In this document: positions 1 to 64,000 of the stretch, in pieces
Numbering within the stretch: position 1 is the stretch's first letter
How the letters are laid out: each line of letters opens with the position of its first letter
NCBI RefSeq assembly: GCF_005405065.1
Contig: NZ_BJDI01000001.1
Coordinates: forward strand, 186,001-250,000
Length of the DNA stretch: 64,000 bases
Reading direction: 5' to 3'
DNA from: Lactiplantibacillus nangangensis
Lineage (GTDB): Bacteria > Bacillota > Bacilli > Lactobacillales > Lactobacillaceae
Program-made: the position numbers and the translations under genes
Notes under the pieces: generated by a model
Databases searched by the model: none
The model's input: the letters and a program-made list of their open reading frames with translations, nothing else
Told to the model about the DNA's origin: nothing

Positions 1-688
1 TAAACCGGGGCAAACACTCGGCATCTTAGGAGAAACCGGTTCTGGTAAATCAACTTTGATGAATATGATTGCGCGCTTTTACGACCCAACTAGCGGCAAA
101 GTCTTGGTCGACGGCCGCGATGTTCGCGATTGGCCGGCGCAAGAATTGCGGAATCAAACCACGATCGTGACCCAAGACTTATTCTTATTCTCGGACTCGA
201 TTGCGGACAACATTAATTACGGTAACCCCCAAGCCCCAGAACAATTCATTCGGGACATGGCGGACATTGCGGATGCAAATAACTTTATCAACACGATGCC
301 GGATGGCTATGGCACGGTCGTTGGTGAACGTGGCGTTGGCCTGTCTGGTGGTCAAAAACAACGAATTTCGTTAACGCGGGCGCTAGTTAAAGATCCCCGG
401 ATTCTGATCTTGGATGATACGACCAGTGCCTTGGATATGGAAACTGAAGCCACAATCCAGCAACGACTGCGCAAAGTCACTCGCGATAAGACTGTCTTCA
501 TCATCGCGTCACGAACGTCATCGCTCCGCCGCGCTGATCAAATCATTGTCTTACGCCACGGCCGCATCGTTGAACATGGGACTCACGACGAGTTGTTGGC
601 CCAAGATGGCTACTATGCTGAAACTTACCGCCGTCAACTAGGCTTACTCAAAGAAGCGAAAGGAGCTGAAGACCTTGGCGAAGCGTAA
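1..688 (+). CDS. ABC exporter subunit with degenerate ATP site, C-terminal part
   Basis: This is the C-terminal nucleotide-binding domain of an ABC exporter; the reading frame is open from base 2 and the membrane domain lies off the left edge. Walker A (GETGSGKST) is at 29-55, followed by a Q-loop (TQDLFLF) and the signature LSGGQ. The residue after Walker B is Asp instead of the catalytic Glu (ILILDDTTS), and the switch His is replaced by Ser (IASR). Those two changes mark the degenerate-site subunit of heterodimeric exporters such as LmrCD and TM287/288. The next gene overlaps it by 14 bases and carries the complementary changes, so the two probably form one heterodimer. The exported substrate is not evident; drug or lipid export is the family's usual role. 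Confidence 0.9.
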   Translation, partial: KPGQTLGILGETGSGKSTLMNMIARFYDPTSGKVLVDGRDVRDWPAQELRNQTTIVTQDLFLFSDSIADNINYGNPQAPEQFIRDMADIADANNFINTMPDGYGTVVGERGVGLSGGQKQRISLTRALVKDPRILILDDTTSALDMETEATIQQRLRKVTRDKTVFIIASRTSSLRRADQIIVLRHGRIVEHGTHDELLAQDGYYAETYRRQLGLLKEAKGAEDLGEA

Positions 689-2462
689 TACGTATAATGA
701 AGATGAAAAATTAAACGAACACTTTAATTGGCATGATTACGCGCGGCTGGGTCATTATCTGCGACCTTACTCACTTCGAATGTTGCTCGTGCTTGGTTCC
801 ATCTTAATTGGGAATATTGCGATCATCTTGGGACCTTATTTGATGAAAGTGGCTATCGATACCGCCATTCCACAACGCAACTTCAATTTGCTGTGGCTAC
901 TAGGCGGAATCTTCCTCGCCAGTCTACTAGTTGCCTTTGGCTGCTTTCGTTATCGAATCTGGGCGATTACTGAGATCGGTCAAAATCTCTTGATCGATAT
1001 GCGGACGGACCTATTTACGAATCTCCAAGAATTGCCATTTGCCTATTTCGACTCACGGCCGCATGGTAAGATCCTCATTCGAGTCGTTAACTACATTAAT
1101 ACGCTGAGCGATCTGCTGGCGAACGGACTGGTCAACTTGATTTCGGATATTATTTCCTTAATCGTAACCCTAGTCTTCATGTTTGCCATCAACTGGAAAC
1201 TAACTTTAGATAGCTTAGTGTTGATTCCAATCTTGATTTTGTGGGCCTACTATATTCAAAAGAAACAACGCGTGGCCTACCGTGAATTGAGTAACAAGCA
1301 GTCCAATTTAAACGCTTACATTCACGAAAGTATCGACGGCATCAAAGTGACTCAAGGCTTCGCCCAAGAAAAACATGCCATCAACGCCTTTGACACCGTC
1401 GCTAACGATAATCGGGACTCATACATGCGGGCCGTTAAGGTGCAATACGCCCTGAGCCCCGGGGTTCAAAATATTTCGACGATCACCACGGCATTGATCT
1501 ACTTTATCGGTGTTCAGCAACTTGGCGTCGTCGTTAGTACTGGGACCTTGATCGCCTTTCTAGGCTATATCAACAACTTCTGGAATCCCGTGCTAAATAT
1601 TGGGAACTTCTATAATTCGTTGATTACGGCGACCGCTTATTTGGAGCGTATCTTTGAAACGATGGATGAGAAGCCTAATGTTGTCGACGCCCCCGAAGCC
1701 TTCACCTTGCCACCAATCAAAGGTGACGTCCGCTTCAATAACGTCGCGTTCCGTTACGACGAAGATGGCCCGCTGAACTTGCATGACGTTTCATTCCATG
1801 CGAAAGCTGGTCAAACGATTGCCCTAGTTGGCCCGACTGGTGCCGGTAAATCAACGATCATCAACTTGCTATCACGCTTTTACAACGTTTCTGGTGGTAA
1901 TATCACGATTGATAATGTGGATATCAGTCAGGTCACGTTGAAATCGCTACGGACGCAAATGGGCGTCATGCAACAAGATACGTTCATCTTCTCCGGCACG
2001 ATCATGGATAACATTCGCTATGGGCGGCTGGATGCGACGGATGAAGAAGTCATTGCCGCCGCCAAGATTGCTCGCGCTGACGATTTTATCAGGACCTTGA
2101 AAGACGGCTATCAAACAGAAGTCCAGGAACGGGGTGGCAGTATGTCAGCCGGACAACGCCAATTATTAGCGTTTGCCCGCGTCTTGCTTGCTGATCCACG
2201 CATTCTGATTTTGGATGAAGCCACGGCCGCCATCGATACTAAGACCGAAGCCTTGCTACAAGAAGGGTTGAATGAACTCCTCAAAGGCCGGACCAGCTTT
2301 ATCGTGGCGCACCGTCTCTCAACGATTCAACAAGCGGATCAGATCTTAGTCGTCAATGATGGCCGGATTGTCGAAGCTGGCCGCCATGCTGACCTCATTG
2401 CCCAACGTGGCGAATATTATGAATTATACGATTCACAGTACCGCATGCTACAAGCCGAATAG
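675..2462 (+). CDS. ABC exporter subunit, membrane plus ATPase domains
   Basis: A complete 595-residue ABC half-transporter. An N-terminal membrane domain with about six helices (residues ~30-320) is followed by an ATPase domain with Walker A GPTGAGKST near residue 386, a canonical Walker B plus Glu (ILILDEATAAID) and a switch His (IVAHR). Its signature is MSAGQ instead of LSGGQ. Combined with the partner's missing Glu and His, this predicts one consensus and one degenerate ATP site. Translation starts at TTG 675 with AAAGGAG about nine bases upstream, inside the end of the preceding gene, which suggests translational coupling. A terminator follows the stop. Confidence 0.93.
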   Translation: MAKRNTYNEDEKLNEHFNWHDYARLGHYLRPYSLRMLLVLGSILIGNIAIILGPYLMKVAIDTAIPQRNFNLLWLLGGIFLASLLVAFGCFRYRIWAITEIGQNLLIDMRTDLFTNLQELPFAYFDSRPHGKILIRVVNYINTLSDLLANGLVNLISDIISLIVTLVFMFAINWKLTLDSLVLIPILILWAYYIQKKQRVAYRELSNKQSNLNAYIHESIDGIKVTQGFAQEKHAINAFDTVANDNRDSYMRAVKVQYALSPGVQNISTITTALIYFIGVQQLGVVVSTGTLIAFLGYINNFWNPVLNIGNFYNSLITATAYLERIFETMDEKPNVVDAPEAFTLPPIKGDVRFNNVAFRYDEDGPLNLHDVSFHAKAGQTIALVGPTGAGKSTIINLLSRFYNVSGGNITIDNVDISQVTLKSLRTQMGVMQQDTFIFSGTIMDNIRYGRLDATDEEVIAAAKIARADDFIRTLKDGYQTEVQERGGSMSAGQRQLLAFARVLLADPRILILDEATAAIDTKTEALLQEGLNELLKGRTSFIVAHRLSTIQQADQILVVNDGRIVEAGRHADLIAQRGEYYELYDSQYRMLQAE

Positions 2463-2478
2463 TGTCGTACTTGATTTA

Positions 2479-2507
2479 GAGTCTGAGACCATCTCAGGCT
2501 CTTTTTT
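2479..2507 (+). terminator. Rho-independent terminator of the ABC exporter operon
   Basis: A 10-bp stem (GAGTCTGAGA with TCTCAGGCTC, one G-T pair) has a 3-base loop and is followed by six T. Confidence 0.9.
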
Positions 2508-2547
2508 AGTGATGACTTAAATTTAACCTTTAATTTAGACACATCCT

Positions 2548-2589
2548 GGTATATTTTTACACTTGAAATATACCATGTAAGCGGTTAGA
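2548..2589 (+). promoter_or_regulatory. 27-bp inverted repeat operator candidate with adjacent cre-like site
   Basis: The perfect inverted repeat GGTATATTT, nine-base spacer, AAATATACC spans 2548-2574, about 80 bases before the GntR/LacI regulator. It may be that protein's own operator. Directly beside it, TGTAAGCGGTTAGA (2576-2589) matches the CcpA cre consensus TGNAANCGNWNNCA with one mismatch, which would add carbon catabolite control. Both roles are inferred from sequence only. Confidence 0.5.
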
Positions 2590-2656
2590 ATCAAACTATT
2601 AACCCACAAATCGCGCTAAAAGTTGTTGGGCAGACTATACCAAGTGGAGGTTTATT

Positions 2657-3712
2657 ATGGCTAAATACGAAATTTTATATCAAAGGCTGCGCATGGCTAT
2701 CTTACGCGGCGAGTACGCACCCAATGATCGCCTTCCGAGCGAGAATGCGGTGGCCATTAAGTATGGCGTCAGCCGAATCACCTCCAAACGCGCCCTCAAC
2801 GATTTAGCGGCGGCTGATCTCGTTTACCGGGTCCGTGGTGGGGGAACTTATGTCAAACCACATAAAAGCACGACGCAACGCCAAATTTTATTAGTGTTAC
2901 CTTTCCCAGAAACCACGGCTTTTGGGGACTATCAAAGTGGCATTCGCGCCACCCTGAAAGACACGACCTGGCAATTAAAATTGATGGCTAACGAAGCGTT
3001 CTTACAATTAGATATGAGCGCCCTCTCGCATCAATACGCCGGGATTATTTACTACCCACAAAATTTGGCGACTGAAATGCCGATTTTAATGGCGCTACAT
3101 GCACAACGACTCCCATTAGTCGTTTTGGATAAGCGGCCATCCGCACTCGCGATTCCAAGTGTCATCAGCGATAACGTGGCTGGTGGCAGTAGCGCTTGTG
3201 ACTACTTGCAACAGCTCGGTCATCAACGGATTGCTTTCTTACCAGCGACCCCCTTCTGGCAAACCTTTACTGGCACCGTCAGTGACCGGTTCATGGGCTA
3301 CTTTAACGAACTTAAGTTGAATAAAATCGATCCCAGCTTACCGCTACGCTGGGCGCAAGCGCTACAAGCTTGTACCGATGCGCTACAGCTGCAGGCGTAT
3401 CTACAAGCGCAAGGCATCACCGCAATCATCGCTGAAAACGACGTGATTGCCCTGCGCGCCATGCACCAATTCCAAGAGGTCAATCCAGATATCATGCAAC
3501 ACCTAGCCTTGATTGGCTTCGATAACCTCCCTGCGGCGGAAAAGAACAAGCCCGCTTTGACTACGGTCGTTCAAGACTTTGCCAATATCGGCGCCAAGGC
3601 GGTCGAAGCCTTGCTGGACCAAATCAATAATCCTAAACATACGTTTAAGGAGCAAACGGTCGTCGACATTAAATTGATGATTCGGGCCTCGACTGAGGAT
3701 GTTAACCTTTAA
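2657..3712 (+). CDS. GntR/LacI hybrid transcriptional regulator, AraR-type
   Basis: A 351-residue repressor-like protein. Residues ~1-70 form a GntR winged helix (RLPSENAVAIKYGVSR, ending in VRGGGTYV), and the remainder is a LacI-type periplasmic-binding fold that would bind a sugar effector. This is the architecture of AraR, the arabinose repressor of Bacillus. No arabinose genes lie beside it, so its ligand is unknown. ATG 2657 has GGAGG eight bases upstream. The perfect inverted repeat at 2548-2574 may be its autoregulatory operator. The next gene, another regulator, begins 20 bases after its stop, so the two are probably co-transcribed. Confidence 0.85.
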   Translation: MAKYEILYQRLRMAILRGEYAPNDRLPSENAVAIKYGVSRITSKRALNDLAAADLVYRVRGGGTYVKPHKSTTQRQILLVLPFPETTAFGDYQSGIRATLKDTTWQLKLMANEAFLQLDMSALSHQYAGIIYYPQNLATEMPILMALHAQRLPLVVLDKRPSALAIPSVISDNVAGGSSACDYLQQLGHQRIAFLPATPFWQTFTGTVSDRFMGYFNELKLNKIDPSLPLRWAQALQACTDALQLQAYLQAQGITAIIAENDVIALRAMHQFQEVNPDIMQHLALIGFDNLPAAEKNKPALTTVVQDFANIGAKAVEALLDQINNPKHTFKEQTVVDIKLMIRASTEDVNL

Positions 3713-3731
3713 TTTTTCGGAGGTGCTATTT

Positions 3732-4589
3732 ATGGATCTGCAACAATTACAATTAATTTATCCGCAAGCAACGGTCAATTCCGTCCCCATCAACGGGCCA
3801 CATATGGTCTGTATCGCTTTAGCCGCTGGTAAATATTTATGTATCGATACGACTGAACTGGGACGGCGCGAACTGTCCTTGCTGGAGCTCCTGACACAGT
3901 CAAAGACTCCCCAGACCGCCGATGATATGTGGTCGAACTATCTGACCGGTGACTCGGCTGTTGCGCCGCATACAACGGCTAAACAATTGCAGCTCCTACA
4001 CTTTCAGGTTCGTTTTACCGATGATAGCCAACACCATGTCCAATGGCTGGACGCCTTAGCTGATCTCTTCAACGGGGTCATTCATCGCGCCTTCACAACC
4101 GAAAATGATGGCTACCTGCTTTTGAGCGAGCCAATCAGTCCGCTGACGCAACCAGATTTAACGGGATTGTTAGACTTACTGGATAACGACTTTTATACCA
4201 ATACGCATCTTTTGATTGGGAGTTGGCACACAGACGCCACGACGCTACCCGCCACGTACACTTTTGAACAAAAATTATTTTTACAAGACCATAAACAAGC
4301 GGTCAGTACCGTGAGCGGTTGTTTGTTGCCTTATTTGGCACAGGCACACCGTTCCGAGTTAGATGTCCTGACCAACGACCTCTTGATGGATCCCGACAAT
4401 CAGCAGTTAATTACGGCACTCTATCAGACTCAGGGCAACGTGCGACAGGCCGCGGCCCATCTCTTTTTACACCGCAATACGCTCCTGTATCGGATTGATA
4501 AATTCGAGCGTTGCAGCGGCTTTAATCTAAAAGAAATGGCTGATCTCGTGTACTGCTACTTGCTGACGCTGGGGCAAACGACTAACTAA
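3732..4589 (+). CDS. CdaR/PucR-family regulator (helix-turn-helix type 30)
   Basis: A protein of about 285 residues. Its C-terminus (LYQTQGNVRQAAAHLFLHRN followed by TLLYRIDKFE) is the PucR/CdaR helix-turn-helix of activators that respond to sugar diacids or purines. The N-terminal ~200 residues are a divergent sensor region I cannot assign. The chosen ATG at 3732 has CGGAGGTG eight bases upstream; an upstream in-frame ATG at 3699 lies inside the previous gene and lacks a ribosome site. It ends at a bidirectional terminator shared with the convergent kinase gene. The effector and targets are unknown, and no diacid pathway gene adjoins it. Confidence 0.8.
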   Translation: MDLQQLQLIYPQATVNSVPINGPHMVCIALAAGKYLCIDTTELGRRELSLLELLTQSKTPQTADDMWSNYLTGDSAVAPHTTAKQLQLLHFQVRFTDDSQHHVQWLDALADLFNGVIHRAFTTENDGYLLLSEPISPLTQPDLTGLLDLLDNDFYTNTHLLIGSWHTDATTLPATYTFEQKLFLQDHKQAVSTVSGCLLPYLAQAHRSELDVLTNDLLMDPDNQQLITALYQTQGNVRQAAAHLFLHRNTLLYRIDKFERCSGFNLKEMADLVYCYLLTLGQTTN

Positions 4590-4606
4590 TACGTTTTTTA
4601 ATGACT

Positions 4607-4643
4607 AAAAGCACCGAAACTCGATTGAAGTTTCGGTGCTTTT
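4607..4643. terminator. Bidirectional terminator between convergent genes
   Basis: A perfect 15-bp stem (AAAAGCACCGAAACT with its complement) with a 7-base loop has A and T runs at both ends. It serves the CdaR-like gene on the plus strand and the FGGY kinase operon on the minus strand. Confidence 0.93.
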
Positions 4644-4648
4644 GGTAT

Positions 4649-6136
4649 TTACTGACAATTCTTAGTCACAATCGACATCACGTGTTGCCAACCAGCAACT
4701 TGCTGCTGGCGTATTTCGGCAGACATTTTGGGCTGATAAGCCACATAAGTAATGGCTTGTTTAATCGTTGCTTCGGTATACAATCCCAGCTCCAATGCGG
4801 CGACTGAAACTGCCCCGAAAGCACTCAACTCTTCAACATTCGGTAATAGCAGTTTAGCGGCTGTAATATCCGACTGGAACTGCATCAAATAATCATTATT
4901 AGTGACGCCACCATCAACTTTTAGGACAGCTTCATGACAGCCAATGTCAGCCAGCATCTGCTGAACAACATCATTGATCTGAAAAGCAATACTATTCAAC
5001 GCCGCTCTGACTAATTCAGGCTTACGTGTCGTTCGTGTCATTCCCCAGATAACTGCTTGGGCTTTATCATCCCAGTACGGTGCGCCCAACCCGGAAAACG
5101 CTGGAATCAGATATGTTTGGTCTGCTGGATTGGCGGCTTCTGCCAAATCACTAGTTTCACTAGCCTTTTCGATTAGTCCCAAGTCTTCTTTGAGCCATTT
5201 GACGACCGCACCAGAATAGTTAACGTTCCCTTCTAGAACATATTTTGTTTGACCATGGAAACGCCAAGCAATCGACGTCATGAGTCCATTGGTAGACCGA
5301 ATCGCTTGATCACCAATGTTCATCATAATTGAAGAACCAGTGCCATAAGTTGCTTTAACTGCCGCAAAGTCCACACAATGTTGACCAAATAATGCCGCTT
5401 GTGAATCAGCTAAAACACCATGAATTGGAATTTTTTGACCAAAAACGCCATCAAAATCTGTATAACCAAAACATGAATTTGAATCAACAATTTCCGGCAG
5501 ACTCGTCAGCGGCACATTAAAGGTTTCGCAAAGCTGCGAATCCCACTGTTCCGATTCAATATCCAACAACTGTGTCCGACAGCCATTCGAAGGCTCTGTT
5601 TTGAAACTTGCACCAGCCGTTAATTGATAGATCAACCAACTGTCCATGGTTCCTAAACACAAGTCATTCTCAACTAGCGCCTGTTTGACAGCTGGTTCAT
5701 TTTGAATTAACCAATCAAACTTAGCTGCCGTAAAGTATGGTGAAAGTGGCATTCCAGTCTTGTGCTGAACCATATCACCGACACCGCTCGCAATTAACCC
5801 ATCACAAATTTTAGTTGCCCGTGAACATTGCCAAACAACCGATTTTGCTAACGGATGCCCATCTTTTTTAGACCAAGCAGCCGCAGTTTCACGTTGATTC
5901 GTAATGCCAATCCCAACGATCTCGTCACCATTCTTGGCAACCAATCGCTGCGCCTTACTTGCTAACAGGATCACATTTTGCCGAATTTCATCTAAATCAT
6001 GACTGATCCAGCCTTGATCATTAATAATTTGACGATGATTCTTTGAAAAACGTTGGTAGAGTCGCCCAGCACTATCAAAAAGAACCGCTTTGGTCCCCTG
6101 AGTACTTTGATCGATTCCTAACATTAATTGTGTCAT
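4649..6136 (-). CDS. FGGY-family carbohydrate kinase, candidate apulose kinase
   Basis: A 495-residue FGGY sugar kinase. It has the N-terminal phosphate-binding stretch GIDQSTQGTKAVLFD, GITNQRETAAAW as in glycerol kinases, YGTGSSIM in the ATP site and a C-terminal DGGVTNNDYLMQ. FGGY substrate specificity cannot be read from sequence. Context suggests a ketose: it is the last gene of an operon with an L-fucose-isomerase-like protein and a split transketolase, and a GH140-like apiosidase lies on the divergent arm. Apulose to apulose 4-phosphate is therefore my preferred reaction, with xylulose or glycerol as alternatives. Start ATG 6136 has GGAGG nine bases upstream; the earlier in-frame TTG abuts that site. 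Confidence 0.8.
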   Translation of the reverse strand: MTQLMLGIDQSTQGTKAVLFDSAGRLYQRFSKNHRQIINDQGWISHDLDEIRQNVILLASKAQRLVAKNGDEIVGIGITNQRETAAAWSKKDGHPLAKSVVWQCSRATKICDGLIASGVGDMVQHKTGMPLSPYFTAAKFDWLIQNEPAVKQALVENDLCLGTMDSWLIYQLTAGASFKTEPSNGCRTQLLDIESEQWDSQLCETFNVPLTSLPEIVDSNSCFGYTDFDGVFGQKIPIHGVLADSQAALFGQHCVDFAAVKATYGTGSSIMMNIGDQAIRSTNGLMTSIAWRFHGQTKYVLEGNVNYSGAVVKWLKEDLGLIEKASETSDLAEAANPADQTYLIPAFSGLGAPYWDDKAQAVIWGMTRTTRKPELVRAALNSIAFQINDVVQQMLADIGCHEAVLKVDGGVTNNDYLMQFQSDITAAKLLLPNVEELSAFGAVSVAALELGLYTEATIKQAITYVAYQPKMSAEIRQQQVAGWQHVMSIVTKNCQ

Positions 6137-6151
6137 CGCGTTCAACCTCCA

Positions 6152-7093
6152 CTACGACAACATTAATACCGCTTGTGCTGCAATGTCATCGCCATCAATT
6201 CCATAATACTTAAAGACTTCATCTTGTGTCCCCGCAATTGCTGGTTCATCAGGGAAGCCAATAATTTTTAATCTTGCGCCACCATTGGCTGCAACCCGAT
6301 CAGCGACCGCTGAACCGATCCCATTGATGACACTGTGTTCCTCAATCGTCATCAATGCTGGATATTGCGCACATAATTGATCAATCAACGCGGTATCTAA
6401 CGGTTTAACACTCACTAGATCAACAACCGTTGCTGAATAGCCTAAACCTGCCAATTTTTCAGCAGCCGCCAAGGCAACACTGACCGTTTCACCGGCAGCA
6501 ATCAAAGCAATATCTCGACCCTGTTTTAAGATATTTGCGTGACCAGGCTGACTGAAAGCAGCAGCCTCATCAGGGTAAACATTATCCAAAACCTTCTTAC
6601 CAATTCGCACGTAGGCCGGCTTATCGGAGTGTGCCAAATACTTAAAGAGCGCAGCCGTTTGATACTGATCACTTGGCATGTAAACTTCTAAGTTTGGTAG
6701 CGCTCGGGTAATTGCTAGGTCTTGTAGCGAATGGTGGGTACTTCCTAAAACGCTATACGAGTTTCCGCCACTAATTCCAATAAGTTTGACGTTACTATTC
6801 GAGTAGGTCACATCAACCTTAACTTGTTCAATGCTCCGCATCGTTAAGAAACTCGCTGGAGAAACTGCGAATGGCCGCTTCCCACTATGTGCTAGCCCCG
6901 CGCTGATCGTTACCAAGTCTTGTTCAGCAATACCGACTTCTACCAATTGCTTTGGTAAAGCTTCCGCAAATGGCATCAACGAACCGGACCCGCGTGAGTC
7001 ACTCGTTAAAACTAAAACATCTGAATCCTTTTTAGCCTCGGCAGTCAGCACGTCACACATCACTGCTCCTGCTTTTTTACCTTCGTTACTCAT
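6152..7093 (-). CDS. Split transketolase, C-terminal subunit (pyrimidine-binding and C domains)
   Basis: A 313-residue second half of a transketolase. The pyrimidine-binding domain carries VEVGIAEQDLV, whose Glu activates thiamine diphosphate, and the C-terminal transketolase domain includes SVKPLD and TIEEHSVINGIGS. The start ATG overlaps the stop of the N-terminal subunit in ATGA, and AGGAGGG precedes it, so the two halves are translationally coupled. Split transketolases of this kind serve specialised sugar pathways. In the published D-apiose route such a pair moves a two-carbon unit from apulose 4-phosphate. That substrate is an inference from context here. Confidence 0.9.
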   Translation of the reverse strand: MSNEGKKAGAVMCDVLTAEAKKDSDVLVLTSDSRGSGSLMPFAEALPKQLVEVGIAEQDLVTISAGLAHSGKRPFAVSPASFLTMRSIEQVKVDVTYSNSNVKLIGISGGNSYSVLGSTHHSLQDLAITRALPNLEVYMPSDQYQTAALFKYLAHSDKPAYVRIGKKVLDNVYPDEAAAFSQPGHANILKQGRDIALIAAGETVSVALAAAEKLAGLGYSATVVDLVSVKPLDTALIDQLCAQYPALMTIEEHSVINGIGSAVADRVAANGGARLKIIGFPDEPAIAGTQDEVFKYYGIDGDDIAAQAVLMLS

Positions 7094-7917
7094 TTGGCAC
7101 CCTCCTTTAATTCTTGATTAAACGTGTCTAAAGCAGCTTGATATTGTTCAGCTGTTGGAACTTTGTGATGCCATTCAGCCTTATTTTCGGCGAATTTTAC
7201 ACCACAGCCTTTAGTCGTGTCCGCAAGAATTAAAGTTGGCTTGCCAGCCACTGGTTTGGTCTCAAGTGCTGTAACGATGGCTTGCATATCGTTCCCAGGA
7301 ATTTCAATCACATGCCACCCAAATGCTTCATATTTCGCCTTTAATGGCTCACTATTCATCACGTCGACCGTCTTACCAGAAATTTGCAAGCCGTTATGAT
7401 CAATGATTGCTGTCAAATTGTCTAACTTAAAATTGCTGGCTGCCATCGCTGCTTCCCAAACTGAGCCTTCTGCTTGTTCACCATCACCCATCAAGGTGTA
7501 AGTATGGTAGGATCTGCCGTCCATTTTGGCTGCCTTAGCGACACCAACACTTAAAGCTAAGCCATGCCCCAACGAACCTGTATTCATTTCAATCCCATTC
7601 ACATGGTTATTTGGATGACCAATGTATGGTGAATTAAATTGAGAATATGTCTTTAAATCCGATTTTGGAAAATACCCGCGATCAGCTAGCACATTCCATA
7701 AAATTTCAACGGCGTGCCCCTTTGACTGAATATAACGGTCTCGATTTGGATCAGTAAATGTCGCCGCAGTTTGGTGCATGACGCCATAGTATAAGGCCAC
7801 TAAAATATCGGTACATGATAAATCTGAGCCAGTGTGACCGGTCTTTGATGCATAGATCATTTTACAAGTTGCTTTGCGTAACTCAGTCGCTTTTTGCTTC
7901 AATGCTTGTACGTCCAA
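7090..7917 (-). CDS. Split transketolase, N-terminal subunit (thiamine diphosphate-binding)
   Basis: A 275-residue first half of a transketolase. It holds the thiamine diphosphate and metal motif beginning MGDGEQAEGSVWEAA and ending near DHN, plus the early SKGHAVEILWNVLADRGYF stretch typical of split bacterial transketolases. The start is TTG 7917 with AAAGGGA about ten bases upstream. It is followed directly by the C-terminal half in a four-base overlap. The upstream gene encodes the isomerase-like protein 29 bases away, so all four genes form one operon. See the C-terminal half for the proposed substrate. Confidence 0.9.
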   Translation of the reverse strand: MDVQALKQKATELRKATCKMIYASKTGHTGSDLSCTDILVALYYGVMHQTAATFTDPNRDRYIQSKGHAVEILWNVLADRGYFPKSDLKTYSQFNSPYIGHPNNHVNGIEMNTGSLGHGLALSVGVAKAAKMDGRSYHTYTLMGDGEQAEGSVWEAAMAASNFKLDNLTAIIDHNGLQISGKTVDVMNSEPLKAKYEAFGWHVIEIPGNDMQAIVTALETKPVAGKPTLILADTTKGCGVKFAENKAEWHHKVPTAEQYQAALDTFNQELKEGAK

Positions 7918-7946
7918 TGAAGTCCATCCCTTTCTGAAATTGCTAG

Positions 7947-9377
7947 TTAGTCTTTAATAATTGAAGTCGTATCGCCACGCAGATAAGCGTGCACATCTTC
8001 TTCAATTGGATCATAGAAATCGGGTGCCACCCCGAGGTACTTGCAGGCTTCGTAAAGCACCGGAACCACATCATCACGGACCGCAGCCATATGGTGAATG
8101 TAAGGGCCATAAACCAACTTCGTTTCAAAGCGATTTAAGTTGGCAAATTCAAGCCAAAGATAAGTCCCTTGTTCATATGGGCCGGGAGTGGTCTTAGCAT
8201 TCCCTAGCAATAATGAATACTTACCGTGATCGCCGTCGAAACGACATAGCGTGTAATGACCATCTTGTGCTTCAAAACCAACTGAACCTGGATAATCGAA
8301 AACAAAGTGAGATTTTGGCAAAACTGGTTTGTTTTTCGCCGTGGAGAATGGGAAAACACCTAAGTGTTGTAGCAGTTCGCCATTTTCATTTTTAGGATGA
8401 CGGCAGTTCACATCTGCAAAGACCGCCCGATGTTCGCCCATCGTCGCAGCTTCAACCAATAATTCTGAGATGACCCCGTGAATATCTGTTTCACAAGTGA
8501 CTGGTAACCCTTCATCTTGTAGAAGCGATTCACTCGCATATGGCAAAATACCGATTTCATCTTGAAGCGCCGTCCAACATTGAATGGCACCAGAATTGCA
8601 ACCATACTTCGCACATAACCGCTTGATGGCCGTCTTCAATGCGGCAACCATTTGCAAATCTTTATCACTGATTTCAACTGTAGCAATGGCTTTGAGATGA
8701 GTCATCGTTTCAACAATTTCAGGGTCCTTCTGATCGATTAAAGTGTGAATTTCTTCAACTAATTCAGTCATAGGAATCGGTGATAATGAAATATTGAATT
8801 TTTCTAGCAATTCACCTTCATTAACCATCGTTGACCAGAAGTCAAATGGTCGCGGCCCAACTTGTAAAATTCGTGTGTTTTTGAACGTTTTAACAATGTT
8901 GCAGACTTTAATAAAATCGTTAACGCCGCGTTCAAAGGCGGGGTCATCAATATCGCAATTCTTAATATAAGTAAATGGAACATTGAAGCGCCGTAAAACC
9001 TTCCCAATCGCAAAGAGGCCACATTGTGTATCACGTAAGCGTGAACCATCCGCAGCTGGCGCTTCATCCTTTGGACCCCAGAGCAAGACTGGTACGTCAA
9101 ACTGTTTGGCTAATCGTGCACATTCATATTCAGTCCCAAAATTTTCATTTGCTAAGAATAGGCCATCAATTTTAGCTGCTTTAAATTTTTTAGTAATCTT
9201 TTCCATGCCGGCGTCATCATAAAGTAACCCGTCATCGTTCACATCTTGGATGTCAACGTAATTCACACCCATCTCATCTAGCTTTTGCCGAGTATAACCG
9301 GCAAATTCGATAGCTGCGTCCGCAGAGAAGATATTCCGTCGTGTTGGCGCAAAGCCTAATGTAATTTTATCTGCCAT
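7947..9377 (-). CDS. L-fucose/L-arabinose-isomerase-fold protein, candidate apiose isomerase
   Basis: A 476-residue protein of the FucI-like aldose-ketose isomerase fold. An N-terminal Rossmann-like half (LGFAPTRRNIF and FLANENFGTEYECA) is followed by a central region with candidate metal ligands in CNSGAIQCW and ETDIHG and a C-terminal FucI-type domain. It is the first gene of the minus-strand operon, with AGGAGG eight bases before ATG 9377. It would convert the aldose to the ketose that the downstream kinase phosphorylates. I assign apiose to apulose only because of the split transketolase and the GH140-like gene nearby; fucose- or arabinose-type sugars remain possible. Confidence 0.75.
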   Translation of the reverse strand: MADKITLGFAPTRRNIFSADAAIEFAGYTRQKLDEMGVNYVDIQDVNDDGLLYDDAGMEKITKKFKAAKIDGLFLANENFGTEYECARLAKQFDVPVLLWGPKDEAPAADGSRLRDTQCGLFAIGKVLRRFNVPFTYIKNCDIDDPAFERGVNDFIKVCNIVKTFKNTRILQVGPRPFDFWSTMVNEGELLEKFNISLSPIPMTELVEEIHTLIDQKDPEIVETMTHLKAIATVEISDKDLQMVAALKTAIKRLCAKYGCNSGAIQCWTALQDEIGILPYASESLLQDEGLPVTCETDIHGVISELLVEAATMGEHRAVFADVNCRHPKNENGELLQHLGVFPFSTAKNKPVLPKSHFVFDYPGSVGFEAQDGHYTLCRFDGDHGKYSLLLGNAKTTPGPYEQGTYLWLEFANLNRFETKLVYGPYIHHMAAVRDDVVPVLYEACKYLGVAPDFYDPIEEDVHAYLRGDTTSIIKD

Positions 9378-9406
9378 GTTGCTGCCTCCTAAATTTAGGT
9401 AACCGC

Positions 9407-9494
9407 TTTACTAAAACTTATGCTATTATTTTAGGTGAACGTTAGCAACAAAAGGTTGAAATAATGTTTTTAGTTTAGTTTAGCGTTAGTAAAT
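9407..9494. promoter_or_regulatory. LacI-type operator region between divergent sugar operons
   Basis: TTTACTAAA (9407-9415) lies close to the isomerase operon start. A composite motif TGTTTTTAGTTTAG, 7-base spacer, TTAGTAAAT occupies 9465-9494 just before lacI. The same composite with the same spacer recurs at 10537-10566 before the GH140-like gene. TTTACTAAA and TTAGTAAA are inverted relative to each other. I infer that the adjacent LacI protein binds here and controls both arms. Confidence 0.6.
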
Positions 9495-9518
9495 AAATTT
9501 AGAATTGGGATGGTCTTA

Positions 9519-10535
9519 ATGACAATGAAAATGGATGATATCGCACGAATCGCCAACGTTTCTCGCTCAGCAGTCTCGCTAGCACTCAATGGTAAAGAAG
9601 GCGTTAGTAAGGAAACCCGAGCAAAAATTTTTAAAGTAATCGATGAATATAACTACAAGCCATTACGAAAGAATCGTCGAAACACTAACCATGAGTTAGC
9701 AAATGTAAATTTATTAGCCATCAAATCTTCTGGGCTAGTTGGTAAAAACTATCGCTCACTACCATTTTTTGATAGTTTGATTTCTGCACTGTCCGAACGC
9801 ATTAGCAATGCTGGTGGTGCCTTACAGATCACAACCGTTGATATCAACACATTGAGTCAATCATTAAGTGATCTATCTGAAAAAGCTGGCTCGACTGGAA
9901 CGATTGTTCTAGCAACAGACCTAACTGCCGATCAGATTCAACTCATTCAAGGGCAATTAACCAACGTTGTCTTCATTGACACTTACTATCACAATATCAA
10001 GGCTGACTTCGTAACCATGGATAATTATCAAGGCGCCTATGATGCGGGCTTGTTCATGTTGGCACAAGGCTATCAAAAGATTGGTTACGTCGCTTCTGAT
10101 AAGCTAGTCAGCAATTTTAGAATGCGCCGCCAAGGTTTTAAAGATGCATTGGCAACTCAAAACTTAGCGGTTGATAATCGTCATTTTTATACGATTTCCC
10201 CAACTGAACTTGATCCTCGTGGGCTAAACATTCATCAAATTATGGATAAAGATGCGCCAGATGCCATCTTTTGTGAAGATGATTATATCGCCACTCGTCT
10301 AATTAAAAGCTGTCTGAATGCCCATATTGATATACCAAAAGAATTAGGCATCATGGGCTTTGATGATATTTACGAAGGTACTTTATTAACGCCAGAACTA
10401 ACAACCGTTCACGTTCCAATCCAACAAATTACCGACCAAGCCATTCGACAATTGTCTGGTCAAGTGTTTAATCAGAACTGGGAACCTCAAAAAACATTAA
10501 TTGCTACGAGAGTGGTTGCACGAAAATCACTTTAA
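9519..10535 (+). CDS. LacI-family transcriptional regulator
   Basis: A repressor of about 338 residues. The N-terminal LacI helix-turn-helix is clear (MDDIARIANVSRSAVSLALN, then hinge-proximal YNYKP), followed by a periplasmic-binding effector domain that ends in a typical IGFDDIYEG-like stretch (MGFDDIYEGTLLTPELTTV). The start is ambiguous: in-frame ATGs occur at 9510, 9519, 9525 and 9531, and I chose 9519 with GGGATGG upstream. It sits between the catabolic operon and the GH140-PTS genes, and repeated motifs flank it on both sides. It is very likely the local regulator, with a pentose or its phosphate as the probable inducer. Confidence 0.88.
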   Translation: MTMKMDDIARIANVSRSAVSLALNGKEGVSKETRAKIFKVIDEYNYKPLRKNRRNTNHELANVNLLAIKSSGLVGKNYRSLPFFDSLISALSERISNAGGALQITTVDINTLSQSLSDLSEKAGSTGTIVLATDLTADQIQLIQGQLTNVVFIDTYYHNIKADFVTMDNYQGAYDAGLFMLAQGYQKIGYVASDKLVSNFRMRRQGFKDALATQNLAVDNRHFYTISPTELDPRGLNIHQIMDKDAPDAIFCEDDYIATRLIKSCLNAHIDIPKELGIMGFDDIYEGTLLTPELTTVHVPIQQITDQAIRQLSGQVFNQNWEPQKTLIATRVVARKSL

Positions 10536-10536
10536 T

Positions 10537-10587
10537 TGTTTTTAGTTTAGCTCTGTTTTAGTAAATTAATATTGAAACGTTACTAAA
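10537..10587 (+). promoter_or_regulatory. Second copy of the composite LacI-type operator
   Basis: TGTTTTTAGTTTAG, 7 bases, TTAGTAAAT (10537-10566) repeats the 9465-9494 motif with identical spacing. GTTACTAAA follows at 10579-10587, making an inverted pair with TTTAGTAAA (10557-10565). It lies between lacI and the GH140-like gene, so the glycosidase and PTS can be controlled separately from lacI. Confidence 0.6.
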
Positions 10588-10645
10588 GGCATGTTAAGTT
10601 ATGAACGTAGACAAAAGAAAGCGTATTCGCAAGGGGCGTGAAATA

Positions 10646-11923
10646 ATGTTATCGGTTCGCAATCATCAAATTTATCAAAATTCAAAGCCTTTCTTTTACT
10701 TTGCTGACACCTGTTGGAGTGCTTTTACCAACATTGCAAAAACTGATTGGAATTATTATTTAGATTATCGTGAACAACAAGGATTCAACGTTGTTCAAAT
10801 CAACTTATTAAAGCAATGGGATGCCAGTGGAAACGACTTGAACATTTACCCATTCGCCATCACCAAAAATGACAGCGGTTACACTTTCGACTATTCCAAA
10901 ATCAACACGGCTTATTTTGACCGTGCTGAGGAAATGTTAGCTAATGTGCAAGCACATCATATGATTCCCGCACTAGTTTTACTGTGGGCTAACTATGTTC
11001 CAGATACTTGGGCTTCTCATATTGCACGTAATAACCTTTTTACTTTTAAGGACTTAAGTCACTATGTCGCCTACGTTACAAAACGGTTTAAAAAATTTGA
11101 TCCAATCTATTTCGTAAGTGGCGATACAGACTTTAACACTGAAAAGACGATTAATTATTATCGTGAAGTTTTAAAAACGGCCAAAGAAAATGATCCTGAC
11201 GCATTGTATTCATTTCATATTAAAGGTCGTTTTAGTGATGTACCAGAAGAGTTCTTGGACCAAATGGACTTCTTTAGTTATCAATCAGGTCACAATATCG
11301 ATGGTCAGGCTACTGCATATACAATTCCGTTAGCCGAGCGAGCGAAGTTTGACGGGCCAATGATTAATACAGAACCATGTTACGACCAAATTAGTTACAG
11401 TCGTCAAAAATATGGGCGTTTCAGTCCACATGATGTTCGAACCGCAGCTTGGTCATCCGTGCTAGCTGGTGCTAATGCAGGAATTACTTACGGTGCACAC
11501 GGTATCTGGAGTTGGCATCACACTGGTGCTAGCTTTGGAATTGTCGCTGGTGAAGGGTTTGATGTCCCTTTTGATTGGCATGATGCCTTACGCTTTCGAG
11601 GTGCCAACGATTTAGCTTTCTTAAAGCAAATCATGACAACAACTTTTCCAAGTGGTTGTAACCCTACTGGTAAAACGTTGAATGACACTGTACAAATTCA
11701 ATCAGCCACTAACGATACTCAAACGAGCTACCTAATTTATTTACCAACTAATACTGAATTAGACGTTACACCATTAGGATTGAATCAAGAAAATTCTAAA
11801 ATTACCATCTGGGATCCACAAACTCATTTAGAAAAACAAGGTCACTGGATTTCGTCAACTCGAATCGGTCTATCAACTTGTTTAGAAGATGTTCTAATTA
11901 AAATTAATAAACGGGAGGGTTAA
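10646..11923 (+). CDS. DUF4038/GH140-like glycoside hydrolase, candidate apiosidase
   Basis: A protein of about 425 residues with the DUF4038 pattern of GH140 enzymes, whose founding member removes apiose from rhamnogalacturonan II. Visible landmarks are FFYFADTCWSAF near residue 17, the barrel segment GFNVVQINLLKQW, IYFVSGDTDF (Asp160) and PMINTEPCYD (Glu243). The last two are candidate catalytic acids. There is no signal peptide, so it should act in the cytoplasm on a glycoside brought in by the adjacent PTS. The chosen ATG 10646 has AAGGGG nine bases upstream; an earlier ATG at 10601 lacks a ribosome site. The PTS gene starts five bases after its stop. Another glycosidase specificity is possible. 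Confidence 0.78.
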   Translation: MLSVRNHQIYQNSKPFFYFADTCWSAFTNIAKTDWNYYLDYREQQGFNVVQINLLKQWDASGNDLNIYPFAITKNDSGYTFDYSKINTAYFDRAEEMLANVQAHHMIPALVLLWANYVPDTWASHIARNNLFTFKDLSHYVAYVTKRFKKFDPIYFVSGDTDFNTEKTINYYREVLKTAKENDPDALYSFHIKGRFSDVPEEFLDQMDFFSYQSGHNIDGQATAYTIPLAERAKFDGPMINTEPCYDQISYSRQKYGRFSPHDVRTAAWSSVLAGANAGITYGAHGIWSWHHTGASFGIVAGEGFDVPFDWHDALRFRGANDLAFLKQIMTTTFPSGCNPTGKTLNDTVQIQSATNDTQTSYLIYLPTNTELDVTPLGLNQENSKITIWDPQTHLEKQGHWISSTRIGLSTCLEDVLIKINKREG

Positions 11924-11928
11924 TTATT

Positions 11929-13824
11929 ATGAAAGATAAAGACCTAGCAAAATCGATTGTCTCACTAGTAGGTGGCGTCGATAATGTTAAAAGCTTAGTT
12001 CATTGCGTTACTAGACTGCGCTTTAAGCTTAAAGATGAAAGCATTGCTGATACTGATGCAATTAAAGATTTGGATGGTGTCATGACCGTTGTAAAAAGTG
12101 GCGGTCAATACCAAGTTGTTATTGGAGACAAGGTTGATGATATCTACAATCAAGTGATGCCACTGTTGTGTAACATTTCAACAACCGAATCAACTGATGA
12201 TGATGACAAAGACACCAGTTTCTGGAATAAGGCTGTGGCACTATTATCTTCACTATTTATGCCAGTCTTAGGTGTTTTAGCCGCTTCTGGTGTTTTGAAA
12301 GGACTACTGGCCTTATGTACTGCTACCGGTTGGCTCACTGCTAAATCAGGAACCTACATGATCTTATACGCTGCATCCGATGCTATTTTCTATTTCTTAC
12401 CAATTATTTTGGGATTTGCAGCTGGAAACACTTTCAAAACCAATCCATATTTAACTGCAGTCATCGGTGGTGCTTTAGTCTACCCAAGTATGGTTAGTGC
12501 CTACACAGCTAAAACTAGCCTAACCTTTTTAGGAGCACCAGTTATTTTAATGAATTATGTTCAAACACTAATTCCAATCATTGCAGCTGCTTGGTTGCTA
12601 TCCTTAGTCAGCAAATTACTAAAAGCTAAATTACCGAAATCATTACAAATGATTTTTGTACCATTACTGAGTTTGGTAATCGTCGTTCCAGCAACCTTCT
12701 TGGTCGTAGGACCAATCACTAGTATGTTAAGTACTTGGCTAGCTGATGCAGTTCTCTGGGTTTACGGCATTGCACCAGTTGTTGCGGGATTTGTTTTAGC
12801 CGGAATTTGGCAATTAGCTGTTTTACTTGGCTTACATTGGGCCTTCATTCCGATTTTCCTAAATAATATTGCTACTAAAGGTTACGACCCAATTGACGCA
12901 ATGTTATTCTGCACTGTTTTTGGTCAAGTTGGTGCCGCATTAGCGCTAACCATCAAGGCTAAAGATCCAAAATTCAAAGAATTGGCCGCTTCAGCGACAT
13001 TATCAGGGATTCTCGGAATTACTGAACCTATTATTTACGGTGTCACAATTACTCATAAGAAATCCTTCGTAATGGCCTCAATCGGTTCAGCATTTGGTGG
13101 TGCAATTGCAGGATTTTCAAGTGCCAAGATGTACGGCGGTTTTGCGCCTGGTGGTATCTTCGGGATTCCAATGTTCATGGGCAAAAATGGTTTTGATAGT
13201 TCCTTTATCGGGTTCCTAATCTCATTGGTTGTTGCTTTCGGTGTTGCTTTTGCCTTAAGTATGGTATTTGGTGAAGTTGTTAAGCCTAAACCAGTTATAG
13301 CAAAGAAGCTCAACGTTGCAGTCAAAGCCAGTGAAGTTGGCTCACCATTAGTTGGTCAAACAATGCCATTATCCGCCGTTAAAGATGAAGTTTTCTCAAC
13401 TGGAATGATGGGTAAAGGATTAGCTATCCTACCTACCACTGGCGAGGTACATGCACCATTTGATGGCCAAGTCGTCTCAGTCTTTCCCACTAAACATGCG
13501 ATTGGCTTAAAATCCAACACTGGCATTGAATTACTCATCCATTTAGGACTAGATACCGTCAACCTGAAAGGTGAACATTTCGATACTCAGGTTAAGGTTA
13601 ACGACATTGTTAAAGCCGGTGACTTATTAGAAACCTTTGATATCAAAGCTATTGAAGCAGACGGATATGATATGACAGTACCTATCATTGTCACTAACAC
13701 TAAAGAATTTAATTCAATTAAAACTGTCAGTTTAGGCAATAATGTTAATTTCGGTGATGAAATTTTAAGTACCACTGTTTCTGAAACTGGAAATGAAAAA
13801 TCTGAATCACTTCAACAAGCGTAA
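11929..13824 (+). CDS. Beta-glucoside-type PTS EIIBCA transporter
   Basis: A 631-residue fused sugar phosphotransferase. It has an EIIB domain with phosphocysteine Cys26 (LVHCVTRLRF), a multi-helix EIIC domain (residues ~100-440, including GITEPIIYGVT) and an EIIA domain at the C-terminus with the active His in ELLIHLGLDTV. This domain order is that of the beta-glucoside and sucrose class. GGGAGGG precedes ATG 11929. It would import and phosphorylate a beta-glycoside that the neighbouring GH140-like enzyme then cleaves, releasing apiose and a phosphorylated sugar or aglycone glycoside. The substrate is inferred. A terminator follows. Confidence 0.93.
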   Translation: MKDKDLAKSIVSLVGGVDNVKSLVHCVTRLRFKLKDESIADTDAIKDLDGVMTVVKSGGQYQVVIGDKVDDIYNQVMPLLCNISTTESTDDDDKDTSFWNKAVALLSSLFMPVLGVLAASGVLKGLLALCTATGWLTAKSGTYMILYAASDAIFYFLPIILGFAAGNTFKTNPYLTAVIGGALVYPSMVSAYTAKTSLTFLGAPVILMNYVQTLIPIIAAAWLLSLVSKLLKAKLPKSLQMIFVPLLSLVIVVPATFLVVGPITSMLSTWLADAVLWVYGIAPVVAGFVLAGIWQLAVLLGLHWAFIPIFLNNIATKGYDPIDAMLFCTVFGQVGAALALTIKAKDPKFKELAASATLSGILGITEPIIYGVTITHKKSFVMASIGSAFGGAIAGFSSAKMYGGFAPGGIFGIPMFMGKNGFDSSFIGFLISLVVAFGVAFALSMVFGEVVKPKPVIAKKLNVAVKASEVGSPLVGQTMPLSAVKDEVFSTGMMGKGLAILPTTGEVHAPFDGQVVSVFPTKHAIGLKSNTGIELLIHLGLDTVNLKGEHFDTQVKVNDIVKAGDLLETFDIKAIEADGYDMTVPIIVTNTKEFNSIKTVSLGNNVNFGDEILSTTVSETGNEKSESLQQA

Positions 13825-13830
13825 TCACGA

Positions 13831-13859
13831 GAGTCTGGATCTTTGTCCAGGCTCTTTTT
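13831..13859 (+). terminator. Terminator after the PTS gene
   Basis: A 9-bp stem (GAGTCTGGA with TCCAGGCTC, one G-T pair) with a 6-base loop is followed by five T. Confidence 0.9.
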
Positions 13860-13974
13860 GCTTACCGTGTATTTCATCAATTCAGGTTTCAGATGTACAA
13901 ACTTGTAATTACATCCGACAACTTGTATACTACCCTTGTAGTCATATTCGCATGACATCAATTGGAGGCTTAAA

Positions 13975-14301
13975 ATGAAAACTAAAACTAGAAAACAAGG
14001 TAATTCAATAACATTAACCGTCCCAAGTACATTCAACATTGCTGCTGGTGTTACTGTGGAACCTGAACTAACCACCGATGGCATTTTTTATCGCTTCGTT
14101 GAAGAGAATCCGATTCTAAATTTTGACGCAGAGATCCTAACCGATTTAATCGCCGAGGAAACTCCTAGCTACAAACTAGTAGATGAATTTAAAAAGCGCC
14201 AACAAGCCATTCCACAGGCACTCAAACAAATTGAGCAAGAAACCTTAGCAAACGAATCGCCTATGACTAAGGAACAGTTAAAAAAAGATATTGGCTTATG
14301 A
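13975..14301 (+). CDS. AbrB/MazE-like antitoxin, apparently orphaned
   Basis: A 108-residue protein with an AbrB/MazE swapped-hairpin N-terminus (MKTKTRKQGNSITLTVP) and a charged helical C-terminal half that would neutralise a toxin. GGAGG precedes ATG 13975. Short palindromes such as TACAAACTTGTA (13897-13908) lie upstream, as is common for autoregulated toxin-antitoxin promoters. The toxin gene that should follow is destroyed by frameshifts. The intact antitoxin may persist as a DNA-binding protein or as an anti-addiction module. Confidence 0.8.
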   Translation: MKTKTRKQGNSITLTVPSTFNIAAGVTVEPELTTDGIFYRFVEENPILNFDAEILTDLIAEETPSYKLVDEFKKRQQAIPQALKQIEQETLANESPMTKEQLKKDIGL

Positions 14302-14531
14302 GGTTGTTCCTTCCCATCAAGTTAAAAGCTATTTAAAAAAGTTAAAGGAACTGAACTCAAACAAGCCTTTACAACCATTATTTACGATTTAATTGCAATT
14401 ACACCAACCGCCGGTAACCAAAAGAAAGGTGACCTCGCTGGTATTTACGTTCAATTACTTGACTGCTGAAATGCTCAAGTAACCATCACTGGCTAAATTG
14501 TTCCTGTATACCATATCGGTGTTCTAGCCGG
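14298..14531 (+). pseudogene. RelE/ParE-type toxin gene remnant
   Basis: Translation across frames recovers a toxin-like sequence. EVVPSHQVKSYLKKLK runs from 14300, then a shifted frame gives ELKQAFTTIIYDLIA, then TPTAGNQKKGDLAGIY, then a stop, and later IVPV and VLAG near 14530. This order matches the RelE/ParE toxins that usually partner MazE-like antitoxins in lactobacilli. At least one frameshift at the start, another near 14352 and a nonsense codon near 14467 mean no functional product. The remnant ends where the group II intron fragment begins. Confidence 0.75.
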
Positions 14532-14532
14532 G

Positions 14533-14819
14533 GACTTGTAAATCAGGTCCCTCCTGGTAAGCGTGATAGCTTTCGTACCATGCAACTGTTGGCTTTACTT
14601 TCATTATCTTCGAGTAATATTAGATTTCAGCTTATTTGGCAACTTCGTCCAAATAAGGCTAGCCTTGTCGCCACTTCTTATTCATCAGTTCAGTACTTTG
14701 TTTTAGGCTTACTTCAGATTCCGTCTTGCGGCAGATACCCTTGCCTTCAACTCGTGGATCTGACTACTGCGGCCCACAGCGGACTCACACCGCCTAGTTA
14801 TCACCCATGCCGGGTGTAC
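14533..14819 (-). mobile_element. Group IIC intron fragment (domain I only)
   Basis: Read on the minus strand, the segment starts GTACACCCGGCATGGGTG right after a terminator T-run. It continues through the conserved domain I landmarks GTGAGTCCGC, GAAGGCAAGGGTATC, GGAATCTGAAGTAAGC and finally CTTACCAGGAGGGACCTG. This series closely follows, as I recall it, the Oceanobacillus group IIC intron. Class C introns characteristically insert just downstream of rho-independent terminators, exactly as here. The reverse transcriptase and domains II-VI are absent, and the 5' splice signal GTGYG is changed to GTACA, so it is a dead fragment. Its inner end abuts the toxin remnant. Confidence 0.82.
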
Positions 14820-14859
14820 AAAAAATTGACTTGAGTAAAAAACAATTACTCAAGCCAAT
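14820..14859 (-). terminator. Terminator of the PTS-ula-araD operon
   Basis: On the minus strand a 13-bp stem (TTGGCTTGAGTAA with TTACTCAAGTCAA, one G-T pair) and a 7-base loop are followed by seven T. The intron fragment begins immediately after the last T. Confidence 0.9.
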
Positions 14860-14872
14860 CTACCAGTTCTTT

Positions 14873-15604
14873 TTACAAAATATGTTCATGCGTCATTGAT
14901 TTGGGGTTACTTTGACCATAATAAGCGTTATCACCGTGCTTGCGATAGTAATGTTTATCCAATAAATATTGTGGTACTGAAGGGTCAGTATGCCCTGATA
15001 ATTGCATGGTATGATATGCCGTTTCAGCGACAACTTCCAACACCTTCGCATTATAAACTGCTTTATCCGGAGTTGCCCCCCAAGTAAATGGGCCATGATC
15101 TTGTACTAAGACACCTGGTACAGCATCTGTATCCAATTGATATTTTTTAAACGTTTCAACAATAACACGGCCGGTGTTTCCCTCATAATCATCGGTAATT
15201 TGTTCCCGACTGAGTTGTGGTGTCACTGGTACAGGGCCATAGAAAGTATCTGCATGCGTGGTTCCACAAGCGGGTACATCCATTCCAGCCTGCGCAAAGG
15301 AAACTGCCCATGGTGAATGAGTATGGACAATACCGCCAATTTCAGGAAATTCACGGTATAAAATTGCATGCGTTGGCGTATCGCTAGAGGGATTCAACTC
15401 GCCCTCAACAATCTGACCGTCCAAATCTACCACGACCATGTCATTCGGTTTCAATTTATCATAGGCGACACCGCTTGGTTTAATGACAAATAGCTCTTTA
15501 TCACGATCAATACCGCTCACATTTCCCCATGTGAATGTTACCAAATTTAACTTTGGTAATTGCATATTCGCCTCATAGACTTCTTGTTTCAACGTTTCAA
15601 GCAT
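14873..15604 (-). CDS. araD: L-ribulose-5-phosphate 4-epimerase
   Basis: A 243-residue class II aldolase-fold epimerase that interconverts L-ribulose 5-phosphate and D-xylulose 5-phosphate. Zinc ligands lie in [12 protein letters not shown], with a third His in the later HTMQLSG stretch; [20 protein letters not shown] and [11 protein letters not shown] are typical. The chosen ATG 15604 has GGAGG upstream; a longer in-frame extension is only an overlap with ulaE. It overlaps ulaE by eight bases and is the last gene of the operon. Here it would finish the route from L-xylulose 5-phosphate via L-ribulose 5-phosphate. Confidence 0.95.
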
Positions 15605-16460
15605 GATCGTCAACCTCCGTTTCAGCCTTTGCAAATACCTCGTCAATAAATTGCTTAGCCACTTTGATTTCCTTAACTGGGTTTGAGCTTGTCTCACTCC
15701 ACATCTCAATCATGTAAGGACCATTGTACCCCAATGACTTCAATATTCTTAAACAGCCAACGAAGTCAACAGCACCCTCACCAAACGGTACATTTTTAAA
15801 TTTACCTGGGAAATCACCATGAACTGGTAATGTATCCTTTAAATGAACCGCAGCAATATTATCAATGCCATGTTCCAACTCGTAACCAACATCATTTTCT
15901 GGCCAAGCAGATAAATTACCGATATCCGGGTAGGCTTGTAACCAAGGACTATGAATCAACGTCTTAATATGTTGAACCTTGGAGATTGAATTAATAAACG
16001 GATCATCCATGATTTCAATTGAAAGCATAACTTCATATTTTTCAGCCATTTTGACACATTTAGTCAAGTTTTGTAGAAACAATTGCCGAGTTAGGGGTGA
16101 CTTATCTTCATAATAAACATCATAACCGGCTAATTGGATATTTCTAATGCCAAGTCGAGAAGCAAGTTTAATCGCTTTTAACATCATTGACAACGCCGTC
16201 TCGCGACTTTTAAGCTGCAGTGACCCTAGTGGGAACCGCCGATGACCACTTAAACACATCGATAAGATTGGCAAATTATTACGAACAATGGCTTGATGTA
16301 CAGCCTCAACTTCATTACTATCCCAGTCTAATCGTGCTAAGCGTTCATCACTTTCATCAACTGACATTTCAACGAAATCAAACCCCAAGTCTTTCGCCAA
16401 TTTTAATTTCTGATTCCAGTCCATTTGATGTGGTAAAGCTTTTTCATAGATTCCAAGCAT
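15597..16460 (-). CDS. ulaE: L-xylulose-5-phosphate 3-epimerase (UlaE/SgbU type)
   Basis: A 287-residue TIM-barrel epimerase of the xylose-isomerase-like family. Family stretches include [20 protein letters not shown] near residue 25, [12 protein letters not shown] and IEMWSE near the end. It converts L-xylulose 5-phosphate to L-ribulose 5-phosphate between UlaD and AraD. Both neighbours are present in order and its 3' end overlaps araD by eight bases, which indicates coupled expression. Confidence in the enzyme family is high; the metabolite entering the pathway is less certain because no UlaG lactonase is present in the window. Confidence 0.93.
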
Positions 16461-16465
16461 TTATA

Positions 16466-17104
16466 TCAGCCCCAATACTTGGTTATTTCATCCCGTAATG
16501 CTTTTGCAGCAGCATGTGGATCATCTTGACCAGTAATTGCTCGACCAGCAATAAATGTAAAGACAGGAACACCTTTAAAGAGTTTCAAGGTATCAACGGT
16601 TAAACCACCAGTAACTGAAACTTTAAATCCCATATCAATTAGCTTTTTAACAACTGATAAATCTTTTTCGCCCCAAACTTCACCAGCCAATAAAGCATCT
16701 CGGCTTTGATGATAGACAGCTTGATCAATCCCAATCTCACGCCACTTTTTGGCTTGATCCCAAGTCCAATCGCCATACAATTCAACTTGTAAGTCATTCA
16801 ATTCTTTCTTAGCAGCTTGCATCGTTGGGATCGTTGCACAACAAATCATTGTCATCCAATCAGCGCCAGCATCTTTACTGTGTTTTGCCACAGTTCCACC
16901 AGCATCTGCACACTTAGTATCAGAAACGACAATCTTATCTGGGAACATATGCCGTAAACAACGGACTGCTTTAACACCCTCTTGTAATTGTAAAATAGTT
17001 CCAGCTTCAACAACATCAACTTCAGGACCAGCCTGTTTGACAATTCCAAGTGCGTCTTCCAAAGAATCCTGATCCAAAGCAATTTGTAAATTTGGTCTAG
17101 TCAT
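16466..17104 (-). CDS. ulaD: 3-keto-L-gulonate-6-phosphate decarboxylase (UlaD/SgbH type)
   Basis: A 212-residue orotidine-monophosphate-decarboxylase-suprafamily enzyme. It has LQIALDQDSLEDAL at the start, the Lys and Asp of VVSDTKCADAG in the active site, ELYGDWTWDQAKKW, and VTGGLTVDTL with AGRAITG near the C-terminus for phosphate binding. It produces L-xylulose 5-phosphate and carbon dioxide. ATG 17104 has AGGAG ten bases upstream; an in-frame TTG at 17113 is too close to that site. It sits between PTS IIC and ulaE. Hexulose-6-phosphate synthases are in the same family, but the ulaE and araD context favours the decarboxylase. Confidence 0.92.
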   Translation of the reverse strand: MTRPNLQIALDQDSLEDALGIVKQAGPEVDVVEAGTILQLQEGVKAVRCLRHMFPDKIVVSDTKCADAGGTVAKHSKDAGADWMTMICCATIPTMQAAKKELNDLQVELYGDWTWDQAKKWREIGIDQAVYHQSRDALLAGEVWGEKDLSVVKKLIDMGFKVSVTGGLTVDTLKLFKGVPVFTFIAGRAITGQDDPHAAAKALRDEITKYWG

Positions 17105-17124
17105 AACTAACAATCTCCTAATCT

Positions 17125-18189
17125 TTAATCAATATTAATATCGATATCTAAATCATCATGAACTTCTTCTTCTTTAGAGCCTTCCTTTATCTTGGGCTTG
17201 ATTAGGGAAAGCGTTACCCCAGTGATACAAGCACCAATTAGTAGCGCTGCTAAATAGAGGAAGGGATTACTTGCAACTGGAATGGTAAAGATTCCACCTG
17301 AAAGTAATGGTACCGTAACACCCCACGACAAAATCAAGCCATCAGCAATTCCCGATCCTAATACAACTGCAGGTATCACTCGAATCGGGTCTTCAAAGGC
17401 AAACGGCAAGGCACCTTCAGTAACCTGACACATTGACATAATAATTGCAGCTTTCGCATTTTCACGATCAGCTTTCGTATACTTATGTGGTGAGAATAAC
17501 AATACAGAGAGTGCAATCCCCAATGGCGGTGCCATCGCAGCAACGTTTTTACCTGCCGCTGGACCCCAGACGCCTGAAGATGCAAACGCAGTAACAATCG
17601 CAAATGAGATTTTATTAACTGGTCCACCCATATCAAACCCCGTCATACTACCAAGTAAGAATCCAAGTACAAATCTTGAAGCATGATTCATACCCATAAA
17701 GAATTTGACTGCGGCCCCAGTCAATGCGGCTAACGGTGGACCGATGACGTACATAACTAATACTGTCTCTAAAATCCCGCCTAATAATGGAATAATAACT
17801 AATGGCACCATCGACTTAACTGACTTCGGCAACTTCCAACTGTTACACCAGAGAACTAACATCCCAGACGTAATCCCGACAATAATCCCGCCTAAAAAAC
17901 TAGCATTAACCACCGTCGAAAGATAACCACCTAACAAGCCAGGTGCGATTGCCGATTTACCGGCAATCGAATATCCAATCCCAGCAGCCAGAACCGCAAT
18001 CATAATCGAAAAGCCATCATTACCAGCTGCAAGTAGATAATAAGAAAACGAGCCTTTAGTCTCTGTTTCACCTATAATTCGGGCAATTGCGGTACAAAAT
18101 CCAGACATAATGATAAGAGGAATCATATAAGATAATCCACTTAAAAAGTGTCTTTTTAAGTTGTCGATTTTAAATATATCCCGATACAT
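17125..18189 (-). CDS. Fructose-family PTS EIIC membrane component
   Basis: A 354-residue multi-helix permease of the fructose-mannitol PTS superfamily. The conserved GFDMGGPVNKISFAI stretch and EGALPFAFEDPIRVIPA mark the EIIC-Fru fold. The C-terminal tail is short and highly acidic (EEEVHDDLDIDINID). Separate IIA and IIB genes lie just upstream in the operon. The expected ascorbate permease UlaA belongs to an unrelated PTS class, so this operon probably imports a substrate other than ascorbate. The neighbouring enzymes suggest a hexonic acid such as L-gulonate, phosphorylated at C6 on entry. Confidence 0.92.
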   Translation of the reverse strand: MYRDIFKIDNLKRHFLSGLSYMIPLIIMSGFCTAIARIIGETETKGSFSYYLLAAGNDGFSIMIAVLAAGIGYSIAGKSAIAPGLLGGYLSTVVNASFLGGIIVGITSGMLVLWCNSWKLPKSVKSMVPLVIIPLLGGILETVLVMYVIGPPLAALTGAAVKFFMGMNHASRFVLGFLLGSMTGFDMGGPVNKISFAIVTAFASSGVWGPAAGKNVAAMAPPLGIALSVLLFSPHKYTKADRENAKAAIIMSMCQVTEGALPFAFEDPIRVIPAVVLGSGIADGLILSWGVTVPLLSGGIFTIPVASNPFLYLAALLIGACITGVTLSLIKPKIKEGSKEEEVHDDLDIDINID

Positions 18190-18228
18190 GTCCTACCACT
18201 CCTTAAAGTTTATGACACTCAACTAAAA

Positions 18229-18546
18229 TTAATTAGCAACCTGCAACTTCTTTTGGATTGTCCGTAATAAACTTTCAGGCGTTTGAATGGCAGTATTGGT
18301 TGGAACTTTGACAACTGCCTTTCCATGAAACCGATCTTCACCAGTAATAGCAACATCGGCAGCGATAATAACAATATCAGCCGCTTGGATTTGCTCTTCC
18401 GTCAACTGGTTTTCCATCCCAGCACTACCTTGCGTTTCAACATGCGCTTCCATTTCCAAGCTCTTAGCCGCACTAATTAATTTTTCACGAGCCATATAAG
18501 TGTGTGCAATTCCTACGGTACAAGCCGTTACACCAACAATTTTCAT
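18229..18546 (-). CDS. Fructose-family PTS EIIB component
   Basis: A 105-residue phosphoryl carrier with the EIIB-Fru signature VGVTACTVGIAHTYMA. Cys9 is the expected phosphocysteine. Most relatives have CPTGIAHT, and this copy has CTVGIAHT. It would pass phosphate from the adjacent IIA protein to the incoming substrate at IIC. It is translated directly after IIA with only two bases between them. Confidence 0.92.
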   Translation of the reverse strand: MKIVGVTACTVGIAHTYMAREKLISAAKSLEMEAHVETQGSAGMENQLTEEQIQAADIVIIAADVAITGEDRFHGKAVVKVPTNTAIQTPESLLRTIQKKLQVAN

Positions 18547-18548
18547 AA

Positions 18549-19001
18549 CTACATACCTCCAGATTTTTCTAATATTTTTTTGAAATCGATTACATTGTTT
18601 TCTGTTAATAACCGTTGCTGAACATCTTTATGAGTTAACGCTGCCGAGAGATGCGATAGTATCTTCAGATGGTTAACATCTCGATGCTGTGTCGGGACTA
18701 CCAACATGAAGATTAATTTAATTGGCTTTCCATCTAAGCTATCCCATTTCAGATCTTGGTTAGTCTTAAAAACTGCGATAGCTGCATCTTTAACAACATC
18801 GGATTCACCGTGAGGAATCGCAATGCCATTTTCCATTCCAGTAGGGCCAATCGCTTCACGGTCAAGTACAGCTGCATAAAAAGCATCTTTATCACTGATG
18901 ACGTCATTCTTTTCAAGCATAACGCTCATTTGATATAGCGCTTCTTTTCTTGTTTTCACATTTGCATGCAAATTAATATTGTCTTTTATCAAATCATTCA
19001 T
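18549..19001 (-). CDS. Fructose-family PTS EIIA component
   Basis: A 150-residue EIIA of the fructose-mannitol class. The active-site His64 lies in NGIAIPHGES, and GPTGMENGIAIPH is the usual context. It takes phosphate from HPr. IIA, IIB and IIC are separate genes in that order on the minus strand. A similar EIIA domain forms the C-terminus of the upstream regulator, which is how such PRD activators sense their own PTS. Confidence 0.93.
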   Translation of the reverse strand: MNDLIKDNINLHANVKTRKEALYQMSVMLEKNDVISDKDAFYAAVLDREAIGPTGMENGIAIPHGESDVVKDAAIAVFKTNQDLKWDSLDGKPIKLIFMLVVPTQHRDVNHLKILSHLSAALTHKDVQQRLLTENNVIDFKKILEKSGGM

Positions 19002-19054
19002 AATTTCACTACCTTCAATTGATAAACCTTTTCTATTGGTAATTACCTGACATT

Positions 19055-19369
19055 CTACTTAACCCATATTTGTAACGGGCGAACAAATGAATATCGAAAT
19101 CCAGTAATCTTTGCAATTGATTCTTTTTGATGAATCTTAAGTAGGATATTGTGATTCTTATGAAGGTACGAGAAGTAAATAACACCATAGGCCAGTACAA
19201 CCAGTAGCGCAATCACATAATGATTCTGAACACAGAGAATTACGCCTGATAAAATTAAAAATAATCTTATATAACTGATTAAAGTGTTCCAACAGTATAT
19301 AGTTCTACCTTTTTGATGTTCCACGTTATACCAATAGAATAACCTACGCTTCCGGCCGATAACCGCCAA
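19055..19369 (-). CDS. Small membrane protein of unknown function
   Basis: An open frame of up to 104 residues with a basic N-terminus and two adjacent hydrophobic segments (roughly residues 34-52 and 52-70, including LFLILSGVILCV and ALLVVLAYGVIYF). It overlaps the end of the 6-phosphogluconate-dehydrogenase-like gene by 26 bases. The start is uncertain: TTG 19369 sits immediately after AAAGGAGG, and the only later candidate, a GTG about 45 bases downstream, has no clear ribosome site. I recognise no family. Its place inside the PTS operon suggests co-expression, not a defined role. Confidence 0.5.
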   Translation of the reverse strand: MAVIGRKRRLFYWYNVEHQKGRTIYCWNTLISYIRLFLILSGVILCVQNHYVIALLVVLAYGVIYFSYLHKNHNILLKIHQKESIAKITGFRYSFVRPLQIWVK

Positions 19370-20234
19370 CCTCCTTTCTCAAGGAGTTAATAACTTTTGC
19401 ATCAAAAGTTGCTTGATTTTGAGTTCTTTGGCGCATCAATAATGAAAGTCCAAATGCCGGCACCGGAATATTTAAATCCATTCCTGATTTAACTGCATCT
19501 GCACAAGCACTACTTGAATGAATGACTGTGCTGACATCATCCAGCTTCTTGTTTTGATCCAACGCATGATACATTAATTCCATTAACCAACCACGAATCA
19601 CAGCCGACTTATTCCAGGTATAAGCAACATTCTTTAAGTCATAGTCAAATGGGCTAGCATGTAATAGATCAAACCCTTCACCAATAACTTCCATCATTGA
19701 ATGTAAAATTGCATTATGAATAACTTTTAAGTAATGACCACTGCCCGATTTACCGGTATACAGCAAGCCGTCTTCAGCTGCCATGGACTTAAGTAATGGT
19801 TCAATGTATTCGTAAGCGCTTTCATCTCCGCCAACCATAAAACTGGCACCATGTAATGCCCCGTATGTCCCACCAGATGTCCCGATGTCCATAAAGAAGA
19901 CCTTCATGTCAGCAAATTCTTTAGCTCGTTCAACAGAAACGTGATAGTCCGAGTTACCACCGTCAATCACAATATCATTTTCAGAAACTAGCTTTTTCAA
20001 TCGTAACAAAGTTGAATTGGTAATCTTACCAGCTGGCAACATCACCCAAATAACTTTTCGTTCCGTATCCTTTTGTAATTGGTCTAAAGAATCAATTGTC
20101 TCGATACCATCGGCATTTGCTTTCTTTAACACATCCACACTAACATCAAATCCAACCACCTGGTGTCCATGCGCTTTCATGTTAAGCGCTAAATTATAAC
20201 CCATTTTTCCGAGACCTATTAAGTATACTTTCAT
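19344..20234 (-). CDS. 6-phosphogluconate-dehydrogenase-like hydroxyacid dehydrogenase
   Basis: A 296-residue NAD(P)-dependent beta-hydroxyacid dehydrogenase of the short 6-phosphogluconate dehydrogenase type. It shows the Rossmann motif GLGKMG at residues 7-12, DGGNSDYH, the substrate loop GTSGGTYGA and the catalytic Lys in GSGHYLKVIHN. These enzymes oxidise the C3 hydroxyl of a six-carbon sugar acid phosphate. It opens the structural part of an operon that goes on to PTS genes and UlaD. I therefore infer that it makes a 3-keto-hexonate 6-phosphate for UlaD, for example from L-gulonate 6-phosphate. Ordinary 6-phosphogluconate is the main alternative. Confidence 0.85.
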   Translation of the reverse strand: MKVYLIGLGKMGYNLALNMKAHGHQVVGFDVSVDVLKKANADGIETIDSLDQLQKDTERKVIWVMLPAGKITNSTLLRLKKLVSENDIVIDGGNSDYHVSVERAKEFADMKVFFMDIGTSGGTYGALHGASFMVGGDESAYEYIEPLLKSMAAEDGLLYTGKSGSGHYLKVIHNAILHSMMEVIGEGFDLLHASPFDYDLKNVAYTWNKSAVIRGWLMELMYHALDQNKKLDDVSTVIHSSSACADAVKSGMDLNIPVPAFGLSLLMRQRTQNQATFDAKVINSLRKEVGGYRPEA

Positions 20235-20266
20235 AATTTACCATCCTTCATTTCATTAATATTGAT

Positions 20267-20290
20267 TGCGACGCTAATAAGAATGTCGCA
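20267..20290 (-). promoter_or_regulatory. Short hairpin between the regulator and the dehydrogenase genes
   Basis: TGCGAC, 12 bases, GTCGCA forms a small inverted repeat in the 82-base gap. It could be an operator or an attenuating hairpin; no T-run follows, so it is not an obvious terminator. Confidence 0.3.
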
Positions 20291-20316
20291 TCACCCTCTT
20301 AAGTTCAAATTTTTCA

Positions 20317-22269
20317 TTAGTTATAAAATTCATTAATTATTTGCAGAACCGCAGGAACATCCTTAGCAGCAACTAGTTGAGTCATTGTTTTCTTAGAAGC
20401 TAACAGGCGATCAAAGTATTTATACACTTCATCTAGTGACAAAGTTTTTAAATCTTTCTGACTGAATCCAATGAAGAACACGATCTTAACAGTATCATCA
20501 CCCCATTGAATACCACCTGGATTAATAAAGATCGAGATACTAGACTTATTTACGTATTTGCTAGCTGTGTGCGGAATAGCGGCCAAGCCTTTTTCAATAA
20601 CTGTCGAAGCTACCTTTTCACGTTCAAGTGCTGCCTCAATAACTCCAGATTTTGCAAACTTTTTAGCAATCAGGTGTTCACCCACATAGTTAATTACCGC
20701 TTGTTGAGTATTTAACACTTGATTAACAAATATTAGCTGAGAACTCAACAATGTCATAAATGCATTAGAAGTTGGTTGTTTCTTGCCTAATATTTCATTA
20801 ATCTGTTTCTTCAAAAGAACCCGTTCTGCTTCATTGAAGAATGGCTCAATTACTACAACTCGCTGATTTGGAATATCCAATGGTAACGTACTAACAATTA
20901 AATCCTCTGAAATCTTGGTTCTAAATAATTCTGATACCGAGATAACCCGTCTAACTACAACTTCACCATTAAAATAACGACGAATCCTTTGGGTCAGCAA
21001 ACGTGCGGTACCCATTCCTGTGCTACATACAACAACGATATTGACAAAACTCTTAATTTGAGCTGTTGGTTGATTGCGTTCTAGAAAGGCTTCAAAGTGA
21101 AGCGCTAGATAAGCAATCTCATTCTTATCCATCGTAACCATGAATCGTTGATCAATCTTTTGGCTTAATTCGAAGGCTAACTCAAAAGATTGAGGATAAA
21201 GTTTGATAATTTCCTTGGTATAAGGATTAAAAGCCTGTAATCCCACTTGAAAACGATGCAATGCCGGTTCCAAGTGAATTGCTAAGTCATTGATGAGTTG
21301 GTCATCATAATCTGCGAGTTCGTCAGTCAAAAACAAAGAAAACGTTTGCAATTTCGCATTTAGCTTAGTATGTTGCTCAAAATCAGTAACTTCAATTCGA
21401 TTCTTTTTCGCAGCTAAAATATGAATATTTAAATATTCTTGTTCAGTCACAGGAATATTAATTTTCAAAGTTGTTTCCAACAATTTAACCAACACTCTGG
21501 TCTCTTCACAAAACTGATTAACACCATAATCACTATCTTGTAGAAAGCGATCATTCTTAATTCGTAGCGTCGAAATACAAATATGAATCAGCAGCGATTG
21601 ATATTGATATTCCGTAAAATTTAACTCCGTCTTGATCTGTAATTCATGTAAAACTGTTTGAACCTTATTTAGCGAGTCCTTATCTATTAATTCGTTCAAA
21701 GAACTCGGAAAGTTAACCACACGGGCATTTGCTTTGACCGATTCACGCCAATATCGTGCAACGATTTTACTTGCAATGTTGCGCTTATTGCGTTCAGTAC
21801 CTTTCACATAAAGACCATGATTATCGCTCAATAGCTGCAGATGGTGCTTGGCTAATGATATTTTTATTTGTTTAATATCACGATCTAAAGTGCTCCCACT
21901 GATATAAAAGCGCTCGCATAATCGCGCCATTGTTATTTCATGATCTGAGATCAACAGTTTTAACAAAATCAGACTTTCACGCCCAACTGCATCAAGATTT
22001 AATAACTGTGCATCATCCTGAAATTTTTGTTTAAACTTATCGAAGTCACCTTCAAAATAGATACCAACATTACGTTTGCGAATTAATCTAACATCTGTTC
22101 CATTCAGAGCCTCCTCTACCAAATCAAGATACTTTGGAACTTTTTTCCTAGAGACATCTAACAACTTAGTTAATTCTGAATAGTGCACTAAATCCTTGGA
22201 ATAAATATATGCAATAACTCTTTGAACGTCATCACTTACTTGTTCGTCCATACCATTACTAGTTGTCAC
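20317..22269 (-). CDS. PRD-domain transcriptional activator with EIIB- and EIIA-like domains
   Basis: A 650-residue PTS-controlled activator of the MtlR/LicR type. N-terminal helix-turn-helix domains (residues ~15-150) precede two PRDs with candidate phosphorylated His229, His283, His332 and His391. An EIIB-like domain with Cys415 (VVVCSTGMGTARLL) and an EIIA-Fru-like domain with His567 (AAIPHTAS) follow. Such proteins switch on a PTS operon when its substrate is being transported. It lies directly upstream of the dehydrogenase-PTS-ulaD-ulaE-araD genes on the same strand and is very likely their activator. The start read here is GTG 22269; ATG 22251 is possible. Confidence 0.9.
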   Translation of the reverse strand: MTTSNGMDEQVSDDVQRVIAYIYSKDLVHYSELTKLLDVSRKKVPKYLDLVEEALNGTDVRLIRKRNVGIYFEGDFDKFKQKFQDDAQLLNLDAVGRESLILLKLLISDHEITMARLCERFYISGSTLDRDIKQIKISLAKHHLQLLSDNHGLYVKGTERNKRNIASKIVARYWRESVKANARVVNFPSSLNELIDKDSLNKVQTVLHELQIKTELNFTEYQYQSLLIHICISTLRIKNDRFLQDSDYGVNQFCEETRVLVKLLETTLKINIPVTEQEYLNIHILAAKKNRIEVTDFEQHTKLNAKLQTFSLFLTDELADYDDQLINDLAIHLEPALHRFQVGLQAFNPYTKEIIKLYPQSFELAFELSQKIDQRFMVTMDKNEIAYLALHFEAFLERNQPTAQIKSFVNIVVVCSTGMGTARLLTQRIRRYFNGEVVVRRVISVSELFRTKISEDLIVSTLPLDIPNQRVVVIEPFFNEAERVLLKKQINEILGKKQPTSNAFMTLLSSQLIFVNQVLNTQQAVINYVGEHLIAKKFAKSGVIEAALEREKVASTVIEKGLAAIPHTASKYVNKSSISIFINPGGIQWGDDTVKIVFFIGFSQKDLKTLSLDEVYKYFDRLLASKKTMTQLVAAKDVPAVLQIINEFYN

Positions 22270-22607
22270 ATAATCACCTCTTGGCTACATTCATAATACT
22301 AATGGCTAATGAGCTATCTTCAAACGTCAAAAATGGAACTAATATAAGTTCCGCAATATTAACTATTACAATTAAGGCTAACTGGCAATAACAATCATTA
22401 GTGTAATCATTTACGCAATGTTTTGACAAAACTTTCTGAAAATCATTTATACTACCAATAGCAATTAATGATAGACAATTTATTATAAATTTGCCCTCTG
22501 TAATAATTATTTGATTCTAACTAACATCCAAACATTTCACTTGTATCATTGCCACAGCTACCATCGTTTTCTTATCAAATTGTTGTTAGAATCAGATGTT
22601 TCATAAC
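22270..22607. other. AT-rich intergenic region upstream of the PRD activator
   Basis: No reading frame or RNA is recognisable here. It should contain the promoter of the activator on the minus strand, but I could not place convincing -35 and -10 boxes. Confidence 0.4.
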
Positions 22608-22646
22608 AAAAACCGTCATCACTGACGTACAGTGATGACGGTTTTT
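22608..22646 (-). terminator. Terminator of adhE
   Basis: A perfect 17-bp stem (AAAAACCGTCATCACTG with its complement) has a 5-base loop and T-runs on either strand. adhE ends just upstream on the minus strand. Confidence 0.93.
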
Positions 22647-22689
22647 CGTTTACTATTCAGTCAACAATCCATAAAATAATTGCTGCGAA

Positions 22690-25287
22690 CTATTTTTCAG
22701 TACCTTGACCATCCCATTCACGTTCCATAATGGCTTTCAACTCACTGATCAGTGGTTCTCGTGGATTAGCAGTTGTACATTGATCTTCGTAGGCCAACTC
22801 GGCTAACTTGTCAACAGTCGCGTCAAAGTGATTCTTTTCAACTCGATTAGCTTTCAAAGACAGCGTCACGTCCATCGAATGTGCCAAATCAACATAAGCT
22901 TGAACCAAGCTTTCCTTCAACTCTTCGTTCGTCTTGCCTGCCAGTCCCAAGGCTCTAGCGATATTAGCATAATCTGACAGCGCTGTATTGTGGTTATACT
23001 TTGGCCACATCGCTAATTTAGTGGGGATTTCCGCATTATATCGAACAACTTGCGGATACGTGATTGCAATTGCTAAACCGTGAGGTAAATTGAACTCCCC
23101 GCCCAGCTTATGAGAAATGGAATGATTAATCCCTAAGAACGCATTTGCAAAGGCCATCCCTGCAAGAGTAGACGCATTATGCATCTTTTCGCGCGCCAAC
23201 TTGTCTCCGTCGTAGGAAGCTTTCAAATATTTAAAGGCCAGTTGCAACGCTTGGATCGACCAACCACGCGTAAAATCTGACGCCATCGTTGAAACGTAGG
23301 CTTCTGTAGCATGCGTAATGACGTCTAATCCTGTCCATGCTGTCGTCCGCTTAGGCACTGTTTCAACAAATTGAGGGTCTACAATCGCAATATCTGGTTG
23401 CATAGCGTAATCCGTAATTGGGTACTTCACATGGGTTTTTGAATCAGTAATAACCGCATATGGTGTCACTTCTGACCCAGTCCCAGAAGTTGTTGGAATC
23501 CCAACATAAGTCACCTTATTGGCAACTGGGACCCGATAAGTCCGCTTCCGAATATCCAAAAATTTTTGTTTAGCACCCAAGAAGGATGCCTCAGGGTGCT
23601 CGTAAAAGAGCCACATTCCTTTTGCCGCATCCATCGCTGAACCACCACCTAATGCAATGATTGTATCCGGTTGAAATGCCTTCATCCGAGCAACGCCCTT
23701 ATAAACAGTCTCTGTTGATGGATTAGGTTCAACTTCTGAAAAAATATCAATATCAACTGGTTCTGGTCGCCGATTTAACACCGTCGTAACTCGATCGGCA
23801 TAACCAAATTCGACCATCCCAGGATCACAAACGATGAAGACTTTCTCAATTCCAGCCATGTGTTCTAGATATTGAACAGAGTTACGCTCAAAGTAAACTT
23901 TTGGTGGCATCTTGACCCATTGCATGTTATTCCGACGTTTCGCAACTGTTTTGATATTAATCAGATCCATATCTGTGACATTATGAGAAATCGAGTTGCC
24001 ACCATACGACCCTGTTCCCAGGGTTAACGATGGCGTCATATTATTGTAAATGTTACCTAAACCACCAACTGAGGATGGTGTATTAATTAAAATCCGACAA
24101 GCAGGCATTGCCAATCCGAATTTTTTTACAAGCTCGTCATCTGTGGTGTGTAACCCAGCAGTATGACCTAAACCACCATAGTGTAATAATTCATTACACC
24201 GCTTGAAAGCCGAGGTATGCGAATCCGCCTTATAAACAGTCAAGACGGGTGATAACTTTTCACCAGACAATGGGAATTTTACGCCAACACCATTAATTTC
24301 TGCAATTAAAACACGACAATTAACAGGAACGTCTTGCAAGCCAGCCATCTGTGCAATCTGATAAGCAGATTTTCCTGCAACAGGGCCACGAACAGTATGC
24401 CGGTTGGGATCAATCACTGCATCACTCAATGCTTGGACATCCTTTGACTTGACCCAGTAACAGCCCAATCGGATAAATTCGGCCTTCACTGCCGCATAGA
24501 TTTCTTTATCGATGACCGCACTATTTTCTGATGCACAAATCATCCCATTATCAAATGTTTTTGATAACACAATGTCATTAACTGCTTGTTTAATATTTGC
24601 CGTCTTCTCGACATAAGTCGGGCCATTACCAGGGCCAACACCTAAAGCTGGCTTACCAGATGAATAGGCAGCAGTTACCATGCTAGGACCACCAGTAGCC
24701 AAAATGGTTGCCACATCAGAATGATGCATTAAGGCATTGGTAGCATCAATATTTGGCTTTTCAATATAAAGTACTGCATCCGCTGGCCCACCTGCAGCAG
24801 TAATTGCTGCTTGCATAATTCGAGCTGTTTCAGAACTTGCTCGCTGGGCTTGAGGATGAAAACCAAAGATAATCGTGTTCCGACCTTTTAACGAAATTAA
24901 GGTTTTGAAAACGACTGTTGACGTGGGATTTGTCACAGGAGTGACCCCTGCAACGATCCCAACTGGCTCCGCTATCTCCATCAGCTGGGTTTCATCATCA
25001 TCTTTTAAAATTCCGACTGTTTTATCGTGACGAATACTATTCCAGATATACTCGCTAGCATAAATATTCTTGATAGCTTTATCTTCAACAACACCACGGC
25101 CAGTTTCTTCGACTGCTAATTTTGCTAATTTCATATGATTATCAAGTGCTGCAACAGCGACTTTTTCACATAAATCATCAATTTGCGCCTGTGTATATGT
25201 TTTTAATTCTGCCAATGCTTTTTTAGAACGTTGGACAAGTGAATCTACTTCAGTTTCAACTTTTGAATTTTGGTTGGTTTTAATCAT
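22690..25287 (-). CDS. adhE: Bifunctional acetaldehyde-CoA/alcohol dehydrogenase
   Basis: An 865-residue fusion enzyme that reduces acetyl-CoA to acetaldehyde and then ethanol, regenerating NAD during heterofermentation. The N-terminal aldehyde dehydrogenase half has the catalytic Cys in FDNGMICASENSAV. The C-terminal iron-dependent alcohol dehydrogenase half shows ALGGGSAMDAAKGMW, GTGSEVTPYAVI and the metal-binding HKLGGEFNLPHGLA. ATG 25287 has GGAGGAA about seven bases upstream; an earlier in-frame start lies before that site. A Rex-like operator sits in the promoter, which fits NADH-responsive control. Phosphoketolase products of the two sugar loci would supply its acetyl-phosphate-derived substrate. 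Confidence 0.97.
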   Translation of the reverse strand: MIKTNQNSKVETEVDSLVQRSKKALAELKTYTQAQIDDLCEKVAVAALDNHMKLAKLAVEETGRGVVEDKAIKNIYASEYIWNSIRHDKTVGILKDDDETQLMEIAEPVGIVAGVTPVTNPTSTVVFKTLISLKGRNTIIFGFHPQAQRASSETARIMQAAITAAGGPADAVLYIEKPNIDATNALMHHSDVATILATGGPSMVTAAYSSGKPALGVGPGNGPTYVEKTANIKQAVNDIVLSKTFDNGMICASENSAVIDKEIYAAVKAEFIRLGCYWVKSKDVQALSDAVIDPNRHTVRGPVAGKSAYQIAQMAGLQDVPVNCRVLIAEINGVGVKFPLSGEKLSPVLTVYKADSHTSAFKRCNELLHYGGLGHTAGLHTTDDELVKKFGLAMPACRILINTPSSVGGLGNIYNNMTPSLTLGTGSYGGNSISHNVTDMDLINIKTVAKRRNNMQWVKMPPKVYFERNSVQYLEHMAGIEKVFIVCDPGMVEFGYADRVTTVLNRRPEPVDIDIFSEVEPNPSTETVYKGVARMKAFQPDTIIALGGGSAMDAAKGMWLFYEHPEASFLGAKQKFLDIRKRTYRVPVANKVTYVGIPTTSGTGSEVTPYAVITDSKTHVKYPITDYAMQPDIAIVDPQFVETVPKRTTAWTGLDVITHATEAYVSTMASDFTRGWSIQALQLAFKYLKASYDGDKLAREKMHNASTLAGMAFANAFLGINHSISHKLGGEFNLPHGLAIAITYPQVVRYNAEIPTKLAMWPKYNHNTALSDYANIARALGLAGKTNEELKESLVQAYVDLAHSMDVTLSLKANRVEKNHFDATVDKLAELAYEDQCTTANPREPLISELKAIMEREWDGQGTEK

Positions 25288-25310
25288 ATCGGGTTCCTCC
25301 ACTGAAATCT

Positions 25311-25361
25311 TTGTGAATCATTTTACAATCGTTATTATAACTAACTCATTTAAAAATGCAA
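25311..25361 (-). promoter_or_regulatory. adhE promoter with Rex-like operator
   Basis: On the minus strand TTGCAT (25361-25356), a 16-base spacer and TATAAT (25339-25334) form a good promoter. TTGTAAAATGATTCACAA (25328-25311) covers the start region and matches the Rex consensus TTGTGA-N6-TCACAA with one mismatch. Rex repression relieved by NADH is well known for adhE in related bacteria; here it is inferred from the site. Confidence 0.75.
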
Positions 25362-25557
25362 CCGATACTTTTTATAAAATCTAAAATTCAATCATATCAA
25401 GGGTTACACATTCCCAACCCGGTGGGCTTTTGACCGTCCCAGAAACGGCAAAAATAAAGTTCATCGTTGAACAAAGTTCCTGGTTTAAGACCACTTTTTA
25501 AACTCGATTAGTCATCCATGTTTCCCAATCTCGTGTATGACATAATATCTCCCCTAA

Positions 25558-25598
25558 AAAAGCGAGCCCCAGTTCATCAAGAACTGAAGCTCGCTTTT
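25558..25598 (-). terminator. Terminator of the uspA-mntH operon
   Basis: AAAAGCGAGC pairs with GCTCGCTTTT and an inner CAGTTC pairs with GAACTG across a small internal loop. On the minus strand a T-run follows, just after the mntH stop. The 196 bases between this and the adhE promoter show no gene. Confidence 0.88.
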
Positions 25599-25604
25599 CC
25601 AACC

Positions 25605-26975
25605 TTAAACTAAGGTCGTCCAAATCAATTGTAAATTCAAGATAATCAAAATAACTGCCACGACCCATGAGGTGTATTTAACCCATGGCCGATTGGCAAA
25701 GACACCCATCAACTTTTTATCACTGGTAAAAATAATCAGCGGAATCATTGCAAATGGCAACGCAACTGACAAGAAGACTTGCGATAAGGTCAATAGGCCT
25801 TCGATTTTTGCTTCATTACCATGATAGTAAACCGCAAAAATCAGCACTGGCGTAATAGACAATAACCGCGTCAACAACCGTTGTGCCCATAATGGCATCC
25901 GTAAATGAATAAAGCCTTCCATGATGATCTGACCAGCTAACGTCCCAGTAATCGTGGAGCTTTGCCCAGACGCTAACAACGCAATTGCAAACAGCATACT
26001 GAGCATCGGGCTAGCAATCGCCCCAACGATTTTCGAATTATTCAGTGCGTTGAATAAATCGGCGAAACGGCCCAGATCACTGTGCGTGCCGAAGAACAGC
26101 GCTGCCCCTAAGATCAGCAATAAACTGTTAACGACAAAGGCCAACGTTAATTGAATATTCGAGTCCGCAATCGTGAAACGAATCGTCTTACGAACGGAAG
26201 CTTCATCATGAATATCATATTTCCGAGTCTGTGAAATGGATGACCCTAAATACAAATCATGTGGCATCACCGTGGCCCCAACGATCCCTAAGGCCAAATA
26301 CAACATTGGTTGATTGGTCAGAATCTCAGCTCGCGGCACGTACCCGCCTAAAACACCCAAGGCGTCCGGTTTAGATAAGAACACTTCATAAGCAAAAACG
26401 AACAAGATGACAGCCACTAAAGTCGCCACAATCGCTTCAATTTTATGGAAGCCTAATTTCATCAGGAATAAGAGAATCAACACATCAAATGCCGTAATGG
26501 TAATCCCGACAATCAATGGAAATCCGAATAAGAGCTCTAACGCAATCCCTGAACCAATAATTTCAGCAATATCAGTCGCCATAATGGCTAATTCTGTAAT
26601 GACCCATAAACCCAAGCCGGCCCATTTTGTGGTCCGTTCTCGGGTAAGCTGCGCCAGATCTCGACCAGTCACGATCCCCAGTCGCGCAGACATGGCCTGC
26701 AACAACATCGCAATTAAACTAGAGAGCAAGACGACGCTCAGCAAGGTGTACTTAAAACTCGCACCCCCACCGATCGACGTGATCCAGTTCCCAGGATCCA
26801 TATACCCAACCGCAATTAACGCGCCTGGCCCGGTATAAGCCAATAAGGTCCGGAAATAGCCTTTATCTTCCGGGACCTCAATCGTCCCATTGATTTCATC
26901 CAGACTCTTGCGTTGGGTGCCAGTTTCTTTAATGAATTTACTGGACTTCTTCTTTTCGCCCGTTTCTTTTTTCAA
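25605..26975 (-). CDS. mntH: NRAMP-family manganese transporter MntH
   Basis: A 456-residue proton-coupled divalent metal importer with about eleven membrane helices. The metal-binding DPGNW motif is at residues 60-64 (MDPGNWITS), and the second half-site is [14 protein letters not shown]. The first ~40 residues are hydrophilic and lysine-rich. Manganese is the expected main substrate, as lactobacilli of this group accumulate it. The start is TTG 26975 with GAGGGCG upstream. The gene follows a universal stress protein gene at 61 bases and the two probably form an operon. Confidence 0.95.
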
Positions 26976-27036
26976 AACGGTACGCCCTCTTTCCGCGTAT
27001 CACAACTCCTGAGGGGGTTGAGTTCAATTTTTTGTT

Positions 27037-27498
27037 TTAACGCACAACGATTACAGAGATTGGCGCTTTACGTGCTAAACGTGGGCCAATCGCACCCGCA
27101 ATCTTCGAATGTGCAAATTCCGTATCGGCACCCGTGACGAGCAAGTCTGGTTTAAAATCTGGAATGACTTGTTCCAAAATCACGTCGTCCACATCGCCGC
27201 CTTCATAGACGAGCGGTTCAACGTCCTTAATGCCACTAGTTTCAGCTAACTTAACATAGTCTTGCACGACCTGCTCGACATGTCTTCGTTTCGCCTGAAT
27301 CTTAGATGGCGTTAGTGAATCAAAAATATTGATATCTTCACTTTCCATCACGGAAACGATTCCCAACGGCACGTCATAATCCCGCGCAAGCGTAGTGGCA
27401 TACCGAAAAGCCCGTTCAGAAGACGTATTATCATCCTCATCCACAGTCAAGAGAATCCGCCGATAGATCAACGGTTCATTCATTTTACTGCTATCCAT
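27037..27498 (-). CDS. Universal stress protein, UspA family
   Basis: A 153-residue cytoplasmic UspA-fold protein. It begins with ILLTVDEDDNTSSERAFRYA and has VTGADTEFAHSKIAGAIGPR near the C-terminus in place of the usual ATP-binding G-rich loop, ending in SVIVVR. GAGGAGG precedes ATG 27498. It lies upstream of mntH on the same strand, a pairing seen often in lactobacilli as I recall. Its exact role is not known. Confidence 0.9.
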   Translation of the reverse strand: MDSSKMNEPLIYRRILLTVDEDDNTSSERAFRYATTLARDYDVPLGIVSVMESEDINIFDSLTPSKIQAKRRHVEQVVQDYVKLAETSGIKDVEPLVYEGGDVDDVILEQVIPDFKPDLLVTGADTEFAHSKIAGAIGPRLARKAPISVIVVR

Positions 27499-27598
27499 TT
27501 TTAATCCTCCTCATTGGTTTGAATTGGTAATGACCATTATTATTATAACGCTTTAGTCTGGCTAACGTGACCGTTCCACAATTCTTTGCCGAACAGTG

Positions 27599-28150
27599 TT
27601 AAGCCTTGTGCGGCAAGGCCGCCAGCGTCTCTTGTAACCAGGTCACGTAATAATTTTCGCGGCCAAGGGCGTGCTGCAAAATTAAATAATGCCCAAAGTT
27701 TTCAGTTTGGGATTTTTTAGTTGGAAAAACTGTCGTCAAACGGGCTTGCAAATGTTGTAGTTTTTCTGAATGGAGCTGCAATTGTTCGCTTAACATCTCT
27801 GGCAAACGCGGATCACGACTCGTACGAATAAAGTAGAGTTTTAAAATAAACTCGTCCTTAGTCGCCGTCAACTCTGGCGTCCCAGCCGTGATCCAAGTTG
27901 TCAAAATAGCTTGGCCAGTCGTGGTAATATGGTAGAGCTTTTTTTCTAGCTTCTCACCACTAATTGTAATTTCATGGGTAATATACCCCTGTTCCTCTAA
28001 CCGCTTTAATTGCGGATAAACCTGACTATGCTGCGCTTGCCAAAATTCTCCGATTTCGTGATCAAAAGCTTTCGTTAAATCGTAACCCGTCAACGGTTGT
28101 TGATTTAGCAAGCCTAAAATGACGAATTGTAGTTTATTTTTTTGCGCCAT
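27599..28150 (-). CDS. padR: PadR-family repressor of phenolic acid decarboxylase
   Basis: A 183-residue PadR regulator. The N-terminal winged helix (ILGLLNQQPLTGYDLTKAFD and QVYPQLKRLEEQGYI) is followed by a helical dimerisation domain. It is divergent from padC with a 116-base shared region that holds an ATGT-N8-ACAC site. In L. plantarum PadR represses the decarboxylase gene until phenolic acids such as p-coumarate are present. Position and sequence support the same role here. Confidence 0.93.
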   Translation of the reverse strand: MAQKNKLQFVILGLLNQQPLTGYDLTKAFDHEIGEFWQAQHSQVYPQLKRLEEQGYITHEITISGEKLEKKLYHITTTGQAILTTWITAGTPELTATKDEFILKLYFIRTSRDPRLPEMLSEQLQLHSEKLQHLQARLTTVFPTKKSQTENFGHYLILQHALGRENYYVTWLQETLAALPHKA

Positions 28151-28210
28151 GAGATACTCCTCCTTGACGAATCATTAAGTTCAGTATACACTAACCTTGT
28201 TGTTTAAAAC

Positions 28211-28226
28211 ATGTAATGAATGACAC
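28211..28226. promoter_or_regulatory. PadR operator candidate
   Basis: ATGT, 8 bases, ACAC in the padR-padC gap matches the described ATGT-N8-ACAT PadR site with one mismatch. Confidence 0.6.
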
Positions 28227-28266
28227 GTTTTAATTTACTTAATTTGATTGAGAGAGGTTTACTAAC

Positions 28267-28803
28267 ATGACAAAAACATTTAAAACATTAGACGATTTTT
28301 TAGGCACCCATTTTATCTATACTTATGACAATGGTTGGGAATATGAATGGTACGCGAAGAATGATCACACCGTCGACTACCGGATTCACGGCGGCATGGT
28401 CGCTGGTCGTTGGGTTAAAGACCAAGAAGCCAATATTGTCCTATTAACTGAAGGTATTTATAAGGTTGCTTGGACAGAACCAACTGGGACTGACGTAGCG
28501 CTCGACTTCTTGCCAAATGAGGGTAAAGTCAATGGGACAATTTTCTTCCCTAAGTGGGTCCAAGACCATCCTGAAATCACCGTCACTTTCCAAAACGAAC
28601 ACATCCCTTTAATGGAAGCTTCACGCGAAAAGTATGCGACTTATCCTAAACTAGTGGTCCCTGAATTCGCCACCATCACTTACATGGGTGACGCTGGTCA
28701 AAACAACGACGACGTGATTAGCGAAGCGCCTTATAAAGGCTTGCCAGATGACATTCGTAATGGCAACTACTTTGACCAAGACTACCATCGCTTAAACAAA
28801 TAA
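28267..28803 (+). CDS. padC: Phenolic acid decarboxylase
   Basis: A 178-residue cofactor-free decarboxylase that turns p-coumaric, caffeic and ferulic acids into vinyl phenols. It looks very close to the L. plantarum enzyme as I remember it, from the N-terminus ([20 protein letters not shown]) to the QDYHRLNK end. Residues aligned with the known active site are present: Tyr18, Tyr20, Arg48 and Glu71. It detoxifies plant phenolics, which fits a plant-associated lifestyle and the plant-sugar loci nearby. AGAGAGG precedes ATG 28267. A parS site begins one base after its stop codon. Confidence 0.98.
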
Positions 28804-28819
28804 TGTTTCACGTGAAACA
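28804..28819. promoter_or_regulatory. parS chromosome-partition site 1
   Basis: TGTTTCACGTGAAACA is a perfect 16-bp palindrome identical to the ParB/Spo0J consensus parS. It lies immediately after padC and about 13 kb from dnaA. A second identical site is at 59383-59398. Confidence 0.96.
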
Positions 28820-28822
28820 TTA

Positions 28823-28855
28823 AAACGGTCAGCACAAAATTTGTGCTGACCGTTT
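28823..28855. terminator. Bidirectional terminator after padC
   Basis: A perfect 16-bp stem (AAACGGTCAGCACAAA with its complement) with a single-base centre lies between convergent genes, three bases beyond the parS site. Confidence 0.85.
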
Positions 28856-28868
28856 GCTGTTCGTACGA

Positions 28869-29666
28869 TTAATCGTTAGTCACATCTAAATTGACTTGTC
28901 CGAGTTGTTGATCAAAACTAGCTTCCCAATGTCCTGCGGTTAAATGTGGTGGTAGCACAAATGTCCCTGATGAAACGCGTTGGCCAGCCGTTAAAGTCTT
29001 CCCTTGTTCCGCCAGTTTGCCCACCAACCAGTGTAACGACTTTAACGGATTTCCGAGTACTTCGCTAGCCGTCCCAGTTTTAAGCACTTCACCATCATGG
29101 GTTAACCGACAGTTAACGGTCGCAACTGCGTCAGCCGAAGCAAACCGTTGATCTGTATCTAATTCCTCGCCATAGACCACTAAGCCACCCACGGCAGCAT
29201 CCGCCACAACTAAGTTTTTTGGTAAACTTGGAAACCAATCAGCAAAGCGTGAATCCGGCAACTCTAAGCCAGGGGCAACGGTCGTTTTGTGCCATAAATC
29301 AGTTAACGTATCGGTCGCTGCCAAATCTTCCTTAGCTTTAAAGACAAGCTCAGCTTCGACTAATGGCGCCATTAATTGGCCCAATCGAACCGTTGCTGGC
29401 GCGGCTAAGAAATGAGTCGTGACTTGTGCCCCATATAGCGGCGAGTGTGCCGCGAACATCTTCTGGGTTTCCGCACTAGTCAACGAGACTTTATACCCGC
29501 CGACTGGTTGCTGCTTTAACACCGTTAATTGATCCTGTACGCGATATGCGGCGTCTTCATCCGGCACGGCAGCGGTAAAATCCGCCATTGTTAAAGCGTG
29601 TTGCGTTTGAGCAGCATCAAATAGTTGTTGTGCAAATGCTGTTTCTGTTGTAGTGGTTGTCGTCAT
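28869..29666 (-). CDS. 2-keto-4-pentenoate hydratase/decarboxylase-like protein
   Basis: A protein of 265 residues of the MhpD-type hydratase-decarboxylase branch of the fumarylacetoacetase superfamily. It shows PVGGYKVSLTSAE, the acidic metal-binding PLVEAELVFKAKEDL and LGNPLKSLHWLVGKLAEQGK with TLTAGQRVSSG. Known relatives act late in aromatic ring cleavage. No other ring-cleavage gene is in the window, so its true substrate is unknown. ATG 29666 has GGAG nine bases upstream. It lies convergent to padC, which could hint at plant phenolics, but that is speculation. Confidence 0.85.
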   Translation of the reverse strand: MTTTTTTETAFAQQLFDAAQTQHALTMADFTAAVPDEDAAYRVQDQLTVLKQQPVGGYKVSLTSAETQKMFAAHSPLYGAQVTTHFLAAPATVRLGQLMAPLVEAELVFKAKEDLAATDTLTDLWHKTTVAPGLELPDSRFADWFPSLPKNLVVADAAVGGLVVYGEELDTDQRFASADAVATVNCRLTHDGEVLKTGTASEVLGNPLKSLHWLVGKLAEQGKTLTAGQRVSSGTFVLPPHLTAGHWEASFDQQLGQVNLDVTND

Positions 29667-29684
29667 AAAATCAGACTCCATTTC

Positions 29685-29765
29685 TATGTGTGTTTTTTTC
29701 GTTCATCTATGTGTTGGAACGATTATGTGTTTAGCTTTTAAGCTAATTCAAAATACGACTATGTG
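29685..29765 (-). promoter_or_regulatory. Repeats upstream of the hydratase-like gene
   Basis: The inverted repeat TCGTTC, 12 bases, GAACGA (29699-29722) and four copies of TATGTG (29685, 29708, 29724, 29760) lie upstream of the gene. They may be operator sequences. No regulator is evident beside them. Confidence 0.35.
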
Positions 29766-29767
29766 AT

Positions 29768-29896
29768 CTAAACCATGGCCAGTTTTGACGAACCCGTTAT
29801 CAGGACGTTGCCATCCTCAAAACGTTGTGTCGTCAGTGGACTAATTACCTTTGACCAATGATGTTGGTAACTAGCCACCTGAATATCCGATTTCAT
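29768..29896 (-). CDS. Possible small protein of unknown function
   Basis: A 42-residue frame beginning MKSDIQVASYQHHWSKVI has AAGGTGGTGAGG upstream of ATG 29896; a longer frame of 71 residues starts at 29983. It overlaps a second open frame on the plus strand (29883-30158). I recognise neither, and either could be a chance frame. Confidence 0.25.
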   Translation of the reverse strand: MKSDIQVASYQHHWSKVISPLTTQRFEDGNVLITGSSKLAMV

Positions 29897-30158
29897 CGTC
29901 CTCACCACCTTAAAATATGACAAAAAAACGACCTTCACCAACTTCAGCGAGTCAGTTAAAGGACGTTTAAAACGGGTTACCACCTTTGTTCGTGTTCATT
30001 TCACAATAAACACCTTAGCACGTACAGCAAAATTGCGATACGCCGGCACACTAATGGGTGCCATCCAGAACCGCCTCCAACTTAATTTCGGGGTTCAACT
30101 CAAAGGTGATCTTTATCAAGTCGTCATGACTGCCTTTCACCAAGCTGCAGCTCGCTAA
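29883..30158 (+). pseudogene. Possible 3' remnant of an unrecognised gene
   Basis: A 91-codon open stretch has no usable start. The translation has a protein-like composition (for example AKLRYAGTLMGAIQNRLQLN and GDLYQVVMTAFHQAAAR before the stop). It may be the C-terminal remains of a gene. An ATG at 29774 opens a different frame that ends at about 29860, compatible with a frameshifted front part. I cannot assign a family. Confidence 0.35.
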
Positions 30159-30280
30159 CTAGACTGACTTAATACCGTTCCTTCTCTTTGCTTTTAATCA
30201 GAATTTAATTTATGAATTGAGTTTAGCGCCACTTTCAGTTAATGTCAATCACTTTATTAAAAATAAATGTGTAAAGCACA

Positions 30281-30328
30281 AAAATCGTGCGTCCACTTGA
30301 CTGACACGTCACGAGGGCTCACGATTTT
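30281..30328 (-). terminator. Probable terminator of the GNAT gene
   Basis: AAAATCGTG pairs with CACGATTTT across a 30-base loop; the minus strand runs into T. It lies just downstream of the acetyltransferase stop. The long loop makes it less certain than the others. Confidence 0.5.
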
Positions 30329-30351
30329 AATTGTCTGTTCAGTTTTATGAA

Positions 30352-30807
30352 TTATTGCAAATTTAAAGCCACGTACTGTTCGGTGTGTGTATCGCGCAAC
30401 GTATAATTGGGGGGTAAGGCATCGCGGTCCGCCTTAACGACGTGAAACCCAACGCGTGCATAGAACTTAAGCGCCCCTTCATTAGCCATCACACATTTTA
30501 ACGTGAGCGGTTCAGTCGCATACTGTCGCATTTCGGTCAGTAAACTCTCACCAACGCCCTGCCGTCGAAATTCAGGGGCAACGAAAAGCAAATGAATGAA
30601 ATTAGCTAGCCGATAGAGCGAACAAAAACCGGCGCGTTGACCATCGATCCAAGCAACCTGAATAAATTCACCCCGAGTATCATGGTCAAAATCGGCCAAT
30701 CTGGGTGTTGTGACCCATGGAAAATCTTGTTGCCGGTCAATCAAGTAAATCTCAGCTAACGCCACGCGATCAGCGGCCGTTGCCGTTTTAATTTCAATTG
30801 TTGCCAT
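30352..30807 (-). CDS. GNAT-family N-acetyltransferase
   Basis: A 151-residue GNAT-fold protein. The acetyl-CoA-binding core IHLLFVAPEFRRQGVGESLL is clear, with NEGALKFYARVGF near the C-terminus. The target is unknown. ATG 30807 has GGGGAGG upstream; an in-frame upstream extension has no such site. Confidence 0.9.
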   Translation of the reverse strand: MATIEIKTATAADRVALAEIYLIDRQQDFPWVTTPRLADFDHDTRGEFIQVAWIDGQRAGFCSLYRLANFIHLLFVAPEFRRQGVGESLLTEMRQYATEPLTLKCVMANEGALKFYARVGFHVVKADRDALPPNYTLRDTHTEQYVALNLQ

Positions 30808-30991
30808 CGTTGAGCCCTCCCCCATCATTAAAGTTATTATGCTAGTTTTAGGGGCAGAATACAACTCCGACCAATAGCACCCGCATTTTCAGCCGCAAAG
30901 AATCGCGCATAACCGTTTTTGAAAACTAGCATTCACCACGACACAAGCGGTATAATACAGCATAATCTGTCACGATGAAAGCAGGGGAAAA

Positions 30992-31858
30992 ATGCGAACA
31001 GCAATTGTTACCGATAGTGCAAGTTACTTATCGGCCGCCGAAATTAAAAAATATCATATTTTTGTCGTTCCGATTACCGTTATCTTTGGCCAACAAACTT
31101 ATCTGGAGAATGTTGAAATAACGTCCAAAGAATTTTATGAACGGATGCGGACGGCGCCTGAACTACCAACGACCACACAGATTACGCTCGGCCAAATGCA
31201 ACAAATGTACGATCAATTGGCCGCCGATGGCTACGATGCCGTCATCAGTATCCATCTTTCTTCTGGTATTACCAGCTTCATCACTAACCTTGAAAGCTAT
31301 TTACCGAATGTCACGAACATTAAAGTTTATCCGTTTGATTCTATGATTACCGCAGCTGGTGAAGCCAATATGGCAATGCTAGCCGCCAAACTCATTGCAG
31401 CTGGCAAAACACCTGAGGAAGTCATCACACAACTTGAACATTTGCGTGACACGACCGAGGTTTACTTTGTCGTCGACAATCTGAGCCATTTGGTCCGGAC
31501 CGGCCGCCTTTCAAACGCTTCCCGCTTAGTTGGTAACCTCTTGCGAATCAAGCCCGTCTTGACCTTTGAGGACGGTAAAATCGTCGCTATTGAAAAAGAA
31601 CGGACGATGCGCCGCGCTTATGCCGCAATCAAAGCCAAATTAGCGGCGGCCATCGCAGCCACTGATTATCCGTTACGCATCACGATTGTGAACGGGAATA
31701 ATCCGAAGTTGCAAGCCGCTTGGGTCGCCGATATCGCTGAGAGCTTTCCAGGCTTAACAATCGATCAAAGTGAAATCGGTCCTGTCGTCGGCGTCCATGT
31801 GGGCGAAGGCGTCATGGGCTTATTCTGGGCAAAAGACTGGGAAAAATGGCCTGAATAA
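30992..31858 (+). CDS. DegV-family fatty-acid-binding protein
   Basis: A 288-residue DegV protein. It begins IVTDSASYLSAAEIKKY and carries PTTTQITLGQM, SIHLSSGIT and the DNLSHLVRTGRLSNASRLVG segment of the lipid pocket, ending IGPVVGVHVGEGVMGLFW. In Gram-positive bacteria such proteins carry fatty acids to the FakA kinase. ATG 30992 follows AAGCAGGGG. A TATAAT box at 30951-30956 is the likely -10; the -35 is poor. Confidence 0.93.
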   Translation: MRTAIVTDSASYLSAAEIKKYHIFVVPITVIFGQQTYLENVEITSKEFYERMRTAPELPTTTQITLGQMQQMYDQLAADGYDAVISIHLSSGITSFITNLESYLPNVTNIKVYPFDSMITAAGEANMAMLAAKLIAAGKTPEEVITQLEHLRDTTEVYFVVDNLSHLVRTGRLSNASRLVGNLLRIKPVLTFEDGKIVAIEKERTMRRAYAAIKAKLAAAIAATDYPLRITIVNGNNPKLQAAWVADIAESFPGLTIDQSEIGPVVGVHVGEGVMGLFWAKDWEKWPE

Positions 31859-31869
31859 AGAAATAAAGT

Positions 31870-31910
31870 AGGACCGGTCCAACGCTTTTTCGCGTTAGGC
31901 CGGTCCTTTT
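31870..31910 (+). terminator. Terminator of the degV-like gene
   Basis: AGGACCGG pairs with CCGGTCCT and AACGC with GCGTT around a small loop, followed by TTTT. Confidence 0.88.
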
Positions 31911-31963
31911 AGTTAAGCTTTCGCTTTCTTCTTCTTTTTACCTTTTTTCTTGCTAGTTGGGGC

Positions 31964-32290
31964 TTAAGTTTTCGCCACTAGCTTACGAGCTTTCTTCAAT
32001 AACTTTTTATGACCTGCTGCATCCAATTGCTCCCAAATGGCCGCCAATTCTGGGTCAACACTGGCCGCGACCAATTCTGGCTCAGCCGTCACGTTTGCCC
32101 CTAATAGCCACTCTGGATCTACCTGTAACACTGATGCCAACGTCACTACTTTGTCGTGTTTGGCAACATACTTGCTACTCAACCATTGACTGATCGAAGA
32201 CCGACCGATACCAGTGGCCTTTGCCAATTGGGCTGAAGTCAGTTGAGCCTGCTTCATCGCGGTTTCAAGTCGTTCAGCAAAAATACTCAT
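31964..32290 (-). CDS. Small XRE-family regulator with truncated C-terminus
   Basis: A protein of about 108 residues with an N-terminal HTH_3 domain (AQLAKATGIGRSSISQWLSS, then VDPEWLLG). ATG 32290 has GGGAGG upstream and lies 21 bases after the pepC-like gene, so the two form an operon. Translation stops at a TAA after LVAKT. Reading on in the same frame gives a 16-residue lysine-rich tail (APTSKKKGKKKKKAKA) ending at a second stop at 31913-31915. The first stop is therefore probably a recent nonsense mutation that removed a basic, possibly nucleic-acid-binding tail. Confidence 0.83.
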   Translation of the reverse strand: MSIFAERLETAMKQAQLTSAQLAKATGIGRSSISQWLSSKYVAKHDKVVTLASVLQVDPEWLLGANVTAEPELVAASVDPELAAIWEQLDAAGHKKLLKKARKLVAKT

Positions 32291-32310
32291 GCAGTTTCCT
32301 CCCGTCAGTT

Positions 32311-33627
32311 TTAGTGCAATGGATCCCAAGCTGGCAACCGACGTGCCGGTTCCTTCAGCAGTGCTTGGAATTCAGGCGCTAAGAATTGTTTGTGCACGAC
32401 AACTTCGTAGACATAGTCATCGAACCAGTCTTGGGTCATCACAAAGTAACCTTTGTCACCGTTCGCTTCACCCCAACTATTTTCGACCTTCCACTTCGTC
32501 GGCGTGTCGTCCACAATATCAACACCTGTTAACGTCATCGCGTGACTAACCTCGCCTTCGCCCGTTTGTAAGCGTTGGGCCTTGGTCAAATGACCATTGA
32601 TGCCAAATAACTTAGCAGATTCATACAAATGGCCATCCAAATAACCAGCCTTACGATCCATTTGGCGTAGCACATCGTTACCGAACCAAATCGTTTCACC
32701 AGATTTGAGCTGTTGTACGGCGACATCCGTTAACACACCCATATCCACGTTCAAAAATTCAATCGGTTTCCCACCAATAACATTGTCTTCATCAGGCAAG
32801 CTGTACAGCTGATTCAACGGCTTATCTGGTGAATTGGTGACCACAACATAGTCGTCCAGATTCGTGTCAAAATAGTCTTGATAGAAACTCTGTGGTGTTA
32901 AGCCAGTTTCACGATGATACTTTTTATCATCATCACGGTATTCCAAATCAAAAGTAGTCGGTGGCTCGCCAAAGGAATACGCGGCAATACGATAAACTTC
33001 TTGCAACATACTCTTCTCAAGCGATTGTAATTCAGCTTCATTCGCACCATTCATGACCAACTGACGCAGCTTTAAGCCATCTTTGCGTAATTTACGACTC
33101 ATGACCTCTTGGAAATCACTCGTGTTCGTCGTGTTATACGTTTCTGGCATCACACTAGCTGGTACGACACCATATTTTTGCACTAAACTGGCGGCCATTG
33201 CCCACTGACCACCATCTTCACCGGGATTATCAAATAAGAACTGAACTAGCCGATCACTAATTGGTTGGCGTGCGGTTTGTTCAACGTTGCGATAAAACAT
33301 GTTAGCGCGTTCAATTTTATCCCAGAAAAATAAGTAGTTCTCTGACAATTCAAAATCCTTAACGTGATACTTAGTCGCAAATTTGTGACGTAAGGTATTT
33401 AATAATGAGAATTCCCAACAACGGCCACTATGCTTCTGATTGCTGACCTTACCAGTGGGTAGCTCGATTGAAAAAGTTCGATCTAAGCGGCTAGCGGCTT
33501 GATTGTCATAGCTCGTTGCTTTGATCCCATTCTTGGTAATCGCGCGTGTCAAAACCGGTGCAAGTTGATCTTCCGCCTGCTTCGCTCGTAACGCGGCTAA
33601 CGCGGTTTTCGTTAATTCAGTTGCCAT
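32311..33627 (-). CDS. pepC: Cysteine aminopeptidase, PepC/PepE/PepG type
   Basis: A 438-residue papain-like (C1B, bleomycin-hydrolase) peptidase of the cytoplasm. The catalytic triad is visible as Cys70 (SGRCWEFSLLNTLR), His362 (EVSHAMTLTGVD) and Asn383 (VENSWGEANGDKGYF). In lactobacilli this group includes PepC aminopeptidases and PepE/PepG endopeptidases that finish peptide breakdown; sequence alone does not settle which. AGGTAAT precedes ATG 33627. The small XRE regulator is downstream. Confidence 0.93.
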   Translation of the reverse strand: MATELTKTALAALRAKQAEDQLAPVLTRAITKNGIKATSYDNQAASRLDRTFSIELPTGKVSNQKHSGRCWEFSLLNTLRHKFATKYHVKDFELSENYLFFWDKIERANMFYRNVEQTARQPISDRLVQFLFDNPGEDGGQWAMAASLVQKYGVVPASVMPETYNTTNTSDFQEVMSRKLRKDGLKLRQLVMNGANEAELQSLEKSMLQEVYRIAAYSFGEPPTTFDLEYRDDDKKYHRETGLTPQSFYQDYFDTNLDDYVVVTNSPDKPLNQLYSLPDEDNVIGGKPIEFLNVDMGVLTDVAVQQLKSGETIWFGNDVLRQMDRKAGYLDGHLYESAKLFGINGHLTKAQRLQTGEGEVSHAMTLTGVDIVDDTPTKWKVENSWGEANGDKGYFVMTQDWFDDYVYEVVVHKQFLAPEFQALLKEPARRLPAWDPLH

Positions 33628-33747
33628 TTAATTACCTCCATCAATACTCATTTAAAAGCAATTTTATATTGTTTGTCACAATTCTAGCCTTGTTAGCACT
33701 GGAGTTCAATCGAAAGTCGTCCAATTTGTTTACTTTTCTAAACAAAA

Positions 33748-33784
33748 AGCACTTCTAATCAAGACTACTCTGATTAGAAGTGCT
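33748..33784 (-). terminator. Terminator of lepB
   Basis: A perfect 14-bp stem (AGCACTTCTAATCA with its complement) with a 9-base loop is followed by a T-run on the minus strand. The signal peptidase stop codon is seven bases upstream of it. Confidence 0.9.
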
Positions 33785-33790
33785 GAATTT

Positions 33791-34378
33791 TTAATAACTG
33801 ATTGAATTGACATTATGCCGTTTAGTGGCATTGGTATCCCAAAATGGGACTTTGACGACCCCTAAGACTTTGCCGGCGGGCACAAAGCCCCAATAGCGAC
33901 TGTCGTTTGAGACCGAACGATGATCTCCCAAAACAAAGTAACTATTCTTAGGAACTTTAGTCGTTTTGATCGTCCAACTATATTTATCCGTCAGTCCGCT
34001 CAAATCCCAATTACCAGTCCCCTGTGTCCGCTCAAACTGGCTGATGAACTTCTCGCTTAAGGCTTTGCCGTTGACGTATAGCTTACCATCACGGGAACTA
34101 ACTGTATCACCGGGCATCCCAATGACCCGTTTCACATATTTCACACGCTTTGACCGCGCATCAGGATCCACATTATGCGCATTAAATACAATTACGCTTA
34201 AATGCCTGACCTTGGCCGTCTTCACGACTGCGACACGCTCGTTATTCTCCAAATTTGGTTCCATCGATGGGCCATCAACCCGGACCATCGTGAAAACAAA
34301 GTGGCGAATCAACATGGCAATCAGCAGCCCCACAACGATCGGTAGGACCCAACTCATGATGTTCTTGAAAGTTTTCAT
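33791..34378 (-). CDS. lepB: Signal peptidase I
   Basis: A 195-residue membrane-anchored serine-lysine peptidase that removes signal peptides outside the membrane. One N-terminal helix (residues ~10-32) precedes the catalytic Ser in VDGPSMEPNL (about residue 38) and the catalytic Lys in VKRVIGMPGD. The conserved box GDHRSVSNDSRYWGFV is present. ATG 34378 has GGGAGAAA about eight bases upstream. Its terminator follows directly. Confidence 0.95.
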   Translation of the reverse strand: MKTFKNIMSWVLPIVVGLLIAMLIRHFVFTMVRVDGPSMEPNLENNERVAVVKTAKVRHLSVIVFNAHNVDPDARSKRVKYVKRVIGMPGDTVSSRDGKLYVNGKALSEKFISQFERTQGTGNWDLSGLTDKYSWTIKTTKVPKNSYFVLGDHRSVSNDSRYWGFVPAGKVLGVVKVPFWDTNATKRHNVNSISY

Positions 34379-34504
34379 CAACCCGTTTCTCCCTTATCCC
34401 CACTCTAACTTCCAATAATTATAGCCCAATTACCGGTCTTTGTCCGTTAATGGCTGATGGTTTTTACAAATTCGTAATCTCACAGTCCAATCTTTTTGAT
34501 AGTG

Positions 34505-34677
34505 GTTCTATTGCCGCCTACCGGGTGAGGGGATTTAGGGCTGGAACGTGGTGGACACGTTTTGAAGCCTGAGGAGCGGTCTTCAAAGCCGGTCTTTTTC
34601 TAAGTCGTCGGCAGCCCACCGCCAACTAAGCAAAATTTCACCACTGAGCCCTAAATCCCCTCACCCTCACGGCTAAC
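34505..34677. repeat. Structured hairpin element A1
   Basis: A 20-bp stem closes the element (34523-34542 with 34647-34666; core GTGAGGGGATTTAGGGCT). Inside is a hairpin TTTGA-AGCC-TGAGGAGC-GGTC-TTCAAA. An inverted partner copy (A2) lies 306 bases away. Flanking bases 34505-34527 match the reverse complement of 35131-35153 exactly. No protein frame explains the conservation. Confidence 0.85.
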
Positions 34678-34982
34678 CAACGTTTCTTCTAATTTTAAGT
34701 CGTCTTCACTTATTTGGCAGAGACGCACTAACCTAGCCGATTGGTTGGGTCAAAGGATGATCTACTATGGCATTTTACTTGGTGTAACGCTATTTTGGCA
34801 AACCCAGTAAAAAAACAAGCTTATAGACTGGTAGCTTTGACAAGGCTAGTCGTATCCGTGGTATTTCAACATTTTCCAGAAACTTCTCACAGCTAAATTA
34901 CAATCACACAGCGTGTCAAAAAATGAACAATCCCCCTAACTTTATACTCGCATCGTAGTCGTTGGTTTTGGTTTAAGCTAAC
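34678..34982. other. Spacer between hairpin elements A1 and A2
   Basis: About 300 bases without a credible gene, RNA or promoter; I see nothing further in it. Confidence 0.4.
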
Positions 34983-35153
34983 TTAGCCGTGAGGGTGTCG
35001 TCATTTAGGGCTCAGTGGTGAAATTTGACTTAGTTGGCGGTGATTTTCCGGCAGCTTAGTCAAAGACCGGCTTCGGAGACCGCCCTTTGGCTCCGAACTG
35101 TGTCCACCACGTTCCAGCCCTAAATGACGACACCCGGTAGGCGGCAATAGAAC
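34983..35153. repeat. Structured hairpin element A2, inverted copy of A1
   Basis: A perfect 20-bp stem (GGGTGTCGTCATTTAGGGCT at 34993-35012 with 35116-35135) closes this copy. Relative to A1, five adjacent stem positions differ on both arms in a way that keeps pairing. The inner hairpin, read on the minus strand, is TTCGG-AGCC-AAAGGGC-GGTC-TCCGAA, again with a compensated stem. Confidence 0.85.
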
Positions 35154-35156
35154 GCC

Positions 35157-35189
35157 AAAAAACGCCAGCCATCACATGGATGACTGGCG
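35157..35189 (-). terminator. Terminator of mnmE-mnmG
   Basis: CGCCAG pairs with CTGGCG, extended by CATC with GATG across one mismatch, and T6 follows on the minus strand. Confidence 0.85.
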
Positions 35190-35203
35190 CTAAAATTGAT
35201 TAA

Positions 35204-37117
35204 CTAATCTTGAACCTTGGCGATTCGACCTTGCTGAATATAAACACTCAAAATCGCGATATCGGCAGGATTGACCCCACTGATCCGTGACGCTTGGGCG
35301 ATCGTCGCTGGTTGAATCTTCTTGAGTTTTTGATGGGCTTCAGTTGCAAGACCATCAATGGCATCATAGTCAATCCGATCAGGAATCTTCTTAGCTTCCA
35401 TCTTCTTCAAATGCGCAACCCGATCTTCGGCTTTCTTAATGTAGCCAGCGTATTTGATTTGGATTTCAACTTGTTCCACAATGTGGCGTTCCAATGGTTC
35501 GGCTGGTGCTGGAATGAATTTCATCAAGTCATCATACCGCACTTCTGGCCGCTTCAAGAAGTCTGAAGCCAAAACAGCATCCTTGAGTTCCCCAGAATTG
35601 TGGTCATGTAAGAACTGATTGACGTCATCGTTTGGCTTAATTCTAATCTTGCCTAAACGGTCAAGTTCATCAGAAATCGCTTGCCGTTTTGCTTCAAAGG
35701 CGGTGTAACGATCATCATCGATCAAACCAAGTTCATGCCCTTTATCCGTTAACCGTAAGTCAGCATTATCATGACGTAAAATCAACCGATATTCGGCCCG
35801 ACTCGTTAGCAAACGGTAAGGTTCGTTGGTTCCCTTAGTGACCAAGTCATCAATCATGACACCGATATAAGCGTCACTTCGCTTCAAGGTAAATTGACCT
35901 CGATCTAAGGCCCGTAACCCCGCGTTGATACCAGCCATCAAACCTTGACCAGCTGCTTCTTCGTAGCCGGAAGTCCCATTGGTTTGACCAGCCGTGTAAA
36001 GATTCTTAACCAACTTGGTTTCCAAAGTCGCTTTCAATTGATATGGCGCAACCACGTCATATTCAATGGCGTAACCGGGCCGCATCATTTCAGCGTCTTC
36101 CAAACCTTTGATCGAGTGCAAGATCCGTTGTTGCACTTCTTCAGGCATTGACGTCGATAAACCTTGGACATACCATTCATCCGTATTCCGGCCTTCTGGT
36201 TCCAAGAAGAGTTGATGCCGTTTCTTATCAGCGAAACGCACGATCTTATCTTCAATTGAAGGACAGTAGCGTGGCCCGACCCCTTCGATCACGCCAGTAA
36301 ACATTGGCGCCCGGTCAAGGTTTTCACGAATGATCTTATGAGTCGTTTCATTAGTATAGGTTAACCAGCAAGATAACTGATGCGTCAGATCCAGATAATC
36401 TTCATCCTTAGTTTCAAAACTAAAGTGATGGGGTTCTGGGTCACCGGGTTGTTCTTCCGTCACACCGTAATCGATCGTATTGCCATCAACCCGTGGTGGC
36501 GTCCCAGTCTTGAAGCGTTCGAGATCAAAGCCCAATTTTTCCAAATCGCCAGACAACTTCATGGCTGGTTGCGAGTTGTTAGGGCCGGAAGAATACATCA
36601 ATTCACCGATGATAATCTTCCCACGCGCAGCGGTCCCAGTGGTCAAAACGACACTCTTAGCACTGTAACGCGCCCCGGTATTCGTGATGACCCCTTTACA
36701 GACGCCATCTTCCACGATCAAGCCGTCCACGATGCCTTGGCGTAACGTCAAATTAGGTTCGCGTTCAATCGTATGCTTCATTTCTGAATGATAGGCATGC
36801 TTATCAGCTTGGGCCCGTAACGCACGCACTGCGGGACCTTTACCCGTATTCAACATCCGCATCTGGACGTAAGTCTTATCGATGTTGCGGCCCATTTCGC
36901 CACCTAAGGCATCAATTTCACGCACCACGATCCCTTTGGCTGGCCCCCCAACTGAGGGGTTACAAGGCATAAAAGCGACCATATCCAAATTAATGGTCAT
37001 GAGTAATGTCCGATTGCCCATCCGTGCGGCTGCTAAAGCGGCTTCGGAACCGGCATGGCCCGCGCCGACAACAATAACGTCATAGTCGCGGCCAGTATAT
37101 TCCTTTACTTCTGTCAT
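35204..37117 (-). CDS. mnmG: tRNA uridine 5-carboxymethylaminomethyl modification enzyme MnmG
   Basis: A 637-residue FAD enzyme that works with MnmE to modify the wobble uridine of certain tRNAs. The N-terminal dinucleotide-binding stretch is [20 protein letters not shown], followed by [12 protein letters not shown], the conserved GTPPRVDG, and [19 protein letters not shown]. The C-terminal helical domain contacts MnmE. It follows mnmE by 24 bases on the minus strand, and a terminator is 14 bases past the stop. The pair is a standard neighbour of the origin in Firmicutes. Confidence 0.98.
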
Positions 37118-37141
37118 AATTCTTTCTTTCCTCCGTACCGC

Positions 37142-38533
37142 TTACTTACCCAAACAGAATTGGCTAAACAATTGGTCGATTAATTCATCTTCATAGCTAT
37201 CCCCGGTAATTTGGCCGAGAAATTCCCAACAACGCGTCATATCGATTTGAACCAAGTCCACTGGCATTCCCGCCGCGATCCCCGTTTGGACATCTTGGAG
37301 GGCCTGTTTGGCTTGATTTAACAACCCAATATGCCGGGCGTTAGTAACCATGACACTGTTCTGACTGCTTTCGATACCTTCACTAAAGAACAACTTCGCG
37401 ATCCGTTGTTCAAGTTGCTCAACACCGGCGCGTTGCAAGACTGACATGCTCAACACATCCGCGTCATCAACAAATTTTGCCAATTCAGCGCGGTCCAATT
37501 TGGCCGGCAAATCAGTTTTATTCAAAATGACAATGCGCTTGGACGACTTCGTATCCGCTAATAACGCTTCATCTTCGGCCGTCAACGGTTGGCTGTTGTC
37601 CAAAACTAGTAGGACTAAATCAGCCGCACCAATGGCTTTCCGGCTACGTTCAACCCCGATTTTTTCAACTTTATCTTCCGTATCACGAATCCCAGCAGTA
37701 TCGACTAACTTCAACGGCACCCCGCGGACGTTCACGTATTCTTCGATCACGTCCCGCGTTGTCCCGGCAACGTCGGTCACAATGGCTTTATCTTCATGTA
37801 AGAGATGGTTCAGTAAACTTGATTTACCGACGTTTGGCCGCCCGATAATGGCGGTCGCGAGGCCTTCACGCAAGACTTTCCCTTGTTTAGCCGTCGCCAA
37901 TAGCTGATCGATACTTTGGCTTACTTCAGCCGCTTTTTCTTTCAGCATCTTCGTCGTCATCGCTTCGACCGCATCATATTCCGGATAATCGATGTTCACT
38001 TCGACTTGTGCCAAGACATCTAAGATATCTTGCCGCAAATGCCGAATTAACGTGGATAGATCACCGTCTAATTGGTTCAAGGCCACTTTCATAGATTTAT
38101 CCGTTTTCGCGCGAATCAAGTCCATGACCGCTTCCGCTTGCGATAAGTCTAAACGACCGTTCAAGAAGGCTCGTTTGGTAAATTCACCAGGTTCGGCCAT
38201 CCGTGCGCCATGGCTCAAAATCAATTGTAAGATTTCGTTCGTGGCGACAAGGCCACCATGACAATTGATTTCAATAACGTCTTCACGCGTATACGTCTTA
38301 GGCGCCCGCATCACAGAAGCCATCACTTCATCAACTTCTTGTTGCGATTCAGGATCCACAATGTGTCCATAATTAATCGTATGGGATTGAACTTTGCGCA
38401 AGTTCTTCCCCTTAAAAATCTTTGCTACTACATCAAAAGTTTTATCACCGCTAATGCGAATGATAGAAATCCCACCTTCACCAGGTGGCGTCGAGATCGC
38501 CGCAATCGTGTCAAATTCCGTGGTCGCTGGCAT
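37142..38533 (-). CDS. mnmE: tRNA modification GTPase MnmE
   Basis: A 463-residue GTPase, partner of MnmG. An N-terminal folate-binding domain ([20 protein letters not shown]) is followed by a helical domain with an embedded G domain ([30 protein letters not shown]). The protein ends in CLGK, the conserved C-terminal catalytic Cys motif with Cys460. It is the first gene of the mnmE-mnmG unit; GGACTTG lies upstream of ATG 38533 as a modest ribosome site. Confidence 0.98.
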
Positions 38534-38637
38534 AACCGATCAAGTCCTTTCTTAACGTCGTTTCAGCGTTTTACCGCCTAATACCATACCAAATTTTGCT
38601 TACAATTAGTTAACAATATGTCCCAAAATGCAGAAAA

Positions 38638-38682
38638 AAAGTGCCTAGTCCACGCCACCTTAAAGCGTGGATAAAGCACTTT
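38638..38682 (-). terminator. Terminator of jag
   Basis: AAAGTGC pairs with GCACTTT and an inner TCCACGC with GCGTGGA. On the minus strand the outer arm runs into T7. Confidence 0.88.
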
Positions 38683-38775
38683 GACTACTTTATCTAAAAG
38701 ATAAGAATGATTAACACTTACTATAATAGCACATTTTTGATTTGTCAAACGCCTGTTTGCTTCCCAAATGGCCCC

Positions 38776-39654
38776 TTATTTGCGCGCGGCAACCACGACG
38801 GCCCGATGCGGATCACGGCCTTCTGAGAACGTCGTCACGTGCCGATTATTAGCCAGTTCCGCATGAATTAATTTGCGCTCAAACGATGGCATTGGATCCA
38901 AGAAAACTTGTTTGCCAGTGGCAATGGCTTCACGAGCGGTACTCTCCGCCAACCGTTCCAAAGTTTCCTCGCGGCGTTCCCGATAATCGTCGACATCTAA
39001 CACCACGTTCACGTGCGAAGCGCCATGATGATTCATGTAGACTTGCGCCAAATCTTGTAAGGCGTTGATCGTGCGGCCATGCTTGCCGATCAAAAGACCT
39101 TGCTTAGCCGTGTCAAAATTCAAGGTGGCATAGCGATTGCCAAAATCAACATCCAAGTCTGCGGTGATGCCTAATTGTTTCACAACTTCGAGTAAGTACG
39201 CGCTCAGATCACGAACGGCCTGTTCATTAGCTGCCTGCCGCGCCGCAATTTGTTCTGGCGTGCGTTCTGGAGCGGCAGGAGCGGCACTGGCAGTCGAATT
39301 AACAACTGGTTGTGCTGATTTTGGTGTTGGTGTCGCAGTTGATTTTGCTGTGACCGTTTTTTTGGGCCGGGCGGCTGCCGACTTCGGCGCAGCAGCACTG
39401 ACCGCTGATTTAGCCGGCGCTACCGAAGCGGCGGCGCTAGTGGCCGACTTTGCCACTGGCGCTGCCGTTGACCGTGGTGCGGCCGCTTGCGGTTTGAGCG
39501 TTAAGCGAACTTGTGCCGCCTGCCTGCCGATGCCTAAAAAGCCTTTCTTAGGTTCCGCGACCACTTCAACTTCGACTTGATCACGGGTTAATTTCAATTG
39601 TTTTAAACCAGCCGCCGTAGCAGCTGCGACGGTATTACCTTCAAATACTGTCAT
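38776..39654 (-). CDS. jag: Jag/KhpB RNA-binding protein
   Basis: A 292-residue protein in three parts. A Jag-N domain (residues ~1-55, EPKKGFLGIGRQAAQVRL) is followed by a linker of about 95 residues made almost wholly of Ala, Ser, Pro, Thr and Lys. The C-terminal KH domain (LIGKHGRTINALQDLAQVYM) and R3H domain (HAELANNRHVTTFSEG) bind RNA. KhpB proteins act with KhpA on cell elongation. It is downstream of yidC, but a terminator and a long hairpin lie in the 375-base gap, so it may have its own promoter. Confidence 0.95.
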   Translation of the reverse strand: MTVFEGNTVAAATAAGLKQLKLTRDQVEVEVVAEPKKGFLGIGRQAAQVRLTLKPQAAAPRSTAAPVAKSATSAAASVAPAKSAVSAAAPKSAAARPKKTVTAKSTATPTPKSAQPVVNSTASAAPAAPERTPEQIAARQAANEQAVRDLSAYLLEVVKQLGITADLDVDFGNRYATLNFDTAKQGLLIGKHGRTINALQDLAQVYMNHHGASHVNVVLDVDDYRERREETLERLAESTAREAIATGKQVFLDPMPSFERKLIHAELANNRHVTTFSEGRDPHRAVVVAARK

Positions 39655-39896
39655 GCGATTTCCTCCTCGATAAAAATACCTAGGTTCATTATAGCATTAC
39701 ACCGTAGTGGGCGGGAATTCGGGGCGTATTTGCGACTTGTTGGGAGTTTTGACTATAAAATTACGGCTAAATTGGAGAACCGTCGTTATTGACTGAATAG
39801 TAAAAATAGATGCTATATGTATACTGATTTGGATTTCGTTAGGCGTCCTCCTCACAATTTTATAGCCGAAACGTGTTCGGCCAACCTGCGTCCTCC

Positions 39897-39957
39897 GCAT
39901 AGCCTAGCCAGTTAACCACTCGGAAAATCGCCGAGTAATTAACTGGCTAGGCTATGC
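39897..39957. repeat. Long near-perfect hairpin between yidC and jag
   Basis: GCATAGCCTAGCCAGTTAA pairs perfectly with its complement at 39939-39957 (19 bp). A 2x2 internal loop follows, then ACTCGG pairs with CCGAGT around AAAATCG. No T-run follows on either strand, so it is not an ordinary terminator. It could be an RNA processing site or a mobile palindromic repeat. Confidence 0.8.
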
Positions 39958-39990
39958 TCGGAAGCAACCCGGTTGACCTCACACTCTTGC

Positions 39991-40020
39991 AAAAAAAAAG
40001 ACCCACCACATGGGCAGGTC
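39991..40020 (-). terminator. Terminator after yidC
   Basis: On the minus strand GACCTGCC pairs with GGTGGGTC (two G-T pairs), followed by nine T. Confidence 0.8.
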
Positions 40021-40029
40021 CATTTGTAT

Positions 40030-40863
40030 TTAACGTTTATGATTCCGAATCGCACGCTTTTTGGCTCTTTCAATGTTACGTACTCGGTCACGTTCTTTGG
40101 CCTTCTTCTCAGCCCGTTCACGATTAATCTTGAAGGGGTTTTGAAGTAATAAGGTCTGACCAACTTGGAACGCGTTAGAAATAACCCAGTATAACGACAA
40201 CGCGGATGGCACGTTGATGGCAGTAATCAAAATGACTAATGGCATCAAGTACGTCATCGAAGTCGTCATCCCATTTTGCTCTGGTTGCGACTTCATCGAC
40301 AACCATGAACTAGCAAACGTGAATAACGCCGCTAAGATCGGCAAAACGTAATACGGATCTTTGCTCCCAAGTTGTAACCATAAGAATGACCCAGTCTTCA
40401 ACGCTTGAGTCCGCCAAATAGCTTGGTATAAGGCAATCAAAACTGGCATTTGAACTAGCAACGGCAACATGCTGGCCATCGGATGAACGCCATGTGCTGC
40501 ATATAGCTTTTTCATCTCGGCTTGAAGCTTTTGTTGCGTTTCCATATCGCGTGATGAATATTGCTTTTGTAAAGCTTTCATCTGCGGTTGGATTTCTTGC
40601 ATCGCAACCATGCTCCGAGTTTGGAAGATCATCAACGGTAAGATGATGACCCGGATAATCAACGTAAACGCGATAATCCCAAGTCCATAACTATGACCAA
40701 ACAAGTTTGATAGCCAAATAATCGCCCGTGAGAAATTCAAGATGATCAAGCCATCCCAAAACCCGGTACTCTTATCCGTGATTGGGGTATTGCTACACCC
40801 ACTCAAAACTAGCACTAAAGCTAGTACGGCCAGCATTGCCAGTATTTTTCTGTACTTTTTCAA
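40030..40863 (-). CDS. yidC: Membrane protein insertase YidC (lipoprotein type)
   Basis: A 277-residue insertase that helps membrane proteins fold into the bilayer. A lipoprotein signal peptide ends at the lipobox LSGC, with Cys23 as the lipid-anchored residue. About five membrane segments follow, with the hydrophilic-groove region ILPLMIFQTRSMVAMQ, and the C-terminus is very basic (ERAEKKAKERDRVRNIERAK). The start is TTG 40863 with GAGGA upstream. It follows rnpA by 15 bases, the usual origin-proximal order. Confidence 0.96.
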   Translation of the reverse strand: MKKYRKILAMLAVLALVLVLSGCSNTPITDKSTGFWDGLIILNFSRAIIWLSNLFGHSYGLGIIAFTLIIRVIILPLMIFQTRSMVAMQEIQPQMKALQKQYSSRDMETQQKLQAEMKKLYAAHGVHPMASMLPLLVQMPVLIALYQAIWRTQALKTGSFLWLQLGSKDPYYVLPILAALFTFASSWLSMKSQPEQNGMTTSMTYLMPLVILITAINVPSALSLYWVISNAFQVGQTLLLQNPFKINRERAEKKAKERDRVRNIERAKKRAIRNHKR

Positions 40864-40878
40864 ACGAATGTCCTCACT

Positions 40879-41223
40879 TTAATCATTGTCCAGCAGGTGC
40901 GCTAGCTTTAGCGCATGGCTAAGATAAGCTTTGGTTTCGGCTTGCGACTTACCAGCAACGGTTGGTCGGGCAATGACGAGGAAGTCCGCATCTTGTTTAA
41001 GTTGCGGTTTCAACTCGGTGATTGATTGCCGAATCCGGCGCTTCACCCAATTACGAGCGACCGCATTCCCAATCTTTTTACCGACTGAGATGCCGACCCG
41101 AAAATGTGGTTGCTCCGGTTTATCCAAAACGTAAATGACAAATTGACGATTGGCATACGAGTTGCGGGTCTCAAAAACATGCTGAAACTCAGTTTCTTTT
41201 TTTACCCGATATGATTTTCGCAT
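40879..41223 (-). CDS. rnpA: Ribonuclease P protein component
   Basis: A 114-residue basic protein that assists RNase P RNA in trimming tRNA 5' ends. The signature is GNAVARNWVKRRIRQSI; the N-terminus is MRKSYRVKKETEFQHVF. The ribosome site before ATG 41223 is weak (GGAGATGG). It lies downstream of rpmH across a gap that carries two hairpins. Confidence 0.96.
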   Translation of the reverse strand: MRKSYRVKKETEFQHVFETRNSYANRQFVIYVLDKPEQPHFRVGISVGKKIGNAVARNWVKRRIRQSITELKPQLKQDADFLVIARPTVAGKSQAETKAYLSHALKLAHLLDND

Positions 41224-41274
41224 AATCCATCTCCATGTGTGCGCTCAAGCTAACCTGAGCGAATTGCTACACAA

Positions 41275-41336
41275 CTTTACAGTCCTGAACGATGAGGTCC
41301 AGGACTGTAAAGAAAAAGCCACTGATTATCAGTGGC
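41275..41336 (-). terminator. Two hairpins between rpmH and rnpA
   Basis: On the minus strand GCCACTGA pairs with TCAGTGGC (41318-41336) with TTTTT after it, directly at the rpmH stop. A second 13-bp stem, CTTTACAGTCCTG with its complement, covers 41275-41312. The first is a good terminator that should limit read-through into rnpA; the second could modulate it. Confidence 0.85.
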
Positions 41337-41471
41337 CTATGCAGACAATACTTTTCTGCCTCGTTGGCGTCGACGGGCTAACACTTTACGGCCATTGCTG
41401 GTGCTCATCCGTTTGCGGAAACCATGGACACGTTGCCGATGCCGCTTCTTTGGTTGGTAAGTTCTCTTCAT
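41337..41471 (-). CDS. rpmH: 50S ribosomal protein L34
   Basis: A 44-residue, strongly basic protein ([20 protein letters not shown], then [15 protein letters not shown]) that is the smallest 50S subunit protein. GGAGG lies seven bases before ATG 41471; an adjacent in-frame ATG at 41474 is nearer to it. It marks one flank of oriC and reads away from dnaA. Confidence 0.97.
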
Positions 41472-41474
41472 CAT

Positions 41475-41977
41475 GACACCTCCTTCTCTATAATGACATG
41501 AATCAATTCGATTAAGTCGTTATTTTCAAAACGCAGTCTAAACCTAAACGCATTTCCTGAATACTATAGCATAGATTGTCAATTTTGAAAACCACGAAAT
41601 TTATTTCTTCTTATAGGATCGCTCAAAACTGACGCGAAAATTTTGGGCATGACGCTGTGGATTGACCGTGCAGCATTTTCGACCGTCCCCAAATTGTGCA
41701 CAGGCTTATCGACAAAATGACAGCCTGTGATTTAGTTATCCACAAGGGTCTTTTTGAGTGTGTATAACTCCTAGAGATGCTGCTATATCAAGCTCGATTT
41801 CGAACGCACTGCTGTGCATAACTTGTTTAAAAATAAAATTAGTCACTTTTTCATCTAGTTGTGGATAACCTTAAAAACAACTTGTGATTTATTTTTATCT
41901 TCCCTTGTCCACTTGTGGAAAACTCAAGTTGTTCATGCTAGAATAGAATTACGTTTTTTAAGAAAAGGGGTATCCAC
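41475..41977. promoter_or_regulatory. oriC: oriC, upstream part: rpmH-dnaA intergenic with DnaA boxes
   Basis: A 503-base AT-rich gap carries DnaA boxes TTATCCACA at 41736-41744, its reverse complement at 41860-41868 and TGTGGAAAA at 41914-41922. Near matches are TTATCGACA (41706-41714) and TTGTCCACT (41905-41913). The last two boxes, at 41905-41922, are back to back. It also holds the dnaA promoter and probably autoregulation sites. This is the incA-like half of a bipartite origin. Confidence 0.9.
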
Positions 41978-43339
41978 GTGCTGGACCGTAATGACTTATG
42001 GAATATCATTAAGTTCTCCATGAAAGGTGATCTTTCATCGATCACTTTCCAGACGTTTGTCGAGCCGGCGAAACCACTCCAACTTAATAATTTACAGATG
42101 ACAATTGAAGTTCCTACAAAATTGCATCGTGATTATTGGGAAAATAACTTGGCCGCAAAATTTACGGATTATGCCTTCCAAGCTACGAACGAGCAGATTA
42201 CGCCAGTGATGATAACTGAAGAAGAACGTCAGCAGCTTACGAAAAACTCGCAAGCGACTACCGGTAACGTTGCTGCTGGTGAAACCACCACTGCAACTAC
42301 CCCCACATTTATGCGGGAAACGAAACTCAACCCAAAATATACATTTGAAAGCTTCGTCATTGGTAAGGGTAACCAAATGGCGCATGCTGCGGCGTTAGTC
42401 GTGTCCGAAGAACCGGGCACTATGTATAATCCGTTGTTTTTCTATGGGGGCGTCGGGTTAGGTAAAACCCACTTGATGCACGCTATTGGTAACAAATTAT
42501 TAGAGACCGACCCGAATAGCAAGGTTAAATACGTGACGAGTGAAGCTTTCACCAATGATTTGATCAACGCCATCCAAACGGGGACGCAAGAATCATTTCG
42601 TGAAGAGTATCGAAACGTTGATCTCCTGTTGGTCGATGATATTCAATTCTTTGCTAATAAGGAAGCAACTCAAGAAGAGTTCTTCCATACTTTTAATGCT
42701 TTATATGAAGACGATAAACAAATCGTCCTCACTTCTGATCGACTCCCCAACGAGATACCAAAGCTGCAAGATCGCTTAGTATCACGGTTTAAGTGGGGCT
42801 TGTCCGTTGATATCACGCCACCCGATCTCGAAACTCGGATTGCGATTTTGCGGAACAAAGCTGATTTAGAAGGCATCGACATTCCCGATGACACCCTAAG
42901 TTACATCGCGGGTCAAATCGACTCCAATGTGCGGGAACTTGAAGGGGCCTTGGCGCGGGTCCAAGCTTACTCACGCTTAAATAATTCACCAATCACCACG
43001 AGTTTAGTGGCTGACGCGTTGAAGAGCCTCAATCTGAGCAACAAATTGTCGGAAGTTTCCATTCCGGTCATTCAGGAAAAAGTTGCGAAGTACTATCACG
43101 TCACCATGGCTGAGTTGAAGGGTAAAAAGCGTAACAAACAGATTGTCACGCCGCGTCAAATCGCGATGTATTTATCCCGCGAATTGACGGACAGCTCGTT
43201 ACCACGGATCGGGAATGAATTTGGCGGTAAAGATCATACGACCGTCATTCACGCCTACGATAAAATCTCGGCAGCGCTAAAAAACGACCCCGATCTCCAA
43301 CAAGCGATCGGTGATTTGAAAAGTCAGCTCAAAGCGTAG
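41978..43339 (+). CDS. dnaA: Chromosomal replication initiator DnaA
   Basis: A 453-residue AAA+ initiator. The N-terminal domain is followed by a variable Thr/Ala-rich linker (residues ~75-110), then the ATPase with Walker [11 protein letters not shown] and Walker [10 protein letters not shown], and a C-terminal DnaA-box-binding domain ([15 protein letters not shown]). Translation starts at GTG 41978 with AAAAGGGG seven bases upstream. DnaA boxes flank it on both sides, as in Bacillus. Confidence 0.99.
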
Positions 43340-43485
43340 TGTGGATAAAATTGCCTAAGTCCAAAAGTTTTCCACAACTTATGCACATGTGGAAAACTCG
43401 ACAGGGCTAGGATTCAATAAACTTTTCCACATTACCCACCGCTCTACTATTACTACGAACTTTAAGATCTTAATTTAAGTTATAG
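43340..43485. promoter_or_regulatory. oriC: oriC, unwinding part: DnaA boxes, DnaA-trios and AT-rich element
   Basis: The dnaA-dnaN gap holds four DnaA boxes: TGTGGATAA (43340), TTTTCCACA (43368), TGTGGAAAA (43388) and TTTTCCACA (43423). About 12 bases after the last box is CTACTATTACTA (43444-43455), which reads 3'-GAT-GAT-AAT-GAT on the other strand. That matches the DnaA-trio strand-separation element described in Bacillus. An AT-rich stretch (to 43485) follows as the likely first melted DNA. Confidence 0.88.
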
Positions 43486-43516
43486 ACGCGCATCACGAAA
43501 AAGAGAGGATTTAGTT

Positions 43517-44656
43517 ATGAAGTTCACGATTAATCGATCTGCATTTATTAAAGAATTAACTAACGTCCAACGTGCCATTTCATCAAAGACGACCATTCCA
43601 ATTTTGACTGGGTTAAAATTAGATGTGGCCACTGAAGGCATTACCTTAACTGGTAGCGACGCTGATATCTCCATTGAAACCACGATTCCAGCTGATGATG
43701 ACAACAATACGTTAGTCGTTGAAGATGCTGGTTCCATCGTTTTACCAGCCCGTTTCTTCAGTGAAATCGTAAAAAAACTACCCGAAGATACCATGACTGT
43801 TGCCGTTACAGACGGTTTTCAAACACAAATCACGTCTGGCGCCGCATCATTCACGATCAACGGTCTTGATCCAGAAAATTATCCGCATTTACCAGAGATC
43901 GATACGACGAATACCATCACGTTAGCTGGAGATGTGTTCAAAGAATTGATTGGTCAAACCGTTATCGCGGTTTCCAACCAAGAAAGTCGCCCGATTTTAA
44001 CTGGGGTTCATTTTATTTTGGCTGATGGTGAATTTTTGGCGGTCGCGACCGATTCACACCGGTTAAGTCAACGTAAGATCAAGTTGCCAGAAGCCAATAA
44101 CGCCAACTATGACGTGATTATTCCTGGGAAGAGTTTAACTGAATTGTCCCGGATGATCGGCGATGATAATCCCGACGTTCAAATGCGATTATCTGAAAAC
44201 CAAGTCTTGTTCGTGTTAGGTCACACATCATTCTATTCACGGTTGTTGGAAGGTAACTATCCCGATACATCGCGGTTAATTCCAAAAGAATCCAACACGA
44301 CGGTTGAAATTGAAGCGCCAGCATTATCCGCGGCCATTGAACGGGCTTCTTTACTTTCACATGAAAGTCGGAATAACGTGGTTCGGTTCTCAGTCAATCC
44401 AACCGACAAGACGATTACGATTTTTGGTAACTCACCAGATGTTGGTGAAGTGACCGAACAGTTGCAACCAGCCGAATTAGACGGTGATGAACTTGAAATT
44501 TCGTTCAACCCGGACTACATGAAAGAAGCTTTGCGGTCATTCGGGCAAGCGATGATCAAGATTTCGTTTACCATGGCTTTGCGGCCATTCACCTTGGTGC
44601 CAACTGAAGAAGGCGAAAACTTTATCCAGTTGATCACCCCAGTGCGGACGTTCTAA
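43517..44656 (+). CDS. dnaN: DNA polymerase III beta sliding clamp
   Basis: A 379-residue clamp subunit with three repeated domains and the C-terminal LITPVRTF ending typical of the family. It tethers the replicative polymerase to DNA and binds partner proteins through its hydrophobic cleft. AGAGAGG lies upstream of ATG 43517. A terminator follows, so it is separate from the yaaA-recF-gyrB unit. Confidence 0.99.
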   Translation: MKFTINRSAFIKELTNVQRAISSKTTIPILTGLKLDVATEGITLTGSDADISIETTIPADDDNNTLVVEDAGSIVLPARFFSEIVKKLPEDTMTVAVTDGFQTQITSGAASFTINGLDPENYPHLPEIDTTNTITLAGDVFKELIGQTVIAVSNQESRPILTGVHFILADGEFLAVATDSHRLSQRKIKLPEANNANYDVIIPGKSLTELSRMIGDDNPDVQMRLSENQVLFVLGHTSFYSRLLEGNYPDTSRLIPKESNTTVEIEAPALSAAIERASLLSHESRNNVVRFSVNPTDKTITIFGNSPDVGEVTEQLQPAELDGDELEISFNPDYMKEALRSFGQAMIKISFTMALRPFTLVPTEEGENFIQLITPVRTF

Positions 44657-44685
44657 AGCAACTGAATAAATATTCAATTACGCTC

Positions 44686-44726
44686 AAAAGGGCCCGTGAT
44701 TCCAAGTGAATCACGGGCCCTTTTTT
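44686..44726 (+). terminator. Terminator of dnaN
   Basis: A perfect 17-bp stem (AAAAGGGCCCGTGATTC with its complement) has a 5-base loop and a T-run. Confidence 0.95.
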
Positions 44727-45244
44727 AGATTAGCACATCGCTTGGATTGCTGATGCTTACTGGAATTAAGGTTTGATATAACTTTTAAAGTTACAAGTTG
44801 GCACGCTGAAATTTGATTTTATACAAATTAGCTTTTTCCCTGATCACTCAGCAGCGATTAACTGCGTTTGAAGTTGTCACTATCGGAGCGTTATGTTCAG
44901 TTGACGGCCGTTCTAGTTATCGATACAGGATTGGCCCTGTGAGCCAACGAAAGACGGTCTAAGCGATTCTAGCCTGCAATTTGACTAAAGACACCGACGT
45001 AAAATTAGCGTTGTTAGTGGTGCTCATAATGGGGCGTTACCGCCTAAAACCTGACTGGGCTTTTGGCAAAAGTGGGCGTTACTGACAATGATGTCTCGAT
45101 TTTGCGAACTTTTGACGCGAAAAATCAGCCGATTTCGCGAAAATGCGTAAATATTTCGAATTCTAGCAAATTTACCCGGGGGTAAGTACCCCGACATTAG
45201 TTTTGCTCAAATCGGCTTAAATGAGCTCTCAACGCCGTTATAAA
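44727..45244. other. Gene-free gap between dnaN and yaaA
   Basis: No credible gene. Two minor hairpins are present: CGCGAAA with TTTCGCG (45116-45139) and GGGGTA with TACCCC (45179-45192). It is longer than expected for this position. Confidence 0.5.
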
Positions 45245-45283
45245 TTGAATTCTTAATTAAAAACAGGTATAATATAACCTGTT
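45245..45283 (+). promoter_or_regulatory. Promoter of yaaA-recF-gyrB with inverted repeat over the -10
   Basis: TTGAAT (45245-45250), 17 bases, TATAAT (45268-45273) is a strong vegetative promoter. AACAGGT (45262-45268) and ACCTGTT (45277-45283) form an inverted repeat around the -10 box, so a repressor could block it. Confidence 0.75.
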
Positions 45284-45352
45284 GAGGAGTGTGTAAAAAC
45301 ACTCGGCACAGACGTTTGATAGCTTGTAATGAAAAGTTAGGCAGGTGACATT

Positions 45353-45589
45353 TTGAAAAAGCCAGTACAAATTGACACACCCTTTATCACGCTAGGGCAG
45401 TTGCTGAAGGAAGAGGCCATTATTAGTTCCGGTGGTCAGGCCAAGTGGTTTTTACGCGAGACCAAAGTTTTAGTTAACGATGAACCCGATGATCGGCGCG
45501 GTCGCAAGCTTTATCCCGGCGACACGATTGAAGTTGCGGATAACGGGTCATTTTTTATTCGCTCAAATCGGACAGAAACGACTGATTAG
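45353..45589 (+). CDS. yaaA: S4-domain RNA-binding protein YaaA
   Basis: A 78-residue S4-domain protein (TLGQLLKEEAIISSGGQAKW, then VNDEPDDRRGRKLYPGD). It is always found between dnaN and recF in this group and probably binds RNA or ribosome; its role is not settled. It starts at TTG 45353 with AGGTG upstream. recF begins on the base after its stop. Confidence 0.95.
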   Translation: MKKPVQIDTPFITLGQLLKEEAIISSGGQAKWFLRETKVLVNDEPDDRRGRKLYPGDTIEVADNGSFFIRSNRTETTD

Positions 45590-46714
45590 ATGTACTTAGA
45601 AAATTTGGAACTGCACGATTTTCGGAATTATAAACAGTTAGCGGTGACTTTTAGCCAAGGCGTCAATGTGTTATTGGGTGAAAATGCCCAAGGAAAGACG
45701 AACTTGCTAGAAGCCATTTATGTTTTAGCACTGACCCGTAGCCATCGTACGGCTAACGATAAGGAACTCATTCGCTGGCAGGCGTCCACGGCAACTTTAA
45801 AGGGTCGGCTACATAAAGCAACTGGTAGCCTACCGTTAGAATTGGAACTGGGCAAAAAAGGTAAGCGCGCCAAAGTGAATCATTTGGAACAGGCCAAGTT
45901 GTCACAATATGTTGGCAATTTGAATGTGATCGTCTTTGCGCCGGAAGATTTAGCCATTGTCAAAGGTGCGCCATCTTTGCGTCGCCGTTTTATGGACATG
46001 GAATTCGGCCAAATGAGTCCTAAGTATCTCTATAACCTTAGCCAGTATCGGGCGATTTTAAAGCAACGTAATCAGTATTTACGGCAGCTGAATCACCACG
46101 AAGCTAAGGATAAAGTGTATTTAGGGGTGTTGTCGGATCAGTTAGCGGCCTTTGGTGCGGAAATTATTGCCAAACGCTTGGAACTGTTAAAACAACTCGA
46201 GCACTGGGCCCAAGTGATTCATGCCGAAATTACGCAAAACCAAGAACAACTGAGTTTTCATTACGTCACCCAAATTGCCGATGATCAATTAACGTCGGTA
46301 GACCACATTTACCAAACGCTACAAACCATGTATGCGCAACAGCAAGCCAAAGAAATCTTTCAAGGAACCACGCTGTTGGGACCGCATCGTGATGATCTCC
46401 AATTTAGCGTCAATGGTAAAAACGTGCAGACGTTTGGCTCACAAGGTCAGCAGCGGACGACCGCGTTGTCGGTGAAGTTAGCTGAAATTGATCTCATGAA
46501 GGCTGAGACGGGTGAATATCCGGTCTTACTATTAGACGATGTGCTATCAGAATTAGATGCTGCTCGGCAGACCCATCTGCTGACAGCAATCCAAAATAAA
46601 GTTCAAACTTTTCTGACGACGCCGAGTTTAGATGGCGTTGCCAGAAAATTAATCAATGAACCGAAAGTATTTGAAGTTAACCATGGCATTTTACATGAGG
46701 AGGAACCGCATTGA
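45590..46714 (+). CDS. recF: DNA replication and repair protein RecF
   Basis: A 374-residue SMC-like ATPase that loads RecA at gapped DNA. It has Walker [10 protein letters not shown] near residue 31, the signature region [19 protein letters not shown] and Walker [12 protein letters not shown]. Its ATG abuts the yaaA stop, and its last four bases (TTGA) overlap the gyrB TTG start, which indicates tight translational coupling. Confidence 0.98.
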
Positions 46715-48657
46715 CCGAAAATGAAAAAGAAACCAAACTTGAACGCGCTCGCGAATATGACGCCAGCCAAATTCAAGTTTTGGAAGGCCTCGAAGCTGTC
46801 CGGAAACGTCCCGGCATGTATATCGGGACGACCAGTAGTCAAGGACTACATCATTTAGTCTGGGAAATTGTCGATAATGGGATTGATGAAGCGTTAGCTG
46901 GTTTTGCTGACAAGATTCATGTGACCGTTGAAAAAGACAATAGTATCACCGTGACTGATAATGGTCGTGGGATTCCAGTCGGCACGCAAGCGAAGACTGG
47001 CAAGCCAGCTTTGGAAACAGTTTTCACGATTCTCCATGCTGGTGGTAAATTCGGCGGTGGCGGTTATAAAGTTTCCGGTGGGTTACATGGGGTTGGGGCT
47101 TCGGTCGTCAACGCCTTATCCACGGAACTAGACGTCAAGGTTTTCCACGAAGGCCAAGTTTATTACATGGACTTTGCCCGTGGTAAAGTCAAAACGCCCA
47201 TGAAAGTCGTCGATACTTGCCCAGAAGATGCGCACGGTACCGTAGTTCATTTCTTGCCAGATCCAGATATCTTCCGAGAAACGACGACTTATGATATTGA
47301 TATTTTAACGACTCGGATTCGTGAATTGGCCTTCTTGAACAAAGGTCTCCAGATTTCAATTCGCGATGAACGGCCAGAAGAACCAACTGAAAAAGATTTC
47401 TTGTATGAAGGCGGAATTCGGCATTATGTTGAATTCCTCGATAAGAATAAAACGGTCTTGTTCCCTGAACCAATTTATGTGGAAGGCGAACAAAACGGGA
47501 TTACCGTTGAAGTTGCTTTGCAATATACGGATGACTATCACAGTAATTTGATGACGTTCACCAACAACATCCATACCTACGAAGGTGGGACCCATGAAGA
47601 AGGGTTTAAACGTGCTTTGACGCGGGTCATTAATGACTACGCCCGTAAGAATGGCTTGTTGAAGGATAACGAAGCTAATTTATCTGGTGAAGATGTTCGT
47701 GAAGGCATGACCGCTGTTGTCAGTGTCAAGCATCCTGATCCTCAATTTGAAGGTCAAACGAAGACTAAATTAGGGAACTCAGATGCGCGGGCAGCCGTTG
47801 ATCGCCTGTTCTCAGAACACTTCAGCAAGTATTTGATGGAAAACCCTAGCATTGGCCGTAAAGTGGTCGACAAAGGGACGTTAGCTTCCAAGGCGCGGGT
47901 CGCTGCTAAGCGGGCGCGTGAAGTCACGCGGAAGAAGAGTGGCCTAGAAATCAGTAATTTACCTGGTAAATTAGCTGATAACACTAGTAAAGATCCTGAA
48001 ATCAGTGAATTATTCATTGTCGAAGGGGATTCTGCCGGTGGGTCAGCCAAGCAAGGTCGTTCTCGTTTGACGCAAGCCATCCTCCCAATTCGTGGGAAGA
48101 TCTTAAACGTTGAAAAAGCTAGCATCGATAAGATTTTAGCTAACGAAGAAATCCGGTCATTATTTACCGCCATGGGGACTGGTTTTGGTGGCGACTTTGA
48201 TTTAAGCAAAGCCAACTACCACAAATTGATCATCATGACCGATGCCGATGTCGATGGCGCCCATATTCGGACGTTGTTATTGACGTTGTTCTATCGTTAC
48301 ATGCGGCCATTAGTGGATGCCGGCTTCGTTTATATCGCTCAGCCACCGTTGTATCAAGTGCGGCAAGGTAAATTCGTGAAATATATTGATTCCGATGAAG
48401 AATTAAAAGAAGTTGTCGGTCAATTGGCACCCTCACCAAAACCAGTTGTACAGCGGTACAAAGGGCTTGGTGAAATGGATGCGGAACAATTGTGGGAAAC
48501 CACGATGGATCCCGACAAACGTCGCTTATTGCGGGTGCGCGATGAAGATGCCGCGGATGCGGATGGCGTGTTCTCCATGTTGATGGGGGACCAAGTTAAG
48601 CCCCGGCGTGAATTCATCGAAGACAACGCCGTGTTCGTTAAGGACCTGGACGTCTAA
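46711..48657 (+). CDS. gyrB: DNA gyrase subunit B
   Basis: A 648-residue ATPase subunit of gyrase. The GHKL ATP site includes [14 protein letters not shown] and [12 protein letters not shown]; the TOPRIM domain has [13 protein letters not shown] and [15 protein letters not shown]. The start is TTG 46711 with GAGGAGG upstream. Unlike most relatives, it is separated from gyrA by 451 bases that hold two long hairpin elements. No terminator with a T-run was found after it, so read-through into gyrA is plausible. Confidence 0.99.
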
Positions 48658-48683
48658 ATTTAGCGGATTGTGGTTGCTTCATC

Positions 48684-48823
48684 GCCAACGAGGCGCCGTG
48701 ACGGGCTGGAACGCGGTGAACGCGACTTTGAGCCGAAAACCGCGTCTCAAAGCTCGGTTTTCCCTAAGCCGCCAAGAGCGCGACTAAGGGAATCCCACGG
48801 CTGAGCCCCGGCGCCTAGTTGGC
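48684..48823. repeat. Structured hairpin element A3
   Basis: GCCAAC and AGGCGCCG pair with CGGCGCCT and GTTGGC, and GGGCT pairs with AGCCC inside (48684-48707 with 48804-48823, apart from a 4-base bulge and one mismatch). The inner hairpin is CTTTG-AGCC-GAAAACCGC-GTC-TCAAAG. It shares GGGCTGGAACG and the AGCCC closing with A1 and A2, but the outer stem is different. It lies 26 bases after gyrB. Confidence 0.82.
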
Positions 48824-48872
48824 TAATATCCAGCTCAATAAATTTGATTGTCTGGCTATCGTCGTAGCTGGA

Positions 48873-49028
48873 GCCAATCAGTTGAACTACCGTGTCGAGC
48901 AAGTTAGCTGGGGAATTTTCCCCGCTTAGTGGCTGGCCGACTTTTAAGCCGTGATCTTACGGCTTGAAAGCGCCCTGCAGACCGCACTTTGGCTGCAGGT
49001 CTGCCGCACAGTAGTTCAACTGATTGGC
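48873..49028. repeat. Structured hairpin element A4, inverted relative to A3
   Basis: GCCAATCAGTTGAACTAC (48873-48890) pairs perfectly with 49011-49028. Read on the minus strand, its inner hairpin CTGC-AGCC-AAAGTGC-GGTC-TGCAG has the same loop as A2 (AGCC-AAAGGGC-GGTC) but a different, compensated stem. A second hairpin, GGGGAA with TTCCCC, and an ACTAAGC stretch match the distal part of A1. It ends about 80 bases before gyrA. Confidence 0.8.
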
Positions 49029-49108
49029 GGAAGCGAAGCAAGCACAAAGCAAGTAATCAAGAAACTTAAAAACGAATTGGCAAACATAGATGAAGGAGGA
49101 TACAAGAC

Positions 49109-51706
49109 TTGGCTGAATCAGATTTACCAAATCGAATAACCGATGTGAACTTGTCCAAGACCATGCGGACGTCATTTCTGAGCTACGCCATGAGTGTTAT
49201 CGTGGCGCGGGCCTTACCTGATGTGCGTGATGGGTTGAAACCTGTTCACCGGCGGATTCTTTACGGAATGAGTGAACTTGGGGTGACCCCTGATAAGCCG
49301 TATAAGAAGTCAGCCAGAATTGTTGGGGACGTCATGGGGAAGTATCATCCCCATGGTGACTCGGCGATTTATGAATCAATGGTCCGGATGGCTCAAGACT
49401 TTAGTTACCGCTACATGTTAGTGGACGGTCATGGGAACTTCGGTTCAGTCGATGGTGATGGCGCCGCCGCAATGCGGTATACTGAAGCCCGACTGAGCAA
49501 AATTGCCGTTGAAATGTTGCGCGATATCAATAAGGATACCGTCAACTGGCAACCAAACTACGATGATACCGAACGGGAACCAGAAGTTTTACCAGCCCGT
49601 TTCCCGAACTTGCTCGTCAATGGGGCGACCGGGATCGCCGTTGGGATGACAACGAATATTCCGCCACATAACTTGGCTGAAGTCATCTCAGCGATTCATT
49701 TGTTGATGGCTAACCCAGATGCGACGACCGCGGACTTAATGGAAGCTGTTCCGGGACCTGATTTTCCAACTGGCGGGATCGTCATGGGAAAATCTGGAAT
49801 TCGTAAAGCTTACGAAACTGGCCGCGGGAATATTATTATTCGCGCCAAAGTGGATATTCAAGACCAAAAGAACGGTAAAGAACGAATCGTTGTCAGCGAA
49901 TTGCCGTATATGGTCAATAAAGCAAAATTGATCGAACGAATCGCTTCTTTAGCACGGGACAAAGAAATCGAAGGTATCACGGATATCAACGATGAAAGTG
50001 ACCGTGAAGGGATGCGGATCGTCATTGATGTGCGGCGTGATGCCAGTGCTTCTGTGATCCTGAATAACTTATACAAAATGACGCTGATGCAAACGAACTT
50101 TGGCTTTAACATGTTGGCCATCGTTAAGGGCGCCCCAAAAGTCCTGAGTTTGAAGCAAATCTTGATCTATTATTTGGAACACCAAGAAGACGTCATTCGG
50201 CGACGGACCCAATTTGATTTGAAGAAGGCCCAAGCACGGGCGCACATCTTAGAAGGTCTGCGAATTGCGCTTGATCACATCGATGAAATCATTACGATTA
50301 TTCGACAATCACAAACGAGTGATGTTGCGAAGAACCAATTGATGGATAACTATGGGTTATCTGACAAACAGGCGCAAGCTATTTTGGATATGCGGCTGGT
50401 TCGATTAACTGGTTTGGAACGTGAAAAGATCGAAAGCGAATATCAAGATCTGTTGAAGTCGATTGCGGACTACAAAGCCATTTTAGGCAGCAAAGAACGT
50501 ATCAACCAATTGATCTACGAAGAATTACTTGAAATTCAACGTAAATTTGGTGATGCGCGGCGGACTGAATTAATGGTCGGTGAAGTCTTAAGTATCGAAG
50601 ACGAAGACTTGATTGAAGAAGAAGAAGTTGCCGTCACGCTAACGCATAATGGCTACATCAAGCGGCTTCCAACGACTGAATTTAAATCACAACATCGTGG
50701 TGGTCGTGGGATTCAAGGGATGGATGTCCATGATGATGACTTTATCGAACATTTGTTGACGACTTCAACGCATGATGTGTTGTTGTTCTTCACTAATGCC
50801 GGGAAAGTTTATCGGATGAAGGCTTATGAGATTCCTGAATACGGTCGGACGGCCAAGGGGATTCCAGTGATCAACTTGCTGGGCGTCAACTCTGGCGAAA
50901 AGATTCAAGCTGTTGTCAATGTCTCTGGTGATGCTAGTGACAGCGATAAGTTCTTGTTCTTTACGACGGTTAAAGGGGTCGTTAAGCGGACTCCCGTTCA
51001 AGAATTCTCGAACATTCGGAGTAATGGGCTGAAAGCCATCACGTTGAAGGATGACGATGAATTGATCGGTGTAACGATCACCGATGGCACGCAAAATATG
51101 ATCATTGGGACGCATGATGGTTACGCCGTCAGCTTTGACGAAACGACCGTCCGCTCAATGGGTCGGACCGCTGCCGGGGTTCGTGGGATTCGCCTGCGTG
51201 ATGATGACTTTGTCATTGGATTTGACATTCTCAAACCTGATAGCAATGTCTTTATCATTACCGAAAAAGGTTATGGTAAGCAAACGCCAGCTGCGGAATA
51301 CCCAATCAAGGGCCGTGGTGGTAAAGGGATCAAGACGGCTAATGTGACTGAGAAAAATGGTCATTTGGCTGGCTTGACCACGGTTGCCGGCCAAGAAGAT
51401 ATTATGGTGATGACAAACCAAGGGGTTATGATTCGCTTTAATATCGCGACCGTTTCACAAACTGGTCGGGCAACCTTAGGGGTTCGCTTGATTCGTTTGG
51501 ACGACAATGGTCAAGTTGCGACAATGGCGAAGGTTGATCCAGAACCATTGACTGATGACACTGAGAACGGTGAACAACCCGTTGATGGTGAAACCACCAC
51601 TGACGAGGGGTCAACGGCAACGAACGGCGAGACCGCTAGTGAAGTTGTCTCAAGTGAAACACCAAACAGTGATCAAACAACCGATACACCAGATTCAGAA
51701 GCTTAA
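49109..51706 (+). CDS. gyrA: DNA gyrase subunit A
   Basis: An 865-residue DNA-cleaving subunit of gyrase. The active-site Tyr124 lies in [11 protein letters not shown]. The quinolone-resistance region reads HGDSAIYES with Ser85 and Glu89, the usual susceptible pattern. The C-terminal DNA-wrapping beta-pinwheel includes the GyrA box QRRGGRGI-like stretch [12 protein letters not shown]. The last ~50 residues are an acidic Thr/Ser/Glu-rich tail. It starts at TTG 49109 with AAGGAGGA upstream. A terminator follows. Confidence 0.99.
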
Positions 51707-51711
51707 TAACG

Positions 51712-51754
51712 AAGGTCGTTGCTAGTATTTTCGCTGGCAACGACCTTTTTTTCA
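51712..51754 (+). terminator. Terminator of gyrA
   Basis: AAGGTCGTTGC pairs with GCAACGACCTT around a short loop, followed by a run of T. Confidence 0.93.
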
Positions 51755-51839
51755 GAAATAAAAAGTATTTCCCGGGCAATACTCGTAACTGATAGGTGTA
51801 ACGTGTTCGGGAAAATTGTTACGTCGGCCGCTTCAAACC

Positions 51840-51868
51840 TTGCAACAAATAAAGTTAGATGTTATACT
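51840..51868 (+). promoter_or_regulatory. Promoter of rpsF-ssb-rpsR
   Basis: TTGCAA (51840-51845), 17 bases, TATACT (51863-51868). The ~90-base leader that follows is where a ribosomal protein S6:S18 autoregulatory structure is found in many bacteria; I could not fold it convincingly by eye. Confidence 0.75.
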
Positions 51869-51959
51869 TTTAATTCGTGAGTATCTAAGCTTGATTAGAT
51901 TACTTTCCTTGCTCTTTCAAAAAGAAGGGGCCTGAAGTCCATAAGGAGGTGCAAATTTC

Positions 51960-52259
51960 ATGAGTGAATCAAAGAAATATGAAATTACTTACATCGTACG
52001 TCCAGACATCGATGATGCTGCTAAGACAGCTTTAGTTGATCGTTTTGACAAAATCTTAACCGATAACGGTGCAGAAGTAATTGATTCAAAAGACTGGTCG
52101 AAGCGTCGTTTCGCATACGAAATCGGCGGTTTCACTGAAGGTACTTATCATATCGTTAACTTAACGACTACTGATGATGCCCCATTGAACGAATTTGATC
52201 GTCTTTCAAAGATCAATGATGACATTTTACGTCACATGATCGTTCGTCGCGAAGACTAA
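51960..52259 (+). CDS. rpsF: 30S ribosomal protein S6
   Basis: A 99-residue S6 protein ([20 protein letters not shown], then [21 protein letters not shown]) that pairs with S18 on the 30S platform. AAGGAGG precedes ATG 51960. It forms the conserved rpsF-ssb-rpsR operon, with S18 two genes downstream. Confidence 0.99.
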
Positions 52260-52293
52260 TTAATTCGAAATAATTTACGAGAGGAGCACTTCT

Positions 52294-52902
52294 ATGATTA
52301 ACCGTTCAGTTCTTGTTGGCCGACTAACAAGAGATCCCGAATTACGATACACTTCTGGTGGTGCCGCAGTGGCGTCGTTCACTTTGGCTGTTAACCGGAG
52401 TTTTACTAATCAAAATGGGGAACGTGAAGCAGATTTCATCAATTGCGTCATTTGGCGTAAGGCTGCTGAAAATTTTGCAAACTTTACCCATAAAGGGTCA
52501 CTTGTTGGGATTGATGGCCGGATTCAAACCCGGAATTATGAAAACCAACAAGGACAACGCGTTTATGTTACAGAAGTGGTCGTTGACAACTTCTCATTAT
52601 TAGAATCACGCGCAGAATCTGAACGTCATCAGGCTGCAAATGGCGGTAACGGCAATAATAATGCTGGTTACAATAATAACAGTGGGTATAATCGTCAAGA
52701 CCAAAATGCAGCTCCTCAACAATCTTCATCGAATAACAATAACAATCCTTTTGGTAATGGTAATCCAGCTAGCGCTTCGAGCAGCAATGCTCCAGCCGGT
52801 AATAATGGCGCCCCAACGAGTGGGTCCAATAATAACCAAGCTGATCCATTTGCCAATAATGGGGATCAAATTGATATTTCGGATGATGATTTACCATTCT
52901 AG
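52294..52902 (+). CDS. ssb: Single-stranded DNA-binding protein
   Basis: A 202-residue SSB. The N-terminal OB fold ([20 protein letters not shown] to about residue 110) binds single-stranded DNA. The middle ~80 residues are low-complexity Asn, Gly, Gln and Ser, and the acidic tip ends in DDDLPF, which docks replication partners. GAGAGGAG precedes ATG 52294. The linker is long and asparagine-rich. Confidence 0.98.
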
Positions 52903-52937
52903 TAGCTTAGCTACAGATATCGAGGAGGGAAATACCA

Positions 52938-53174
52938 ATGGCACAACAAAGAAGAGGTGGCCGTCGTCGTCGTAAAGTCGACTTCATCGCCGCTAACCAT
53001 ATCGAATATATCGATTATAAAGATACTGATTTATTACGTCGTTTCGTTTCAGAACGAGGCAAGATTTTGCCACGTCGTGTAACGGGTACTAGTGCTAAGA
53101 ACCAACGTTCTTTAACTATTGCTATCAAACGCGCACGGATCATGGGCTTATTACCATTCGTTTCTGAAGAATAA
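52938..53174 (+). CDS. rpsR: 30S ribosomal protein S18
   Basis: A 78-residue S18 ([20 protein letters not shown], then [20 protein letters not shown]) with a very basic N-terminus. GAGGAGGG precedes ATG 52938. It is the last gene of the rpsF operon, followed by a terminator. Confidence 0.99.
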
Positions 53175-53188
53175 TTAAAGCCACTTTA

Positions 53189-53217
53189 AAAACCACAGAC
53201 TTCTGTGGTTTTTTTGT
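53189..53217 (+). terminator. Terminator of the rpsF operon
   Basis: AAAACCACAGA pairs with TCTGTGGTTTT with a 2-base loop, followed by more T. Confidence 0.92.
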
Positions 53218-53250
53218 TTTGGTCTAAAAGTTTGAAAGATAGTTGATCAT

Positions 53251-53435
53251 TGCCGCTTCCGGTTGTTGTTGATCATATGCGGCCGAGGGACCGGGCCAAG
53301 CCTCAGGAACGTCTTGCCCCTCGCCTGGAAGCCTTGCTTAAAACCGCAAGTCTCCCAGACGGTCCGTGGTGTAAGACCGGAAGAGCATCGGTCAAACGCC
53401 ACCCACACGGCCGATGCCATCAACAACCACCTACA
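53251..53435. repeat. Structured hairpin element B1
   Basis: A long stem is formed by GTTGTTGAT and CGGCCG (53261-53285) with CGGCCG and ATCAACAAC (53408-53431). Inside is the hairpin CTGGA-AGCC-TTGC...GCAA-GTC-TCCCAG, which uses the same AGCC/GTC arrangement as the A elements. An inverted, diverged copy (B2) lies about 400 bases on. Open frames across it run on both strands and reflect the high GC content only. Confidence 0.8.
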
Positions 53436-53846
53436 GCTAGTCAACTTCTCTGAATGATTGGACAATTGTTTAAACTTAGCGGAGTCAGTTAAAATTGGTG
53501 TACTGTGTCGGCAGTGCTAGCAAGAGCGGATTTTGCGTGATCGAGTGATAGTTCGCATGGGACCATTTTAGGCGTAGCTAACGCAAGTATTACTGGATTC
53601 ACGGTTGTTTTGATACCTTCAACCTCCGGAAAAAATATATTTTACGGCCTGTTTTAGCACATTATCGGCAAAGAAATATGTCATGGCGGGTCACTCAAAA
53701 CATGGGTTAACATGGCTAAGAACGTTAACCATATTTTTGAAAGTGTGTATCAATTCTGGCTAAAAGGTTGCTAGGACACAGCTTTGAGGGGTGTTAAACT
53801 TCAAAGAGCAGTGCTTTGATTTAGAAGAGGGTTGGATATAGCCGGA
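53436..53846. other. Spacer between hairpin elements B1 and B2
   Basis: About 400 bases without a recognisable gene. The inverted repeat GGTTAAC, 12 bases, GTTAACC (53705-53730) is the only structure I noticed. Confidence 0.4.
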
Positions 53847-54025
53847 GGTTGCTGCTGATAGCATCGGTCGTGAAGGTGGCGTTTGGCCGGGTATTTTCCG
53901 GCCTTACACCACGGACCGGCCGGGACAATTGCGGTTTTTGCAACTGTTCCGGGCGAGGGACAAGACGTTCTTGGCTTGGCCCGGTCCCTCGACCGCATGT
54001 TATCAGCGGCAACCGGAGGCGGAAA
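53847..54025. repeat. Structured hairpin element B2, inverted relative to B1
   Basis: GGTTGCTGCTGATAGCATCG and GTCG (53847-53870) pair with 53990-54014 to close the element. Read on the minus strand, its interior (GAGGGACCGGGCCAAGCC to TCCGTGGTGTAAGGCCGG) follows B1 over about 180 bases, while stem positions change on both arms: CGGTCG with CGACCG here, CGGCCG in B1. Confidence 0.8.
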
Positions 54026-54144
54026 TGACGTGCCAATTTCTAGTGGCATAGCTTGTCTGCCCCTTTTCACAAGCAATCGCTGAAACGGACCCGTGGTTTG
54101 TGATAAAATATAATTATTACTGAGAACACTTGAGGGAATTTCAA

Positions 54145-56157
54145 ATGAAAAAGTTTTTTTCGCGCGAAAACATTCCATTTTTCTTACAGAATCAACAACT
54201 ACGCCTGTTAGCTTTAGTTATTTTTGGCTTGTCGTTGATTACTTTGGTAACCGGTTTTTTGATGAATTGGATTTTTGGCACCGTGGTGCTCGTTCTAATC
54301 ATCATGGCCGGCTTTATGTCGTACAACACGTTGATTGAGTTGAGTTCTAGCGCCAATGAGTATATTTCAGATCTCTCGTATCGAATCAAACGCGGTGAGC
54401 AAGAAGCGTTGATCCAGATGCCAATTGGGGTCTTGATCTTTAATGCTGACCAGTCGATCGAGTGGGTCAACCCGTATTTACAACGGTACTTTGGCAACCA
54501 AGATGTTATCGGCTATCACTTGGAAGATGTGGATGAAGAACTGGCAGCGGCGGTTAGCGCCAATTTAGAGACGCCAGCGACGATTCGTTGGCAAGATTAC
54601 CAGTTTGATTTGCGCGTCCAACAGAGCACTAACACGGTGTATCTGATGGATGTGACAAAGTATGCCGAGCTTGAGGATCAATTTGAGGCCGAAAAGCTGG
54701 TGATTGGGCAGATTTTCTTGGATAACTACGATGAAATCACGCAATCCATGGCAGATACCGATATTTCAAATTTAAATAATTACGTGACGAATGAATTATC
54801 GAAGTGGACCCAGATGTTTGGGATGTATCTCAAACGCTTGGATGATGACCACTTTTTCTTACTCGGTTACGCCAGCAGCTTGCAACGGGTCGAAGCGAAT
54901 AAGTTCCGAATTTTGGATCGCATTCGTGAGTCGACTTCGAAGCAAAACTTCCCATTAACGTTAAGTATTGGGATTGCGTATGGCGAGCGTAATATGAACA
55001 CCTTGGCTGATTTAGCGCAAAGTAACATGGACCTGGCGCTTGGCCGGGGGGGGGATCAAGTCGTGGTGAAAGCCGAAGACGAACCGGCTCGTTTCTATGG
55101 TGGTAAGACCAATCCAATGGAAAAACGGACCCGAGTTCGGGCACGCATGATCAGTCAGACGCTCCAAGAATTAATGAATCAGTCGGACCAAGTCTTCGTG
55201 CAAGGGCATCATCAACCAGATATGGATGCGGTCGGGGCCTGCTTAGGCATTCGTCGGATCGCGGAAATGAATGATAAGCAATGTTGGATCGTTTTAGATG
55301 AACAGAACTTGCATTCAGATATTCAACGGTTGCTTGATCAGCTGAAATCGGACGAAAAGATCGAAGCGTCGATTATCTCTCCAGCGGAAGCCTTGGAAAA
55401 AGCCACCGATCAAAGTTTATTGGTCATGGCGGACCATTCGAAGCCTAGCATTTCGATGTCCAAGGAACTCTACGAACGACTTGAAAATCGCGTGATGATT
55501 ATCGATCATCACCGTCGAGGCGAAGAATTTCCGGAAAACCCCGTTTTGGTTTATATTGAACCATATGCTTCCTCAACTTGTGAGTTGATCACTGAAATGT
55601 TCGAATACCAGTCACATGACGCGGAACCAATCAATAAGATTGAAGCCACGGCGATGTTGACTGGGATCGTCATTGATACCAAGTCCTTCTCACTGCGTTC
55701 AGGTTCGCGGACGTTTGATGCCGCCAGTTATTTGCGGTCAGCCGGGGCGGATAGCTTACTCGTCCAACAATTCATGAAGGAAAACGTTGATAGTTATTTG
55801 CAACGGAATCATTTGATTGAATCGGTTGAATTCGTCAATCAGGATATGGCGTTGTGCGTCGGCGAAAATGATCAGGTCTACGATCCGGTCACGGCGGCGC
55901 AAGCGGCGGATTCGTTGCTATCGATGTCGGGCGTCGATGCGTCCTTTGTCGTGACGCGCCGTGAAGATGGGCGGATCGGGATCTCGGCCCGTTCCTTGGG
56001 TGAGATCAATGTTCAAGTTTATATGGAAAAATTAGGTGGCGGTGGTCATTTGTCGAATGCCGCGACCCAAATTGAAGGGCAGTCAGTTGAAGAAGTTAAG
56101 CAAACTTTGATTGACTTGTTAACCGCACCAGATGATAAAAATCCAGAAGCTAATTAG
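54145..56157 (+). CDS. gdpP: Cyclic-di-AMP phosphodiesterase GdpP
   Basis: A 670-residue membrane enzyme that breaks down the second messenger c-di-AMP. Two N-terminal helices (residues ~15-60) are followed by a PAS-like domain, a degenerate GGDEF domain, and the catalytic DHH-DHHA1 domains (FVQGHHQPDMDAVGA, VMIIDHHRRGEEF and GGGGHLSNAATQ). ATG 54145 has GAGGGA seven bases upstream; an in-frame TTG at 54130 is less likely. The order gdpP-rplI-dnaB is conserved in Firmicutes. c-di-AMP controls potassium, osmotic and cell-wall balance. Confidence 0.97.
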   Translation: MKKFFSRENIPFFLQNQQLRLLALVIFGLSLITLVTGFLMNWIFGTVVLVLIIMAGFMSYNTLIELSSSANEYISDLSYRIKRGEQEALIQMPIGVLIFNADQSIEWVNPYLQRYFGNQDVIGYHLEDVDEELAAAVSANLETPATIRWQDYQFDLRVQQSTNTVYLMDVTKYAELEDQFEAEKLVIGQIFLDNYDEITQSMADTDISNLNNYVTNELSKWTQMFGMYLKRLDDDHFFLLGYASSLQRVEANKFRILDRIRESTSKQNFPLTLSIGIAYGERNMNTLADLAQSNMDLALGRGGDQVVVKAEDEPARFYGGKTNPMEKRTRVRARMISQTLQELMNQSDQVFVQGHHQPDMDAVGACLGIRRIAEMNDKQCWIVLDEQNLHSDIQRLLDQLKSDEKIEASIISPAEALEKATDQSLLVMADHSKPSISMSKELYERLENRVMIIDHHRRGEEFPENPVLVYIEPYASSTCELITEMFEYQSHDAEPINKIEATAMLTGIVIDTKSFSLRSGSRTFDAASYLRSAGADSLLVQQFMKENVDSYLQRNHLIESVEFVNQDMALCVGENDQVYDPVTAAQAADSLLSMSGVDASFVVTRREDGRIGISARSLGEINVQVYMEKLGGGGHLSNAATQIEGQSVEEVKQTLIDLLTAPDDKNPEAN

Positions 56158-56169
56158 GAGTGAATACAC

Positions 56170-56622
56170 ATGAAAGTTATTTTTTTAGATGATGTACGTG
56201 GTAAGGGTCAACGAGGCCAAGTTAAGAACGTTCCCGATGGCTATGCAACGAACTTTTTGATTAAAAAAGGACTTGCTAAAGAAGCCACTAAAGCGGCTAT
56301 CAATACGTTAAAAGCCGAACAAAAGAATGAAGCTGCTAAAGAAGCCGAAGAATTGGCAACTGCCAAGACGACTAAAACGGCTTTAGAAGACGATGCAACC
56401 GTTGTCGAATTGACTGCGAAGGCCGGAAAAGATGGCCGGTTATTCGGATCGATTCCTAGCAAGCAAATTGCCGCGGCTTTGGCAGATCAATATCAAGTTA
56501 AGTTAGACAAGCGTAAGATCGAATTACCAGAGCCAATTCGGGTATTAGGTTACACTAATGTTCCTGTTAAGTTACATTCTGAAGTAACGGCGAAAATTCG
56601 CGTCCACGTAGTCGAAAAATAA
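56170..56622 (+). CDS. rplI: 50S ribosomal protein L9
   Basis: A 150-residue L9. The N-terminal rRNA-binding domain ([20 protein letters not shown], then [16 protein letters not shown]) joins a long helix and a C-terminal domain ([20 protein letters not shown]). TAGGAGTG precedes ATG 56170, 12 bases after gdpP ends, so the genes are co-transcribed. Confidence 0.99.
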
Positions 56623-56637
56623 AAGGACGGACCGTAC

Positions 56638-58062
56638 ATGAACAACGATGGGTTGAATCAAACGCCACCACAAAATATTGAGGCTGAAAAAGCCGTCTTA
56701 GGGGCTGTTTTTCTAAATAGTGATGCCTTAGTTGAAGCGATGGAATTCGTGGAAGCCCAGGACTTTTATCGGCGCGCACATCAAATTATTTTTGCCAGCA
56801 TGGTCACCTTAAATGACCGTGATGAAGCCATCGATGCCGTGACGGTCAGTGACCTTTTGACCGCGCAAAATCAGTTGGAAGATGTTGGCGGGATGAGCTA
56901 CATCGCTGAACTAGCTGGTTCTGTGCCAACTGCGGCCAATGCGGGTTACTATGCGAAAATCGTCGCCCAAAAAGCGACTGTGCGCCGGTTGATCAAGACG
57001 GCGACCGAAATTACGACTAAGGCGTACACTGAAAATGATGACGTCACGACCTTATTGGATGATGCTGAACGCGATATTATGAATGTCTCGGAACAGCGAA
57101 ACCAGAGCGGGTTCAAGTCAATTTCCGATGTGTTAAATTCCTCAATTGAAGAGATCGACCGGTTGTATCAAAATGATGATGATATTACCGGTTTACCGAC
57201 GGGTTTTACGGAACTCGATAAGATGACGGCCGGACTGCAACCAGATAACTTGATTATTTTGGCGGCTCGTCCAGCCGTTGGGAAAACGGCTTTTGCCTTG
57301 AACATTGCGCAAAATGTCGCCACGAAGACCGATACGACCGTCGCTATTTTCAGTTTGGAAATGGGGGCCGAATCGTTGGTCAACCGGATGCTTTGTGCGG
57401 AAGGTAGTATCGATGCCGGTCATTTACGAACGGGGCAATTGGATGAAGAAGAGTGGGAACACTTAGTTGTCGCAATGGGGAGTCTCTCCAAAGCCAGCAT
57501 CTTCATTGACGATACTCCCGGGATTAAAATGTCCGAAATTCGGGCAAAGAGTCGGCGCTTGGCAAAAGAACAAGGTAATTTAGGGTTGATCGTCGTCGAT
57601 TATTTGCAACTGATCGAAGGTGGCAATACTGAAAGTCGACAACAAGAAGTTTCCGAAATTTCACGTCAAATGAAAAAGTTAGCCAAAGAACTGGGGATTC
57701 CAGTCATTGCGCTCTCACAGTTATCACGTGGCGTGGAACAACGGCAAGATAAACGACCAGTGCTATCAGATATCCGTGAATCTGGGTCAATTGAACAAGA
57801 TGCCGATATCGTAGCGTTCCTGTATCGTGAAGATTATTATCGCGATGAAGGCGGCGATGACGATAACGGTGGCGGTAATTTTGGTGGCAGTGGTGGCGAC
57901 TTCAACGGTGGTGATCCGCGTGATGAGGATGATCAAGATGTCGGTGAAGTCGAGGTCATTATTGAAAAGAACCGGGCTGGTGCGCGGGGGACGGTTAAGT
58001 TATTATTTGTGAAACCATTTAATAAATTTTCGTCAGTTTCCTATGCGCAAGAGCCACAATAA
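56638..58062 (+). CDS. dnaB: Replicative DNA helicase DnaB
   Basis: A 474-residue hexameric helicase (the DnaC role in Bacillus nomenclature). An N-terminal helical domain precedes a RecA-like motor with Walker A ARPAVGKTAFALN and FSLEMGAESL, VVDYLQLIEG and SDIRESGSIEQDADIVAFLY. Between DYYRDE (about residue 400) and VEVIIEKNRAGARG is a ~35-residue insert made almost entirely of Gly, Asp and Asn; most relatives have a shorter acidic loop there. It starts 15 bases after rplI. A terminator with a UUCG tetraloop follows. Confidence 0.98.
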   Translation: MNNDGLNQTPPQNIEAEKAVLGAVFLNSDALVEAMEFVEAQDFYRRAHQIIFASMVTLNDRDEAIDAVTVSDLLTAQNQLEDVGGMSYIAELAGSVPTAANAGYYAKIVAQKATVRRLIKTATEITTKAYTENDDVTTLLDDAERDIMNVSEQRNQSGFKSISDVLNSSIEEIDRLYQNDDDITGLPTGFTELDKMTAGLQPDNLIILAARPAVGKTAFALNIAQNVATKTDTTVAIFSLEMGAESLVNRMLCAEGSIDAGHLRTGQLDEEEWEHLVVAMGSLSKASIFIDDTPGIKMSEIRAKSRRLAKEQGNLGLIVVDYLQLIEGGNTESRQQEVSEISRQMKKLAKELGIPVIALSQLSRGVEQRQDKRPVLSDIRESGSIEQDADIVAFLYREDYYRDEGGDDDNGGGNFGGSGGDFNGGDPRDEDDQDVGEVEVIIEKNRAGARGTVKLLFVKPFNKFSSVSYAQEPQ

Positions 58063-58072
58063 AATAAAGCTG

Positions 58073-58103
58073 GCTTTCAATCTTCGGGTTGAAGGCTTTT
58101 TTT
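58073..58103 (+). terminator. Terminator of gdpP-rplI-dnaB
   Basis: GCTTTCAATC pairs with GGTTGAAGGC (two G-T pairs) around a stable TTCG tetraloop, followed by a T-run. Confidence 0.92.
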
Positions 58104-58175
58104 CTGCCTAGCATCTGTTATTTTAGTAATAGTTTGCTATGATAAAAATAGTGCTCTAAAAAAGGTGGCGATGTC

Positions 58176-59381
58176 ATGGGGCGGAAACAAACGATCGGGA
58201 TTCCATGGTTAATTGTCGGTCAGTTTATGAATAACATCGGGATGAGCTTTATTTGGCCGTTAACGACGATCTACATGCACAATGTGTTAGGCAAGTCGTT
58301 GACCGAAACTGGGGTCGTCTTGATGCTCAATTCAATTGCCAACGTACTCGCAAGTACGCTGGGTGGCCGGATCTTTGACCGCAGTAATCCGTATTACTTA
58401 TTATTAATGGGAATTTTACTCAATGGTCTGGCTAATTTTAGCCTGATTTTTTTACATGGTTGGCCAATGTATCCGATCTTATTGGTCGTCACGGGGTTTG
58501 CGAGTGGTTGGCTGAATACGATGTTCAACGCACTGGCTGCCAGTGTGCCGCACGATAAAGTCCGGCGAACCTTTACGTTTATGTATTTGGCAGCCAATCT
58601 TGGGGTCGTTTTTGGCACGATGTTTGTTGGGATCGTCTATAGCATGGGGATGGCGTTGTTATTCTCGATGGTCACTGGCTTATATGTGATTTTCTTAGTG
58701 ATTGCCTTTCTGGAATATAACGTGGATTCTTCAGACGTCACGGGCGTTGATCCGCGGCAAGCTAGAAATGTGAAATTACCTAAAGCTAACGCCCGGATGG
58801 TTTGGACGTTTTTCATTAGTTTATTCATCATTTGGCTATTATATGAACAATGGGTCAGCAACTTATCGGTCCATATGACAGATCTCGGGATGCCATTACG
58901 TAATTACAGTTTCTTATGGACCGTCAACGCGGGACTATTAGTGATTATTCAGGGAATTTTAAGCTTGCTGGGTGATCGCATTAAAAATTTATATTATCAA
59001 TTCTTCTTTGGCATGTTATTTGTGGGCTTATCATTCTTATCGTTGGTCAGTGCACACGACTACGGGCACTTTGTCTTTGCGATGGTCTTACTGACGATTG
59101 GCGAGGCGACTTGGTCACCAGCCATGCCAACACTAGTCAGTCAACTTTCACCGGTGAGCGCTAAGGGTCGCTATCAAGGCTTAGTGCAGGCTTTTAGTGC
59201 CTTAGGACGTTCACTTGGGCCGTTATTTGGCGGGGTCGTGATCGATAATTGGTCCTATAAAGCACTATTTTTACTGGCTTTTGTGGTATTGTTAATCGTA
59301 TTAGTGGTTAATATGGGTGTGGTACACGTTAATCAACATCAGGCGAAGAATTATCTCAATACCGAAATTAAATCAGAGTGA
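58176..59381 (+). CDS. MFS transporter, drug-efflux type
   Basis: A 401-residue major facilitator protein with twelve predicted membrane helices. The cytoplasmic loop 2-3 motif is GGRIFDRSNPYYLL, and the second-half equivalent is LSLLGDRIKNLYYQF. SPVSAKGRYQGLVQAFSALG and GRSLGPLFGG in the C-terminal half are typical of YttB/MdtG-like exporters. The substrate is unknown. AAAGGTGG precedes ATG 58176. A parS site begins right after its stop. Confidence 0.9.
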   Translation: MGRKQTIGIPWLIVGQFMNNIGMSFIWPLTTIYMHNVLGKSLTETGVVLMLNSIANVLASTLGGRIFDRSNPYYLLLMGILLNGLANFSLIFLHGWPMYPILLVVTGFASGWLNTMFNALAASVPHDKVRRTFTFMYLAANLGVVFGTMFVGIVYSMGMALLFSMVTGLYVIFLVIAFLEYNVDSSDVTGVDPRQARNVKLPKANARMVWTFFISLFIIWLLYEQWVSNLSVHMTDLGMPLRNYSFLWTVNAGLLVIIQGILSLLGDRIKNLYYQFFFGMLFVGLSFLSLVSAHDYGHFVFAMVLLTIGEATWSPAMPTLVSQLSPVSAKGRYQGLVQAFSALGRSLGPLFGGVVIDNWSYKALFLLAFVVLLIVLVVNMGVVHVNQHQAKNYLNTEIKSE

Positions 59382-59382
59382 G

Positions 59383-59398
59383 TGTTTCACGTGAAACA
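59383..59398. promoter_or_regulatory. parS chromosome-partition site 2
   Basis: TGTTTCACGTGAAACA, identical to the site at 28804-28819. It begins one base after the MFS stop codon and lies about 17 kb from dnaA on the other side of oriC. Confidence 0.96.
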
Positions 59399-59433
59399 AA
59401 ATAACAAAAAAGTTGGTGTCAGTTTTGAAAGTC

Positions 59434-60222
59434 ATGCGTAAATTAAAAGCGAAGCGGGTCGTGATCAAAGTTGGGACGAGTACGTTAGTTTATCCCGATG
59501 GGTCGATCAACTTACGAGCCATCGACCAGCTGGCTTTTGTCATCAGTGCCATGCGACATCGTGGCCGTGAAGTCGTCTTAGTTTCTTCCGGGGCAATTGG
59601 GGTCGGACTCAATTATATGGGCTTGAAGCAACGACCTAAAGCGATTCCGGAACAACAAGCGGTCGCGGCAATTGGTCAAACGGAGTTGATCTCCATTTAT
59701 AAAGAACGCTTTGCGGTCTATGAACAAAAAATTGGCCAGTTACTGTTGACGCGAGATATTTTTGTCTATCCAAAGAGTCATCACAACGTTTTAAATACGT
59801 TTGATGCGCTCTTGGCTCAAAATATTGTCCCCATCGTTAACGAAAATGATACGGTGGCGGTTGATGAATTGGATCATGAAACGAAATTTGGCGATAACGA
59901 CCAATTGTCAGCCATCGTAGCGACTAATATTGGTGCGGATCTTTTGATCATGTTGTCAGATATCGATGGTTTCTATGACGGTAATCCGAATGGTGACGCC
60001 AAAGCGAACTTGTTACCACATATCGAAACGGTCAATCAGCACACGTATGAGTTAGCTGGTGGCAGTGGTAGTCGTTTTGGGACTGGTGGTATGGTCACAA
60101 AGCTAAAGGCCGCTGAGCGGATGTTGAACGCAGATGGTCAAATGATTCTCGCTAACGGCGAAGATCCGTCAATTATCTTTCAGATTTTAGCCGGCGAACC
60201 CGTGGGAACACTATTCGGGTAA
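59434..60222 (+). CDS. proB: Glutamate 5-kinase
   Basis: A 262-residue amino-acid kinase for the first step of proline synthesis (glutamate to glutamyl 5-phosphate). It begins VVIKVGTSTLVYPDGSINLR, has LVSSGAIGVGLNYM, IVPIVNENDTVAVDEL and the ATP-site GSGSRFGTGGMVTKLKAAE. It lacks the C-terminal PUA domain of the E. coli enzyme, as is common in lactobacilli. I chose ATG 59434 from family length; TTG 59413 and GTG 59416 are in-frame alternatives, and no start has a strong ribosome site. proA follows by 24 bases. Confidence 0.95.
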   Translation: MRKLKAKRVVIKVGTSTLVYPDGSINLRAIDQLAFVISAMRHRGREVVLVSSGAIGVGLNYMGLKQRPKAIPEQQAVAAIGQTELISIYKERFAVYEQKIGQLLLTRDIFVYPKSHHNVLNTFDALLAQNIVPIVNENDTVAVDELDHETKFGDNDQLSAIVATNIGADLLIMLSDIDGFYDGNPNGDAKANLLPHIETVNQHTYELAGGSGSRFGTGGMVTKLKAAERMLNADGQMILANGEDPSIIFQILAGEPVGTLFG

Positions 60223-60246
60223 TCAGAGGTTATAGGAGGGTTCAAA

Positions 60247-61497
60247 ATGGATGAGGCAACAAAAACGTTAACGCAGCTCGGCCAACAGGCACAAACTGCC
60301 AGTTATGACTTGGGCTTATTATCGACGACGAAAAAGAATGCCGTTTTACGTGCGATGGCGACGGCGTTAATGGCGCATCAAGCTGAAATTTTAGCGGCAA
60401 ATGCCAAGGACTTGGAAAATCCCCAAGTCGCGGATAAATTTATTGATCGCTTGACCTTAACAGCGGACCGGTTGACTGAGATGGCAACTGGCTTGAAACA
60501 AGTCGCGGCTTTACCGGACCCAATCGGGAATGTGGATCGGGCTTGGCGCAATGAAGCCGGGCTGATGATTGCTAAGGAACGGGTGCCATTAGGTGTTATC
60601 GGGATGATTTTTGAAGCCCGGCCGAATGTCACGGTCGATGCTTCCGCACTCTGTTTTAAGACGGGTAATGCGGTTATTTTACGAGGTGGTAAGGAAGCTT
60701 TACACTCCAATCAGGCATTAGTCAGCGTCTTACGAGGCGCATTAGCGGCGGCTGACGTCAATCAGAATGCCATTCAATTGATTCAAGACACGTCGCATAC
60801 GACGGCGGCGAAGTTTATGCAGTTGACTGATTATATTGATGTTTTGATTCCACGTGGGAGTGCCCGTTTGATCCAAGCCGTTTTGGCCCAAGCGACCGTG
60901 CCCGTGATTGAAACGGGTGCTGGCAATTGTCATGTTTACGTGGATCAAGCAGCGCAACTACCCATGGCGACAGCTATTGTGGTTAACGGTAAGGTCCAGC
61001 GGCCCTCGGTCTGCAACGCGACTGAAAAGCTATTGATTCATCGCGCGGTGGCGGCCAACTACTTACCAACCATCATTACGGCGTTACGCGACCAAGGGGT
61101 GGAAGTGCGCGGTGATGCCGCCACGCAGGCGATTATCCCGGATGTCGTACCAGCCACGGAAGCGGACTGGGGGACTGAATACAATGATTTGATTATCGCG
61201 GTGAAGGTGGTCGATTCAGAGGCTGAAGCCATTCAACATATCAATCACTATAACACGCAGCATTCAGAAGCGATCGTGACGGATAATTACCAAGCCGGTA
61301 AGCTGTTCCAACAACGCGTTAATGCGGCTTGCGTTTATATCAACGCCTCGACACGCTTTACCGATGGCTTTGAATTTGGTTTTGGGGCTGAAATCGGAAT
61401 TTCTACGCAGAAACTCCATGCCCGTGGGCCCATGGGCTTAGCCGAATTGACCTCTTACAAGTATGTCATCGACGGCAACGGGCAAATTCGCCAATAA
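60247..61497 (+). CDS. proA: Gamma-glutamyl phosphate reductase
   Basis: A 416-residue NADPH-dependent reductase that makes glutamate semialdehyde from the ProB product. The catalytic Cys lies in GKVQRPSVCNATEKLLIH, with GVIGMIFEARPNVTVDASAL and NASTRFTDGFEFGFGAEIGI as family stretches. AGGAGGG precedes ATG 60247. It forms the proBA operon, with a terminator after it. Confidence 0.98.
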   Translation: MDEATKTLTQLGQQAQTASYDLGLLSTTKKNAVLRAMATALMAHQAEILAANAKDLENPQVADKFIDRLTLTADRLTEMATGLKQVAALPDPIGNVDRAWRNEAGLMIAKERVPLGVIGMIFEARPNVTVDASALCFKTGNAVILRGGKEALHSNQALVSVLRGALAAADVNQNAIQLIQDTSHTTAAKFMQLTDYIDVLIPRGSARLIQAVLAQATVPVIETGAGNCHVYVDQAAQLPMATAIVVNGKVQRPSVCNATEKLLIHRAVAANYLPTIITALRDQGVEVRGDAATQAIIPDVVPATEADWGTEYNDLIIAVKVVDSEAEAIQHINHYNTQHSEAIVTDNYQAGKLFQQRVNAACVYINASTRFTDGFEFGFGAEIGISTQKLHARGPMGLAELTSYKYVIDGNGQIRQ

Positions 61498-61541
61498 TCA
61501 GAGTTTCCCCGTTTCGACTCTAAAAATAGATCTAAAAAATC

Positions 61542-61579
61542 AACTGATAATTCCAATTTATGGAATTATCAGTTTTTTT
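61542..61579 (+). terminator. Terminator of proBA
   Basis: A perfect 14-bp stem (AACTGATAATTCCA with its complement) with a 5-base loop, followed by T7. Confidence 0.93.
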
Positions 61580-61882
61580 ATTGATTAGACAACTCAACTT
61601 ATCAACTTTGTGAATTTTTTACTACTTCTTAAGGAAAACTTAATCTTTTTGTGACGCTGATGAAACCGGATTAGATGGGGATTCTGTGAATAGTCGTCAC
61701 GCTACAGTTTGCACATTCTAACGGTCTAAAACTTATAATCCTTATTAAAACGGGCTTTATAACCAATGTGAATGACTTAATAAGCCTACTTAATCAAGGA
61801 TAGGCAAAACCTTAATTGCTCCGTATACTTAGGGCAAGTTCTAATATTGTTCAACTAATCACATGTAGGGGGTGTGGCTACT
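61580..61882 (+). promoter_or_regulatory. Upstream region of the glycogen operon
   Basis: This ~300-base gap should hold the glgB promoter. TTGCAC (61709-61714) with TATAAT (61734-61739) has a 19-base spacer, and TATACT (61824-61829) is a second -10 candidate. TGAAACCGGATTAG (61671-61684) resembles a cre site with two mismatches. None is decisive. Confidence 0.35.
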
Positions 61883-63781
61883 TTGTCAGATTCAGAAACA
61901 GCTGTAACAACCCAGAGTTATTTATTTAACACGGGGCGGGGATTTCAAAGTCAGGATTATTTAGGTTGTCACTGGGAAGCCGATGATCAGGTCAGCTTCC
62001 GGGTTTGGGCGCCACAAGCACAGGCGGTGGCAGTCGTGGGGACGTTTAACGATTGGCAGCCAACCGCCTTGACCTTAGTTGGAACCACGGGAATTTGGCA
62101 AGGTCGTTTGACGGACGTTCAAGCGGGGGACCTCTACAAGTTTCAGATCACAAGTCAGCGTGGTGAAAAACAACTCAAAATCGATCCATTCGCGCAACAA
62201 TTTGAGCGGAAGCCTGGCGACGCGGCCGTCGTTTTGAAGCCGGTCGCACGGCAATGGCACGATAGCTTATGGTTGGCGCGGCGTAAAAAGTCACATCCGG
62301 AGAATCGGCCGATCAATATTTATGAGGTGCATTTGGGCTCATGGCGCCGACATGATAATGGTGATTACTATACCTACGCAGAGTTGGCGGCGGAATTGAT
62401 CCCGTATGCGCATCAGATGGGCTACTCTCACGTGGAGCTAATGCCGGTCATGGAACATTTGTTGGATGCGTCATGGGGCTACCAGCAGTTGGGCTATTTT
62501 GCACCAACGAGTCGTTTCGGGACCCGCGAGGACTTTCTGAGTTTTGTCGATCAGTGCCATCAAGCCAATCTGGGCGTCATTGTCGATTGGGTGCCGGGTC
62601 ATTTCATCCGTAACTATGACGCGCTCTATCAATATGACGGGACGCCAACTTATGAGTATGCAGATCCAGATCGCGCGGATAACCGGCGTTGGGGCGCTTG
62701 GAATTTTGATCTCGGTAAGACGCAAGTTCAGAGTTTCTTGATCTCCAGTGCCTTGTATTGGCTCAACGATTGTCATTTGGATGGGTTACGGGTCGACGCC
62801 GTCTCGAACATGTTGTATTTAGACTACGACGAGGGACGCGAAGGTCAAGTAAATCAATATGGTGATAATCGCAATTTGGCAGGCATCGCCTTTTTACAGG
62901 AGTTGAATACGGAAGTCTTTCAACGGCATCCTGACGTCCTGATGATCGCCGAAGAATCCTCCGCCTATCCGCAAGTGACGGGCCGCGTTGATCAAGGTGG
63001 CCTCGGCTTTAATTTCAAGTGGAATATGGGCTGGATGCATGACACGTTAGACTTTTTTGAAATGGACCCCTTGTATCGGCATGACCATTTCAACTTGTTG
63101 ACGTTTGCGTTTGTTTACATGTTTGATGAACAGTTTATTTTGCCATTTTCACATGATGAAGTGGTGCATGGCAAGAAGTCTTTGATGCATAAAATGCCGG
63201 GGGATCGCTACAATCAATTTGCCAATTTACGGACAATGATGACTTATATGGCGGCGTTCCCTGGGAAACAGCTCAATTTCATGGGTTCCGAATGGGGGCA
63301 ATTTTTGGAATGGCGTGATTGGAGTCAGTTGGAATGGGTCGATCTAAAAGACCCACTCAACCATCAGATGCAGCAGTTTACGGCCGCGCTGAATCAGCTC
63401 TACCACGCGAACCGACCATTATGGGAACTCGATCATCAGCCAGCTGGGATCATTTATAGCAATACGGATGATGCCGCTAGTTCAACGTTTGGTTTCATCC
63501 GGCAAGCGAAGCGCAAGTATAGCTTTGTGGTCGCGGCCTTCAATTTTGTCCCAGTTGAACGGCGGCAGTACCGTATCGGAGTGCCGTACCCGGGTGAGTA
63601 TGAACTGTTGCTTAATACCGAAGCCAAAGCGTTTGGGGGAACTTGGACGCAGTTGGAAACCACTTTTACGGCGATCGATGAACCGTATAAGGGGCAACCA
63701 GCGAGTTTTGAAGTTACGCTGCCGGCCATGGGCGCGTTGCTCATCCGGCCGAGCAAAGTCAAAGGGGAGTCGAAAAAATGA
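61883..63781 (+). CDS. glgB: 1,4-alpha-glucan branching enzyme
   Basis: A 632-residue GH13 branching enzyme that adds alpha-1,6 branches to glycogen. A CBM48 domain ([20 protein letters not shown] and DWQPTAL) precedes the catalytic barrel. Active-site stretches are [18 protein letters not shown] (nucleophile Asp), [10 protein letters not shown] (acid Glu) and [15 protein letters not shown] chose TTG 61883 with AGGGGGTG eight bases upstream; GTG 61874 abuts that site. Its stop overlaps the glgC start in ATGA. It opens a glg operon that runs beyond the window. Confidence 0.97.
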
Positions 63782-64000
63782 ATGATGAAATGTTAGGCAT
63801 TATCTTAGCCGGTGGTCAGGGGACCCGTCTGGGCAAGCTGACCAAGGGCACGGCCAAACCCGCGGTACCGTTTGGCGGCCGTTACCGGATCATTGATTTT
63901 ACATTGAGTAATTGCGCTAATTCTGGCGTCAATACGGTTGGCGTGATCACGCAGTATCAACCGCTAGAATTGAACGCGCACATTGGCAATGGGTCGAGCT
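63778..64000 (+). CDS. glgC: Glucose-1-phosphate adenylyltransferase, N-terminal part
   Basis: The first 74 residues of an ADP-glucose pyrophosphorylase, cut by the window edge. [20 protein letters not shown] is the nucleotide-binding start, followed by [20 protein letters not shown] and ITQYQP. AGGGGAG lies upstream and ATG overlaps the glgB stop. It would supply ADP-glucose for glycogen synthesis. Confidence 0.97.

Follow-up and report, generated by a model that had tools for sequence, protein, structure and literature searches.

A divergent pair of folded repeats between lepB and mnmG in Lactiplantibacillus nangangensis, and related repeats in lactobacilli

The unit between lepB and mnmG and the evidence for its fold

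What are the two similar sequences, A1 and A2, that lie in opposite orientation between lepB (signal peptidase I) and mnmG of L. nangangensis, and is their structure selected? A sequence-only reading of the window, the whole stretch of 64,000 nucleotides that was analysed, had placed two inverted copies here, and they were present at that place with 84% identity to each other (Table 1). The perfect closing stem it had described was 20 bp long in both copies. It had also counted five adjacent double substitutions between the two stems; the stems (AGGGGA versus TCGTCA) in fact differed at four positions, not all adjacent, the third and sixth bases being equal, but at all four the other arm was altered to match. 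The outward-reading strand of each copy gave a three-way junction fold. The fold energy of A1 was -89.2 kcal/mol on the minus strand versus -79.8 kcal/mol on the plus strand, and that of A2 was -97.9 kcal/mol on the plus strand versus -86.7 kcal/mol on the minus strand. Together A1 and A2 make up one divergent unit, of which each is a half.

Table 1. Positions of the repeat halves, stems and flanking genes in the window
Feature	Position	Strand	Remarks
lepB (signal peptidase I)	33791-34381	-	flanks A1/A2
A1, S half (three-way junction)	34505-34676	functional strand -	R1 161.6 bits at 34505-34677; among the 40 sequences used to build R1
A1 closing stem P1, outer arm	34523-34542	-	20/20 complementary to 34647-34666
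A1 closing stem P1, inner arm	34647-34666	-	pairs with 34523-34542
Spacer between A1 and A2	34677-34982	none	no ORF of at least 60 aa
A2, S half (three-way junction)	34983-35153	functional strand +	R1 175.2 bits at 34982-35153; among the 40 sequences used to build R1
A2 closing stem P1, inner arm	34993-35012	+	20/20 complementary to 35116-35135
A2 closing stem P1, outer arm	35116-35135	+	pairs with 34993-35012
mnmG	35204-37117	-	flanks A1/A2
Second unit, S half	48673-48827	-	R1 83.2 bits; between gyrB and gyrA
Second unit, weaker divergent partner	48869-49039	+	R1 29.2 bits; R2 55.2 bits at 48860-49048
Third unit, L half	53241-53444	-	R2 185.1 bits
Third unit, divergent L half	53834-54034	+	R2 212.9 bits (sequence in the model); R1 43.3 bits

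The statement that no protein frame or known motif explains the copies also held. No ORF of at least 60 aa was found inside the 648-bp unit, and a search of the unit alone against Rfam, with E-values up to 5, gave two weak matches in the spacer, both far under the gathering score. In the whole window one Rfam family reached its gathering score, at a place off the unit. A Group II intron RNA match (RF02001, 106.8 bits) lies at 14561-14735 on the minus strand, next to an araD-like gene. No terminator-like site was seen within the A1/A2 unit.

Covariation was analyzed in several alignments. Alignment A1 held 40 copies from the same genome, aligned by sequence alone, while alignments A2 and A3 were fitted to the structure of the model. 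In alignment A1, 97.3% of the cells were paired and double changes occurred in 31 of 50 pairs; none of 500 shuffles reached the observed value, and sliding the partners abolished the signal. A cross-genus alignment, which was fitted to the model, showed double changes in 47 of 50 pairs. Shared ancestry or model-fitted alignment could be thought to produce the covariation artificially, as alignments A2 and A3 were fitted and related copies inflate shuffles, but this is hardly credible, because alignment A1 used sequence only and was also examined by a phylogeny-aware test that took in every column pair (our own R-scape-like re-implementation, 60 null alignments). The test found 12 significant pairs among the 13,203 column pairs of alignment A1, and all 12 were in the structure; alignment A3 gave 28 significant pairs, of which 26 were in the structure and 2 were adjacent. 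By this test the covariation is explained neither by chance nor by shared ancestry. The check suggested with the sequence-only reading, a covariance model, a search of Lactobacillaceae and a covariation test, was run, with the re-implementation in place of R-scape itself, and the models, the many copies and the 12 structural pairs agree with its claim that the structure is under selection.

The wobble pairs were not distributed equally between the strands. G·T exceeded A·C in alignment A1 (59 versus 17), alignment A2 (166 versus 67) and alignment A3 (112 versus 35), and 110 copies with anchors found contained 75 G·T versus 38 A·C, including a subclass with a fixed A·C. This excess suggests that one strand is read. 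RNA and cruciform DNA had both been offered as the form in which the structure is selected; selection of the structure itself stood, but a double-stranded cruciform is disfavoured because G·T exceeds A·C.

Family size, pairing and gene context

The number of related copies was determined first in the L. nangangensis genome. When A1 was used as the query of a DNA search, 46 matches were obtained, including two of A1's own stem arms. Covariance model R1, for class S (a three-way junction of about 170 nt), found at least 86 copies when 150 of 828 first-look candidates were scored, and its scores for A1 and A2 (Table 1) are far above what chance would give. Model R2, for the larger class L (a four-way junction of about 205 nt), returned at least 110 rows from 150 of 1,000 first-look candidates scored, and 87 were kept once shadows on the reverse strand, weak rows and sites already assigned to S had been removed. 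Together there were at least 173 halves, which make up 31.8 kb of 2.90 Mb, or at least 1.1% of the genome. The two models recognised each other's members, and the classes are thus related. Many halves that at first appeared single had a larger four-way-junction partner nearby.

Two further units were located in the window (Table 1). The second (48673-49039) lies in the short space that separates gyrB from gyrA, and the third, an L-L pair (53241-54034), is flanked by the ssb region and a PRK14538-like gene (432.9 bits, with the cut-off of 707 not reached).

Outside this genome, DNA matches were present in 17 of the 21 genomes of the genus Lactiplantibacillus. R1 found members in at least 79 of 301 Lactobacillaceae genomes, representing at least 13 of the 40 genera sampled, and across the order in at least 22 of 395 genomes, all those listed being within Lactobacillaceae; the family and order searches used strict filters, with up to 9 and 7 candidates scored per genome, respectively. 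The core pattern was also present in records of Companilactobacillus and uncultured Lactobacillus. A search of plasmids and phages with A2 gave no match among the records covered, from which those near the genome of the window were possibly excluded.

Neighbouring halves were mostly divergent. Among the 46 couples no more than 800 nt apart in the L. nangangensis genome, 42 were divergent, 4 tandem and none convergent (44 of 48 were divergent in an earlier count), and the 42 divergent couples comprised 19 S-S, 20 L-S and 3 L-L. All 14 couples within 800 nt at loci fetched from other genera were divergent. No partner was detected for 83 of the 173 halves. Several of the 20 lone L halves inspected (59 in total) had a common block on the inner side, up to about 200 nt long, and two lone L halves sit in 468- and 475-bp units with AAAGGTTGAAAG at both boundaries. 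These two units, at the loci L243 and L252 (C11:39441-39915 and C4:48706-49173 of the same genome), have IS4-type ends and contain one L half together with a different block, and this second block has no clear S or L fold.

Gene context was counted with genes guessed from open frames. The genes flanking 34 pairs in the L. nangangensis genome were arranged in tandem at 23, divergently at 7 and convergently at 4. Of the S halves in this genome (n = 81), 41 faced a gene start and 33 a gene end, with 7 unclear; the corresponding numbers in L. pingfangensis (n = 31) were 23, 3 and 5. At loci L119 and L121-L145 of L. pingfangensis a common stretch, about 85 nt at its longest, follows the S halves, often with TTGACA inside. 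A trans-acting neighbour gene was looked for as well, and clusters of 1,044 open frames from the fetched loci, judged by eye, contained ordinary-looking genes only.

Mobility of related units and the fold at orthologous loci

We examined how such units spread. Three of the 34 pairs in the L. nangangensis genome, all short units, were flanked by direct repeats of 10-12 nt; no recognisable ends or target duplication was found in the other 31, nor at A1/A2. The ends of the three short units, ACGCTTGGTGCTAGTTG, are common to a 950-bp IS of the same genome, whose transposase belongs to the IS982 family (219 bits, cut-off 130). Repeats of 7-10 nt were present at 10 of 16 IS982-type units and at the 950-bp IS itself. 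A second kind of end, AAAGGTTGAAAG, was carried by units of 466-542 bp in the genomes G001 and G009, 15 of 19 being flanked by repeats of 7-12 nt, and the same ends were found on a 1,561-bp IS in G004. This IS codes for a 451-aa transposase of the IS4 family (481.6 bits, cut-off 250), but no target duplication was seen at it. IS982-type and IS4-type units contain folded halves, but neither model, with E-values up to 1, found a folded half inside the 950-bp or the 1,561-bp IS.

The related units are therefore MITEs with IS982- or IS4-family ends, probably moved in trans. The sequence-only reading would have given way to a match with a known transposon end that explained the palindromes. Such ends do account for the spread of the relatives, but not for the hairpins, because both ISs lack them. 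DDE transposases need only the ends of an element. It is thus unlikely that the fold is kept for transposition alone, since the transposases act on the ends and copies without recognisable ends keep the fold.

IS982 transposases were found in 13 of the 21 genomes of the genus, 8 of them above the cut-off, but none was found in L. pingfangensis despite its many near-identical copies. At locus L199 (C13:77000-81500 of the L. nangangensis genome) two IS982-family transposase genes, equal in length and orientation, are close neighbours. In copies not of the IS982 type a weak motif extends about 15 nt beyond GGCAA. Units occupy the gap between mnmG and lepB in 4 of the 21 genomes (L. nangangensis, G001, G017 and G009), and the G009 unit at this place has IS4-type ends. 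We infer that A1/A2 arrived in a way similar to that of the related units and then lost its ends.

Loci shared with L. daoliensis, L. pingfangensis and G001 were compared half by half in 17 comparisons. The identity of the halves was 0.66-0.93, and at least 0.83 in 13 of 17, the four poor comparisons being 0.66, 0.73, 0.73 and 0.79. The inner flanks were at most 0.68 identical in 14 of 17 and 0.75, 0.83 and 0.85 in the others, with random DNA at 0.58, and most spacers were at background identity. At one locus a second half was present in L. daoliensis and missing from the L. nangangensis genome. In 9 of the 17 comparisons 60 pairs had changed, and 46 of them still paired: 33 had changed on both sides and 13 on one, while 14 were broken. 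Decayed copies are under-represented in these data, because only sites with both species fetched were examined. The fold was often kept in place while the DNA between the halves had changed past recognition, and the 33 pairs changed on both sides lend further weight to the earlier claim of selection.

Paired stems might also persist in dead MITEs without any function, if palindromes were corrected by template switching. The many perfect stems would suit this, as would a closing stem that is nearly sequence-free (84 distinct 5' arms among the 110 anchored copies), but it is improbable as an account of the halves: unpaired positions were kept at orthologous loci as well (332 of 385, versus 806 of 900 paired positions) while most spacers were at background, and correction of a duplex does not predict G·T intermediates in excess of A·C.

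Possible function and comparison with known systems

The explanation that we moderately favour is that the A1/A2 family consists of structured MITEs in which the folded halves remain functional once inserted, with shielding of neighbours at the RNA level as the working guess. A unit usually comprises two large folding modules, S or L, set divergently around a spacer. The modules would act single-stranded, most likely as RNA in read-through transcripts that cross the unit. With divergent halves, the last half carried by a transcript from either side would be in the functional sense. This last half may form a stable 3' block that protects the neighbours against read-through or defines RNA ends, and selection would for this reason keep the fold at each inserted site. 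An RNA role is favoured because, with the halves placed divergently, transcription in either direction meets a functional half.

Each half could instead be an independently transcribed small RNA gene, and the RNA-like multi-branch folds with internal loops conserved across genera would fit such a gene. Three promoter-like matches occurred in 34370-35210 versus 0.9 expected; those in the A1/A2 spacer lie on the minus strand at 34801-34772 and 34720-34692, and one match stops 15 nt short of A1's inner end. However, no conserved promoter was seen by eye beside the inner ends of the halves, the spacers are mostly unconserved and the copy number per genome is very high, which together make this origin a doubtful one.

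The main rival to the RNA role is recognition of the halves as single-stranded DNA. A folded module near the 3' end of each strand would be bound by a nuclease, a recombinase or a replication protein, as in REP/RAYT systems. The strand-specific wobble suits single-stranded DNA as well as it suits RNA. However, a profile search for the Y1 transposase RAYT (PF01797) gave 0 matches in the L. nangangensis genome, with 5 of 14 control genomes positive; the mobilisers of the relatives are DDE transposases, for which the ends suffice; and no recurring neighbour gene offered a candidate. The inverted pairs do resemble REPINs, as far as these are described in the accessible part of PMC3116915, and on balance we regard this rival as unlikely, though less so than an independent small RNA gene.

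Searches for a family of the A1/A2 type found no description in the literature covered, and the paired folding repeats of lactobacilli are apparently a large undescribed family. A 2008 survey of stem-loop families names, in the text available to us, L. johnsonii as the sole Lactobacillus, with one genic family there (PMC2267715). The present family fills at least 1.1% of one genome and reaches at least 13 of 40 genera, yet it has no Rfam match, and with its many natural variants it already provides a set of mutational data on the fold.

A1/A2 is short and without a protein-coding gene, as a MITE is. The Correia/NEMIS, RUP and ERIC MITEs are about 107-155 bp long, and RUP ends are common to a resident IS, according to the part of PMC2229807 that was accessible. 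The units described here are likewise short, non-coding, intergenic, folded and multicopy, and related units share RUP's feature of ends common to a resident IS. In contrast to these MITEs, they are 340-650 bp long and are built of two divergent three- or four-way junctions. Their covariation is strong, the ends found belong to either of two unrelated IS families, and the fold persists at fixed loci. The Caulobacter CIR repeats of alpha-proteobacteria (about 110 bp, with GANTC sites, in the same portion of PMC2229807) also have two folded arms and a linker and are intergenic and conserved, a likeness that is one of description only. Integron attC sites, which occur in cassette arrays, also fold and are the substrates that an integron integrase recognises.

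A further parallel, in arrangement, is with REPIN/RAYT systems, which, in the sections available of PMC3116915 and PMC8049555, are inverted folded pairs that are extragenic, dispersed, marked by compensatory changes and long persistent. The present halves too form inverted folded pairs in extragenic space, 42 of 46 couples being divergent. However, REPs are 20-40 bp long (PMC3733652, in its accessible part), whereas the halves here are 165-207 nt, and no Y1 transposase was found in the L. nangangensis genome. If the favoured explanation is true, the retention of a complex fold by mobile repeats at fixed sites would show selfish DNA turning into a working part of the host. REPINs have been described as the one known case in prokaryotes of an intragenomic sequence population that is stably maintained (PMC8049555, in the portion seen). 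We tentatively propose, with less confidence than for the function itself, that the S and L halves represent a functional, folded nucleic-acid module of a new class, which two or more transposition systems of unrelated kinds carry across a bacterial family and which selection retains at each insertion site. Beside REPINs they would form a second long-lived intragenomic population in prokaryotes, one with multi-branch RNA-like folds.
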